Origin: Melieria omissa
Taxonomy: Eukaryota > Arthropoda > Insecta > Diptera > Ulidiidae
Assembly: GCA_963971225.1 (NCBI GenBank)
Contig: OZ020269.1
Location: 36,229,264-36,293,263, forward strand
Length of the DNA stretch: 64,000 nt
Direction of reading: 5' to 3'
Below are positions 1 to 64,000 of this stretch, one piece after another. The first letter of the stretch is position 1. Each line of letters begins with the position of its first letter. The translations under genes were made by a program, and so were the position numbers. The notes beneath the pieces are model-generated. The model saw only the letters and a list, made by a program, of their open reading frames with translations, made no database searches and had not been told where the DNA came from.

Positions 1-776
1 ATTTACGACATTAATTTTTCTGATTTTTGTCCCTACTCGCGACACTGTGCGACGTATCGTTCTTGAAATGTTATTACGGCGTTGTCATATTTTCGTGCCG
101 TGCACTTTCTTGTTTGATAAAGTGCGAATACGTACGCAGCGCCATTAAAAATTATTAATTTATTTTGAAAATATCACACAGTTGGGGCGAACTTAAGCGC
201 ATGTAAATCGCACAGTAAGTTCCATGTCTCGGTAGCATAGTCGTTGTACTAACAGTTGTGCGCAAGTAAACTTTGGAAGTATGAGGGGGAATAAGTAAGT
301 AAACTCTGTCTTTCTTATTTTCTTATTCTTTTCTTACTCATGCACAAGTTGGTCGAAAGTTTGCTGAATAATTGGGTTGGCAGGATGGGCTACTTTCAAA
401 CCAGCAATAGCAGTATATGTACATATATGTACAAATATATATATATTTCAAAACTAGCGAAAATATGTACTCTTTTCAATCAAGTAACAAAAATTGCAAA
501 ACATTGAACGTTGTTGATTTCATTGTAGTTCACCCTGTATATTCATACAGATACTCAAAGCGTGTATGTACATTTATATTGTACTACATGAATATGACAA
601 ATGAAAACGCAATAATACAAATTAATTGCACCTTTTCAATGATTTGCTACTTAAACAAAGTTTTTGTTTTTAACAATAGACTCTCCACCTCCCCTTTGGC
701 TCTCTCTTTTTCTCTTTTGCTGCTAGATAAACAAAATAAGCGTGAGCTTTAAGTGAGCAATCAATTGGGTTTCTTG
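1..776. other. Flank downstream of the first P450 gene, no gene seen
   Basis: AT-rich sequence 3' of the minus-strand P450 at 777. Only short chance reading frames occur (for example 417-752, very rich in Tyr, Phe and Ile, without recognisable motifs). I see no repeat ends or RNA genes here. Confidence 0.5.
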
Positions 777-2781
777 CTAATTGGTTCGGGGCACAAATTT
801 CATCCAGAAAAGTTCTTTGGGCATCATTTGCACTCCTCGTATTGAGTTCGTCAGGTCTTTGCTCGTTTTTGCGGCCGGGAGGATCCTAAACTTCAGCAGT
901 ATGTGGTACAAAAGGGTCTTTGCTTCCATTAACGCCAGACGGTTGCCTGTTATAATGCAGAGAACAGCAACAACATAGCAAAATTGTTCTTAGTGTCAGA
1001 GGTAGTAATTACGAACCAATGCAACTTCTGGGCCCCACCCCGAACGGCATGTAACTCATTGGCCTTATTTCTTCCTTGCGCTCAGCGGAAAAACGCTCGG
1101 GATCGAACTGTTCCGGGTTAGGAAAATAGTTGGGATCGCGATGTATAGCGATAGTGGGCACCATCACCATTTCGCCCTTTTTGATTTCCACCACAAAATT
1201 GCCGGCGCCATCAGTCAGCTCGTAGTCGGCCGCGCACATCCGGTCCGTGGCTATTGCGGGTGGCCACTTTCGCAGTGACTCGGACAGCACCATGTCCATG
1301 TACGACATGCCCATGACGGTTTCGTACTGCAACGGTTTGCCGGCACGCTTTTTCTCCGTTTCCACAATCTCCTCGTACAGCCGATCCTGCACGACGGGGT
1401 TCTCCAGCAACTCGTGCGCAGTGAAACACAAGCACGTGGCCACCGACTCGAAACCAGCTATAAAGAAGATCAAGCACTGAGCCAGCAGGTCGTCGTCGTT
1501 ATACTCTGCGTGGAAGCCGTCAGTGTCCGATTGCTTTGACTCGTCGAAGTGGCGCTTGGCTTCCATCAGAAGTTGTATCATATCCGGACGGACGATGTTG
1601 TTTTCCCGGCGAATCTTCATGGCGTCAAACACCAAATGGCGGAAGTAATTGCTTTTCTTCTCACCCAGCATTGAAATGCGGAATGCCTGCCAGAGAATAC
1701 TTAAAAGATTAGTTTATCGCCGAAAGTATTGCAACGCCGTTGCACTACGATGCAAGTAGGCGGTGACTCACTTTCATTATTTTGGGAATGATAACGATCA
1801 GCATCATTTTCAGCAGCATCGAAAACTGGAATTGTGTAAACGACTTGCCGATGGTGTAGAACTCGTTCTTCTTGTTTGTAAATGAGTTGACCCTGATGCC
1901 GAAGGCTGTTGAAGCGATGGCGTCGTTGGTGAATCGCGTGAAATAGTCCTTCATCTCCAGCTCCAGCTCGGCTTTGTCAGAGGTTTTCAGCTCGCTCTCC
2001 AAGTAAGCCACGCCCTCGATGCAGCACTCGTTGACCAGCTCAAACATAAGTCGCAACTTACTGCCCGTGAAGGATGGCGACAATGTCTGGCGCATCTCCT
2101 TCCACTTGCGATCTTGTAAGACAATCAGGCTCTTGGCCATTATGTCGTGGCTCATGTCATTGAGAGCCGTTCTATGGTTGGAGAAAATGTCAAAGTCCTT
2201 GATGAAAATAGTTTTGATGCACTCCAAGTCTCGCACTAGAAAGATGGGATCCCGCATGCTATAGCTCCCATAGACTTTGCTACACGGAACAAAAAAGGGC
2301 TTAGTAACCTTTAAACGTTTAACGATATGGCAGAACGTAAATTATGAAACGTATTTGTTGATGGATATAAATTGTCGATATCGATATCAAGTCTGTTTAG
2401 AAAGCAGCACTTTTTCGTTGTTTTTAAAGTGTAACAGATAAGGTGGAACCCTAAAACTGTGATTATAAACAGAACAAGTGTATTACGTTGATATCTCTGA
2501 AAAAATGACCTCATCGTTCAAAAAACCTTGGGGATTGTCTCCAAGGTAGCTTTTTACAAGATTTCAACTAACCTGTTGTGAAAGTTCCGGTATTGGTTGA
2601 TGGTTGAGAGCATAATTGAGGACTTTCCGAAAATCACACCCAACTCTATATTGCCGATGCACGGATATGGTTTGTCATGAGGTACACCTCGTTGGCGCAG
2701 TACGTCGTATTTTGCCACCGACCACCGGTAGAGCACAAACAACAGCCCCGCTGTCACGGCCAGCCATTCAATATAGCCCAT
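777..2781 (-). CDS. Cytochrome P450, CYP9 family, Cyp9f-like
   Basis: Haem-thiolate monooxygenase, expected to be anchored in the ER by its N-terminus and to oxidise lipophilic substrates or xenobiotics with NADPH-P450 reductase. Four exons: 2781-2573, 2279-1772, 1686-1017 and 946-777. They join in phases 2, 0 and 1 at GT-AG borders to give about 518 residues, normal for the family. Seen in order: hydrophobic N-terminal anchor (MGYIEWLAV...), WKEMR (helix C), AGFES (I helix), ESLRK (ExxR), PERF, and the haem loop FGVGPRSCIG, whose last Gly codon is split by intron 3. I chose ATG 2781 over an in-frame ATG at 2823 because the two neighbouring P450s begin at the equivalent position (MAYVE, MALIE). 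From memory, the C-terminal KELFW block is Cyp9f-like rather than Cyp9b-like. The donor of intron 3 is the weak GTTCGT. No disabling mutation was seen. Confidence 0.93.
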
Positions 2782-3759
2782 TCTGGCGAGATATATACTG
2801 CCGGCAATATCGCAAGCAAACAACTACGACGCACGACACTAACGCACTGTTTACTGATTAATAATGAACGTTTTGGGAATGTTGAGTAGCTGTCGCCAAA
2901 ACACAGTCCGAAAGAATCTATATGCACGTTACAGAGCTTTTGCAAGCATTGTACGAAAAGCACAAATAAGCACAAAATGCTTATTTGACATGATGGCCGA
3001 AGTCTGACAATTCTGCTGGAATTTTGCATAAACTATCAAATTGAAGGTACATATGAAAATAAAATATATATAATCTACAGTTACACTAAAAAACTGCTAT
3101 TGCAAATTAGCTTTCGACCATGGCGAACGTAATTGCTTGGGCGGTGTTGTAATTTTGTTATTTGTTTACATACTTAATAAACGAAATATGGCTTTTATTG
3201 GGATTTGTGACAGCATTTAGAACTATTTGAATAAACTGTATCGTGCCACATAAAACTGGTTCATAACCAAACCTGAAAGAAGATATAAAAGTCCCAAAGT
3301 ATTTAAAATTTTCCACCTTTTTAACTGCTGCAAGAAATATGTCTCTCTATAGATCTATGTTTCTTTTTTAATAATAAGAGCTTTCTTTTCAACAATTAGA
3401 AAGTGATTTTAGAGTCCTGAATACGAGTATCAAACAATTTTGTTGATTGAATGTCGAAGCCATTTCTAGGCATGGTTAAAGTAAAATCGTCTCTGGGCGG
3501 GCATTACTGTTTAGTGACTAATTATTAAAATTGGGCGATTGCTTTCACCTTGATCAAAAACTATTGTAATTTTTAGTTTTAACGAATTTTTGAATTTCTA
3601 GTCTTTAACTCTGAAGGGTTAGTGTTTTGGCGTATTATTCTGATACGTTTTGGATGGATTCAAAGCCGGCAATTGCGGGATTTTTTCTATATTCTATTCT
3701 ATACATTGAAGAATTTTCAACAGAAAATTATAATTCATATTCATCTAATTGTTTGTCCT
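2782..3759. other. Upstream region of the first P450 gene
   Basis: AT-rich spacer 5' of the minus-strand P450. It should contain the promoter, but I see no convincing TATA/initiator pair. No supported coding region. Confidence 0.4.
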
Positions 3760-4697
3760 GACTGATTCACCCTAAAGCTACAGACATGAAATCTCATCTG
3801 TAAATCCACTTTTGAATGAGCCTCCGCTAAGATGGATTTTTTTTAATTTCGAGGTCTAAAAGAGCAAAATATTGGTAAGGTGTTGTATGAAGAAACGATA
3901 TTCAATGAGCCTATTGATTTAAAACTTGGTGAAAATACTCCAAATCAAAAATACTTAATTCGACACGTATTTTTTAGTTTTTAGAAAACTAAAATTTAAT
4001 GGCGTCAACAATGAGTTAATCGATGGGCCTATTGACCTCAAAATTGGTTGAAGCATTTAACATTGAAAATAATTAAACACGTGTCTTTCATCGAGAGTTA
4101 GAAACTTTTTATGGAGAAAATTTATGAAACTTGGTAAAAGCTCTTCAAATCAGAAATAGCTAATTCGACTCGGGTTTTTTCATTTTTTCGAAAAAAGCAA
4201 TCTGACGTTTTCAACCATGGGTTAAAAGGTTGTATGGAGAAACTGCGAAAAACCTGAATAAATGGGTCTATATACTCTTAACATGGTGAAAGTACTCTTA
4301 GTCAGAAATATCTCGAAAAAATCGAAAAATTTAACAACTTCTGCTTTCACTATAAATTTATGTTTCTCCATACAAATTGTTTAGTATGGAGAAACATGAT
4401 TTAATGGTTTTTATTTTTTTGCTTCAAATATGTAGTGAAAGCATTTGAAATTAGAAGTAATTCGACACGTGTTTCTCATTTTTCGAAAATCAAAATCTGA
4501 TGGGGTCTGATGGGTTAAAAGTTTATATGGAGAAATATGATTTAGTGGGTTTTTTGACTAAAAAACAGTGAAAGTATTACAAATGGGAAATAATTAGACA
4601 ATTATTTTTCATTAAAAGCTGACAAGTTAAAGGTTTGTTAGAAGTTTATGTAAGAAATCATAAAATTCATGTGTGCAAAGCTGCTGGACCCTGCTAG
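3760..4697 (+). repeat. Helitron-like non-autonomous repeat with degenerate tandem units
   Basis: The block holds several diverged units of roughly 120-170 bp. Each has a piece like TATGGAGAAACATGATTTA, then 'cctattgac', 'ttggtgaaa' and 'aattcgacacgt'. The right edge reads GGACCCTG followed by CTAG and then T, the CTRR|T end typical of Helitrons. The same tail occurs inverted at 14562 (GGGCCCTG, CTAG). Related units occur at 14562-15540 (minus) and 31310-31520. The left edge is approximate and no 5' TC end was identified. Confidence 0.5.
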
Positions 4698-6656
4698 TTT
4701 TTTTTATAAACTAATAGCAATTTTTACAGCATGCTTAGATTTTTTTTCTAAATTTAAATAAATGAGAAATACCCTGAATTACGAAATCCCGGTCGAAAGG
4801 AAAGTTTTCGATCTCCTAATAAAGCCAAGATCAGCGGATGTTATTAAGGGCTTCAGTTTTGTATCGGCTCGATTTCTGTGGCAAGGTTCGTTGTTGAACC
4901 AAAGTTATCCATTATACTATCACTATCCCTCCGTATATGTGAATGTGTCTGCATCGCATAAAAGCCAGTAAGTACTTCAGTAGTTCCTGGCGGTCATAGC
5001 CAGCGGTTTTATGCTCACTTGACAATCGAATCACGTACGTTAAAAATGACAGCATTTCATTGCATTAAGTGAAATCTTGCGAATGAAATTTTTTTTTGTG
5101 CGCAAAGTACCCCTGTCGGACTTGAGACAACAAGTTCTCAAAATACATTGGTTTTTCAACTGGTTGTTTGTCAGCTTAGTTGTCCAAGTGGTTGTCAGCG
5201 AATGCAAAAAGTGAGTTCGCGGCTAATCGTTCGTGTGCGCATTCATAAGCGAGAAGAACACATAAAAATGAGAAACACGAAACAGAGGTGAAATAATCAG
5301 CAAAAAACTGTTAATTCTGAAGTAGTCCTTTCAGAAATGACTGAACATGTCTGTTCCTATTCCCATGAGCGTTTTAACATTTCTCAAGGCTCGCTTGATT
5401 TGGAGAATTTGGAGTTTCTCATGGTGGGAACAGCAACGAATTGCGGAAGCAATAGTGGCTCGTGTTATAATAATTTTAATAAATTTAATTTTAAATTAAA
5501 CTGATAAAACTAATAAAAACCTATTTTTTTTACGAAATTTAGAACATTATTTATTTATTTATTCAGTAGTAATTTGTTAAAGTAAAGGAGAGCGACCGCT
5601 CACCTACAAAGCGTGGTAAACATGTTTTGTGCAAATGAATATTACAGGTGTTTTTTGTTTTTTATTCATTTTATTTAAATACATACACGAAAATTTACAA
5701 ATTTTATTGTTTTCATTAAGTTCAAGTGGTAAGAACAGTTCGCAAACTATTCGCTTAGCAACTGGTTTACTTACGACTTTGGACTAGTTGCGAAGAGATG
5801 CAGAAAGGGACAATTGGTTGCCGCCGTTTAAAAATAGTTCTTTTTCAGGAAACGGATCGGTTCTGCAGTCGTCACTTGTAGTTGTCGAAAAACTAGAATC
5901 TGACCAGTCGGAATTCCTGCAGTGCACTGGAAACACACAACCAAGTAACGCAATTCTTTTTGAATATCCCTTGGTGAATGGCGCCAAGCGCTCCGCTGTA
6001 TGGTCTGTCACTTTGCAAAATGTATTCAAGAAAATGCCTGCTAGGCTTGAAACCAATGATGTGTGGCCAAATAAAAAATTAGGTTATGTCTAGGGTTTAG
6101 TGTTTGGTGAACTAAAAAATGAAAAATATGCGCTTATTAAATGCTTCTTAGATCTGAAAAAATGTGTATACCTAGAGTTGGAAAAATTTAGTAAAACTTG
6201 TTTTTCATAAATTCTGTGTTCAAATCTTATAAGCGCTTCAGCCCATAATTACTTTTTTGAGCAGCACGCTTTTAAGGAATATGCAAGCACTCTTAACTCA
6301 GTGATGTCCTAAGTCGACTTAAACGTTGATGATTTTGTACCACAAAATTTCGCCTTCACTTCTGGAATCACAGAGTAACTCACAAAATTTGCAATCCTTC
6401 AATTTCTATATTTTAGTATTTAAAAATGTAGGAAATATAAATGCTTTTTATTGTAAATATGCAAAAATATGCACTTACAATTGAATGTAATTTCAAAGGA
6501 AATTTTCTGATTCGGAAAGATATTTTATCCATTTTGTTGAGAACACTCTTATGAAAAAACATGCATTTGTATGGAAGTCCGGACCCCAGTTATGACACTT
6601 CTTTTTAACGGGGCACTCAAAGCAACTGCATAACTACAAGGGAAAATATTTGAAAA
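4698..6656. other. Intergenic stretch without a supported gene
   Basis: AT-rich DNA. Two open frames stand out slightly: 4762-4971 (69 codons) and 5788-6093 (101 codons, mirrored by an antisense frame at 5784-6056). Neither shows a recognisable motif, splice context or initiation context, and I do not call them genes. No element ends were identified. Confidence 0.4.
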
Positions 6657-6740
6657 TTAACCCTTTCAGTCACAATGTCCAATATATTGGACAAGAGAGT
6701 CTGTAAAGTTTGCAACAGTCTACCGTAACTTTTCGTTTAA

Positions 6741-7018
6741 CCTTCCGATGGGCAGTAAATAGTTACTACACATTTGCACTTTGTCGTCTGGCCAGACGAA
6801 AACTGGGCGAGGCTTCTGACAAAGGTAAAGCACAATGACAGATGACGTTAATTATGTTAATATGGTAGGCAACATATGTAAGTATATATATATACAAATT
6901 ATGTTCATATATACTAACTTAGTTACCCACAAATACACTGTAAAAGGGAGATGAATCTGTGAGTTTTTTATTTGTTTGAACCATTTCGTCTGGCCAGACG
7001 ACAAAGTCCATCCGATGG
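6741..7018. mobile_element. TTAA-flanked MITE nested in the piggyBac element
   Basis: TTAA at 6737-6740 and 7019-7022. Ends are imperfect inverted repeats (CCTTCCGATGGGC against CCATCGGATGGAC). A perfect 16-bp palindrome TCGTCTGGCCAGACGA lies near each end (6784-6799 and 6986-7001). It contains no coding sequence. It resembles a non-autonomous piggyBac-type element. Confidence 0.7.
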
Positions 7019-7181
7019 TTAAATTTGTTATTGCTTTATGATATACGTAAAGATACGTAGATATATGATATACGTCAAACCGTTATGTCTCCGAACATGT
7101 GATGCTTGTTCATCGATCGCTGCATTTCTCGCTGTAATGTTATTTTTTGTGAACGAAGTTTTTTACAAGTAAAGAGCAATA

Positions 7182-7356
7182 CACCTAATTCTGTTTTTAC
7201 ACGGTCTATTTTTACACGGTTTTGATTTAACACGGTTTGAAAATAAAAAATTTTTAATTTTTTTACACGATTTTATTCACTTTAGCACGAAAAATTGAAA
7301 TTTTTTTAATTTTCTAACCGTGTTAAATCAAAACCGTGTAAAAACAGAATTAGGTG
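7182..7356. mobile_element. Palindromic MITE with TA duplication, copy 1
   Basis: Both ends read CACCTAATTCTGTTTTTACA as inverted repeats, flanked by TA. Nearly the whole 175 bp folds back on itself, with internal repeats of 'acacggttt' and 'ttttacacg'. A second copy lies at 55347-55536. The TA duplication suggests Tc1/mariner-type mobilisation. No coding sequence. Confidence 0.85.
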
Positions 7357-7577
7357 TACTTATCTTTAAAAAAAAAGTGTCTTATTTTATCAAATATAGC
7401 CTTATAAAAATTGGTATGTATCTTGTTAGCAATCATATAATTACTTTCAAGAAAAAAAAGTGCAAATAATATTTTTCCCTAAAAAATAAACTTGTCCATT
7501 ATAATGGACAAAACTTCTCAGAGGTTGTTGTTTTCACATAACTTGCTTTAGTACTTATTATATGTTTTCATAAAGAA

Positions 7578-9460
7578 ATGTATCCGCAAAGTGCTGTAAT
7601 TGAAGAAGAGCGAATGCTGAAAGCTCTAGAAAGAGATTCAGATATTGAAAATGACTACAACGATGACGATACGGTAGACATTGCAGTGGAAGGTGTACGA
7701 TGTCCTGAATCGTGTATTATTCAAAGAGAGCCAGGAGATGAGGAGAATGAGACCAACGCTGATGATAATGAGGAGCTAGAACTGGAAGAAGTATCCGTCG
7801 AAAATTTAGAAATTCCCACATTGCTCTTCACAAAAAGAAAGAAATAAAGTGGACAACAAGACTTTCACGGGAAACTATGCAAGAAGAAGTTTTTAATGCA
7901 ATGAAGTATTTGTACGACGATTTTTTTATTAAAGCTTCATATTTCACAAACGTTTACGCTATAAAGGGTCTAGTTTCCCTTTAATCTATTTTATTGTAGT
8001 TTCTAACATTTGTTTTCATTTTATTTGTTTAGGACATACAACTTTTAAATCACGTACAGTGAATGAAATTCGCGTCTTCTTTGCTCAACATATTATGATG
8101 AGTTGCTATAAGTTACAAAGAGTTCGTATGTACTTTTATAGGCGTTGGGGTATGCCATTCAATCACTATGACACTCAATCACTTTTTTTCTTTGAGGCAA
8201 CATTTGCATATTACTGACAATATGGCTCGACCAAGCGGGTGCACAGATCGACTCTATAAAGTGAGATTATAATTTCAAAAATAAAAAGTCGCCTACACCA
8301 ATTACCATTAGAAGAAAACCTTTGCGTCGACGAACAGATTATACCATTCAAAGGCAAGTTCGTGGCAAAACAATATGTCAAGGGAAAACCTTGCCCATGG
8401 GGTATTAAAGTTTTCTTTCTTTGTGGTAAAAGTGGTATGCCTTTTTATTTTGTTGTGTACCAAGGCTCCACCACTCCATTGAATCTGGCGCTGAGAAAAT
8501 CAATTGGCAGTGGATCGGCAATTGTGCTCGAACTAGCAAAACGAATCCCAGCTGAAACAAAAGGACTATCACTATTTTTTGATAATTACTTTCCCTCCTT
8601 TCAATTGTTCGAAATACTTCATTACAGAGGTATCAAGACTGTCGGAACTGTCCGATCGAACCGTTATGCAAACCCGCTAGTGCCAGACAATAAAACAATG
8701 GCTAGGCGAGGACGAGGATCATCTGCACAATGCTTTAGTGAAAATGGAAAAGTAATTTTTACAAGGTGGTATGACAATAAAGTTGTAAATCTTGCTTCAA
8801 ACTTCGTAGGAATTGGTGAGGAAGATAAAGCGCACCGATGGGACAAAAACTTGAAGGAGTACATTGAAGTTTGTCGACCAGAAGTTGTACGCCTTTATAA
8901 CGAAAGCATGGGGGGTAGATCTTTTAGATCAAATGATTCCATATTATCGTATCAATATTCGCACTAATAAGTGGACCGTGCGTATTATCATGCACTTTGC
9001 TGACTTAGCATTAACTGCAGCTTGGATGGAATACCGGAATGACTGTATGTCAAATGCAATACCGAAAAAACAAATTATAGATTCCTTGCATTTTCACGCT
9101 GAAGAGGCGAATAGCCTAATCCAAGTTCAAAAGATAAACACACAACCAGATAGATCCAATCCAGACTCTGAAGCCCCGACAACTTCACATGTATTTGAGG
9201 ACTATAATCATTCTAGTGAAGAGGATATCTGTTTGCCATCTCCACCTGTAAAACGTAAGCGATCAGTGCAAAAGGCCCCACCTGAGGAGATGCGCAAGGA
9301 CTAGATTTTACACATTCCTGTTTTTGTACAAGAAAAGAATTCTAGGCGTTTTAAAATGACGGGATGTACGGGAAAATCATTCTTTATGTGCCAAAAATGC
9401 AATGTGTATTTATGTGTGAAGCGTAATAAGAACTGTTTCGCCGAATATTATGAAAGTTAA
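7578..9460 (+). pseudogene. piggyBac transposase, inactivated
   Basis: The acidic N-terminal segment (7578-7847; many Glu and Asp) is followed by decayed sequence with stops and frameshifts (7848-8300). A well-preserved DDE core then begins around LCVDEQIIPFKG, which holds the first catalytic Asp, upstream of the frame at 8362. The core continues through FFDNYFPS (second Asp) and GVDLLDQM (third and fourth Asp). One extra G in a run of G near 8911 shifts the frame between YNESMGG and VDLLDQM. An in-frame TAG at 9302-9304 then separates the core from the C-terminal Cys-rich finger (CTGKSFFMCQKCNVYLCVKR), which ends at 9460. All four catalytic Asp codons survive, so inactivation may be recent for the 3' half but is older at the N-terminal half. 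Assembly error in the G run cannot be excluded. Confidence 0.9.
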
Positions 9461-9735
9461 ATAACACCAGTTTATATATCTTATCTGAAATAAAAAGTGA
9501 AGTATTATATAAAAGCTGCTTTCATTCACTTAGAAATAATACAATGCATATGCTAAAATGCGTATCCTCCGAATCACATTGTCCAATATATTGGACATTA
9601 CCTACTAGTCAAATGGCACACTATACAAGTATATATATTTTTTGCAGATTCGTGTTCAGTAGAGTGATATTAGTTTATATTAAAGTACTCAGATTTTTAT
9701 CTCGAACGGCTGATTTTCATGACTGAAAGGGTTAA

Positions 9736-10260
9736 AATAGATCTGAAGTATTAATGGTTTTTAAAAATAAGAAATCTTTTGCTACTGGAACGTAAAGACT
9801 ATAACATACAAGTGAGTAAAGGCTATGCAAGTCTAACGAATTTGACGATTCTTGCATTTCGCAGTGAAAACCCCTCAGCGCTCTCGTCTTCTCTCGTCCC
9901 CTATCCGGCAGCCAAGCCACCGTTCTTCGGCGACTATGCAGTGACAAAATAAACGAACATTATGACCGCTCCTTGGCGTCGTCCTGTCAGTAGGAAAGCC
10001 TAGCTATCTCCGCGTCGAAAGGGATATTCGAAAAATGTAATGAAAGCGCACGAATACCCAACATTTGCCTGAAACTAAAATGACTGCGGCGAAGAAGACC
10101 AAGCGAGCAGGAGACATGGCGTGAAAGCCATCGCCGACGCACTCTTATCCATGAAAGCTACCACATTCATCGTTGCTGCGACGGGCATTCGATGAAAAGG
10201 AAGCGAAAAATTGAAAAATGTTCGTTTCAATTGAAACTGAAGATGCAGTTCAACTACGTA
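9736..10260. other. Spacer between two TTAA elements
   Basis: About 525 bp of moderately GC-richer sequence without a supported gene. It includes 'ctcgtcttctctcgtcccc' near 9885. No element ends or RNA structures recognised. Confidence 0.4.
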
Positions 10261-10264
10261 TTAA

Positions 10265-10517
10265 CCCTTATTCTCATACCCGGGTACCCGGGTGCCCACT
10301 GCGATGTATTTTCGTGAAAAAAACTGACAAATAATGAAAATTTTTTTTTTACCTTCCGGATCCTCGTTATTTAGGTGAAAAGCGAACAAATCATATCAAA
10401 ATTTTATAAACACTTTTTAATTAACAAAATATTGAAAATTTAAAAATTTCATGAAATGGGTACCCGGGTACCCCGGGTGCCAAACGACGTTAGTAAGTTT
10501 GGGTATGAGAATAAGGG
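10265..10517. mobile_element. TTAA-flanked MITE with CCCGGG-rich subterminal repeats
   Basis: TTAA at 10261-10264 and 10518-10521. Terminal inverted repeats are CCCTTATTCTCATACCC. Just inside each end are 'cccgggtacccgggtgcc' blocks, GC-rich islands in an otherwise A/T-rich 253-bp element. No coding sequence. Probably a non-autonomous piggyBac-type element. Confidence 0.85.
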
Positions 10518-10521
10518 TTAA

Positions 10522-12214
10522 AAGGAAGTGAAGTTTTTTCAAAGCAAATTCATTCACACATTCATTCACACGAAAATATGTATGAACATAATTCTTGAAT
10601 TCCTCTTGCGTTAGGATTCTCTTGCACTTAGCCTCTCTTGGCCGATACATTCATATTATTTGAAAGCAATCAGCTAAGCTTATCGGTGGGCGAAGCCATA
10701 GGCGCACCTCGGGCGCGTGCTTTCCGAAAGCACAATTCTCTAGCCATAGTGATTTGAGTAGATGTCTAAATCTAGTCTGAATCTACTTATGAAGAGCATC
10801 ACTTACGAATAAATATGATTAAGAATGCATGAAATCGGTGCTTGAAACAAGTCCTACTTAAAATTCACTCCAAATCAAATTTAGTTGATTGACTGCTTAA
10901 TAGTAACTCAAAACTAACTGCAGGAAAATCGTATAGTTATTATTAATTAAAATAAGGCCAATGCCAACCAGGGCGACTTGATACTTGATATCTCTTCCTC
11001 AACATTGGCCATAGTTTTGATCCAGGGTAACCGATTTTGACTCACGGATGAAATTCTAGATATGTTTTAAATTATATTAACAAAAGATTGTTAACATTTT
11101 CCAATTTTTATTCATAGTTTGCAGATACCTAGTCGATTGAATATTCTTATTTTGTTGCTTTGAAGCTGATTGAAACTTGTTTGTTTACATCTATATATAT
11201 ATAAATGAATGTCTGTTTGTTGGTCACACGACACTAAAAGTCAAACACAAGACGGCCGATTGAGCTGAATCTTTCACGGAAGTTTCTTCTCTAACCTTTT
11301 TGTGCAAATTACAAAAAACTCAAACGTGCTGGAATATTACTTTCTTCGACAAAAAAAATCTGTCTGACGTCGTCTTTCAGAAATAAACGGTCGTTACTCT
11401 GTTGCTAAAATTATGTTCTACAGTGTTGTTTTTCACATACATACATTTTTTTAACAGTAAATGTGCGAAATAAACACTTGTTTACTGGTTTGTTAGTCTC
11501 TTCCAGTGTCCCTCGTCGCGTAATCACGTATAACATAATTTAACGGTTAGCTCAGGTCACACCGCGAAGCTTTCCCATAACCAGTATATTTTTAATTGGC
11601 TTAACGTTGATTCGGCTTAAGCTCTCAGTAAGTTGGGTTCCAGGTGCCCTCGAACCGTTTTGCAAAACCGTTACTTTAGCCCTGTTTGATGTATTGGGTT
11701 CGAAAAATAAACACACATAATGTGGCCCGTTCGCCGATACAAACATACATATGTATTTACATATTCTTGAGGGCATATGTGAACATGCTTACATATGGAT
11801 ACACAATATAAATATATACCTTTGTAGATTTTGTGATTAACACCGTCGCAGGTTAACCAAGAAGAGAGTGACATGAATAGACTATTGTGGGCGGTGTGTT
11901 GTAACGGTACCCCTCATCCGCCCCCAGCTCCAACAATCACAATGTGGAAATTGTGTGATGTGTTCTTGCTCGACGTATTTGTTTAATCGGCGCTCATTAA
12001 AGCGCTAGTCGAGCCGATACCATCGAACGGATTCCCGCGTCCTTCAGTGCTCTGCTATTTTTAAGCCTCTTCCCACCTCAACGGCAATGCGTCACACAAG
12101 GTCGGATGCGGTAATGAAGGCATTTGCAAATGAGAAGAAATAGTCGGCTTTCGGGAACAAGTAAAATTACCAAACTGCCAGTATTTAAATGCATATAATC
12201 TTAGAATAGAAAAT
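10522..12214. other. Intergenic stretch 3' of the second P450 gene
   Basis: No supported gene. Around 11190-11345 there is a possible Helitron 5' end, annotated separately. The remainder is ordinary AT-rich sequence. Confidence 0.4.
11190..11345 (+). repeat. Possible Helitron 5' end
   Basis: The sequence TCTATATATATATAAATGAA followed by 'tgtctgtttgttggtcac' after a 5' A is the usual look of insect Helitron 5' ends (TC start, A|T target). I could not find a matching CTAG tail downstream, so this may be a truncated copy. Right limit arbitrary. Confidence 0.35.
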
Positions 12215-12220
12215 TTTATT
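12215..12220 (-). terminator. Polyadenylation signal of the second P450 gene
   Basis: AATAAA on the minus strand, about 60 bases past the stop codon at 12280. Position and strand fit, but use is inferred. Confidence 0.5.
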
Positions 12221-12279
12221 CTACATGCATACGTAACATGGATACACGTGCATGAGAGTAATGACTGATGCCATGTCTG

Positions 12280-14327
12280 TCATGCTTCTCTTCGCTTGAC
12301 CAACTTGAGCCAGAAGCCGCTTTTAGGCGCCACTTGAAAACCTCTCAGGTCGTCCAGCAGGTTTCCGCAAGTTTTCGCAGAGCGTTCCAAGCGGAACTCC
12401 ATCAACAAATGGTAAAGCATGGCTTTGGCCTGCATGAAGGCATACCGATTACCTGCGCGAGAGCAAATTTTTACCATTAAAAATATAACGTTTAAATTGC
12501 AGGATTGTGTTGATCATGGTGGCCATTGACCAGTTTCTTACCGATGCATATTCTTGGGCCTATGCCAAAGGGTGAATATGTAAAGGGCTTAATTTTGTGC
12601 TTATTCTCTTCGCTAAAGCGCTCTGGCTCAAACACTTCGGGCTGTTCAAAGTACTGTTCGTCCCAGTGCAACCCGATGGCCTGGAACCAGACGCGATCGC
12701 CCTTCTTAAACTCGCACACAACATCACCGTTGGTGTCCCTGGCCGTGTAGTCGTTACCACACTCGCGGTCGATCATGGCCGCCAACGACCACTTGCGCAA
12801 GGACTCCGAAATCACCATGTCCAGGTATTTCATTTTTTGTAAGGTGTCGTAGTCCAGCAACTTGCCGTCGAGCTTCCGGTGCGTGTCTATAATTTCGTTG
12901 TAAAGTTTCTCCTGCACAGCAGGGTTCTCCATGAGCTCGTGACACGTGGTGCACAGCAGATTGGCGTTGTTTTCAAAAGCGGCGAAGAAGAAAATGAAAC
13001 ACTGCGCCACAATGTCTTCCTCGGACCAGTTATGCTCGGACTCCTTTCGCGCCTCCATCAGCAGTTGAATCATGTCCGGCCGAACGATGTTGTGTTGCTC
13101 GCGGTATTTCATGGTGTCGACGACGAGGCGCACAAAGTAAATCGTGTTGTCTGCATCAAACAGCTTCAGGCCGAGCAGCTGAAAGTGCGAGAGGAAATAA
13201 CGTGGAAAATATTTGCAGTTTCCTCTCCGCATTTACATACTTCGAACAGCCTCGGCGCCAGGCTGTATAGCATAAAATTGACCGCTTGCCGGCCTCGTGT
13301 CCGAGAAAATGACTGTCCAATACTGAAAAACTCGTTGTCCTTATTTTCGAAGGAGTTGATTTTTATGCCGAACGCTGTGGTAGCAATTAGGTCGTTGGAC
13401 AGACGAGTAAAGCAGTCCTTCAATTCCGTGTCGAAACTGTCGTTCCCGTTCAATTGCTGCCGTAAATGCTTCATCGTCCCGGCGAAGCACTCGTTCATAA
13501 GCGTGAACATGGCGCGCATCTTGGCGCCAGTGAAAATGGGCGACACCGTGCTGCGCATGTTGCGCCAGCGCTGACCCTTCATCACGGTCAACATTCCGTT
13601 GAGAAGAGGTTCTGACTCGGTGTTGAACATGCGCTGGTGGTTGGCGAACGTCTCAAAGTCCTTGATGCCCATTTGCTTAATCAGGTCTGGATCGTTGACA
13701 ATAAAGAAAGGCGTACGGAAATTGTAGAAACCGACGACTTTGCTGCAAAGACAGCCAAATACATACAATGGCAGTCACTATATAAAATTAAATATAAAGT
13801 CAAAACGTAATATTTATTAGGGTATATTGTTACACAAAATATTGAAATGATGTTGTCAAGGTGTAGCACCGATAGTGAAATTTTCTATAAATCTTTAACA
13901 CCGTATCACCGTGGCTGTCGTGTTGTTCCAAAAAGATATAAAAGTAAAAGTACTTCTGAATAGTTTTGGAGAAACATGTATGGCGCCTATTTGCTAAAGA
14001 GCAGCTTTTGCTCGCTCTGCTTTCACTCTCAAGCCCAACTTTTTTATCAGCACTATGTCGACAAGTAATACGTAAATGCAGACCTAAACATATGTTCTAT
14101 ATCTAAAGAACCGGTACTCACTGTTGTTTTGTATCTCTGTAAAGTTTCATCATAATTTTGTGCAGTGATTTCTCGTTCCTTATAAACGGTGCCGCGTTAC
14201 CGATCAGTGGAAAAGGTTTTTCGTGCGGTATACCGCGTTCGTCGAAGGTTTTGAATGTATTCGTTGACCATTTGTAGATAATATAGATAAGCACCAAGGA
14301 AAATATTAAGATTTCAACGTACGCCAT
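12280..14327 (-). CDS. Cytochrome P450, CYP9 family, Cyp9b-like (copy A)
   Basis: Membrane-anchored haem monooxygenase. Four exons: 14327-14122, 13742-13241, 13178-12542 and 12452-12280. All have GT-AG borders (donors GTGAGT, GTATGT, GTAAGA) and phases 2, 0, 1, giving 505 residues. Motifs in order: N-terminal anchor MAYVEILIFSLVLIYIIYKW, WRNMR (helix C), AAFENN (I helix), ESLRKW (ExxR), PERF, haem loop FGIGPRICIG. The I helix lacks the canonical Thr after the acidic residue. I recall the same AAFENN pattern in Drosophila Cyp9b proteins, so this is a subfamily trait rather than damage. Exons 1-3 have exactly the same lengths as those of the gene at 20149-21914, which marks tandem duplication. 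An in-frame ATG at 14333 would add two residues. I prefer 14327 by alignment with the paralogue. The frame is intact. Confidence 0.95.
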
Positions 14328-14399
14328 CGCCATAAGTGTGCAGGACACCAAAAATATTTGGCAAATCGTGTGCCAGTAAGATCCGTAACTGAGCGAGCG

Positions 14400-14426
14400 A
14401 CTGAAGAAGCGACACTCTTTTATATA
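14400..14426 (-). promoter_or_regulatory. Likely core promoter of the second P450 gene
   Basis: On the minus strand TATATAAAAGA (14426-14416) is followed by an initiator-like TTCAGT whose A lies about 24 bases downstream (14402). This predicts a 5' leader of about 75 bases before ATG 14327. The spacing fits an arthropod TATA plus TCAGT promoter. Confidence 0.6.
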
Positions 14427-14561
14427 AAAAAGCTTACGCATTGCTGGTGCGAGTACTGCAGCTTTTGCGTAAAGCTCCGCACAATGATGATTGAAATGAT
14501 TTCATGATTTCGATTAATTCGTATACCCATGCTGACAATTATTGAATTCACACATTCAGTA

Positions 14562-15540
14562 CTAGCAGGGCCCGCGGCTTTGCATGCAAGTTTAAAGTCA
14601 TTGGGCCCATTTAATCAAGTTTCTCTTAGTCCTTTATTGAGCCCGTCGGATTTTTATGAAAAAAGTCAATAGACCTCTTAAATCATGTTTCCCCATACAA
14701 ACTCAACTACTCATGGCTGATCCCGTCGGATTTTGATTTTCAGAGAAATGAAAAACACGTATCCGTTTATCATTTCGAGCACTTTACCAAGTTTGAAGTA
14801 GTGTGTCCAAGCTCAAATATGTAAAACTTACTATTTCAATTTACTATACATGTAATTGATCTTCCCAGCTTACCCAAAAAAATCATTATCATAGTTACTC
14901 TAGTTAAATTAAGAGGCAGGAAATGCATGAAATTTGAAACAGGATTTCAAAAAGTATTACACTAAAGTGTACCACATAACTTAACATTAAAAGTTACAGA
15001 TATATATTCCGAACAGGAATTCATTGATTTCGTTTGCCGCTTTTTGTTGCTGTTTAACATGTTTTTCTTAAGAAAGTTACAGTTACCAGTTTTATTTCAA
15101 ACTAGATGACCCAGTGAGCTTCGTATCACCTTAAACTGGTTTGATTGGAACACTTCATAAGTGATTAAAAATCCTAATTAACCTTCCAACTCCAATTCAT
15201 TGTAGTGTTTGATCTTCTCGGTATTTTCATTATTCTTTGCTCGCCGGTCACGTGCAAGCCGCACTAATGGCTTGCACGTGAAGTAGCTCGCAAACTCTTA
15301 ACCCCTTGTAGATCCCGCCAGATTTGAATGAAAAAAAAACGACAAATACGTATCGAATTATGTGTTTTAAACAAATTTAAAGTCAATAGGCCTCCTACAA
15401 ACCTTAATTCATAAAAATACGTGTACGAATTTGGTTTATTTCTTAGTATATTCACCAAGTTAAAAATCATTAAATCATCATTTTCAATACCATTCGTTAA
15501 TCCATGTTTTGCCCCTTTAGACCCCGAATTTTGAAACATC
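14562..15540 (-). repeat. Helitron-like non-autonomous repeat, inverted copy
   Basis: Read on the minus strand the block ends GCAAAGCCGCGGGCCCTG then CTAG|T, matching the tail at 4697. Going inward it carries the same diverged units as 3760-4697 ('ggaaacatgatttaagagg', 'aaatccgacggg'). No reading frame. The distal limit is approximate. Confidence 0.5.
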
Positions 15541-16218
15541 CTTTCTTAGCGGAAGTTCGTTTCCAACAATTAAGCTACTGTTTAAATTACATGTTTGTTG
15601 TTGTTGTTTGTTGTTTACATGCTGCTTAAAACCTTGAACGAATCTGGGCGAGAAGAAAGGAGAGAAGGCGTTTGATAGTTAATTATGAGGGAAGCAACAC
15701 TTTATTGCCTCAGACAGCAACCTCAATAGTGATCGCAACAACATCATTCTCAGAATGACACAAATCAAACGCAAAAGTTTCTGTTCGATACAAAAACAAG
15801 TACATGAAAAGCGCTGAACTGTAGCAAAGCAAAAGGCAGCGCGAGTCAGCGAGTTTTTGAAATTGAGCCATCGCGAGTAGGAGAGTTTTGTGTTCGTTGT
15901 AATAGAGTCAGAGTGAGGCACAGTAATGTTGTTGTGGTATAGGGAATGAAAATTACCGCTTTTAGAATTTAATTGGTTGAGTTAATGCAAATGCTTTTAT
16001 ATGTTTTTATTAATAGAATTTAGCTTTTAAATGTATCTGTATGTACTGTTTGAACATGTCTACTTACGATTATTGTTGTACAAAATGTTAAATTTTGTCT
16101 AATATTTACTCCAGAAGTTGTCAGCATCGGCATAATGAGCGCTTGGGTAAAAGTCGTATTTGCAACGAATAATATTCATGTAAGAATCCCCTTGAAGTTT
16201 GCCTGTGTATGTATATAC
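15541..16218. other. Spacer upstream of the second P450 gene, no gene seen
   Basis: Includes a short TTG-rich low-complexity run near 15596-15625. The antisense frame at 15679-15921 has no recognisable motif. Nothing else supported. Confidence 0.4.
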
Positions 16219-16696
16219 GTAATATCACAGAACAAACAATATACAGAATGCGCATCTGGTGTAAAGAAAATTTTCTTCGCGGGTTCCAGCGGTACGACCC
16301 GTTTGTGGATGCGGGGGGAAGCAGTAAAGGGGATGAGAACGCACAGAGCGCGAGAGCGTAAAAAGAGAAGCTGTGAGAGCGCAAAATGAAATGTTCGGAG
16401 AGCAAACAGATAAAAGTATTAATCGCATGCCGGTGTACCAAACAGTAACGCACCATATATGTATGTGGTTGTTGTTGTTGGCCAACAAAGCGATGTGCCG
16501 CATGCATTGTGATGGAGGAAATGAAAGTCGACAGCCTGTGGTTGTTGTTGCCGCTGGCTAACAACTGAAGTTAGAATATATTTTTGCTTTGGCTGATTTC
16601 TGTAACGAGTTCAGCAATTCACAATACTACGATAAAAAAACCCCCAATTGTGGGAATAAGTCAAGGAATAAGTTTGGTCAAAATAACCAGAGTTTA

Positions 16697-19203
16697 TTAC
16701 GTTTTTAGGATTTTGAGTTTTCGGGGTTTAGTTAAATTTTTCTTTTCGGAGGCACATGCACAATGCTTCCTGAGAAGAACTAAGATCATAAAGTCCAAAA
16801 TTGTGTTTTTATGATCAGGACACGTGGAAAACCATTGTGGTGTAGCATTTTGGCATTTAACTTTTATTACATTTTTTATGCCTACAATTTGTGGCTGTTT
16901 TTCAAAAATGCTGCGGAAAATTGAAATGTGTACTTTGCTTATCTCTAATAGAATTTGCGATGGACTAATAAGGTTGCCGAAATCTTTAAGAGAGTTAAAG
17001 TTTTTGTGAAATATGAAAAGTTCACTAGGAACTGTTAGTACCTCATCTTCTTTTCTCAATTCCGCTGCACATGTTTCACAGTTTATTTTGGTAAGTATTT
17101 TGTAGACAACATAACCCAAAAAATATCTTAAAGACGCTAAATCTATGGTAAATTCGGAACAGTTCTCAAAACTAACATTTAATGTGAAATCGGCAAGGAT
17201 GGCTGTATTATTATCCACTTCAAAATCATCGGTTTGACTAGTTTCAGGAGCTGAGTCGGGATTTAATACGATATTAGAAAGCGTTTCAAACGTAGTATCA
17301 TTTAGTTCTTCACAATTGCTGTGGGAACTTAATTGCACAATTTTTGCGGCCATTAAGCGTGCTAATATATTATTAATATCAGCCACTGATGGATTTATAT
17401 TATTACCACCTTTTTGTCTTAGTATAGAAAACATATTTTCAAGTTTGTCTTGGTTTAACGTCCTTGTCATCAAAAAAAAAATGTCGGATTTTTTCTCAAA
17501 CAGCTCGTCTACTAATAGCAAAACAGCTTTTAGAGTAAGTTTCATCCCATAAAAAAAAATACTTTTTTCTTTTTGTCAACAAATGAGATATCATCCAGGT
17601 ATTTAAGGAAGAACTTTATATACTCATGTGATAAACTGTTAAGTTGAATTGCAGATCTGTAGAAATTTTTGGAATATAACGATCCACTGTTTAGGCAATC
17701 AAATATTTTGTCAATATTTTCTATAAAGCTGGCCGTAGATAAAGCCAATTCTTTAGAGCAACTTTTGAAACCTACAGTTTCAGCAGTTGTCCTAATAGCA
17801 GCTTGAACAGTCCTGCTGAAAATTTGGGTTGCCAGTTTTACTTTCATTTTCTCGAAAGAATTTGGAAAAATGTGTTGGCTGGTTAGTTTAGGACACATTT
17901 TTGTTGTTGACTTAAGTTCCATTTCGAAAAGTTCTTGAACAACCCTAAAACTAGCAATTCCATTTGGTGTAGCTAAGTCGCATTTGAGCCAGCCATTTCT
18001 CAGTGATTTAACAAGGTGCGGGAAATCATATATGCAGAACACTTTTCCATCATTATACATGAAAAAAGGCCTTTCCAAAGTTACACCCATATCCGAAAAG
18101 CACTTCCTATTTGAAGACCCTTGGTCACAAGTTATAACTTTTACTGTGATGCCAAAACTATTGAGAATTTTTAAATTTTCCAGAATTATATTTTTAAAAA
18201 TATTGGCAGAGAGTCCGTTTTTGGAAACAAAGTAATTTAGTACCAATGACCAGTTTGAAAACATTGATTTGACCATAAAAACACATAATTGTTTTACTAT
18301 TTGGCTTGTCCTTTCAACCCCATTTTCTTCATACCCATCCACCAAATCTAATTTAGGATTATATCGTAATTCCTTTCTAATTACCATTTCATCCATTAAT
18401 AGAATCATGTTGTTCTTTTCGCTCTGGGTCAAGTCCAAGCACCGTTTTCTTATGACCTCAAAAGCAGAGTTCTTAAAACCTGGCTGCAGGAACTTTACAG
18501 GGGCCCATCGATTAACAGTCGAGATATGTGGCAAATTTAGATTTAGTTTATTTCTTAAAAATTGATACGTCGATTGCGAGACATAATAAATATTTTGAGC
18601 CAAATCTTTTATATCTTCCGTATATTCTTTAGGACGGGAACTTAGAAGAAGCATACAAAATACTTTTGATTCTTTGCTCACGTTATTATAAGAGTCGATA
18701 CGTTGGAGTACTTCTGACTTTTTTGGTAATTTCTTCTGGTTTTTTATGTTTCTGTATTTTGCCAAAATGTTGTAATATTTCTTCCTGTAAAAATTTACGG
18801 ATTTAGCATATGATGAGCAATTATTGCAATGCCCATCTACGGACTCACTTTTTCGTCTCTTTCTAGTTGAACAATCGGGCTCTGAAAACTCATAAGTTTC
18901 TTCAACATTTTCCAAATTAAATACAGGAACTGCTCCAGATTTTAAATATTTTTTCCCAATGTCAGAACTTGAGAAGTGATTAACGCATATAAATAACGGT
19001 TTGCTGTATTCTTTAGTTTTAATGCTACATTTTTCTCGCCAAATTTGGCCCATAGCTGAGTCATAGGGCGGAAATTTAAACATCTTAAGTTGTTCATCAT
19101 CCCGTCTAGATTTTCGGCAACATGTTATGCAGCATTGAAGCCCTGACTTTATTAAATTTTTACCCACCCGGGGTAATACATTTTTACACGGAGCAGGATC
19201 CAT
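16697..19203 (-). pseudogene. P-element transposase with N-terminal THAP domain, one frameshift
   Basis: Frame 1 (19203-17542, 553 codons) starts MDPAPCKN and carries a C2CH THAP finger (CITCC...W...CVNHF...GAVPVF, residues about 28-95). It then shows the P-type RNase H-like core with catalytic-type Asp in ILLMDEMV and VITCDQGSSNRKCF. Frame 2 (17545-16697, 282 codons) continues with GMKLTLKAVLLLVDELFE and TRTLNQDKLENMFSILRQKG, the conserved C-terminal block of P transposases. The frames meet in a run of T (minus strand, just before 17545). One missing T explains the break, so this could be a real mutation or a homopolymer sequencing error. Otherwise there are no stops over about 835 codons, full length for a P transposase. 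No introns are needed. The start ATG at 19203 is the first in frame. Confidence 0.9.
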
Positions 19204-19282
19204 TTTTCGTATACTAGTAAAGTCAATGAATATGCCAAATCAAAAGTAATATAATAACCAAGGAAAGGATCAACTAACTAAT

Positions 19283-19419
19283 TTGGATCAACCACGTCAA
19301 AACAATTGCAAAAAATTCAAAATTGGAATCAACCACGTCAAAATTTATACAAATAATTTTACTTGGAACTAGCCTCGTAAAAATATTTGTAAAAATTTTT
19401 ATTTTGGATCAACCACGTC
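19283..19419 (+). repeat. Four subterminal direct repeats upstream of the P-like transposase
   Basis: TTGGATCAACCACGTC occurs at 19283-19298 and 19404-19419, with variants at 19323-19339 (extra A) and 19363-19378 (TTGGAACTAGCCTCGT). Spacing is a regular 40-41 bp. The repeats lie between the start codon and the right arm of the element. Possible transposase or repressor binding array (inference). Confidence 0.75.
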
Positions 19420-19908
19420 TAAATATTTGCAAAATTTAATATCAATTAATCTAAGCGCAGCATGAAAAGAAAAACGACCATTCAGCTCGAAGATTCGATT
19501 GATTATGACAAGAAACAAATTTGCCGGTACCTGCTCGCTCTGCGCTTGCTTTTTTACAAACAAGAACAAGAAGCGGACAGGCAAAATTTGCATAAAAGAA
19601 AAAGTGACTGAGCGATCGCTTTGCCAAAACAAGCACCATTTCAATGTGCCCGAGTAAAGCCAAGCTGGCTTGCTGCGGAAAACAACAACATTGCGTGTTG
19701 TTGTCGAAATGAGAATAAAGCAACAATCAATCGAATGAATGCGGGAATGCAAGAGAGCATCGCAAAGCAGCTCTCCGCTCGCATGCGCTTACTCTCTCGG
19801 TTCAATATACATTTTCCTCATTTTTGCTGCTTCCCGCCCGCGTCTAAAATGAAATCGCAAAATTATTTCAGATGCGCCTTCTGTATACTGTTTATTCTGT
19901 GGTAATAT

Positions 19909-20148
19909 GTACAAGTTGTGAAATTGTTTTTAAAAATTATAAGTGTCTAAATGTAATTGTGAATGATAAAGCCTGATTACTGGTCTCTGATTAGGTTTCT
20001 ATCGCAACGAACCGTCATACGTTTGCACTTATTGTACAAGTATTGATTTTATTGAACAAGGTACGTCATATGTACATATAGTATGTACATGACTAGATAG
20101 AGGAAAATTGTACAGCAATATGTAACGTATACATTTCAAAACATTGCG
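19909..20148. other. 3' flank of the third P450 gene
   Basis: Short AT-rich spacer between the P-like element and the stop codon of the P450 at 20149. No separate feature supported. Confidence 0.4.
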
Positions 20149-21914
20149 CTATTTTCGTGGCACAACTTGCATCCAGAAACCACTTTGTGGGTTGACCTGG
20201 AAGCCGCGTATATCATCCATTATATTTTTGACAGTCTTTGGAGAGCGCTCCAGTTTGAATTCAAGCACGAGGTAGTACAACATCGCCTTGGCTTGCATAA
20301 GAGCATAACGGTTTCCTGAGTATTTGGGAGAAAATGTACTGGAAAGTTGTTTACGGGGATCCGAAGCAAGACACTTACCAATGCAAGCACGAGGTCCTAT
20401 ACCGAAGGGAAGGTACGTGCAGGGCTTGATTTTGTTCTTTCTGTCTTCGCTAAACCGTTCAGGGTCGAACATGTCCGGATGCTCAAAGTATTGCTCATCG
20501 AGATGCAGACCAACAATGGGTATCCACACATAATCGCCGGTCTTGAATTCGAACACCAACTTGTCGTCTTCGTCCAGCAATGTATAGTCTTTGGAACATG
20601 TACGATCCGTCATTGCAGCCAAGGACCACTTGCGCAGCGTTTCCGACACCACCATTTCCATATAGTTCATCTTGCCCACTGTGTCGTAGGTTAGCGGAGC
20701 GCCGTCCAATTCCTCCTTGATTTCCTGAGATTCTTCGAAGAGGCGCTCCTGCACGTCAGGATTCTCCATCAGCTCCTGGCACACGGTGCATATGAGGTTG
20801 GCATTGTTCTCGAAAGCAGCAAAGAAGAATATGAAGCACTGCGCCACGAGCTCCTCATCCGACCACTTCTCGCCGGACTCTTTCTGCGCCTCCATCAGCA
20901 GCTGAATCATGTCCGGTCGAATGATATTGTGCTCCTTGCGGTATCGCATAGCGTCCACCACCAGGTGCTTGAAGTAGTCCGTCTTCTTGACATCGAATAT
21001 TTTCCAGCGCATCAGCTGCAAAAGCATAATCGTCAGAAATTCTAGCTAATATAGCCTATAGTCGGTAACAATGGACGATGGAAGTCGCTCGCAAACGCAC
21101 CTTCATCAGCCAGGGAGCTGCACTGGACATGAAGAACTTAACCATTTGTTTGCCCCTGAAATTTGTGATGGATTGCCCTATGCTGTAGAACTCATTGTTG
21201 GCGTTTTGATACGAGTTCACTTTCAGGCCGAAAGCGGTCGAAGCAATGATGTCGTTTGAGAGACGCGTGAACCATTGCTTCAACTCCAGCTCCCATGGTT
21301 GGCCGGCCTTGGTTTTCTCGCGCAGTTTATCCAGACTCTCGTTGAAGCACTCGTTCATGAGGGAGAACATGGAACGCATTTTGGACGCAGTAAAAACGGG
21401 AGTCAGAGTGTTGCGCATATCCTTCCAACGTTGATCCTTCATCACGCTCAACATGCCATTCAGCAATGCGTCCTCTTCAGTCTTGAAGAAGGGCATGTGG
21501 TTGGGGAAAAAATCAAAGTCCTTAATGGTTATTTTTTTAATGCACTCGGGGTCATTCACCACAAAAACAGGGTCTCGAAAGTTGTAGTACCCCACTATTT
21601 TGCTGGCGAAAGAAAAAAAGAGTAGTTCGTATTAATACGTATTTGTGCAGAAATGTGCAGGTAAAACGACTCCGAATATTTAGGATGCATGTATAAATAT
21701 GCGCTTACTGCGCTTTGTTGCGACGATAGAAATTATTAACGTTCTTGAAGAAAGCCTCCTTATTGAGCAATACACTTGCGGCATTGCCCGCGAACGGAAC
21801 TGGCTTCTCGAAGGGGACTCCGCGTTCTTGAAAGGTGTGGTACTTGAGCGTTGCCCATTTGTAGACGATAAAAGCCACCAGCAAGACGAAGAGGGAAATC
21901 TCGATTAGCGCCAT
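20149..21914 (-). CDS. Cytochrome P450, CYP9 family, Cyp9b-like (copy B)
   Basis: Paralogue of the gene at 12280-14327 with the same predicted role. Exons 21914-21709, 21602-21101, 21015-20379 and 20315-20149 give 503 residues. Exons 1-3 are 206, 502 and 637 bases, identical to the paralogue. Motifs: anchor MALIEISLFVLLVAFIVYKW, WKDMR, AAFENN (I helix), ETLRKW, PERF, and FGIGPRACIG, with the last Gly split by intron 3. Intron 3 is only 63 bases (20378-20316; donor GTAAGT, acceptor CTCAG), is divisible by three and has no stop. Unspliced RNA therefore reads through, adding 21 residues right after the haem loop. Alignment with the two neighbours and the strong splice sites show that it is an intron. 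The gene is intact. Confidence 0.95.
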
Positions 21915-22184
21915 GATGCAGGCCAGAAAAACTATAGACGCTCCACACTGTCCGCTAGAATAAATCTGCTAGAGCTCAAACTACGCACTAAAATGCTGTT
22001 TCTCGTTGCAAGGTTTTTAAATCAATTTATCCCTCAGAGCTTTCAGCTCGGAACCGGCAGAACGTTGACGCTCAATTGACGCATTGTTTTTTGTTGTCGG
22101 TGCTACAAACAACGGGAGCTTTTTTACCATACCGGCTTATGAATAGTGAGTAAATTTAAAAGAGCTATTTTTTTCTATTTGGCA
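21915..22184. other. Upstream region of the third P450 gene
   Basis: Immediate 5' flank of the minus-strand P450. It is expected to hold the promoter, but no clear TATA/initiator pair was found. No gene. Confidence 0.35.
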
Positions 22185-22214
22185 CACTTCACCACTATAC
22201 ACTAGTTCCAAGTA

Positions 22215-23139
22215 CAGTGGACGTCCATTATAACGAACTTTCTCTTTAACGAATTTTCGATTTAACGTACTGCCAAATTTTTTCTATTGCTGATTCTATA
22301 TTACGAACAAAAGAGAAATTTGCTATTCGATATAACGACTATTTATGTTGTTTTTCACCCTTCGAATTGTTTTTATTTGAGCATTCACATTCTTTACAAT
22401 AATAATGAATGTATGGTTTCGTCAAGTGAAAGGTACCTCAATTGTTTTTGTTACGTTAAAACTTTCAAATTTACGTCAAGTTACCAACATTTTTAAATTC
22501 AGTTTGTATGCATTGCTGATCATTTTCACAGGATTTGTTTTGAATTCGGTCGGCGTTTTTCTTTTAAAAATAAAAATTTCAATAATCAATCAAGAAAAAT
22601 GTACATACAGAAAAGTTGACTTGCGGAAAGAGGCAATCCGCGTCGAAGACTTTTTCCCTGTACACACTAGCCGTTTCTGTATTTTCAAAATACTGGAATA
22701 AAACAAGATATTTGTTTAACCTTCTGTCTGTCCTTTGCCTAAAATTGCGTTCGTTGTCCTTTGGGGTCAGGGTTAGACCTCAATCAAACGGTTATATAAT
22801 TTCCTGACAAAACATGAAGAAATGTTACACATAAATCACAAAAGAAAAGGGGAAAGCCCCGAAAGTGTTTTTCTCCATTTGTAATGGGGTTGTAAACGCG
22901 ATTAACACTAAATAACACAAATATACGAGTGCACAAAGCCGCTCCACCGTTTTTTTAATTCCATCTGGGCTCAAATAGACCCCAAGGAACAGGCAGAAGG
23001 TTAAAAACTGAATATATGAGACTTATTTCTTTAAGAAGGATGGTTTAAAACAAAAAACAAATTTCGATCGATTTAACGATTTTTTTGATTTAACAAATTG
23101 GGGGTACAACATAAGATTCGTTATATTGGACGTCCACTG
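22215..23139. mobile_element. Pogo/Tigger-like non-autonomous DNA transposon
   Basis: TA at 22213-22214 and 23140-23141. Terminal inverted repeats are CAGTGGACGTCCATTATAAC on the left and CAGTGGACGTCCAATATAAC on the right (reverse complement). CAG start, TA target and the 'ttataacgaa' type terminus fit the pogo branch of Tc1/mariner. It has no transposase. A TTAA-flanked MITE is nested at 22720-23000. Confidence 0.8.
22720..23000 (+). mobile_element. TTAA-flanked MITE (CCTTCTG family), copy 1
   Basis: TTAA at 22716-22719 and 23001-23004. Ends are CCTTCTGTCTGTCC and the reverse complement of GGAACAGGCAGAAGG. The internal block includes 'aaaaggggaaagccccgaaa' and 'ggggtcaggg'. A second copy in inverted orientation lies at 26543-26813. 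Confidence 0.82.
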
Positions 23140-23230
23140 TACTGTAGTTCAGTATCGCATTGACAGCAAATCTAAACGATTCATAGTTCTATTCTGCAAC
23201 AAAAGTAGCACTGCATCATTCGAAAAATTT

Positions 23231-23690
23231 TTGGCTGCAACAACGATAATACTTGCATTCTGTTGTGAAACAAAATATCAAGGTAGAGCGTTATTATGAA
23301 GTAAAGTGACAATAAGTCATACCAAACACAACGGGTGAATTGTGAGTTCTACTTCAGCCGTTGTGCTTGAGAGTGCAGTAGATAGTAGAAGTTTTACTTC
23401 ACTCTTAGAACTCGTAGAAGACAAGCACAAAATGTTTTTTGCATGATCGGCCGAAATTAAATGCAGCACAGATAAAAATTATTATAGATACAAATACCAA
23501 TGCAAAATACCACACAAATAACATCACGAATTCATGTAATCCGTTTAGGCAAAAACAGCTTTCTACACCGCAGTGCTAATGACTTACAAATATATTTCTG
23601 GAATGCTTGAGCCGCTCTTTAGTAAATACAAGTAATTCCAGAAACGACACTAAGACATTATACTTTTATTTATTTATATACATTTGTACA
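23231..23690. other. Spacer before the SINE pair
   Basis: No gene or element ends recognised beyond the repeat that ends near 23230. Confidence 0.35.
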
Positions 23691-24019
23691 GCCGCCGTGG
23701 CTCAGTTGGTTAGTGCGCGGTCCAGCGAGTCGAATGCAGAGCGATGCAAGTTCGAATACTGCATGTAGTAACACTTAAAAAAAATAACGGGAACTTCGTT
23801 TTCTCTTTCGGTGGCTGTCCTCTCAGCTGGAAATGGCAAACCTCTGAGAATAAAAATTGCCTATGAAAAAGCTCCCAACCTGCCGTTCGGAACCGGCATA
23901 AAACTGTAGGTCCCTTCCACCCGCGTACAAATTGACACGCACAACACGGGTGGCTGCGGGAAGCTAGGCCTTAGTCTCGCGTAAGCGGGCTGTCGTGCCA
24001 ATCAATTATTATTATTAAT
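23691..24019 (+). repeat. tRNA-derived SINE, copy 1
   Basis: The head contains an A-box-like TGGCTCAGTTGGTTAG and a B-box-like GTTCGAATAC, so it is derived from a tRNA and read by RNA polymerase III. A body of about 230 bp follows ('ggctgtcctctcagc', 'cctctgaga', 'aaaagctcccaac', 'gggctgtcgtgcca'). The 3' end is an ATT-type simple repeat. It cannot fold as a functional tRNA with its long tail. A sister copy is at 24362-24690, same strand. Confidence 0.85.
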
Positions 24020-24361
24020 TAATTGTGAAATTATACATTTGTACATACATATGTAGCAAGTATGTACAGATGTACATGCAATTATTGTGAAGGCAATACA
24101 TTGAAGGCGTCTCCAGTTAAGAGGCACACCGTCTGTCGAAGTGCTACAGTAGATAATTGGGAGGTGGCCGCTTCTCGCTGTTGTCATTACATCACCTTAT
24201 GTATGTATGTATTGCGCGTTTGATAGAAAAGTCAACCAAATAGAATTTTGAAATTAATTTACTGAAAGCACACTTCAACTCGCCTGCATACAAAATTGGG
24301 GCAAAATTAGAAGGAGTACGTGAAATCCCCTGAAAATTTGCAGTCTAAGTCATTTTGGGCA
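24020..24361. other. Spacer between the two SINE copies
   Basis: About 340 bp of AT-rich DNA with several 'tacatatgta' type short palindromes. Nothing else supported. Confidence 0.35.
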
Positions 24362-24690
24362 GCTGCCGTAGCTCAGCTGGCTAGTGCGTTGGTCCGTGAG
24401 TCAAGACTCCGCGAGTTCAATACTCCGTTCCGTTGACACCAAAAAAAAAAAGAAAAACAATTTTTTCTTTCGGCGGCTGTCCTCTCAGCAGGAAATTGCA
24501 AACCTCTGAGAGTAAAATTGCCTATGAAAAAGCTCCCAACTCGCCGTTCGGAATCGGTATACAACTGTAGGTTTCTTCCAACCTTGTAAAAAACATTCGC
24601 ACGCACAACACGGTTGGTTGCGGGAAGCTAGGCCTTAGTCTCGTAATCGGGCTGTCGTGCCAGTCAAGAACAAGAAGAAGAAGAGAAGGA
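24362..24690 (+). repeat. tRNA-derived SINE, copy 2
   Basis: Same structure as the copy at 23691: head with GTAGCTCAGCTGGCTAGTG (A box) and GAGTTCAATACT (B box, slightly degenerate), same body blocks, 3' tail of AAG repeats instead of ATT. Different tails and clear divergence show two separate insertions in the same orientation. Confidence 0.85.
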
Positions 24691-24984
24691 GGCAACGAGA
24701 CGTTCTTTTTACAACCATTCAGCAAAGGAATAAGGTAAACGAAAGACAAGCATTCTCTTTCTAATTAATATTTTTCGTTGCTCGTTGCCTCCTTGCTTCT
24801 GAAAAGAATACAAAATTAAATTTTAAAAGTTGAAAATTTGACTTCGGTCTTAAATGTAACAAATAATACATTTAATATATAACACTTACAAAATAATACT
24901 GCCATCAGTTTCTTGTTCTCTACAGCTACTGATGTTGAAAAGCTCTTTGCAGCATTGATGAGAAGGACTGAATAAATCCCTTAA

Positions 24985-25515
24985 CCCATTTTCGGCCGCT
25001 ACCAGAAATAGCCAATATTTTTCTAATTCCTTTTAAGGACTTATATTTAGGACCTTAATCAAGAATATTTTTGGATTTTCTTTGTGTTTTTTTTTTACAA
25101 AATTTTGTTATTAATAAATAAAAATTGAATTTCAAATAAAAACAAATATATATGTATATAGTTTTAGTCAGATAATAATCAAGCATGAAAACAAACAATT
25201 GTTGGCTTACATATGTGCATACATGACGACTTCTGGCCAATAGTCGATTTTTCGACCACTACGCGGTGCTGAAGGGTTAAAAATATTTTCATAAACTTAT
25301 GGATATCAATTGATTGTGGTAATTTGGTCTTTAGGCTTCGTAAAGATTCAATAATAAATCGATAATTTGAAAAGGTTATATATTTTTCAGAATATTCAAA
25401 ATATGACTAAAAATTTGTTTTTTCGTGCAATTATAATTTGCAATTATAAATGCATCAAAAGTTCAAAGATATAATGTCTAAGTACAGAGCTACTCTCCTT
25501 CAAGCCGAAAATGGG
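24985..25515. mobile_element. TTAA-flanked MITE with CCCATTTTCGGC ends
   Basis: TTAA at 24981-24984 and 25516-25519. Perfect 12-bp terminal inverted repeats CCCATTTTCGGC. The interior is very AT-rich and noncoding. A segment around 25236-25276 ('ggccaatagtcg', 'gctgaagggttaa') may be a further, older TTAA end. Confidence 0.8.
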
Positions 25516-25519
25516 TTAA

Positions 25520-26103
25520 TTGTTTTTTTACGAATTTTCACTACTTTCTTCATTTTCATTGTATTTTGCAACCTTTCCTTATGTCTCTTACTTTACTTTA
25601 CTTTAATTTTAAATAAACTATAACACTAATAAAGCTAACACTTCAAAGTTTCACACAACGGTATAAATTTTCTTGGATTTGGTTGATTGCTGCGTCAATT
25701 GCAATATTATTGGGTAGATAACGGTATTAAAAAAACATGAACAAAATATCACAAATTATAAATTATAATTTTTCACAATTGAAGCACAAAATGTAATTTG
25801 TAAATCTTGATAAATAAAAAAATCGGCATATCCGATTTTCCGAATACACCTCAAACTTTGTACAGAATCGATCTTGAGAAATTTTAGTTTTAAACTTTTC
25901 TGGAAATTCACCCTTTTATTTTTTATAATACATTTCGTTCAAAAGAGGATCTAGAATTTTATTGCAACATATAAGTTTTAATTGTATTAGACAGATACAT
26001 ACGGACTAATAATTTAAATAGAATAAATAATGTAAATTGTTATTTTTCACTTTTAACGATTTTGAAGTGTATGTTTTTTTCACTAACGTAAGTATACATG
26101 TGT
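25520..26103. other. AT-rich spacer
   Basis: No gene, no recognisable element ends. Confidence 0.35.
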
Positions 26104-26111
26104 ATGTATGT

Positions 26112-27220
26112 ATTAGGGATTGTAATCCCGGGATTCCAAATCCCGAGATCCCAGGACACCGGACAATTTCAGTCCTGAAAAACCCGGGACTGACAAAATC
26201 CGATCCCTAGATAGAAACATAAGAACAGTTTACTTTTGCCTCTTGTCACCTTTATTTCGAAAAAATTAATACCTCCTTCTTTAATACAAAAAAGAAATTG
26301 CTATATTGCACTATCTGTGACGTTTACATAAGTTTCAATGCAGCAATGGGTACTTTTCCATTTAAATTTATCGGTAGATAACATCAGGAAGTAAAGACGC
26401 TTACGCTTACAAAAGTTCATCCATCCGAAAAAGTAAACAACCAGAAATTTGTAAAAACTTGCAACTTTGACTCTTGTTTACACCACTGTGATTCATCACA
26501 TTCACAACACACAAGGAAACCGGGTGTAAATAAAATGGTTAACCTTCTGCCTGTCCCTATTTAACCCCAGGTGGAATTAAAAAACGGTTGAGCGGTTTTT
26601 TGCGCTCGTCTATTTGTGTTATTTAGTGTTAATTGTGCTTACAACCCAATAACAAATCGAGAAAAACACTTTTCGGGGCTTGCCCCTTTCCTTTTGTGAT
26701 TTATGTGTAACATTTATTCATGTTTTGTCAGTATATTATATAACCGTTTGGTTGGGGTCATCCTGACCCCAAAGAACAGCGAACGCAATTTTGAGCAAGG
26801 GACAGGCAGGAGGTTAAAGAAAGAAACAGCTCATATAAAAATTTTATTTGAGGTTTAAAGCTTTAGGTAAACTTGAATTATTGATATTACTCACACCAAA
26901 TTTTACTTATTTTGAAATGACGGAAAGTGGCCAAAACTTCCAAATAGTATATGGAGATATCGATACGATTTCACCTACTAGTACTGAACCAAAAAGATAC
27001 TTTTTATCAGCAGGTTTACTAGATGGTTTGGTAATTAAATACATTTTGACGTTATTTGTCATGAAAACGTTAATCTTATTTTTAAAGTAAGAACAGTGAA
27101 TTCTATTTAATATGAAAATAAGATTAATTTGATTGAAAAAATCCCAGGATACCGGGATTGCGGTTTTTAGTCCTGAAAATCCCGGGATTGTAAAACTGGT
27201 CCGGGATTGCAATCCCTAAT
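26112..27220. mobile_element. hAT-like non-autonomous element, 8-bp duplication
   Basis: ATGTATGT at 26104-26111 and 27221-27228. The terminal inverted repeats are ATTAGGGATTGTAATCCCGG and ATTAGGGATTGCAATCCCGG (right, reverse complement). Further CCCGGGA motifs lie just inside. The 8-bp duplication suggests hAT, although the target lies in a GTAT-type simple repeat, which weakens this. A TTAA MITE is nested at 26543-26813. No transposase frame. Confidence 0.7.
26543..26813 (-). mobile_element. TTAA-flanked MITE (CCTTCTG family), copy 2
   Basis: TTAA at 26539-26542 and 26814-26817. Ends CCTTCTGCCTGTCCC and GGGACAGGCAGGAGG. The interior matches 22720-23000 in inverted orientation ('tttcggggcttgcccctttcc'). 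Inserted inside the hAT-like element 26112-27220. Confidence 0.82.
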
Positions 27221-27228
27221 ATGTATGT

Positions 27229-28049
27229 GCATAAGTATATATTGCTTGATAGTTAAATAGCCTCTTTAAAAGCAGTTATGCCTGCTGGGGAAGAGAGAAG
27301 TAGAACAGTAGAAAAAGAACAATCTTCCGCATGACCTTCTACAGACGGTCATTACATTTTTTTAATTGCTGCATTATAAAATGGTATTTGTTTTTAATGT
27401 TTCAAATAAGCACAAGTTACTTTTGCAGTTTAATGGTAAATAACATAAATCAGGCAAAGTTCGCAAAGAAATGTCCACGTAATTGGCATTTGAATGCTAA
27501 TGTGATTGGTTTATGCAGCAAAAGTTTTAAGGAAACTTGCATAGGTGCTCTCACGTGTGATATCGGATATTTCCATATGAACCGATGTGCCATCTATTGA
27601 AGGTTGGTATTATTTTGTGAAACCTAACTTTAGATTAATGTTACTCGTGCCAAATTAATCGGAAATGCTTTAATATTTTTCACTAGTATTTCTGTTGAGG
27701 GGATCGAGGATTAATGGCAACTTTGTAAGGACGATTTCAGTATAAATCATGTATGTGTATATCTGTTCTACGATTCGCAAATCATTTGTGTGGTTCGGGC
27801 ATTAGTTTCCTCCCATCACAAAATACATCTGCCTTTTGTTTGTTGTTAATTTATGAATTTAAATTAATTATGTTAATGAATTATGAACGCAACGTTCGAA
27901 ACAGTGGAGCAAACGAAGATATAGCGTGGTTTGCTGATTTTCATTCGTTTTCATTGAACATTTCAAATCCTTCTGGGTAGCGAGCTTGTGTCGTTTAGAC
28001 TTAGACAGGACCAACAATAAGAGCTATACACGATTCCAGCAACGTATAC
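27229..28049. other. Region left of the assembly gap
   Basis: No supported gene. Probably upstream or 5' leader territory of the host gene whose first coding exon is at 28631. Confidence 0.35.
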
Positions 28050-28249
28050 NNNNNNNNNNNNNNNNNNNNNNNNNNNNNNNNNNNNNNNNNNNNNNNNNNN
28101 NNNNNNNNNNNNNNNNNNNNNNNNNNNNNNNNNNNNNNNNNNNNNNNNNNNNNNNNNNNNNNNNNNNNNNNNNNNNNNNNNNNNNNNNNNNNNNNNNNNN
28201 NNNNNNNNNNNNNNNNNNNNNNNNNNNNNNNNNNNNNNNNNNNNNNNNN
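28050..28249. other. Assembly gap (200 N)
   Basis: Exactly 200 unknown bases, a conventional gap size, so the true distance is not known. It sits just upstream of a possible 5' exon of the host gene. Confidence 0.99.
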
Positions 28250-28279
28250 AAGCGAAATTTGGCATTGCAGCTTGATTTG

Positions 28280-28494
28280 CAGAGTAGCTGCCAATTTGAT
28301 TGCCAACTGAAGCAGGACAAGCATTTCACTGCCTCGAAAGAAGAAAGTGCGGCTTCGGACACCGCACTCACTGCAATACCAACCAGAGGTCCCGAATCTT
28401 ACACAAAAAGCTAATAACGCAATTTACGGCGACACAGCCGAACGTGCTACAGGCCTACAAATAACGGAGACGAAATTTTTCGACAATTCTGTGG
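28280..28494 (+). other. Possible 5' exon of the host gene
   Basis: Bounded by possible acceptors (TTTGCAG before 28280, or CTGAAG before about 28312) and the donor GTGAGT near 28495. One frame is open from 28309 to the donor (SRTSISL...FFDNSV). It would join in phase to the exon at 28623 to read DNSVAYTMDDMIFQ. No ATG occurs in that frame before MDDM, so the exon may be 5' leader with a chance open frame, or coding from an ATG hidden in the gap. Confidence 0.45.
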
Positions 28495-28630
28495 GTGAGT
28501 CGGCTTTAGCTGGGCCTCAGTGGGTGTTTGGCTCAGGACCAAGTGATTCACGCAAACTGCGCTGCGTATTTTCGTAGGTGATTTATTAAAAATTGTGTGC
28601 TTTGTGTATGTTCTCTTTCAAGCTTATACA

Positions 28631-31600
28631 ATGGACGACATGATCTTCCAGTGTCACAATCAAAACTCCATCTATGTGCTAAACTCAAACTACAAATCAT
28701 ATGGGGTGAGTACCAAACCAACTTCATCGTTGTGGATTAATGTCCTGCATGTTCATACTGTACCAGGGATGCCAACTTTTTAGTTTTTGAAAACCGGACA
28801 AACTTTTATAAAATGGTTTAAAGGGGTGGGGGGCGGCCCGGTATTAGAAATTATATTCCACAATTTAATGAAAACACAAACGACCTATGTATGTTGTATG
28901 TTTTATTTTATTCATATTGTAACGATGAGACAGTCTGTCGCGGTGCAAAGCAACCCTGCCGCTACGTGCCGTGCTCTAACCCAATCTGGCAACGACGGCC
29001 GCGATAATAACTTTTAGTCCAACCTGGCAACGATGGTCGCGGTCATCAGGGAAACTTCTAGTCCAATCTGGCAACGTGCGAGAACGATCTGCACGACGGC
29101 CGGACAGAGTATAAAAGGTGGCCAGATGCGGTGCAGCGAGTCAGTCTGGTTTTGACAAGTGAAGTTGCCACACGGAATAATTAAGCAAATACTTAAGTGT
29201 ACGAACAGTAAAGTGTAAACTGTGAATAATAAAGTGACTGTTGGTGTATTTTATTGTCGGCATTTAGGAAACTGACTGTGTTTTATTTTCAAATCACACA
29301 ATCCAGAGATACGTGACAGCCCACTGGACTTAGTATTCGTAACAATATGATTTACAAAAAAATTAACAACTAAGACAACAAAAATCCAAACAAATTAATT
29401 CATAACAACCATTCAAAAATAAGTTTTTTTATGTTTTTCATTCTAAAAATGTAGTTATCAGTAACGTAAATTAAAAAAAATCATAAATAAAAGTTATAAA
29501 GCAAAAAAATTTCTAAAAATAATAGTAATCTTACCGATAAATAAAAAGCCATAAATAAAAGTTATGAAGCAACGTAAACAAAAAAATCCCAAAATGATAC
29601 CTATCGAGAACGAAAAAAAATGTGTTTCTCTTAACAGTTATTACGTAACGTAAAAATTAACTGTCGCAAATAATAATTATAATCAACAAAAAAAATTTAT
29701 GTTGCATTGTAATTATTTTCTTAAAAAACTTATAATAATAAAGTCCCTGTTTCAAATCCATTCATCACTAAAATTCCAGTTACGTCTTTGAATTTTTTTA
29801 GATAATCCGCTCATTTTGCTCTTTCAATTTAAATTACATCGTTTGTATCCGCACGAAGAAAATGATCAAAACAACAAAAGGAAATCACAGCTGATTCAAA
29901 AGTGTTACCAACTATTCTATAGCACAGCTGAATGTAGAGCGTTGCCATATTGTTTAGTACATGTATGTGGTGTTCATAGCGAACAGCATTTATAATAATT
30001 ATAGATTTTTGAGTAAAACAGTAACAGTAAATAAAACAATTTCTCATTTCTACATATTAATAAATACTTTCTTGTCAAATTTATGTACGACTGGACACGA
30101 ACAAAGCTTCCGAAAACCGAACTGTCCGGTCGAAAACCGGACAGTTGGTAACCCTGACTGTACGGATACTTGGTTTTCGAAGAATGTGTACAACCAAAAA
30201 GTATGGAACATATAGAGTGTGCATCACGTACAAGCAAAAATTTGAATGCGGGTGCTGATCAGTGTTGCCACTACGAATTTTTTCCCCCTACCAAAATTGG
30301 TCCAAAATCAATCTCAGCCTACCAAAATAAATTTGTTAAACAAAAATGTAGTTTGAAACACATAAACATAAATATGTATATTATTTCAAAACAAAAGCAA
30401 TTAATTGAAGTACAAAAACAACTCTGTTTTGCATATTAAAGAGTTATTTTAAAATTATAAAAAAAATTAAAAGACATTTTATTAATGCAGTGTATGGCCT
30501 ACCAAAATTCCTTGAATATCACAACAAACCAACCAACCTACCAAAGCCTTAATTTATGAAACGAAGCTACCAATTTTGGTCCACTTGGACCAAAACGGCG
30601 ACGCTGGTGCTGATATCGCCCCCTCTCTTCCTGATACGGGGGGTAGACAACAAGAGGAGACACTTGAAATGACAGCACAATGCTCTGAGTGCAAATCGTA
30701 GAAACACGAATGCCGCGTCTGTGCTCACTCGTTCATTTTCGCTCAATTGTGCGAAGAGGAGGAAGACAATGTGCTGTTGTTCTTGTTGTTGCGCTGGCGA
30801 AAAGCTGCAATTGTAAAACGATTTATATTTTCTGACTGGCTTTTGTTCTTCTTTTAGAAGACTGCACGGCGTCGCATATTGCTCCTGAACTCACTGCCGA
30901 CTGTAGTGTGCAAAATCATAGAAAAGGAAATAAAATATGGCTGGCATGGCGACCTATGTGATCGCTACAGGCAATTAAAAAATAAATAATAAGTAATCAA
31001 CAAAGACAATTAAATAAAAATGGAATTGGAGAAAAGAAAACGTTTTTATTAGCCCGTAATAATTTTCCGTCCCGTTCTTTGGAACACTTCTTACGGGGCA
31101 CATATAGTATAATGCTTGCTTAAAAGAACTATAATAAGAAAATCTAATATTGTAAATTTATGGTCACATGATTCGCCATGGAACCATTCAGGTGTAAAAT
31201 ATTTAAACTATTTTTAAACGTAGGCATGCCGTAATAACATTTTTCTTATGACAAAATACTTGTCTTATTATTTATTTCGTTATTTAGTGCTTTAGTAGTG
31301 CTTTCGCCCTATTGAAAGTCAATAGACCTATTAAACTATGTTTTTCCATACAATCCTTTAACCCTTGGTTTCTCCGTTAAATTTTGTTTTAAAAAAAAAC
31401 AAATTAAAACGCGCATCTAATTATTTTTGATTTCAAGTGTTTTACGAATTTTTAAGTCAATATGCCTATCAGTTCATTTTTTTTTTTCGTAGTTTTCCCA
31501 TATTCTCAAAATTGTAATCAACCATGTGAAAATATAAACAAGAAAGATTCGATTGTGCAGCAAAACCAATCGGCAACACAAAAAAGCATACACACAATAA

Positions 31601-34600
31601 ACGACAACACCAAAAACATTAGCGAATCCCGAATCATCTTCGTTGAAACGTATTCTTTATATTGTATATTCTTTGGTACAACGAAACGAATAGAAACGAG
31701 AACCAGCGAGCGTCGCTTCTCGTTTCTATTCGTATTCGGTGAGTAGCGAATACTGTAAAGCTCGTATTTGGTAATCGAGTACTTTGCAAGTATTCGAAGA
31801 TCAACAGTTTCATCGAATATTTTTATGCGCAGTATGTCACTTTTCCATGTGTATACTTGTAGTGCGGTTGAAGTGGCTTATTAGTTAATACACAAAGTGG
31901 AAATAGAGCGAATATGAATAAAGAGTGTACGTCTACTTGTTTCTGTTCGGAGCTTACTCGTACTCGAAGCGAGCTGTACTCGTATTCATTCGGACTGGTC
32001 CGCAGAGATGAAGTAAAGTATTCTATTCGAAAGCATTTTACTGTTTTCGAATAGCAAAAATGCATACTCGTGGAGGACTCTATTCTGAATGAATTAAGTC
32101 ATTGAAGGTTACACTGAGTTCCGCTGCACCAACACTCTGATAAGTATGGAAGAACTGTTGAATATCAAACCCACCCTAAGCTTGAATACCTTCAAAGATC
32201 CTTTGACACCCCGTTCCCCACACTTGTCGCTACCGATAGTGAATGACTGACACTTGAGTTACTTACAACGGTGCTGTATTCTCCACAAGGAAATAACAGT
32301 GCTGGCCATGCTAAAATAAATAAATAAAATAAATATTGTTTCATAATAAAAAAAATTTAAAAATGTCAAACAATATGATATCGTGAAATATATATCATGA
32401 AATTTGAACGATGTTTCTGCATAACGAAATAAACAACTATTTTGGTACTGTTTAAAATGTAAATTTTAAAGCACCGATTTTAGAAAGGTCTGATTTCAAA
32501 AGATAAATAAGTCAGATTTGGTCAGTATCGACAACCAATTGCCACTTTAAATAACATTAACAGTTTTACTTACATGTAATACCAATTTATGTAGGATCCG
32601 CTGGAGTAAACCCCAATTTCACAATAACGATTAAACAATTTGTTTATTGATAAATCGTCGCTGGAATAAAGAAACAGTCTAAGTGCCACATACACTATTA
32701 TTCGATAATTGCACCATTGGATAGACAATCCTTTAATCTATTAGAAAAATCTTTAGTTTTCTTAAATATCTTTTTGGCTCACCAATTTATTCGCGAAAAA
32801 CGTATTTGTATAATAATAGTGTAAGTACCATAATTGTTTACAAATAGTGTATGGTGCACTTACATTATTTTTAAGTAAATCCCAAAAAAATTCTTAAAAT
32901 AACGTAAAGTATTTTACTTCATTATATTGCTGAAAACTTTTGCAGACAGCTTAAAAATGTGAATAATAAAATAGTGTAACATCGATATACATCAATTCAT
33001 TTTTTTAAATATGCAAACAAAATTTGAAATGAAATAGTGTATCCGTGTTGTACACTATTTTATTTCTTTAAATTTTATCAATTCCTTGAAGCCTTCGAAC
33101 AAACAAAACGGTGTATAAGCGTATACATCATTTCAAATCTTTATATAAATTAATAAAAGAAACAATGGATATTTGGGTTTGCTGGGGCGAGCTGTTGGCT
33201 GCGCCTTTATTCTTTTAGTTCTCACTTAAAACTAAAACCTCCAACCATGGCACAATAAACAAGGTAGTGGCAGGAAGGAGCGAAAAAATTCACGTGTATT
33301 TTGTTAGTGTTTTTGTTCGGTTCATTGTCAAATCGGACGGACGGTTCTCTTGCCAACAGCATTGCCAGCATCGAATAGACCACTTGGTCTATTCGAGAAC
33401 GTAAAAATACACCAATTAACAGCAAAAGTACATAGCTTCTTTGTTTTAATCTGTTGTTTTACAATTAGGGGCAAAAGTGCTAAGTGCTAGTTCGCCGATT
33501 TTGCGTTAATTCATAAAAGTTAACGAAAATTGGAAAAATAATATCCTTTCGTCATTGCAAACATGCTTAAAATTTCACAGAAAAAGAGTTGAGTGGCCAT
33601 GCTGTTCGCCGAATGTAAACAAAGCAGACAAAAATTTCTGACAACCTACCGAACTCTGACGAGAAAAAAATAAAATTCGCTCCTTCCTGCCACTACCTTG
33701 TTTATTGTGCCATGCCTCCAACCAAATAAAATTCTTCCGCAAGCCCTGCTCAGGCCTGCTGACCGCGCACTATCGTGTGTGGCCGTGAACCGTAGTCGGC
33801 TCCGCTGCGACCACCCGAACTCCGCTGATTACGCAGAACGAGCGGAGTATCGGCAGCGATTAAGCGATGTGAAACTGGGAGAGCCGGTAGAAATACATGC
33901 ACAGAATTTCCCCCAAGCTTGATCAGGAACGTAGTTTTTCCTCGATATAAATTTTTAAAACGGGGTTGTTGTTCTAGTTCATTTCAAAATTCCAGTGTTG
34001 CTGGTGTGAGTCATTTTTTGTGACCAAAGAAATTTGTCTTTTTATTTGTATATTTTTGGTGCCATTTCGTAATACGTTTGTATAAAATTGACTAGAAAAA
34101 TATATTATTGCCCAAAGGCGCCAAATTAATCCTTGGGTATGCTTTTAATTTAATTAAGTTAAGATTTTATTAGCTGCATCCAAAAAAACAACCCTGCGGT
34201 CAAACTAGAGCATTTAGCACCAAAAGCATACCTGATCTGATCTGATGGTTAGAGATTCGCTAAATGAAGAAATGCGAAATAAAAAGGACGGCAATTGACC
34301 CGTCATATTCAATGCATTTAGCTTTGTGTTCTTTGGTATATTTTTCATTAATATTTACATAATGAAACCAAAAAAGTTCATGTGTTGGCATTTAATGCAG
34401 AAAATTAATGAGAACATACTTTAAAAAGCAAATAATTGAAAGGAATCCCTAATCCCTAATATCGAGAAAAGAGCAGACACAGTGAAGAGCTGATCACTGC
34501 CAGCACACACGGACTGTGTACGTGAATTGAAAAAAACGCACAAAAATCGGCTTACTCTCCCAGTTTCACATCGCTTTATCGCTGGTATCGGGTTTCGTCA

Positions 34601-37600
34601 GTTCTCTGACCGACCAGCGCAAACGGTTGCTGTTGATATTGCACCGTCTGCGCCTAACGGCGCTACACTCACTCAGGCGGTCGGGATAACTTATACACTG
34701 TTTTAATTTTAAGAAAGTATCATACACTGTTTTATACCGTATAAAAACTATATTATACTATATTAGTTATAAGGAATAGAGCCTATATAATTATACAATT
34801 CTTATCAATTTGCTTGTATATTCCATATATGATGGAAAATACCTTCACATTATACCGGCAAAAGTGCCAAGTGCAGTGCAAGTACAACTGCACTGAATTG
34901 TTTTCTGAACAGGATCGGATTGAAATAAAAAAGTTTGCAAGCAAATTTTATCTCAAAACGCTGAATGTCTAATGGAACTCTCATGGTTTAAAAAAAGGAA
35001 AGTTCGGGAAAAGATTTCACATTAGACAGTCGTGGAACCCAGCGCAATAATAAAAAAAATGATGTATTAGTGTTAAGGGGCACAACTAGTTTGACCGCCT
35101 GAAAAAAGGAGATCCTTGTGAATTTTGAATTTTGTGAAGTATTGCATCGAATGTTTTAAAATTTTGCAGATATATTTATGCATAAATAATGAATACAAAG
35201 TCATTTTTTCAAATGAAAATATTCGATTTTCAGCAAGTTATCCACCATCTCCTGAGTCTTCAAAAAAAAAACGTTCTCCCACTGCTGCAGTGATTGTAGC
35301 CTTCGCAGTGCCTGAAATCAAAAAAGCCAAAAATTTTACTTAACGAGGTTATATTTCCTATACAATGACCCTCGGTTGTAAAAAAAAATAAAATGTAACA
35401 AAATGGCGGCATTTTGAAAAAAAAATTAAAATTTTGCTGAAAAATCTGATGGCTTTTGGCCTGGCATAATTATACTTTTCATCCTATCATTAAACTGGAG
35501 GGTCATTGTATGGAAAAACAAATACACAATAAGCTAAAAAAAAGACCCAAGTCGATCGGATGATTTGTTATCAAGTTACAGCTGCAGCAAATTTGAAAAA
35601 TGTAGTTTTGAGAAAAACGCGTTTAAAGTTTTAAAACCGTGTTACCGCGTAGTAAACGAGACGGATTTGAGGCTCTGTATCTCAGAGACTTTTACGAATT
35701 CGACAAAATCCGTTCGTATACTTTTTGTGCTTCGTATACTTTTTGTGCTGTGCCCCTTAAGCTACGTTAGGTCACATAATACTTCATTTCTCTGCGTTGA
35801 GGCTCATTACGTACGAAAAAGTTCAACGCGATTATACCTATCTCCCAACTTAAATATTACACGGATTTTTGAGTTTTTTAAGGGATTGCATCTCAATTCT
35901 ATGATTAAGTATCACAAATATAAACAAATCTTTACAACGAATATTACAACGCTTTTCATCAGCCAAAAAAATGATGCTTGCACAAAATTGTTTGTTTATA
36001 ACAAAGTAATTTCTTTTTATTATACATAAAAGTAATTAACGCTTGCAAGCACGATAGCTCCCAACGTTTCTTTCAAACGGATTGGGAAGCGGAGTAGTTC
36101 AACAGTATACCAGTAAATCCACCAAAGATGGTTCGAAAAATATGGACTTCAAAAAAGTCAAGCTAAAAAATACTTCTCAGATCTTCCGGTATCTGCAGCC
36201 AAACAGCGGGACTTATTAAAACTGTGTGCTCAATGATTGCTGAATAAAGCAGCTGAACTGTTTTTTGAGAACTTACAGACCTCACAATTGGTAAGGGATT
36301 GCTTACCGGAACCAGACATTTTTGAAGATTATGAAAGCAATGGTTAAATTAATTAAATATGTTAAACCAAATCCTGTTTCTATTCCATATACCTAAATTT
36401 ACATATCTACCTCATGGTGTAACTTCTTACCTTATTGTTGTTTATTCTCACACACACCTGTTTACCTTTATTATTCTTTTATTTGTCTTACCTTTATGTG
36501 TGTATTCACTTCATGTAAATTTATACTTATAATAAACCATTCGCAATCGATCATCATTCGAACCGCGGGCATCTATTCTCTCTATTCATTCTGTGACCAT
36601 AACAAAAGGTCATTTACGCTGTTTTTTGTTCTGTTTTTACTTTGAATTAAAATAATAAAATAGTATATAATCGGAAATGAAATGATGTATCCCATACAAA
36701 TAAAATAGTGTATAATGATTTCATATAAAAATGTTCAAAGATAAAATAGTGTATAAGCAGATGCTTTCAGAAAAATGGGCTTCAATGGTATTTCAAAATA
36801 AACATGATTACATTTTTTTGGTGGATCAACAGCTAAGGTATCAGTGAAAAGTATTGTGTATTTAAGATGTAAATATTTTTATAAGACGCGGACAATTAAA
36901 GTTCAAAGTAGATCGACTGGATTATAAAAACTTCCAATACGTATTTCTCAAAACTATACTTTTCACGTTACACTATTTCATTATTCCAGCGACGAAATTA
37001 AGTTTATAGCTGCGCGGTGGCGACACGTCCGTTGTGTTTGAGTTTTGCGTCACGAATGATTAATGTTCTTCTCTTTCTTCTCCTCGTTTGTCCGTTTCGT
37101 TCTATTCCCAAAAGGTCCGTCCGCTTCTTATCCTCTTTCTGTCTATCAGAGTTGTACTCGAAAGGTCTGTCCGCTCCTAATTGTCAGAGTTGTAGTTAGA
37201 AAGTGTTGAAAAACGGGCGAACAGTGTTGAATTTATTCTCCAGGTGATCAGGACCCAGTGTACTCAATAGCTTCCAACATAGCAGAGTTATACAAAATTT
37301 TTTCTTAAAATGTATTATACAGGCATGTGCTGCAAATCGCACGATTTCAAATCGAAATCGGAATTTGAAATCGTACGAATTTTTGGGGGGTGTGCTACAA
37401 AACGAACGATTTGACCTCAATTCGAAATAAAATTCAAGCTGATAGTTTTGTTGACGTCTACACAATTTTTTTCGAAACGTTAACTGAAAATAAAATACCT
37501 TACATGATGAGTATTTTCTTTGCGAGTTTGGTATATTTAGAAGAAGAAGAAAGAAGAAAAGTGGAAACAGTAAAACGCCGCATTCTGAGGGACCATTCCA

Positions 37601-40600
37601 ACCCACTGGACATGTCGGAAACGACGTAAGCAGTTTTCATTGCATTGCTAATTTTCTAATTTTTGCTAACAATGTAGATTGGAATTTTTACAGGTTTGTT
37701 ACAAAATAAATCAACTATCACTTTCTGCACTTCAAACTGGGTCGCGCACCATTTCAAATCACATACCTTCTTCCAACCATTCACATCTTTTTGTGGGGGT
37801 CCCACACTGTTTAACTTCGTCTTCAGCTCTGCCCAGCTTTCTTCTACCGCAACACGGTCACCTTTCGTAAAGTTGTTTGCCATATCAGGGTGATGCTCCA
37901 TGTGCTTAAGTAAAATTTGTGCCTGGGCAGAGTCCCCTGAAATTTGATTTCCCATGATTATTACAACTTAGAATAATATTTTTCAAGCCACTTACATTTC
38001 GGCAAACAACTTTTTCAAGTTAAAAATTTTTTATATTTAGGTAGAAACGCCGATAGAACACGACCCGTTTTCTAATCGCAACGAAAACGGAATTTCGGTT
38101 TTCTGGCACATGTCATTTCAAACGATTTCGTTTTCGAAAATTGACGAAATCAAAACGAAATTGAGCACACCCCATAACGTTTTCGCTCCGAATTTCAAAC
38201 GAAAACGATTTGTAGCACATGCCTGATATTTTTATTTTTCAAAATTTTTCTGTGTAAGTCAACACACACTTCCCCAAATTTATATTTTTGCACCTAACAG
38301 TGCGTTGAAATGGTGATTTTTCAATATATGAGAAACACATTCAGCTCTGTTCCAGAATCCGAATCGGATCGGAAATGGATTTGATTCCGACCGTTGGTGT
38401 TCTACATTCTGATTATTGGAAATATTTTCCGATGCAACCCTGTTCTCAAATCCGATTAAGTTCGAACGAATTTGGATCTGAAATTTGGTGTTCTGCATTC
38501 CGATTATCGGAAATTTTTGTCGAAAATAATCCGCTAAACAAAAAGCTGGTGGAATTGAAATCGGAAAGCAGCAAAATGAAAACAAATAACGAAAATGTAA
38601 GCAAATAAATGAAACATCGTGTTAAATAAAACTAATAAATTAATTTTTAATCACGGGATAGCATAAGACTGCTGACCAGAACAAAATGCTCTTGGATTTT
38701 ATGGAGGAGAATGCGGACATCGCGAAAGGTTTCTGCAAAGGCGACAAAGTCGAATTTGAAAATAAATGGGAGGACCACCAACAAAAAGTTTAACGGGGTG
38801 GAAAAAGGTGAGAAGTAAATTAAATCAATTCATTTTGTAAAATTTTCTTCAATCATAGACCTGAGTTGATTGGAAAAGTGAAGTAAGAAGGAAGCTGGCG
38901 CATAATAGAAGAGAAGCTTTAGCGACCGGCGGTGGACCTTTTAAGAAGCACACACTTTCCGAAATGGAAAAGGCGGTTGCCTTTTCTAACGATCGTTGAT
39001 AGCCTCCTTCGGCAAGAAATTGCAAAGCCGTCGCCAATTTCAATTCTGGCGGCATGGAGCATTGCCGAAGAAAAGGTCTCACTTCGGTCAAGATCATGTT
39101 GAATGCTACTTTGTTAAGGCGGCACTGAGCAATATACCTTAAATAGGAAATTTTGAACATAACTGAAATAACTTGTACTAGTTACGAAGAATTTGGCAAT
39201 TCCATCGGATTGCTGTGGTCTCGCAAAATTCTTCGCTTTACTTTTTCAACGGCGGACTGCTCGTTTTCAAGCAATACTGCCAATAAAATAACCGAACTCA
39301 TTTAATAAAATAAAAAAATCGTACAAAATGTTACAATTGCCTTTTACATTTGCACATTAAAAGCAAACAGCTGATTGAAGGTTTGTTAATTTGCTAACAA
39401 TTTGCGGATTCGAAATAAACATCGAATGTGACAATTCCGCTCGGATTGCAGAACACGTTTTCAAATCGGAATCGGATTTCATTTCGATTCGAATCCGATT
39501 CGGATTCTGGAACAGGGCTGATTATTTCAATTCTTACCCAGTGGCGTACACAGGATTTCATTTACGCATTCTGTAAAGAACTTTTGAGCCCAATCATATT
39601 TACAACCCACAATTTCAGTCATTTTGCGCATCCAAAATAGCTGAAATTTTGATGAGTACCTTTCAACAAAGCCAGCAACAGATTCCCTTCCTTTTGTTGG
39701 TCGGACATTTTTCAGACCACCCTCGTATAGTAAATGTACTTTTACGTGGGTAGGCGCGGCCATTTTCTTCTGGCCATTTCAAACTTCTGATTAAAGTGCA
39801 TCTACCCTAACACCGCAAAAGTCAGTTAATTTTTTTATCTCTAAACACAATATTTAATAAACAAATAGTTCGTTTTCACTGACTGTTTGGTTGGCTTTGC
39901 AGGAATTCGCACGGTTAAATCTGATTGAGTCAATCGGTGTCCAGTTGGGTGCCGAAGATATGGACAAGAAGGACCTTTGCCAACACCCTTTGACTGCCAA
40001 GGCAGGAAGCAGAAGCTGCTCAACCGTCTCACGAACATTGAAGCATAAGTTACGAAATTTGGGAAACTTCAACGAAACATTCACGGAAGCAATCGGAAAT
40101 CCGCTTACATCGTCATCGTCGTCCCCGTCGTCGGCGAAGTGCTTACCAGCAGCTGCCATCCAGAAACTGTTTAATTGCAGCAGTGTTGTCAACAACAGTG
40201 GCAGCAACTGCAACGGTATTGTGACCAGCACCAACAGTTGCGGTGGCAGCAGCAGGAGGTGTAAGGATCGAGACAGTCTGTCGTCCATGGAGACCGAATA
40301 CAAGAACTGCAACAAAAAGAAATGCTCCAACGTGAAGTCGTCGCTAATTGCGAAGAAAACCAAATTCTTACAATTCCTTGAAGAAGAGAAATGGGGAACA
40401 AGTAACGACGGGATCGAACCAATCACAGCAGCCAATTGCGATCGTCAAAACAGGTTCGCATTCGTGCCTATAGGCTGTAAATACTAAGCAATTCGCAATC
40501 TGCAACAGTCCACTTCTGACTGCTGTTTTTTAAGTAGCTTTTTTCAATAGCCAAATGAAAAGTTATTTTAGACAAGCAGCTCTTAAACCATAATTACCCA

Positions 40601-43600
40601 CTGTACATGTGTATATTGGTATAACCACATAATTTTGCGATTTCATTTCAGACGCGGGCGGGAAGCAACATAGGTAAGGAAAATGTAAAGGGAACCGAGA
40701 GAGTAAGCGCGAATTGATGTACACGCATTTGTGTTTTATTCTCATTTCGACAACAACACGCAATGTTATTGCTTTCCGCAGCAAGCCAGCTTGGGCTTAC
40801 TCGTGCACATTGAAATTGTGGTTGAATTGGCAAAGCGATCGCCAAGGCAAATTCAATAGGTAGTTGCAGCACCAGAACTTGTTAAACTTTTTTCTTTGAT
40901 AATTATAATTGGCACGACATTGTAGCAATAGTTTTCCATTTATTATCACTCTCTTAATGCGCCTTGGTTGTTCCAATATTTTTACACATACATAAATTTA
41001 TTTTTATTGTTGCCAATTTTACTTTATACAACTTCCTTTTTACAAGCAGACCAAATGAACTAATAAAATCCATTGAATTTTGGTTTGTTCCGTAGTGCTA
41101 CCACCTTATTTATGCGCCTTGGCGATCGCTCAATCAATTTTTCTATGCAAACTTTACCAGTCCACTTCTTGTTCTTGTTTGTAAAAAAGCAAGCGGAGCA
41201 AGCACGAACCACCACAAACATGCAAGCGGCACATCAGTTTGTTGCCCAACAACAACAACCACAGTGTGTGGTGCGTCACTGTTTCATACACCTCTCTCAT
41301 AGCTTCTCAGTTTACGCTCTCGCGCTCTGTGCGTTCTCGTCCCCTTTACTGCTTCCCCCCGCATCGACAAACGGGTCCTACCGCTGGAACCCGGAAAGAA
41401 AATTTTCTTTACACCAGATGCGCATTCTGTATATTGTTTGTTCTGTTGTATAACTGTCCCTATCTATTTTCCCTATACCCGTAGAGAGGCGTAATGTCGA
41501 GCTTTTCTTTGAAACAAATTTATGGCAATTTTTTCGGTTTTCTAAGCAAAATGTTCAAGGTACAGTTTTAGTCATACTTACGAGAATGTACATGTTGTAG
41601 ACATACATATTGATACGATGAGAAATTCTGTGCCGCACTGTACAGGAATGCTTTTCTCCGCACGAATGTTTTCCAAGCATACTTTTAGGCATGCACTGTG
41701 AAGTACAGCAAAACTGTTATAAATTCGCTTGGTATAGTCCGATATGGCAAGGATGGTTCTCGAAGAAATGGGCTGTGCGAGAATGGTCGAGCGCTTTCCA
41801 ATTAGAAGTTGCAAGAAACTTCGGCGCGATAAGAAAACTGGTATAAAAGCAGCAGTGTGCAGCGCAATGAGTCGAGTCTGTGTTGAGCAAGCAATGGGGA
41901 AACATGCAATAGTAGTAGTGTAAAGTAGAACAAGTGCAAATTTGTAAATAAAGCCATTGTTAGTTTTGACTACGTTGCGCTGGATAACTGAAGTTGTTTT
42001 ATTTTCAAATACAATCAAAACGAACCGTCGATAACGAACTGTGGAATTTCGTAACATTTGGTGTCAGAAGTGGGATTGTATTACTGAAAGTAAAATAAAA
42101 TTATAAAAACGCAGACATGGTTAAACTGGAGCTGCTGAAGGTTGACCAGCTGAAGAAGGAGCTGGCTGCCTGGAATTTGCCGACTGCTGGCTGAAAGGTG
42201 GAGTTGTAGCTGCGCTTGCGAGAGGCGTGTGAATCACGAGGCATCGATTGGGCTGCACACGAGTTCGGAACGCAGGAACAAGAGGCGTCGGCCAAAGTGG
42301 AGGAATCGCCAGCGGGTGCTGCGTCGATGCAAAGTACGGCTGCAGCGGCTGCGCCACCACAAGCAATGGACATGAGCCAGCTTATGGTTGCAATGAGAGG
42401 CATGTTTCAGGAAACTTCTGCGAAAATTGAGAATGTCAGTCGTGAAAATCGCGAAATGTCGGCGCAAATGACTAAAATGGAAGCGGCGACCCATGAAATA
42501 TTGGATCAGTTGTCAGCGAAACTCGAAAGCGCTAATTGCGAGCTGTCCACCAAGCTCCAGGAAAATTCTGCGCGTTTGGAGCAGAAAGTGGAAGAAATCT
42601 CAAACAAGCTTGATGTGAAGGTGGAGCACCTGGGAGCGCAAGTGGAACACTTAGATAAACGAGTCGACGGCCTGGATGATTCTCTGAACAGACGAGTTGA
42701 CGATTTGGATGATTCCTTGAACAAACGAGTTGACTGTCTGGAGGAGCGGCTTAGAGAGGTACAGCTGCGAGCAAGGGTGCAGTCGGTTGAGGAAAGTTTT
42801 GCCATAGCAGTGCCTACTTATGATGGTACTACGTCGTTCGACACATTCAAACTACAATTCGATATGGCTGCTTTGGAGAGTCAGTGGACCGATGTTAGGA
42901 AAGGTCGGAGACTGATACTGGCTCTAAGAGGTCCTGCGGCTGAGGTAATAAAAACAGTTCCGGAAGGTTTGAGGGGTGATTACGAGACCGCCATAAGGGC
43001 GCTGGCAGCCAGATACAGTGACGAGCACAACAAAATACTGTATTATTGCGAGCTGAAGAACCGTAGACAAAGACCCAATGAGGCGCTCCAGACATATGCA
43101 GCAGACATTGAGCGGCTCGTACAGTTGTGCTACCCGAAATTCGGCGCTGATTATCTCGAGAGGATGAAGATTGAGGCTTTTATTGAAGGTCTTCATGACC
43201 CGGACACACGACGCAGTGCATTGATGATGGGCAAGCCGACATTCCGTGAGACGGTGACAAGCGCATTGACGTATGAGGCGGCCTGGAGGGGAAGTTTTCG
43301 ACATTCATCTGCGGAGATGCATGGAGTCCAATCTGGACGTGTCACGCAAAGCCAGACAGTGAACTCGGAGGCACCAGCGGGGCTGCGGGCAGTATCATCT
43401 CGAGTCAGTTGCTGGCGATGTGGCAAGCAAGGCCACATATCACGGGACTGCCATCTGCGAGAAAAGCGTTCCGGGCAACAGACGTCGCCAAGAAGGGCTG
43501 ACGCTCTGCCACACCATTCGTGCAAAACCGAGTGCAGGCATAACTCGCGAGCCGAAAACGAGGGACAGATTGTGGATGTTAGGTCGGTAAGAGTTCTGCA

Positions 43601-46600
43601 AGAAGAAGATTGGCTTGCGGAAAGGCTACAGAAGGACGGATACGGATCTCGCGAAGATCATCGAAGGCAAAGCGCAGAGATTACGGCCGTCCTGGCAGGA
43701 GATGGCTGATGAGAGCCCGATCACGAAGGCCTACTGGGCCCAGTGGCAAAGTCTACGTCTGCAGGATGGCTGCCTATACCGCGAGTGGGAGAGCAGGGAT
43801 GGCAGGACCAGAAAATCCGTAATAGTGGTCCCGAGAGGCCGAATCGACGATGTCATCGAGGAAAACCATAACGACTCCAGTGGCGGGCACCTAGGCATCG
43901 CAAAAACTGTCGCCAAGATAAGAAGGCGGTTCTATTGGGTAGGATGCCAGGAGTCTGTCGCTGAGTGGATCAGAGGCTGTAGTCGGTGTTCGGCTGCGAA
44001 AGGTCCGAGGAGAAGATCGCGGAGCCGCACTCAACTAGTTAAAAGCAGGTTGACAGCGAGCTATGGTCTACGGGCTAACCCAGAGGGGTTCCAAGAAGGC
44101 AATCTGGTAATGCTTTACAACCCGCAGCGGAGGAAAGCTTTGTCTTCAAAACATCAAACATCATGGGAAGGACCGTACAAAGTCGTGACGAAGATTAATG
44201 ACGGGGTGTACAGAGTTCAACGCTGCATCAACAGAAATGCGAGGTTGAAAGTTGTCCATTTGGAGCGCCTGGCGTCTTACTCAGGCGGAGCCTCGGAGTA
44301 CTTCGGGACGAACAAGTCTAAGTGAGGGGCAGTGATACGATGAGAAATTCTGTGCCGCACTGTACAGGAATGCTTTTCTCCGCACGAATGTTTTCCAAGC
44401 ATACTTTTAGGCATGCACTGTGAAGTACAGCAAAACTGTTATAAATTCGCTTGGTATAGTCCGATATGGCAAGGATGGTTCTCGAAGAAATAGGCTGTGC
44501 AAGAATGGTCGAGCGCTTTCCAATTAGAAGTTGCAAGAAACTTCGGCGCGATAAGAAAACTGGTATAAAAGCAGCAGTGTGCAGCGCAATAAGTCGAGTC
44601 TGTGTTGAGCAAGCAATGGGGAAACATGCAATAGTAGTAGTGTAAAGTAGAACAAGTGCAAATTTGTAAATAAAGCCATTGTTAGTTTTGACTACGTTGC
44701 GCTGGATAACTGAAGTTGTTTTATTTTCAAATACAATCAAAACGAACCGTCGATAACGAACTGTGGAATTTCGTAACAATATTGTTACGAAAATCCAAGT
44801 TCTCTGAGTTCGTTTGGATTGTGTTTGAAAATAAAACTACTTCAATTATTCAGCGCAAACGCAGTCACAAATAATCGCTTTATTTACAAATTTACACTTG
44901 TTCTACTTTACACTACTTCTATTGCATGTTTCCCCATTGCTTGTTCAACACAGACTCCACCCCTTGCGCTTTCACTGCTGCTTTTATACTATCTATCTTA
45001 CTATCTTATCGCGCCGAAGTTTCTTGCACATTGCAGTTGTACTTTCTATCTCGACCATCCTTGCCATATCGGACTATACCAAGCGAATTATACCCAATTT
45101 GCCGTACTTCAAAGTGCATACCTAAAAGTATGCTTGGAAAAGCATTCGTGCATAGAAAAGCATTCAGCACAAAGTGTCTTATCGTTTCAATATGTATGCC
45201 TGGGAGTATGCGACGTGCACTTTCGAATGTGCGGCTATAGTTTTAATTGGCGGTGCTGTTGGTAGCGGTGGTCGGGGGTTGCCGCTATAACTTGGCCAAT
45301 CGCAAACTTTCGCCGATTCTTGAATTTTTACGGACGCAGTTTGTTATGAGAAAACTTTTCGCCCAAGCAGCTGAAGGTGTCGTTGCTAACAACAATTACT
45401 TTGATTAGCGCTGCGCTACAGTGCTTTGTATTGCATGGTGCTTAAGTGTAACAATTTCGTCGCAAGTTTCGAAACAGTTCACCAAAGCTAGAAATACCCC
45501 AGTGTGGCCATAGCTGCAATCTCTGCTTTCCAATGTTAGTAAAATTAAATCTATATATTGGAATTTCAAGCCATTTCTTTTAACGAGTGAATTATCTGAA
45601 ATAAAATTCTATATGAGTGATAGTTGCAATGTTGTTTTGGCACAGAATTTAATGGAATTCGTCCCTTTCGACACCACAACAACTTTTCTTCTGATTTCAA
45701 TGCTGCTTTTATATGGGTGAGGAAAACGTGAACTCTTTATATTAGCTTTGCCATAAAATTCGCTCAAGAGAACTTAACTGCGTCCTAAAATTCCAACAAG
45801 AACTAATAAAAACAATGTCCTTAGCTGTTTTAAGACACATCGTCAAAGCAAATAGTCTGTTTAAATTAATGTTTACTGCACTGAAAACCTGCGCCTATGA
45901 AACCGGTAACGACATCTAGCGGTAAATAGCCGAATATTTATAAACTTCGGAACCGTACCGAATGTCATGTTTACTTCTTCTGTCATATGTCAACAATATT
46001 CAGTTCACAATTTGTCAAGTTTCATTCAACAACGCATTGTTTGACGCTCCGGAAAATGTCGGATTACGTGCCTACAAATTACGATTTGCGGACACAGTTA
46101 ATTTTGTGGCGTGGTGTCATATGGTATGACCTTGTAAAACCTGGTGAAACGGTTAACGGTGAACGTTACCAACAACAATTGGCCGATTTAAACCGTGCTA
46201 TACGCCAAAAACGCCCAGAATATGAAGCCAGGCAACACAAAGTGATTTTCCTCGATGACAACGCACCACCACACCGCACTAGAGCCACCAAAGAATTGGT
46301 TGCATCGTACAACTGGGAAGCTCTTGCTCATGCGGTTTACTCACCAGACTTGGCGCCTTCGGATTATCACATGTTCGCACCGATGGGCCACGCATTAACG
46401 GAACAGCGCTTCAATTCTCACGCAGAAGTCAAAAAATGGATCGATGATTGGTTTCAGGCAAAAGACCAAACATTTTTTTGGCGAGGCATCCATAAATTGC
46501 CTAAGAGATGGGAAAAATGTGTAGCTAGCGATGGCCATTACTTTGAAGAATAAAATTGTAATCATTTCCTCACAATAAACGTGTTTTTTTCAAAAATAAT

Positions 46601-49174
46601 TACATAGGCGCATACCTGGTAGTTACAAACAGTAAACATTCTCTTTTATCTATTCTTGTAAATATTGCGTTATCACCGCTTAATAGTTCTCTTCAAACCA
46701 CAGAGTATATATAGGGTGAACAGAACTGAGACATCGCAGAAATATTAATTTGAGTAATCTGTTTGCCGATTTAAAAAACTTGTAGCAGCAAATAGTTTTT
46801 AAAACTGATTTTGTAGTTGATTGCAAGTTGAAATTGTAGTTGAAATTAACGTGGGCTTTGAACTCTTTTTACGACACTTGTTCTGTTCTGATTCAACGTG
46901 GTTACTAGCCCGTGAAACCTGTGCTCGATTAATGTTAAAAAATCGAGGCAATGAGGCCTGTGGGTGATTGTAATTTTACTTTAGAAAATGCTGCTGGTCT
47001 TGAATACAATGAACCTCTGATGCGGGACGTAACCAGGGTGTTAGGCTCGTACCAAGTCTTAAGCCCACCACTTAGCGTAGTTCAGGCTCCTGCCTACGGC
47101 ACAACAAATAAATAAACCTTGTCTACGCGGTATTGAATGTTAGACAATTCGTGTGCACGTAATCAAGTTAAAAGTTCACTTAATAAACCTGACAGAGTGC
47201 TTATTTTGTATTTTTAAAGCGAGAATCCCAATGCCCGAGCTCGCGCCGCCACATCTCTGCCTTTCGAATTCCATGGCTACTCATGCGTGAAGCAATCAAC
47301 TGTTGACGCCGTGGCACCCACATCGGTGACAACTCGGGTACCCTCAAACAACTACGTTAAGCATTTTGCAGTGGACGCAATGGAGTCAAGCGCTGCAACC
47401 GGTGTGCCACAGTGTCAGTCGAGCAATTGGAGCGGAAGTGGTGATAGCAATAATCAGCAGCGCCAACGGCAACAGCAAAAATGGCAAAAATCAAATAACA
47501 ACTCCGAGTTGTATAAGGAGGCTGCCGAGCTTCTTGGACTGTCATGTACGCTTTGTGATAACTGCCGCTGCCTCGATTGCCAAGTAAGAGTCAACAGCTG
47601 AAAAAAAATCTTAGACTATTTGAGTGCATATATTTGTTTATATCTCGACCTTTCATAAAAAAGTGCGTGAATGCAGCTAAGGCCATGTTCAGGGGTCTTA
47701 ACCCTTTCGGGACTACTGGGATAATACGTCCCAGCAGGTTTTTTATGCCCCTCAAAACAATTATTGAAATCTCACGACTCACGCAAAATATTTTTTCGAT
47801 TTCGATGTTCCCGCATAGAAGAATGATTTCAGAATATGTGAGCATCCAATATAATTTTCTAACCCCAACATTCATAGCATGAAAATAGTTATACTGAGAG
47901 TGTTTTGCATTTCAAAAATAAACTCCGTCCCGAAAGGGTTAATAATATATTCTATAAAAGTAAAATATGTATCGTAAGTAGTTAACAAATTAAATTATCC
48001 AATGCGATAAGCGCAAACTAGTCGAAGTGTGTCCACAATAGATGAATCATGAAGTGTCCATTCGAAACTATTTCCAATGGCCCCAGATAAACTTTAGATA
48101 ACTGATTTGCCAAAGTTGGCTATTATTCATGACATGCACTCAACTTTGTACAGGTTTCTAATGAGGTTCAAATGAAAGATTGGGATCGGCATTGATACTT
48201 ATTTATTATACTCTCAGAGACTTTCCACTGTCTCTTTAGATAGAAACAGCGTTGTTTGCACTGGGCCTAGAATCCACTATATTTATTTTTTTTAGGAACG
48301 AGAATTATTGCAAATACGTGAAAAATCAATTTTTGAAATTCCAAGGGTAAATGTTTTACCTACATAGGTAGATATTTGATCAAAAATGAAAAAGGAATAG
48401 ATTGTAGGTTCAGTGTGGGGAGCCATTGGAAGTTAAGAGTTTTGCTGGATATATTGTCTATGTCCATGTACATGGCTATGATAATATGATATTTATGTAA
48501 ATAATTTCTTATGTAAATGTGGGTACAGAAATTTAAGCATTTATACTGTGTGTCCCTTGCAGAGTAGCTACTTCGACTGCGATGATTCGGACAACTGCTC
48601 GGAACTATTCTCCATGGGTGATTATGACGACGATGCGGCTACACTGGGTGCCATGGAACTGGTGATGCATGCCAACTACTATGATGAAGTGGTGACAACT
48701 TGTTGCAGCTTTCAGCAGCAACAAAATCAACAACAGCTGCGCTCGCACGCAAATACGTGCTGTGGCTCAGCTGAGTATAATAAAATGCTAAGTACCCAGA
48801 CTGACGAAAACGTCTACCCAGGCAATGCGGCAGTTTCCGCACAGTGTCCGTGGCATAACGACAACGAAGAAACGTGGCACGCAAAAGGACCAGCGGAAGG
48901 CAACGTAGCACATACCTTCCGCCAGCACGATAAAAAGAAATTATCACCGAGCAAAACGAAAGCCAGCCACGAAACACCAACGTTCTCTAAGGACGATCGT
49001 AAAAGTCCCGCCATTAGTGCGGCCGCAGACCCGCGCAAAAGTGCGCCCAATCAGCAGCAAGCCCAGCAACAAAAACAGCCGCAGAAACCGAGTCTGAGTA
49101 ACGAACTTGAAAATTGCGCAAATTTCAATGAGCTGAGCTTAGCAGACGCCAAAGACGAGCTCAAAAACGAATAA
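28631..49174 (+). CDS. Host gene for an unrecognised Cys-rich protein, four coding exons
   Basis: I do not recognise this gene. Coding exons 28631-28705, 39903-40453, 47220-47583 and 48563-49174 join in phases 0, 2, 0 at GT-AG borders (donors GTGAGT, GTTCGC, GTAAGA; acceptors TTTGCAG, TTTTAAAG, CTTGCAG). They give about 533 residues. The start MDDMIFQCHNQNSIY has a fair ATG context (ACAATGG). Exon 2 is Ser-, Asn- and Cys-rich (residues about 26-209). Exon 3 holds SNNYVKHF, a Gln-rich run and ends LGLSCTLCDNCRCLDCQ. Exon 4 opens SSYFDCDDSDNCSELFSMGD, so the exon 3/4 join creates a compact Cys cluster followed by an acidic patch. The tail is Gln/Lys-rich and ends KDELKNE. Phase agreement at three independent junctions is strong evidence that the exons belong together. 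Function unknown. The introns (11.2 kb, 6.8 kb, 1.0 kb) are full of transposable elements. It could have further 5' exons near the gap. Confidence 0.75.
28764..30156. mobile_element. hAT-like element interrupted by a solo LTR
   Basis: Inverted ends CAGGGATGCCAACTTTT and CAGGGTTACCAACTGTC (reverse complement of the right), with 'gaaaaccggaca' repeated inside both ends. ACTGTAC is duplicated (28757-28763 and 30157-30163). The eighth base differs, so the duplication is 7 bp or a mutated 8 bp. A CAGGGTTGCCAAC-type terminus is typical of hAT. The core is AT-rich and noncoding, about 0.96 kb without the LTR at 28918-29344. Confidence 0.7.
28918..29344 (+). mobile_element. Solo LTR of a gypsy-type retrotransposon
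   Basis: 427 bp from TGTAACGATGAG to TATTCGTAACA, flanked by ATAT on both sides (28914-28917, 29345-29348). It contains a TATA box (GAGTATAAAAGG), a downstream AGTCAGT initiator-like site and AATAAA. The upstream part has three copies of 'ccaaYctggcaacg'. The ends resemble the LTRs at 41611 and 44333 (TGATACGATGAG ... TTTCGTAACA), so the families are related. Confidence 0.85.
30260..30606. mobile_element. hAT MITE with perfect 8-bp duplication
   Basis: GTGCTGAT at 30252-30259 and 30607-30614. Ends CAGTGTTGCCACTACG and CAGCGTCGCCGTTTTGG (reverse complement). Further inside there are inverted 'ctaccaaaattggtcca' blocks. 347 bp, noncoding. Confidence 0.88.
30615..32651. other. Intronic stretch with a Helitron-like fragment
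   Basis: Within intron 1 of the host gene. 31310-31520 carries the same diverged unit as the Helitron-like repeats ('gtcaatagacctattaaac', 'tttttccatacaatcc'). 31690-32060 has several short overlapping direct and inverted repeats built on 'cgagtac' and 'gtattcg'. No coding region supported. Confidence 0.4.
33246..33714. mobile_element. MITE with 35-bp inverted repeats and 8-bp duplication
   Basis: CCTCCAAC is duplicated at 33238-33245 and 33715-33722. Both ends read CATGGCACAATAAACAAGGT and continue for about 35 bp of near-perfect inverted repeat. 469 bp, noncoding. The 8-bp duplication and CA...TG ends fit hAT or P. Nested in the 32656-36994 element. Confidence 0.85.
33855..34582. repeat. 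Internal inverted repeat, arms of about 29 bp
   Basis: AGCGATTAAGCGATGTGAAA plus 'ctgggagag' at 33855-33883 returns inverted at 34554-34582 with one mismatch. The left arm lies in a GC-richer open frame (33698-33922) whose product I do not recognise. It may be the remains of a further foldback insertion. Confidence 0.5.
35077..35756. mobile_element. TTAA-flanked element with GGGGCACA ends
   Basis: TTAA at 35073-35076 and 35757-35760. Short inverted ends GGGGCACA and TGTGCCCC. The G-type rather than CCC-type terminus is unusual for piggyBac, so the assignment rests on TTAA plus the short repeat. Nested in the 32656-36994 element. Confidence 0.5.
36129..36347 (+). pseudogene. C-terminal coding remnant of an unknown element protein
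   Basis: One frame reads 73 codons with one internal TGA: WFEKYGLQKSQAKKYF..., then FFENLQTSQLVRDCL and a natural-looking end DYESNG-stop. Codon composition looks coding. I do not recognise the family. It may be the 3' end of the transposase of the surrounding 4.3-kb element (inference). Confidence 0.45.
36999..37316. other. Spacer with a pyrimidine-rich repeat
   Basis: Contains two diverged copies of a pyrimidine-rich unit (about 37080-37190; 'aaaggtccgtccgctt' and 'aaaggtctgtccgctc'). No gene. Confidence 0.35.
37320..38225. mobile_element. PIF/Harbinger-like element with Myb/SANT ORF, copy 1
   Basis: Inverted ends CAGGCATGTGCTGCAAATCG and CAGGCATGTGCTACAAATCG (reverse complement of right). 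ATA lies on both sides. Just inside the ends are alternating 'aaatcg/cgattt' repeats. A Myb/SANT-type ORF sits on the minus strand. No transposase frame seen, so non-autonomous. Confidence 0.75.
37656..37955 (-). pseudogene. Myb/SANT-like protein fragment of a Harbinger element
   Basis: Starts MGNQISGDSAQAQILLKHME and includes HHPDMANNFTKGDRVAVEES and LNSVGPPQKDVNGWKK. This is the conserved block of the Myb/SANT DNA-binding accessory protein of PIF/Harbinger elements. After GWKK the sequence AAG|GTATGT is a good donor. The last codons of the frame may therefore be intronic, and the helix-completing W-containing piece is not evident downstream. Probably a truncated accessory gene. Confidence 0.75.
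38665..38793 (+). pseudogene. Myb/SANT accessory fragment (Harbinger copy 2)
   Basis: The frame reads QNKMLLDFMEENADIAKGF and CKGDKVEFENKWED, then a stop at 38791-38793. It is similar in pattern to the SANT fragment at 37656-37955 (MEHHPDMANNFTKGDRVAVE) but from a different family. Truncated. Confidence 0.6.
38849..39160 (-). pseudogene. Harbinger transposase N-terminal fragment
   Basis: Reads RLNKVAFNMILTEVRPFLR followed by MPPELKLATALQFLAEGGYQ, the typical N-terminal region of Harbinger (DDE_Tnp_4-type) transposases. The catalytic core is absent. Relic. Confidence 0.65.
39524..39902. other. Intronic spacer before host exon 2
   Basis: Ends with the acceptor TTGGCTTTGCAG at 39891-39902. An antisense frame at 39527-39763 (MAAPTHVKVHLLYEGGLKN...) has some coding look but matches nothing I know. 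Left uncalled. Confidence 0.4.
40626..41447. mobile_element. Non-autonomous deletion derivative of the P-like element
   Basis: GTATAAC is duplicated at 40619-40625 and 41448-41454, again 7 bp. The left arm (to about 40870, read inverted) matches the right arm of the element at 16226-19901 ('gcgatttcattt', 'acgcgggcgggaagc', 'cagcttgggcttactcg', 'gcaaagcgatcgcc'). The right arm (about 41115-41447) matches its left arm ('caacaacaacaaccac', 'ccgcatcgacaaacggg', 'cagatgcgcattctgtata'). The transposase and the outermost part of the left inverted repeat are missing. Confidence 0.85.
41611..42056 (+). repeat. 5' LTR of the gypsy element
   Basis: TGATACGATGAG ... TTTCGTAACA. Contains a TATA-like GGTATAAAAGC, AGTCGAGTC downstream, and AATAAA near 41948. 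Differs from the 3' LTR at three sites, each G here and A there. Confidence 0.93.
42059..42075 (+). other. Primer-binding site
   Basis: TGGTGTCAGAAGTGGGA starts two bases after the LTR. It begins with the TGG expected for a tRNA 3' CCA end. I believe it suits a tRNA-Leu but cannot verify this. Confidence 0.75.
42117..43709 (+). pseudogene. Gag polyprotein with two early stops
   Basis: From ATG 42117 a SAP-like N-terminus (LKVDQLKKELAAWNLPTAG) is broken by TGA at 42192 and TAG at 42207. The frame is then open to 43709. It shows a long coiled coil with repeated 'DxLDDSLNKRVD' units (about 42640-42770), a capsid-like region (YDGTTSFDTFKLQFD...), and a CCHC zinc knuckle CWRCGKQGHISRDC. After about 43540 the frame runs into the deleted pol region and is not meaningful. 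Translation could start only at a downstream ATG, such as 42357 or later, in this copy. Confidence 0.85.
43615..44325 (+). pseudogene. Integrase remnant lacking the catalytic core
   Basis: The N-terminal HHCC zinc domain is present (H...GGHLGIAKTVAKIRRRFYW...CSRC). It is joined directly to the C-terminal part with the GPY/F-type motif WEGPYKVV. The DDE core between them is deleted, with the junction near 44030. No chromodomain. Confidence 0.85.
44333..44778 (+). repeat. 3' LTR of the gypsy element
   Basis: 446 bp, same length and ends as the 5' LTR. Differences seen near 44490, 44500 and 44591 only. Confidence 0.93.
44783..45189 (-). mobile_element. Older inverted solo LTR of a related gypsy family
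   Basis: Reads TGTTACGAAAATCC ... CGTTTCA and matches the reverse complement of the 446-bp LTR with clear divergence and small deletions ('ttgcatgtttccccattgcttg' region shared). Flanked by ATAT (44779-44782, 45190-45193). Its left ATAT is also the right duplication of the young element. Confidence 0.85.
45194..45889. other. Intronic spacer
   Basis: Part of intron 2 of the host gene between the solo LTR and the mariner relic. Nothing supported. Confidence 0.35.
45890..46612 (+). mobile_element. Mariner (DD34D) element, internally deleted
   Basis: Inverted repeat TGCGCCTATG at both ends (45890-45899 and 46603-46612), with TA directly after the right end. The left TA is not preserved, so the exact limit is uncertain. 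Contains a shortened transposase frame. Confidence 0.7.
46056..46553 (+). pseudogene. Mariner transposase with in-frame internal deletion
   Basis: The N-terminus MSDYVPTNYDLRTQL is fused to the C-terminal third starting WRGVIWYDLVKPGETVNGER. Present: FLDDNAPPHRT with the second catalytic Asp and YSPDLAPSDYHMF with the third. I count 34 residues between them, hence D34D. The helix-turn-helix region and first Asp are lost. The frame stays open to 46553, so a truncated protein could still be encoded but not an active transposase. Confidence 0.85.
46613..47219. other. Intronic spacer before host exon 3
   Basis: Ends at the acceptor TTTTTAAAG (47211-47219). Around 47030-47115 a block ending 'cctacggcacaacaaataaa' looks like the 3' end of an old retroposed sequence, but I cannot assign it. 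Confidence 0.35.
47702..47938. mobile_element. TTAA-flanked MITE with CCCTTTCGGGAC ends
   Basis: TTAA at 47698-47701 and 47939-47942. Perfect inverted repeats CCCTTTCGGGAC. 237 bp, noncoding, lies in the last intron of the host gene about 115 bp after exon 3. The first seven bases match the ends of the piggyBac at 6661. Confidence 0.88.
47943..48562. other. Intronic spacer before host exon 4
   Basis: AT-rich, ends with the acceptor TGTCCCTTGCAG at 48551-48562. Nothing else seen. Confidence 0.4.
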
Positions 49175-49234
49175 TTGGACAATGAAAAAGGTAGGCAAAC
49201 CAATTCGCTGTGGGTGTCACTTCGGTGGGGCCAT

Positions 49235-49483
49235 AATTCTGTGGCCGTAAGGAATAACAGCCAAAGCCGAGTTAGGACAAAATTGAGTTATTACCACCAT
49301 TGCATTCGTCGTATTCAAATGTACTACTACTCAAAATTCTATGGCTTTTGCTCATGAATGTTTTACGCCCAAAAAGTCTAAAATTTATCTAGTGTAATCT
49401 AAAGCAAATTTAAAAATTAAAAGTGCTCTCCTGAAAACTTCATAAAATCGACTTTGGCTGTTATTCCTTACGGCCACAGAATT
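49235..49483. mobile_element. MITE with about 32-bp inverted repeats in the 3' flank of the host gene
   Basis: Ends AATTCTGTGGCCGTAAGGAA plus 'taacagccaaag' and the exact reverse complement at 49451-49483. 249 bp, noncoding. No certain target duplication, so the superfamily is open. It starts only 60 bases after the stop codon and would lie in the 3' UTR if the transcript extends that far. Confidence 0.75.
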
Positions 49484-51179
49484 GAAAGTGTTGGTATAAG
49501 TGAAAAAACAAGAGTACTCTTACGCACTTAAAATTTCATTAATTCATTTGGTCTAACAAGAATTACTCCTTTTTGGCAAATATTTATGTCGTGCATCGTG
49601 ATAAACGAAAGGAATAAGAGTTAACTCAGTCAAGTCCTGCCGAGGTGTCGAAACCAATTCATATCACATCGTTGCTAGTAAGCAATCCAATGTTTATGAT
49701 TGTGCAATGTGAATGAGTGTCAACAACATTCTTGTGAAAATCGCACCAAGTTGTTCGTTTTGTGATTCTGGCCAAAATCAGCAAAGCATTCCGATGAGCA
49801 CTCTGGGTGCTGTTTCAAAAGAGGCGCAACCAGCAAAAATCACTTTTCATGCTCAAATTTATTTAAACAATTGTTTTTCACTCTCATCGCATTATGTGGG
49901 CGCGTGCGGCTGGGGTGACCCTCTTCGAAGCTGGGCGCAGACCCAGTGACCGCATGCCAGCCATGTTAAATGGGGTTTGATTTAATTAATGCCACATCTT
50001 TTTCCGCCCTCTGCTGCAGTGCGCTGGCACCGAATGTTGCCGCATCGCTCAGGACTCTGGCAAGCTGAAATTGTTGCGTTGTTTGCGAGCCGGTGCTGCT
50101 GCAGCGGAATGTAATTTATTTCTGCTCCTTGGGGAACGTTTCCCAACTTGTAAATGTTTGCTTCTGTTTTCATGCGCACTTTAATACACAATACAAATAT
50201 GTATTGTAATTTTTGAAGTTGTTGTTTTTGTATTTACAATACAATATTTTGTGCTTATCTGCAGCTGCTGATTTCAGGCATACTGGGCTCACAACACAAT
50301 ATTTAAAATCCTTTCTCGATCCTCAGCATCAGCTTGCACTACATCAGCGCCCCTTCGCTCTTCACATAGCATTCAATTCTGCATAATTGCTCGTTGCTAT
50401 GGGTGTTTTCTTAATGTGTTTTCTTTTTAATTTTAATTTATTTAACGTCGTGCTGGAGCAAAGCGTTCTGTCCCTCTGTAATTGTGTGGCCTTTGCTTCA
50501 TTCTCAATTCATTGTTTGCCATTCCGAGTGTTGTGCGAAAATTAACGAGTGTTGGGAGCTGGCAGCACTTACCCTGCGTGCGACTCTCGAAAGGACACAC
50601 CGCGCTTGTCCGGTGCTTGTGCACCTCGTCTGAGGGCTAAACCAAAAATTAACCCCGAAATAAAATGAGTACTCATTTTAAGGTCATAAACGCAACGAGT
50701 TTATTGTTTACTGAGGCGAGCATTGTTGCCGCATCCAATTGAGGCGCCTCGCCATACATTGCGGTCACGGTAAAGCGTGGCGTGCAGTCTGGCTGCTTGA
50801 GAATTGTAAATAATATCCAGCATCTTCAGTCACCTCGTAAATTATGTATGAACTTACATATATTAAGAAATTGGCCAGATTACCTCACTTTATGACCACT
50901 TCGGTGTTCGTGTTGTTGTGTTGATCGTTTAAACGATATTCTGCCCGTATGAGATCAAAATTGAAGAAAACAAAAGACATGGTTTCAAACATAACTCAGT
51001 TCCGCAGAATTCAAAAACTTTTAGTTAATTTTTAGTTTAAATATAAATTAATAATGTCCTGAAAAAGTTTCAATAAGAATTTTCACATGCTTGCCAGATT
51101 TCAATTGAAGCAATTCTTATTTATGAATTCTTATTTTTGCTCGATCGACTCTAAGCTTTGGCTAAGGTAACAAGTATTC
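49484..51179. other. Intergenic stretch downstream of the host gene
   Basis: No supported gene on either strand. Somewhat GC-richer around 49990-50130 and 50560-50800. No element ends recognised. Confidence 0.4.
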
Positions 51180-51183
51180 TTAA

Positions 51184-53024
51184 CCCATTACTGCCTGCAT
51201 ATAGTTCTAGCCAGCGGATTTTGTCTAAATTTACATATGTTGGTAAGGGGTGCTTAGAATAGTTATACACAAAAATTCAGGTATCTACCTGATATAGCAC
51301 CTGAGATATAGAGGGGGTGAAATTTCACCCATCCGGCACCAGGTGTGCCGAAATATCCATATATTGCAAGAAGCTTGGTTGATTTCTTATTGCCTGTTGA
51401 AAATTGCCGATATAATTAATTATTTTTATTTTTACGTTTATTTAATTATGGAAAGGACTATCTATTATAAAAAAGTAGCTGGGGTCTTCAGCTTTCATAA
51501 ATGGGGCCAATCCCAACTACTAATTCCACCTATCTTCTCCCCCTGGAGCTATTCCTACCTTTCTTCCTACCTAGGACCCTACGACAGTAAACTTGCTAAA
51601 TTATTAAAATCTATTATCTATTATCTTGACTACTAACAAAAGAAAATGTGTATGACAATGTCGGCGCATGAAATTGGCGCCAAAATAAATGACGGTTTTC
51701 CATTCTATGTTTTGCACGTAAAATTATAAATGAAGGCGAGAATTAACAAAAAAATCAATGAAAATGATTCGCAGACGTGAAGTTTTGAGCACCTTCAAAA
51801 TAAATGACATAATTGAGGAAGAACGGAGTGAGCACGAAGACATCGCAAGTCTTGGCTGAGCAGACGATATAGACGTAGTGCTTTACCACCCGATCGTGTG
51901 ATTGACTTGACCGACGATGACAAACTTGTGATCAACGACACTGATCAAATTTTACCATCTGAGTAAGCCGGAGTAATGGAAGTAATGGAGTCACCCAATA
52001 CATACAGCTAAAAGATATGACCGTAAGCAATCTAAGCACATTTTCATTGACCAACCATATTCCCATTTTTACATACAACCAACGAATGAGTGGAGTTGAT
52101 TTAGTAGATAAAGGCATTGCAAACTACAGAATCCGGGTTCGTGAAAAAAATGGTACTGGCCTTTGATAAGTAATGTGTTAGATGCGGTAAACGCCTGGAA
52201 ATTGCATTGTTTGCTTCAAAATTTTAATAAAAGCAAGCCGATGGCGCAATTCGAGCTTCGACGTGATGTTGTTAAGAGTTGGTTGCCCCCAATTGAACGG
52301 AACGTACAATCCAAGAGATCATTTAGCACAGTGACACTAAGTCAAAAACGAGTTCGGAAATATGGGATTGGCTACTTACTGCAACGAGGAGACAAATACC
52401 GTCGTTGCAACCATTGCCAAGGAAAAACCTTCTTTGCATGCATGAAGTGTGACGTGTGCCTGCATCCAAAAAACTGTTCCGAAAAATATCAAACAAACGA
52501 CCAAACGAACAACATATTGATTTTATTGATATCAAAACTATTACAATATTAAAAATGTCTTCTAAGTACCAAAAAATCTTTCTCTAAGTACCAAAATAAT
52601 AACGCGCAATTTTTGAAACTTCGGTACACCTGGTGCCGGACGGGTGAAATTTCACCCCATTCTGGAAAATCATTCATTGTACACAGGTAGATAGTACAAG
52701 CAATACCAAAAATTCACAGAAGATAGGCAGGGCAATGCACTACATACTCCAGAGAAAACTGCTGGAATTTCCAATATTTACTATTTTTTAAGAATTTTAA
52801 ACTTCTCGATAAAGTAAACAAAAAAAGTTAGTCAACTTTAAACACGGATTGGGATAACTTAATGCCACAATTCTTCAATATTATTAAACACGAAATAAAC
52901 CTGCATCTATTCCAATTCATTCTGCCAAAATTTCAGCCAAATCGCATAACACATTTAGTCAGGGGGGCCAAAGGAAAATCACCTTTCCAGGGGGTGAAAT
53001 TTCACCCCATCCGGCTGGAATGGG
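51184..53024 (+). mobile_element. Second piggyBac element, internally deleted
   Basis: TTAA at 51180-51183 and 53025-53028. Outer inverted repeats are short (CCCATT). The palindrome GGGTGAAATTTCACCC occurs three times (51315, 52642, 52992). A subterminal inverted pair 'ccggcaccaggtgtgccgaa' lies near 51333 and 52620. It carries the two ends of a piggyBac transposase with the central catalytic part deleted. Confidence 0.85.
51764..52552 (+). pseudogene. piggyBac transposase remnant lacking the core
   Basis: The N-terminal piece MIRRREVLSTFKINDIIEEE ends at a TGA. After a gap the C-terminal part resumes in several frames: YDRKQSKHIFIDQPYSH, SGVDLVDKGIANYRI (third and fourth catalytic Asp), then after a one-base deletion in a run of A near 52150 WPLISNVLDAVNAWKLHC. 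The C-terminal Cys finger is CNHCQGKTFFACMKCDVC. The first two catalytic Asp are deleted. Confidence 0.85.
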
Positions 53025-53028
53025 TTAA

Positions 53029-53856
53029 GGGCTGCGATTACACAGCATTTTATAAGCATTTGTCAAGTTGTCTTCAATGTAGGCAGTATTTATGAAAAGA
53101 AATGTCGTAAACAAAGCACAAACAACAAACAACAATCTTTAGCCCTTTGCTACCGTGTCTTGTTGATACTATTACTATCTTTGGGACTTGATCCCTATAA
53201 TATGCCATACATTGCATGACAATTCACACGACTTTGGTAAGATAGAAGCTCTTAAATCCCATCCCCACTGCGTGCGATGAATTGGCAGTCAAAGTTCGAA
53301 TTGTTTGTGTCCCGATGCTGTTCGAAATTGATGACACAAATAGAAAGATGTGCGCCAACAACACAAGTTTGTCCACAATACATATACTCGAATAAAACAA
53401 CAGTTGGAACACGACGGCAAACTAAAGGCGGCAGCACTTTTCGTTCAAAACCAAAACATGTTAATTGTGCAGCAGTGTATCCAGCGACGTGGCCAAGTAG
53501 GGGTTTTTGGTGTGAACAATTTTTCAACTGTTTAAAATGTTGTTTCGAATACTTCAAATATCAGAAATTTGTTCTCGTTGCGTTTGCGAAAGTCCACTAT
53601 GTTACCAGTAACCAGCCATTTCCTCTTAAAGACTCATTATAGACTATTTAGAACACCATTAGCGCAGCAAGACTCAATGGTCTTGTCCCGCTCTGCATAG
53701 ACCATGATATGCAAGAAGTCTTAAGTCTTACTCTAAAAGAAATGGTCAAAACCAAAAATAGACGTCTTCATTTTATTTCATAAAACTGTACTGCCACATA
53801 ACATTTTTGTATATTATGTTTTTTTAAGTAGCGCAACAATAGATGTGCGAGCATAT
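53029..53856. other. Intergenic spacer
   Basis: The overlapping frames at 53252-53642 on both strands show no recognisable motif. Nothing supported. Confidence 0.35.
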
Positions 53857-54764
53857 TCTTCTTATACATAAAATTCTCGTGTCACAATGTTAGTTACCAT
53901 ACTTCTCCGAAACGGCTTGACGGATTTTTATGAAATTTTATATGCATATTCAGTAGGTCTGAGAATCGGCTACTATCTATTTTTCAGGGGACATGGCACC
54001 ACCTATACGAGCCAGATCTTAATAATGGAATATCTTCCAAATTGTAAGTTGTACAACACTGAAATTTTGTATCCCGTCGTCCAATGGATGAGTTATTCTA
54101 CTGATAGGATTTGATGGGCGTTGGACAAGGGGCGTGACACATTTTTTGTGACCCAAATATTTTGCTGAACTATAAGTCGCTCAGCAATGAAACTTAGTAC
54201 GAACCTACCATTTATTCATATATTTCGACAGAGGGAATGGGGCAAGTATTGGACGAGTGGGCGTGGTACCACCCATACGAGCCAGATCTTAATAATGGAA
54301 TATATTCCAAATTGTAAGTTGTACAACACTGAAATATAGTACCCCGTCATCCCATAGATGAGTCATTCTAATGATAAGATTTGTTGGGCATTGGACAAGG
54401 AGCGTGGCACTTTTTTTGTGACCCAAATATTTTGTTGAACTATAAGTCGCTCAGCAATCAAACTTAGAACGAACCTACGATTTTCTCTTTCGACAGAGGA
54501 CATTGAATAAGGGTATTGGTACAGGTATTGAATTAGAGGGCATGGCACCGCCCATATAACCGATACAAGCGCAGTCCATTTCTTTACTGAAGCTTAGCAC
54601 CAATATTGCTTATTTGTGGGCCTCGATTGCGTTAATCAGTAGCTCCCTCCGCTTCTATTAGTTAGTTTTCTTTGTCAATTTCGCCGGAAGATTCGCCATA
54701 TCGCGTATTTCATTATAAAAAAACAACAAATGTCGTGCGAGACAAAGTTCGCCGGGTCAGCTAG
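53857..54764 (+). mobile_element. Helitron-like non-autonomous element
   Basis: The left edge reads TCTTATACATAAAATTCTCG then 'tgtcacaatgttagttacc' and 'ccgaaacggcttgacgga', familiar from insect Helitron 5' regions. The right edge is GCCGGGTCAGCTAG followed by T, a CTRR|T end. Inside are about two and a half tandem units. No Rep/helicase coding. Confidence 0.7.
53998..54545 (+). repeat. Tandem units inside the Helitron-like element
   Basis: Units begin at 53998 and 54268 (ACCACCYATACGAGCCAGAT), with a degenerate third start near 54546. Period about 270-278 bp, shared text 'ttgtaagttgtacaacactg' and 'aactataagtcgctcagca'. Confidence 0.8.
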
Positions 54765-54765
54765 T

Positions 54766-55344
54766 TATAATATTCTACTCTTCCATTACTAACCTCAAAC
54801 GCTGCCTGTCCAAATTGTCCAAATTGAAGCACAGCAAAAACCATTTTATTGTCCTATACTGGGCACTGCCGCCTCCCCGAGCGTACGAGTCGTGCAGTCA
54901 AAGTTTCAGTATCTGCTGTCAACAGTGCGAGGCTGCTGACGTTTTAATTGTTGCATTCCGTCGTTCATTTGCAATTTTAGGTCTTCCGGCTTCCAGTTAA
55001 GTTGGGCCACTTTTACCCATCCGACCTCGTGCGTTCATTTCAAATTTATGTTATATTTCACACATACTCTTGTGTACGTCGCGGCGCCTTTGCGGTTGTA
55101 TGTCTGATGTTGTAAGTAGAGGACCTTTTATGCAAATTGATTTGTCATGTTTTTATTAAGATTTGTGAGTTTACTCAGGCATTTGTGTTGCCCCTTGCCG
55201 AAGCCTGCAGGCGGAGCTAATAAGACGAATTGGAGCTGAAGTCACTATTGTAATTAATTTGCATAGACAACGAGTCTCCACTATGTTTGCAGTTGGATAA
55301 AAAAACAACAACATTTGAGAAATTGGTTGATTGAACTTGATACA
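54766..55344. other. Intergenic spacer
   Basis: No gene or element ends recognised. Confidence 0.35.
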
Positions 55345-55346
55345 TA

Positions 55347-55536
55347 CACCTAATTCTGTTTTTACACGGTCTTCTTTTACATGTTTTAGATTTAACACGG
55401 TTTAAAAATAAAAAGTTTTTAATTTTTTTACACGATTTTATTCCATTTAGCACGAAATATTAAAAAAAAATTTTATTTTTAAACCGTGTTAAATCAAAAT
55501 CGTGTAAAAAGGACCGTGTAAAAACAGAATTAGGTG
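55347..55536. mobile_element. Palindromic MITE with TA duplication, copy 2
   Basis: Same family as 7182-7356: ends CACCTAATTCTGTTTTTACA, TA on both sides, whole-length foldback. Slightly longer (190 bp) and diverged inside. Confidence 0.87.
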
Positions 55537-55538
55537 TA

Positions 55539-57359
55539 TGTACATACATACACGACAAGTGTTAATAGTTATGCAGTAGAAGAAATTATTCGTACTAGGG
55601 ATAATGAAATCCGATTTTCCTTTTTTATTGCAGTAGTAATTCATCACCGGTCCGACATGAACCCATTGAAAATGTGTCGACTCCTCCGCCATCTTCACTA
55701 CGCCCACAATTCGACAACTGATATCGACTCGTTTTCGTGTCTACGATAGTTTAATTTTTAAGCTCTTATCGCTATCATCGGTTAGCTGGCTGCAGGATTC
55801 ATCGGGAACTTACTTTGCTGGCTGCTGGGTGTGGAGACAACGATGACAACGGCGCCTTTAGAACACACAATCGCAACACAATCTATAAAGTTATTAGCTA
55901 AGGATTTAATTTTATTGCATCATACTGCAGCAATAATTGAGAGTCGTGTTTGAATTCCTAACATGATTTGATTAGAGCGCGAGACTTGCTTTCTTTGTTG
56001 TAATTTTAAGTGGAACTTTCGGCAACCGACAACTACGCCTGCATTCACAGACTCTATGGCAACAATATTCTAGTAAAAACGCCGTTAGACATCTTTTTAT
56101 TATTTCGCAGTTTTAAATATTATAGCGATGCAGTCTCTTCATTTGTATAATATATACATGAAGACAAAAATAGTAGCAGAACTTTTAACCAAAAAATATT
56201 AATTTTTTTGTTGTATATCTTGCTTACTTCGCATGCAGAAAGAAGAAGAAAACATAACTTTATTTGAAGTACCGAATAGGAACTTTTGTAAGCATTTAAT
56301 TTTCATTGAGCGGTGGATGCGGAATGCACGAATAGGAAAACCCTTTTATAATTGTATTTTCTTAACGAAGAGGAAACCGCAAAAGACAAAAGATTTGATT
56401 TTTACTATATATAATATTATTGTTAGTATGCGACTGTAAGATACATTTTTTTTATGCATGAACGACGTGGGGTGAGAGTGGGGCATAAGTGATGCAATTA
56501 ACACGTGCAGAACTCAATCGTTTCGACAAGAACGATATTTTGTTATAAACATATAGAAACAGATTTCTTCTTAGCGAAAATACTATGAACCGAAAACGAG
56601 AACAGGTGGTTGGGAGAGGAAATTAATTAACATATTTAGTCGAACACCAAAGCTTTGCGTCGTTGATCTGCTTATTTGTTTTATCTATACACTCTACACA
56701 TATTATTTCACTTCAAATTCAAAGGGACAGAATCAAAATGAGTGATCGAAACATTATACATAAATTCTTTTGAGCTTGAGATTCTTTAAGCTTAAAGTAT
56801 TTTCGAGAAAAAAAGAAAATTGTGCCAAGTTAATGCTCGACCATAACGGGCAACCACAAACACAAGTTGAATAAGTACAGTCAAACCACATACATGCATA
56901 CACACACCATTAGATATGAGCAAAATGTGTAAAGGAATGCCAACCCATGGAGACATACATATAGCCGCGTTATATGAAAGCGATTTCAATAAATACGAAA
57001 ATTCTAGCGTGTTAATATAAAGTAGGAGTAGTTTTAAAAATGATTAATACAATTTTTGAATGATTTAATTTAAAGATAGTTTCAACGAACAAAACCAGGT
57101 CTAACAGTGCGTGTTGGCGCAAACACTTTTTGGCAAGTCGGTAAAATACGGCACGACGACAGGAATGAGCATACAATAAATTCTAATTAAAACTTCCGAA
57201 AGTCGAGTTTAATATCCGATAATCGGATACGGAAACCGAAAATAGGAAATATGTTTCCGAATTCGAGTTAGCTGGTGCGAAAAATCCGTTTCCGCAAAAT
57301 TTAACTTTCGAATCGAGTTACATAGTAACCCCCCAGAACACAATCAGTGTCGCTGCTGT
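55539..57359. other. Intergenic stretch without a supported gene
   Basis: AT-rich. 57200-57310 has several 'ccgaaa' and 'ttccgaat' repeats reminiscent of Harbinger subterminal regions, without clear ends. No coding region accepted. Confidence 0.35.
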
Positions 57360-57500
57360 AGCGAAAAGGTTTTCGAATGATGCAGTGCTTGCTTTGTTGC
57401 AGAATAGAACTATTGAACATTTAAATTTGCTCTCACCGCGACACTGAAGTACAGTACGTACTTGACAGTACTGTGCAGTAGTGACGTGCGCCCAATAGAA
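57360..57500 (-). repeat. Intact relative of the repeat split at 22185-23230
   Basis: Read on the minus strand it contains 'cttcagtgtcgcggtgagag', 'tagttctattctgcaacaaa' and 'cactgcatcattcgaaaa', contiguous where the other copy carries the pogo-like insertion. Limits approximate. Confidence 0.6.
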
Positions 57501-57717
57501 TTTTTGTGCAGCTCTTTAGTACATACATACATAGGTACGCCCGTATCTTTTTAGGTACGAGTATATTGCAACATCAACATAAACATATTTTATTACTGAA
57601 CGTGTCAATCTTCACAAAAAATATCAACAAAAGTACAGCATTTCCTCAAATGCGGCAGCATTAATTAAGCTTGTATGTATTTTCTATTTGATGTGACATG
57701 CCACATGTGTGCTTTAA

Positions 57718-58004
57718 CCCTTTCAATACTGCGGGGACATATAAGTTCCAGATAATGTTCAAAAATTACTGGTGCGAAAAGTATTCGCTTTTAAAGTGCT
57801 GGGATGGGACTAAACAGTAGTCTGTAGTCAGTACTTCACAGCACGAGTTTTGGTTAGCATAACCTAACTAATTCATACTTGGTATACGTTCAGAAGTGTA
57901 AGCGTGCTAATTATTAAAAATTAAATTATATTTAAATTATTAAAAATTATTAATTAAAAATTATACAGAAATTTCTTCACTGGCCAAAAGTCGTATTGAA
58001 AGGG
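57718..58004. mobile_element. TTAA-flanked MITE with CCCTTTCAATAC ends
   Basis: TTAA at 57714-57717 and 58005-58008. Perfect inverted repeats CCCTTTCAATAC. 287 bp, very AT-rich interior, noncoding. Shares the CCCTTTCA start with the piggyBac at 6661. Confidence 0.87.
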
Positions 58005-58008
58005 TTAA

Positions 58009-58446
58009 GGTATTTTTTATTGTAAGAACATTATTTTGAATAAATATGTGTGAATTTGCATTAGTTGGCTATGTAATCGATTAAGCTGTTTATTCAAAAC
58101 TGTTAATTTATCAACTTTAAAGACGTTATCAAATTGAACAACTTATACAGTCTACACAAGCAATTCTATTATTCAATAAATTGAGACAAATATGGATGTG
58201 TTTTTTGTACGTTGATTGGATTTGATCGGGTTCAATATAATCTGAATATTGAAAATCTAAGTCTTTACAATATGCATTTTAGGATATGCCAGTCTTTAGG
58301 ATATATGTCACAGGAAATTGGTTTCAGTTGAAATTAAACTTGTTTGCATTGTTGGTTAGTGCCTTGTACAATGAATTGATCCACAGCCGCAGCCACAAAA
58401 TAGAAATGAAATCGATCTTGCGAATTGCTGAATTGTCTCTTCCATT
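58009..58446. other. Spacer before the LINE
   Basis: Nothing supported. The exact 5' end of the following retrotransposon is uncertain, so part of this may belong to it. Confidence 0.3.
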
Positions 58447-58509
58447 CGGTCTCTTCATACGCACAATAGGGGATGGTTGCAGGAGCTAGTCCTACGAGCT
58501 CTCAAATGA

Positions 58510-59483
58510 GCTTCAAATACCAAGAGCGCGAGTGTATCGACGCAGACTGATCCAGCGACCGCCAAACAAAAAAATTCACCAAAGCCGCCGCCTATCTACG
58601 TGCAAAATGTGCAATATTTAAGCACTCTAATAAACGCTCTAAACGATAGAGTACAAAATAACTATGAACTTAAAGTACTAAACAATAACGAAATCAAAAT
58701 ACAAACAAAAGATTCCACATATTACACCACAACAATAAAACTGCTTAAAGAAAGAAACACCCAATACTACACGTTCAGACCAAAAGAAGAAAAAGGATTC
58801 AGAGTCATAATACGAAATGTACACCATTCCACTGACAAAGAAGATATTATATCTGAGCTTGCTGAGCATGGGCACACGGTAACCAACACATATAACATCT
58901 TTAAGAAGGATACGAAACAACCGCTGCCTCTCTTCTCTTTGGAACTAAAACCAAATCCAAACAACAAGGACATATACAACTTGACAAATCTGCTGCATTG
59001 TAAGGTAAAGTTCGAGCCCCTCACCAAAAAAGGACATTGCCACAGTGCCTCAACTGCCAAAAATATAGGCATAAAAAAAATTACTGCACCAAAAATCCAG
59101 TATGCGTCAAATGTGCGGGCCCACACACTACATCAAATTGCCCCATAAAAGAAAATAGCAACAAAGTAAAATGCGCGCTTTGCGGGGAGAAACACACAGC
59201 GAATTACCGTGGCTGCATGGTATATAAGGCCTTAAGGGTCAAACGCTTCCCTGCTCTCCGCAAAAAGGAGTTACCAAATCAGCAAATGACTGCCCAAGAC
59301 GAAACTCCGGTCGTACCTGTCAAAATGACCACCTATGCCCAAGTTGCAGCACAATCAACAAATAATAAACCAACAGACTCCGTTTCACGAAATGACGATA
59401 TAGACGAGCTCAAAAGAATGATTAACCAACTAATAAGCCAAATGTCTAACATGATGAACATAATAACTCGTAACCAAAATTGA
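58510..59483 (+). pseudogene. LINE ORF1 (Gag-like nucleic-acid binding protein), frameshifted
   Basis: The open frame from 58510 includes PKPPPIYVQNVQYLS, typical of jockey-clade ORF1, and an RRM-like FRVIIRNVHHSTDKEDIISE. Near 59030 the frame shifts by one base in a run of A. The continuation (59037-59483) has knuckles CLNCQKYRHKKNYC, CVKCAGPHTTSNC and CALCGEKHTANYRGC, ending before the start of ORF2. No ATG begins the frame upstream of the stop at 58507, so the start is lost or I misplace it. Confidence 0.85.
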
Positions 59484-62140
59484 TGGACAAACAAAGTAAC
59501 TTGACGATCGCGCTATGGAACGCCAACGGCCTAAGCCAACACATACTTGAAACCCAAAACTTCATCCAGCAAAATAACATTGACATACTACTAGTATCAG
59601 AAACCCACTTTAATGACAAAAGCTACGTCAGCATACCGGGGTACAAAATATTTTACACCAATCATCCTGACAACAGAGCACACGGCGGCACAGCAATCGT
59701 ATTAAGACAAAGCATCATATGTAACGAAATGGAGAATTACAAAATGGACCACAAACAAGCAATGACTATACAAATCAGTGATACACATGGATTATTGACT
59801 GTCTCAGCTGCCTACTGCCCACCAAAGCACAACAATAAAATGACACACCATATTGACTACTTAAAAACACTTGGTAATCGATTCATAGCTGGTGGTGACT
59901 ATAATGCAAAAAATATGCAATGGGGATCCAGATTGACGAACAGCAAAGGAAAAGCATTACTTGACGCCATAAGAGAAGTTAACTGCCAATTCATAAGCAC
60001 AGGGGAACCAAGCTACTGGCCATCTGACATCAAAAAGATACCCGACTTGCTGGACTTCTTCATAACAAAATCGATTAACCTGACCATGCTGACTATTAAA
60101 TCCTGCCTTGAGCTCTCGTCAATCATCTTGACAACGCAAGGATTACTTCAACAAAACTCCAACCGGACACCTTATAATCACCGAACAGACTGGGAAGCAT
60201 TTACACAACTCATGAAAACACACCTCAGCTCGAAGATCTCTCTGAAGACTGCAGACGAGATTGACACAGCCATAGCATTTTTCAACGACACAACTATTAA
60301 CTCAATCAATAGAGCAACACCTTTGCTGACAACCAAAAAATCTGACTACTTCACCACTGACGCAATCAACAAGAAGATAAAATAAAAATGGAAAATAAGG
60401 AAGAGATGGCAGACTACGAGATCACCGGATGACAGGCAGAATTTCAATAGAATAATAAAAGAGTTAAAAGAAATGCTCAAAAAGGAAAAAGATAAGAGGT
60501 TAAGCAAATTTCTAAACAGCATTGACGCCACGAAATCTAGTAATTACTCACTATGGAGAGCTACAAGAAAGATGGCCGGAGCTACTCTACATTCATCACC
60601 GATAAGGACTAATAATGGACAATGGGCTCGAACCTCTTCAGAAAAAGCCGCTATCTTAGCCACACACTTTAAAAATACCTTCGATATTGGCCATGTGAAT
60701 GAGGAAGCGGTATTGACGCAGACAGGAACTAAATATGAAGAAAGGATTAAAAACATAACAGTAATCGAAATCAAGAAACTAATTAAGACGCTTAAAAACA
60801 ACAAGTCTCCTGGGTATGACCTGATCTCTGGAACAATTATTAAACATATGCCTGACGAAGCCGTGATCTATTTAAGAAACATCTTTAACCCTGCTATTAG
60901 ACTTAAATACTTCCCAAGGACGTGGAAACTGGCCGAAATCATTGCAATACCCAAACCTGGTAAGGACGCAACGTACTCAGCTCCCTACAGACCAATCAGT
61001 TTGCTTCCGACTTTATCAAAAATGTTTGAAAAACTCCTTTTTGACCACATTGAGCTCATAATGACAAAAATGAATCTGATTCCCCAACATCAGTTTGGAT
61101 TTAGACGAAAATATTCTACAATTCAACAAGTCCATAGAGTTATTCACAAAATCAATGACGACTTCAACAAAAAACAAGTATGTGCGGCTGTATATCTTGA
61201 CGTAGCTAAAGCCTTTGACAAAGTATGGCATCCGGGTCTACTGCACAAATTTCAATCATGGCTACCATATGACTATTACCTAATACTAAAAAGCTACATA
61301 GAAGATAGAAAATTTTATGTTAAATACAATAACGTATGCTCAGACATCCAACCAATGAACGCGGGAGTACCCCAAGGCAATGTATTAGGACCAACGCTAT
61401 ACCTGCTGTACACAGCTGATTTACCCATTCCTACCTCAGAAAACAGCATGATTGCGACTTTTGCAGACGACACTGTATTGTTGGCATCACACATTGACGC
61501 AAAAATAGTAAAAAGGAACCTACAAACGGAAATGGATAAAACACTAGATTGGTTTAAAAAATGGAACATTCAAATCAACAGCGACAAAACCATTCAGGTT
61601 AACTACACAAACAGAAAGCAGACAATTAAACCAATAAAAATTGGTAATACTGACGCACATACTGACTCAAAGGCGAAATATCTGGGATTTACAATTGACG
61701 CGAAACTAACATGGAAGGACCACATAATGAAGAAACGTAACGAAGTTAAAAATCGATTCCGACAACTCTACTGGCTCTTAGGACCGCAGTCGAACCTGTC
61801 ACTGCACAACAAAGTACTAATATACAAAACGACGATTGTACCAATCTGGACGTATGGGATAGAAATCTGGGGCACTGCCTCCAAAACAAATTTAATAACT
61901 CTGCAAAGACTTCAATCCAAAATTCTTAGGACAATAACCAAAGCTCCATGGTATATACCTAACGACGACACCCACCGGGATTTAACCATCAGAACTGTTT
62001 ACGAGGTAATCCAAAACGCAAGCAGAAGGCACATAAACCGGCTATTGACACACACAAATACGACGATGAGGAATCTCCCAGCACTAGAAGACGGTAGACG
62101 AAGGCTGAAACGCAAAACACCAACAGACCTGGCTAAATGA
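59480..62140 (+). pseudogene. LINE ORF2: endonuclease and reverse transcriptase, with stop and small deletion
   Basis: The APE-type endonuclease is at residues 1-230 with LWNANGLSQH, LVSETHF and GGDYNAKNMQWGS. The expected C-terminal DHSP, which carries the catalytic Asp-His, is missing: LELSS runs straight into IILT, consistent with a 12-base deletion. A TAA at 60383-60385 follows INKKIK. The same frame continues past it (KWKIRKRWQTTRSPDD...) through the reverse transcriptase: RPISLLPTLSKMFEKLL, CAAVYLDVAKAFDKVWH, AGVPQGNVLGPTLY and FADDTVLL. The end is DLAK-stop at 62140. About 886 codons in all, normal length. Inactive because of the endonuclease lesion and the stop. Confidence 0.92.
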
Positions 62141-62339
62141 GGAGATAATAAATAAATAACTGTCAATTACTTTATAGCAATGTAATCTAAATATTAAATA
62201 GTAACTATTCACTTTCTAAATGACCTTATAAGGCACTGGCCTTTACATGTCCATATTTCCCAATTCTTTGTAAAACTAATTACTTATTGTCGCAAAGACA
62301 AGCGTAATAAATTTGGAAGTAATAGAAAAAAAAAAAAAT

Positions 62340-63088
62340 ACCAAATCAAATTTATTTAGCATATCATTTATTAATAACTCAACTATATAGTCACAAATTA
62401 AACAAATTTGCACGTGTTTAGTTTGCTGTTTCGAACGCGACACAATTCATAAATGATTCTTTAAATGCAAATTAATTGTAAATGAATTTCATGCATGCCA
62501 CCACCACCACCACGTATACAACAACGTACACTCCATTGCCCTATAGTCTCATTGAATGTTGCATTGATAATGTGTATTATATCAAATACCATCACTCCAA
62601 GTAAAGCGCCTGCCTATGAAGCAGCAGCGCACGCAACAAAAGTGAAATCACGTCGGCACTATGGACGGCGACAATATTCTCCCTAGCCAATTATTTTCAA
62701 TTTGTGAATTGTTCAAAACCAATTAATTTTAATTACTCCCTGCGGCAGTGTTCACTTCGTCCTATTTAAGGGCTTCATGGCACCATGGGATGCGCAAACA
62801 GACGGACGGGTCAACACATAGGCGTCCTGTTGATCCTGACCTCCCATGAAAGCCTAACTACCAAAAATCGGATACGGGCGTAGTGCAATTTCAAGCTCCG
62901 CTTATTTTAAAAGTATTGAAACTTTTCCTCACTATGACTAAATGAGTGTAGTGGAAATGCAAAAATTGTTCATTAATTTCGAAAGAGGTGCTTGAAATAT
63001 GCATCTATCAGCTGATTATTACTCATCTTAATATACTTGATTAAAAAGTTTATTCTATACCCTCTAGCCTTAAACTATGCGTGCTTAT
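62340..63088. other. Spacer between LINE and mariner relic
   Basis: No gene. A CCA-type simple repeat occurs near 62500, and a GC-richer block at 62740-62880. Confidence 0.35.
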
Positions 63089-63682
63089 ATAGGGTGTTTT
63101 TTTTAGAGATTTGTTTTTTGAATAGAGATAAAACTGGCATTTTGTGGTCAAATCTGGCAACTCTAATGTCATTTATGTTCAGTTTGGTTTGCCATTTCAT
63201 CATGAACAGGTTGACAAAAGAACAACGCTTGCAAATCGTGCAAATTTATTTCGAAAATAATGGTTCAGTTCGCGAAGTTTACCGCAAGCTTCGTCCATTT
63301 TATGGTCCATCAGAGCAATTAATTCGGTTAACCATGGGTCGTTTTCGCACTACGTTTACTCTATGTGATAATACGCAGAGACGTCGAACAGTGCGCACCG
63401 AAGAAACAATTGCCGCTGTAGAGCAAAATGTTGAAGAGGACCCGAATGAATCGATTCGCCACCGTGCACAGCAATTGGAGCTTTGTCCATCAACTGAAAA
63501 TTGGACCTGTAGAATTGGCTTTATTCGAGCCAGCCGCGGCGGCCACATACCCGAAATCATATTTAAACATTAATGGCATAAAATTATCTTTCCAATAAAG
63601 CCAAATTGATGGACATTAAAACGATTTTCTTGTGTTTTATTTCAATTCGAAGTTCTATACCTCTAAAAAAAATAACCTATAT
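63089..63682 (+). mobile_element. Mariner-family element with T-rich inverted repeats, deleted
   Basis: The left end reads TATAGGGTGTTTTTTTTAGA, and the right reverse complement TATAGGTTATTTTTTTTAGA. TA-type flanks, exact limit uncertain by a few bases. The interior joins the N- and C-terminal parts of a transposase. Elements with such ends occur in the rosa-like group of tephritids (recollection, unverified). Confidence 0.7.
63202..63573 (+). pseudogene. Mariner-family transposase, N-terminal HTH fused to the last residues
   Basis: MNRLTKEQRLQIVQIYFENN begins a helix-turn-helix region that stays open to RHRAQQLELCPST (about residue 98). It is followed directly by the C-terminus ENWTCRIGFIRASRGGHIPE, ending FKH. 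The whole DDE/D domain is deleted in frame. It could encode a short DNA-binding protein able to occupy element ends, but that is speculation. Confidence 0.8.
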
Positions 63683-63689
63683 AACAATT

Positions 63690-64000
63690 AATCTTTCCTT
63701 ACCACTAGTCAATTATACCAGGTATATCAGTATGAAGTGTGCCTCAAGATACAAATGTCTCGATAGGGAATATTTGTTGTGAACGAGCTTTTTTTTTTTT
63801 TCTTTGTTGCTATGACATCTGTCACTAAATAGTATACACTATGATCAATAAGTACCGAGACTGTGTACTTTAAATTTTCCGCCGTTGCCCGATGCAATGT
63901 TTGCGAATGTTTGTCGAGGCATATGGTGATCATGCTCTATCAAGAGCAATTTTAGGCACCTCATTTTTTAAGGAAAAAGTATGAAAAATGATGAAAATGA
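63690..64000. other. Window end
   Basis: From about 63830 the text ('tatgatcaataagtaccgag') may begin another TA-flanked element cut off by the window. No protein frame could be confirmed. Confidence 0.3.

Follow-up and report, generated by a model that had tools for sequence, protein, structure and literature searches.

Which branch of the P superfamily does an almost intact transposon in the genome of the fly Melieria omissa belong to, and can this copy still supply its own transposase? The window analysed here is a stretch of 64,000 nucleotides from contig OZ020269.1 (assembly GCA_963971225.1), and the element occupies 3676 bp of it. We conclude that it is very probably a cut-and-paste DNA transposon, nearly complete and probably inserted recently, from the group of P-superfamily elements with short terminal inverted repeats (TIRs), no introns and 7-bp target duplications. 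It combines a THAP domain and an RNase H domain of the DDE type, carrying a GTP-binding insertion, with TIRs bounded by duplications in the 7–8 bp range of the superfamily.

Boundaries, ends and copies of the element

The full element and its non-coding features are as follows.

16226..19901 (3676 bp; coding strand minus): complete transposon assigned to the P superfamily, with TIRs and 7-bp duplications flush with its ends
16219..16225: left target-site duplication, GTAATAT, flush with the element end
19902..19908: right target-site duplication, GTAATAT, flush with the element end
16226..16258 (plus strand): left TIR, at the 3' end of the transposase gene; 30/33 positions identical to the right TIR
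19869..19901 (minus strand): right TIR, at the 5' end of the transposase gene; 30/33 identical
16308..16328 (plus strand): left candidate subterminal inverted repeat; 86% identical over 22 columns to the right stretch
19823..19844 (minus strand): right candidate subterminal inverted repeat, pairing with 16308..16328
19283..19434: degenerate 40-bp tandem repeats (3.8 copies) on the 5' side of the transposase start; 72% matches and a score of 125 in Tandem Repeats Finder

The initial annotation had proposed a complete element bounded by GTAATAT duplications and inverted ends, and the boundaries at 16226 and 19901 proved exact. The TIRs are 33 bp long, and inward of them identity drops to 6 of 27 positions. 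The GTAATAT flanks match perfectly at 7 bp, while duplications of 5, 6, 8, 9 or 10 bp fail flush with the ends. Identity over 7 bp occurred in 134 of 1,000,000 random pairs of places within the window, so two flush 7-bp matches, one at each of the two copies described here, are not due to chance.

The candidate subterminal pair has a BLAST E value of 0.045, weak when taken alone, and both of its stretches lie in parts retained by the second copy of the element. The tandem repeat stretch at 19283-19434 is absent from that copy. Its motif, GGATCAACCACGTC, occurs three times there at no more than one mismatch, and no occurrence elsewhere in the window has fewer than three mismatches; at up to three mismatches the window holds five matches against 2.56 expected. 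These are possibly promoter or transposase-binding repeats.

A second copy (copy 2) lies elsewhere in the window.

40626..41447 (minus strand): copy 2, internally deleted and without transposase; 95% identical to the full element over 153 bp at the left end
40619..40625: target-site duplication of copy 2, GTTATAC
41448..41454: target-site duplication of copy 2, GTTATAC
40843..41121: insertion of 279 bp inside copy 2, with ends CAAGGC/GCCTTG and the 8-bp sequence GCGATCGC on both sides

Elsewhere copy 2 is 75% identical to the full element over 255 columns, 85% over 94 and 83% over 76, and this level of divergence outside the left end implies that the element family is not uniformly young. Only the final GTG of its right TIR is left (40626-40628), and the first base of copy 2 also differs. 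Its right TIR is missing but its target duplication is perfect, so the deletion probably came after insertion. As had been noticed earlier, the 7-bp duplication recurs here: GTTATAC stands on both sides and matches at 7 bp, with lengths of 5, 6, 8, 9 and 10 bp failing. The duplication length is thus 7 bp at 2/2 copies, both in the window. The nested insertion, whose bounds and GCGATCGC duplications were read by eye with the help of alignment breakpoints, looks like a small hAT-type element, judging by its 8-bp duplication.

Scanning the window for paired ends (23-base ends with at most 8 mismatches each, a spacing of 100-6000 bp and a duplication of 6-9 bp) returned one pair, the full element. 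The scan is blind to copy 2 because the right TIR of that copy is gone. An end-like match at 31653-31675 (3 mismatches) was considered as a further copy and rejected, because no second end that would give a duplication of 6-9 bp lies within 6 kb of it.

Transposase coding capacity and the frame break

Transposase is encoded on the minus strand, read from the 19901 end, in two open pieces.

17542..19203 (minus strand): transposase piece 1, 553 codons, with THAP domain, P-element helix-turn-helix (HTH), N-terminal part of RNase H and GTP-binding insertion (Pfam PF05485, PF12017, PF21787, PF21788; PDB 6p5a)
16697..17545 (minus strand): transposase piece 2 (282 codons), which contains the C-terminal part of RNase H and the catalytic Glu (NQDKLEN) (PF21789); collinear with relatives
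17545..17575 (minus strand): frame break between the pieces, at a homopolymer; the stop-to-stop frames overlap, and relatives run through

Pfam E values are 8.3e-10 for THAP, 1.8e-06 for Tnp_P_element, 5.7e-28 for RNaseH_N, 4.7e-20 for GBD and 8.8e-08 for RNaseH_C. The sole solved structure matched by piece 1 is that of P transposase, PDB 6p5a (3.9e-18), and a profile of 11 relatives, built with the window sequence excluded, matched the same structure at 1e-69. The acidic residues of the Drosophila P transposase (DmTNP) whose catalytic roles are described in excerpts of PMC8230255, D230, D303, D339, D444 and E531, have as their counterparts D271, D360, D393 and D502 in piece 1 and E36 in piece 2, a placement obtained by chaining several alignments by eye. 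Since the catalytic Glu sits in piece 2, piece 1 alone lacks the full catalytic site.

Three protein searches, the second of which scored the 7985 candidates sharing the most words, yielded 65 related proteins (cited here by their P numbers), 13 of them carrying an organism name. The stop-to-stop frames of the element are collinear with P0001 (20-539 and 531-818) and P0002 (9-547 and 537-822), relatives of 818 aa and 822 aa that are free of the break in other public assemblies. This collinearity, without intron-sized gaps, indicates one break and leaves no room for introns. Together the two pieces comprise 835 codons with zero internal stops, which suggests that the copy is young. The earlier description of an almost uninterrupted THAP transposase, broken at a single homopolymer, is thus borne out: there are two open pieces with P-type domains, one break lies inside 17545-17575, and the rest is open.

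Relative to the first frame the second is shifted to -1, and they join at a run of nine T (T9) in the coding strand. This geometry speaks for programmed slippage of a ribosome or RNA polymerase on the homopolymer, which would give both a short product and full transposase. In a quick alignment, four of the 65 rows (P0003, P0006, P0045 and P0048) terminate between P0001 positions 536 and 539. Among them P0003, the closest relative of piece 1, and P0006 stop at the site of the break, and P0045 and P0048 have a common ending and belong to a single species. However, the endings of P0003 and P0006 possibly reflect a contig end or a mutation of their own. Six near relatives that cover the site (P0001, P0002, P0004, P0005, P0064 and P0065) are open through it in one frame, and homopolymers are in general frequent sites of indels and of long-read errors. 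We therefore regard slippage as highly improbable and think it far likelier that the break is an ordinary indel or was introduced during assembly. Were slippage nonetheless real, the short product, lacking the catalytic Glu, would be a possible repressor and full transposase would be rare, so that slippage would substitute for the splicing control of P in an intronless relative.

We hypothesize that the THAP domain of an intact transposase would bind subterminal sites and that the RNase H domain with its GTP-binding insertion would cut both ends, with insertion presumably following at a near-palindromic site such as GTAATAT or GTTATAC with a 7-bp stagger. For Galileo, binding by the THAP domain has been footprinted in vitro (PMC3688188). 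Because the frame break precedes the catalytic Glu, nothing longer than a truncated product would be expected from the full copy, which is probably non-autonomous and could move only with working transposase supplied by another copy.

Relatives and genomic surroundings

The nearest relatives by BLASTP are P0065 (68% identity over 26% of piece 2) and P0003 (65% over 66% of piece 1), followed by P0004 (57%), P0005 (Teleopsis dalmanni LOC119663067; 54%), P0064 (54%, piece 2), P0001 (52%) and P0002 (50%). A tree was built from 31 rows, namely 29 of the 65 proteins, the first window piece and a D. melanogaster P fragment, with P0064 and P0065 left out. The window piece pairs with P0003 (98/96), which fills 42% of the columns, and falls in a clade of six rows (100/99) that otherwise comprises P0001-P0005 and so includes Teleopsis dalmanni. 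P transposase stands outside this clade on a long branch whose placement the program itself marks as unsure, in a tree that leaves 9 of its 28 inner branches open.

No protein among the 65 is named 1360, Hoppel or ProtoP. Published 1360 sequences are given in PMC10990002 as GenBank AF533772 and AY138841. When viral contigs were searched for relatives by protein, 62 stretches fitted the pattern and none was confirmed, and the end sequence of the element had no match among viral contigs; among genome contigs of bacteria and archaea 12 stretches turned up, again with none confirmed. In literature on tephritids and other flies, the element was not described in the titles or abstract openings among the matches listed. 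Coverage of that literature was partial, so we make no claim that the element is unpublished.

Three apparent cytochrome P450 genes lie on the minus strand of the window (1009-2257, 12492-13768 and 20149-21595), recognized by Pfam PF00067 in five scanned pieces, with 1745-2257 outside the scan. Relative to the third gene the element sits ~240 bp past the stop codon, and relative to the visible piece of the second it sits ~2.5 kb upstream. Other mobile sequences are present as well. A frame at 8362-8967 carries DDE_Tnp_1_7 (PF13843), which we take to be piggyBac-type; a mariner-type Transposase_1 (PF01359) occurs at 45987-46553 and a reverse transcriptase (PF00078) at 60473-62140. Near-identical frames at 41578-42057 and 44318-44779, flanking a zinc-knuckle frame at 42216-43709 (zf-CCHC barely above the cut-off), could represent a retroelement's pair of long terminal repeats. 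A run of 200 N at 28050-28249 marks an assembly gap.

Comparison with known P-superfamily elements

The element resembles Drosophila P in its THAP, HTH and RNase H domains with the GTP-binding insertion, in its match to 6p5a, in its candidate subterminal repeats and in a TIR length about equal to the 31 bp given for P in excerpts of PMC7776569. It is unlike P in having 7-bp rather than 8-bp duplications and in being intronless, where the same source gives three introns for P. That classical P duplicates 8 bp, as the initial annotation stated, agrees with the portions of PMC3276498 available to us, in which 8 is the modal length for P (1,207/1,226 insertions). Excerpts of PMC1562414 and PMC10983969 likewise give 8 bp for P-like elements of Anopheles gambiae, which have two or more introns, and for those of zebrafish.

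Could the element be a classical P with a true 8-bp duplication? Membership in the P superfamily and the rule of 8 bp in Drosophila, Anopheles gambiae and zebrafish speak for this, but 8 bp fails at 2/2 copies, and an intronless gene sits poorly with the three introns of P and the two or more of A. gambiae P. We consider such an identity very unlikely. An extremely unlikely reading, to which we give almost no weight, is that of a domesticated, THAP9-like host gene. A long and almost intact reading frame would suit it, yet the frame is broken, and the TIRs, the duplicated target site and the internally deleted copy elsewhere in the window all mark a mobile element. Somewhat more can be said for a Galileo element whose TIRs have become shorter. 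Galileo duplications are typically 7 bp, with consensus GTANTAC and three 8-bp copies in D. willistoni, according to the accessible text of PMC4168063, and each of the two target sites differs from that consensus at one fixed position. However, the similarity of the TIRs here stops at 33 bp, against 0.3-1.2 kb in Galileo (parts of PMC3688188 and PMC3573991), and we judge this assignment unlikely too.

We thus favour a short-TIR, intronless, 7-bp member of the P superfamily. The element adds to the superfamily a well-bounded and almost intact representative of this kind, with relatives that include a stalk-eyed fly. It also bears on which is older, the elements that lack introns and duplicate 7 bp or P with its introns and 8-bp duplications, a question for which one full copy is not decisive.

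The likeness to Galileo consists of the usual 7-bp duplication and of tandem repeats near one end, which in Galileo lie within the TIRs and here at 19283-19434; the target sites each stand one fixed difference from GTANTAC (n=2). For 1360, table 3 of PMC3276498, as far as that source was available, gives a modal duplication of 7 bp (274/279 insertions), and the D. melanogaster target consensus given there is GTTNAAC, from which GTTATAC differs at one fixed position and GTAATAT at three (n=2). The two sites fit the Galileo consensus at least as well as that of 1360, but a sample of two is too small to choose between them. That a P-like element may duplicate 7 bp is well established: this length is already published for 1360 and usual for Galileo, and meeting it here is unsurprising. 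The initial annotation had placed the element, on this length, nearer the ProtoP/1360 type or in a separate branch; nearness to ProtoP/1360 stands for the architecture, whereas the duplication is no novelty. TIRs of 30-50 bp are general in the P superfamily, Galileo excepted, according to the portion of PMC3688188 at hand, and 1360/Hoppel is described as intronless in excerpts of PMC1431729, including the title of Reiss et al. 2003 cited there. The 7-bp duplication, intronless transposase gene and short TIRs of the element are the architecture of 1360/Hoppel/ProtoP, to which it is likened by architecture and not by sequence.
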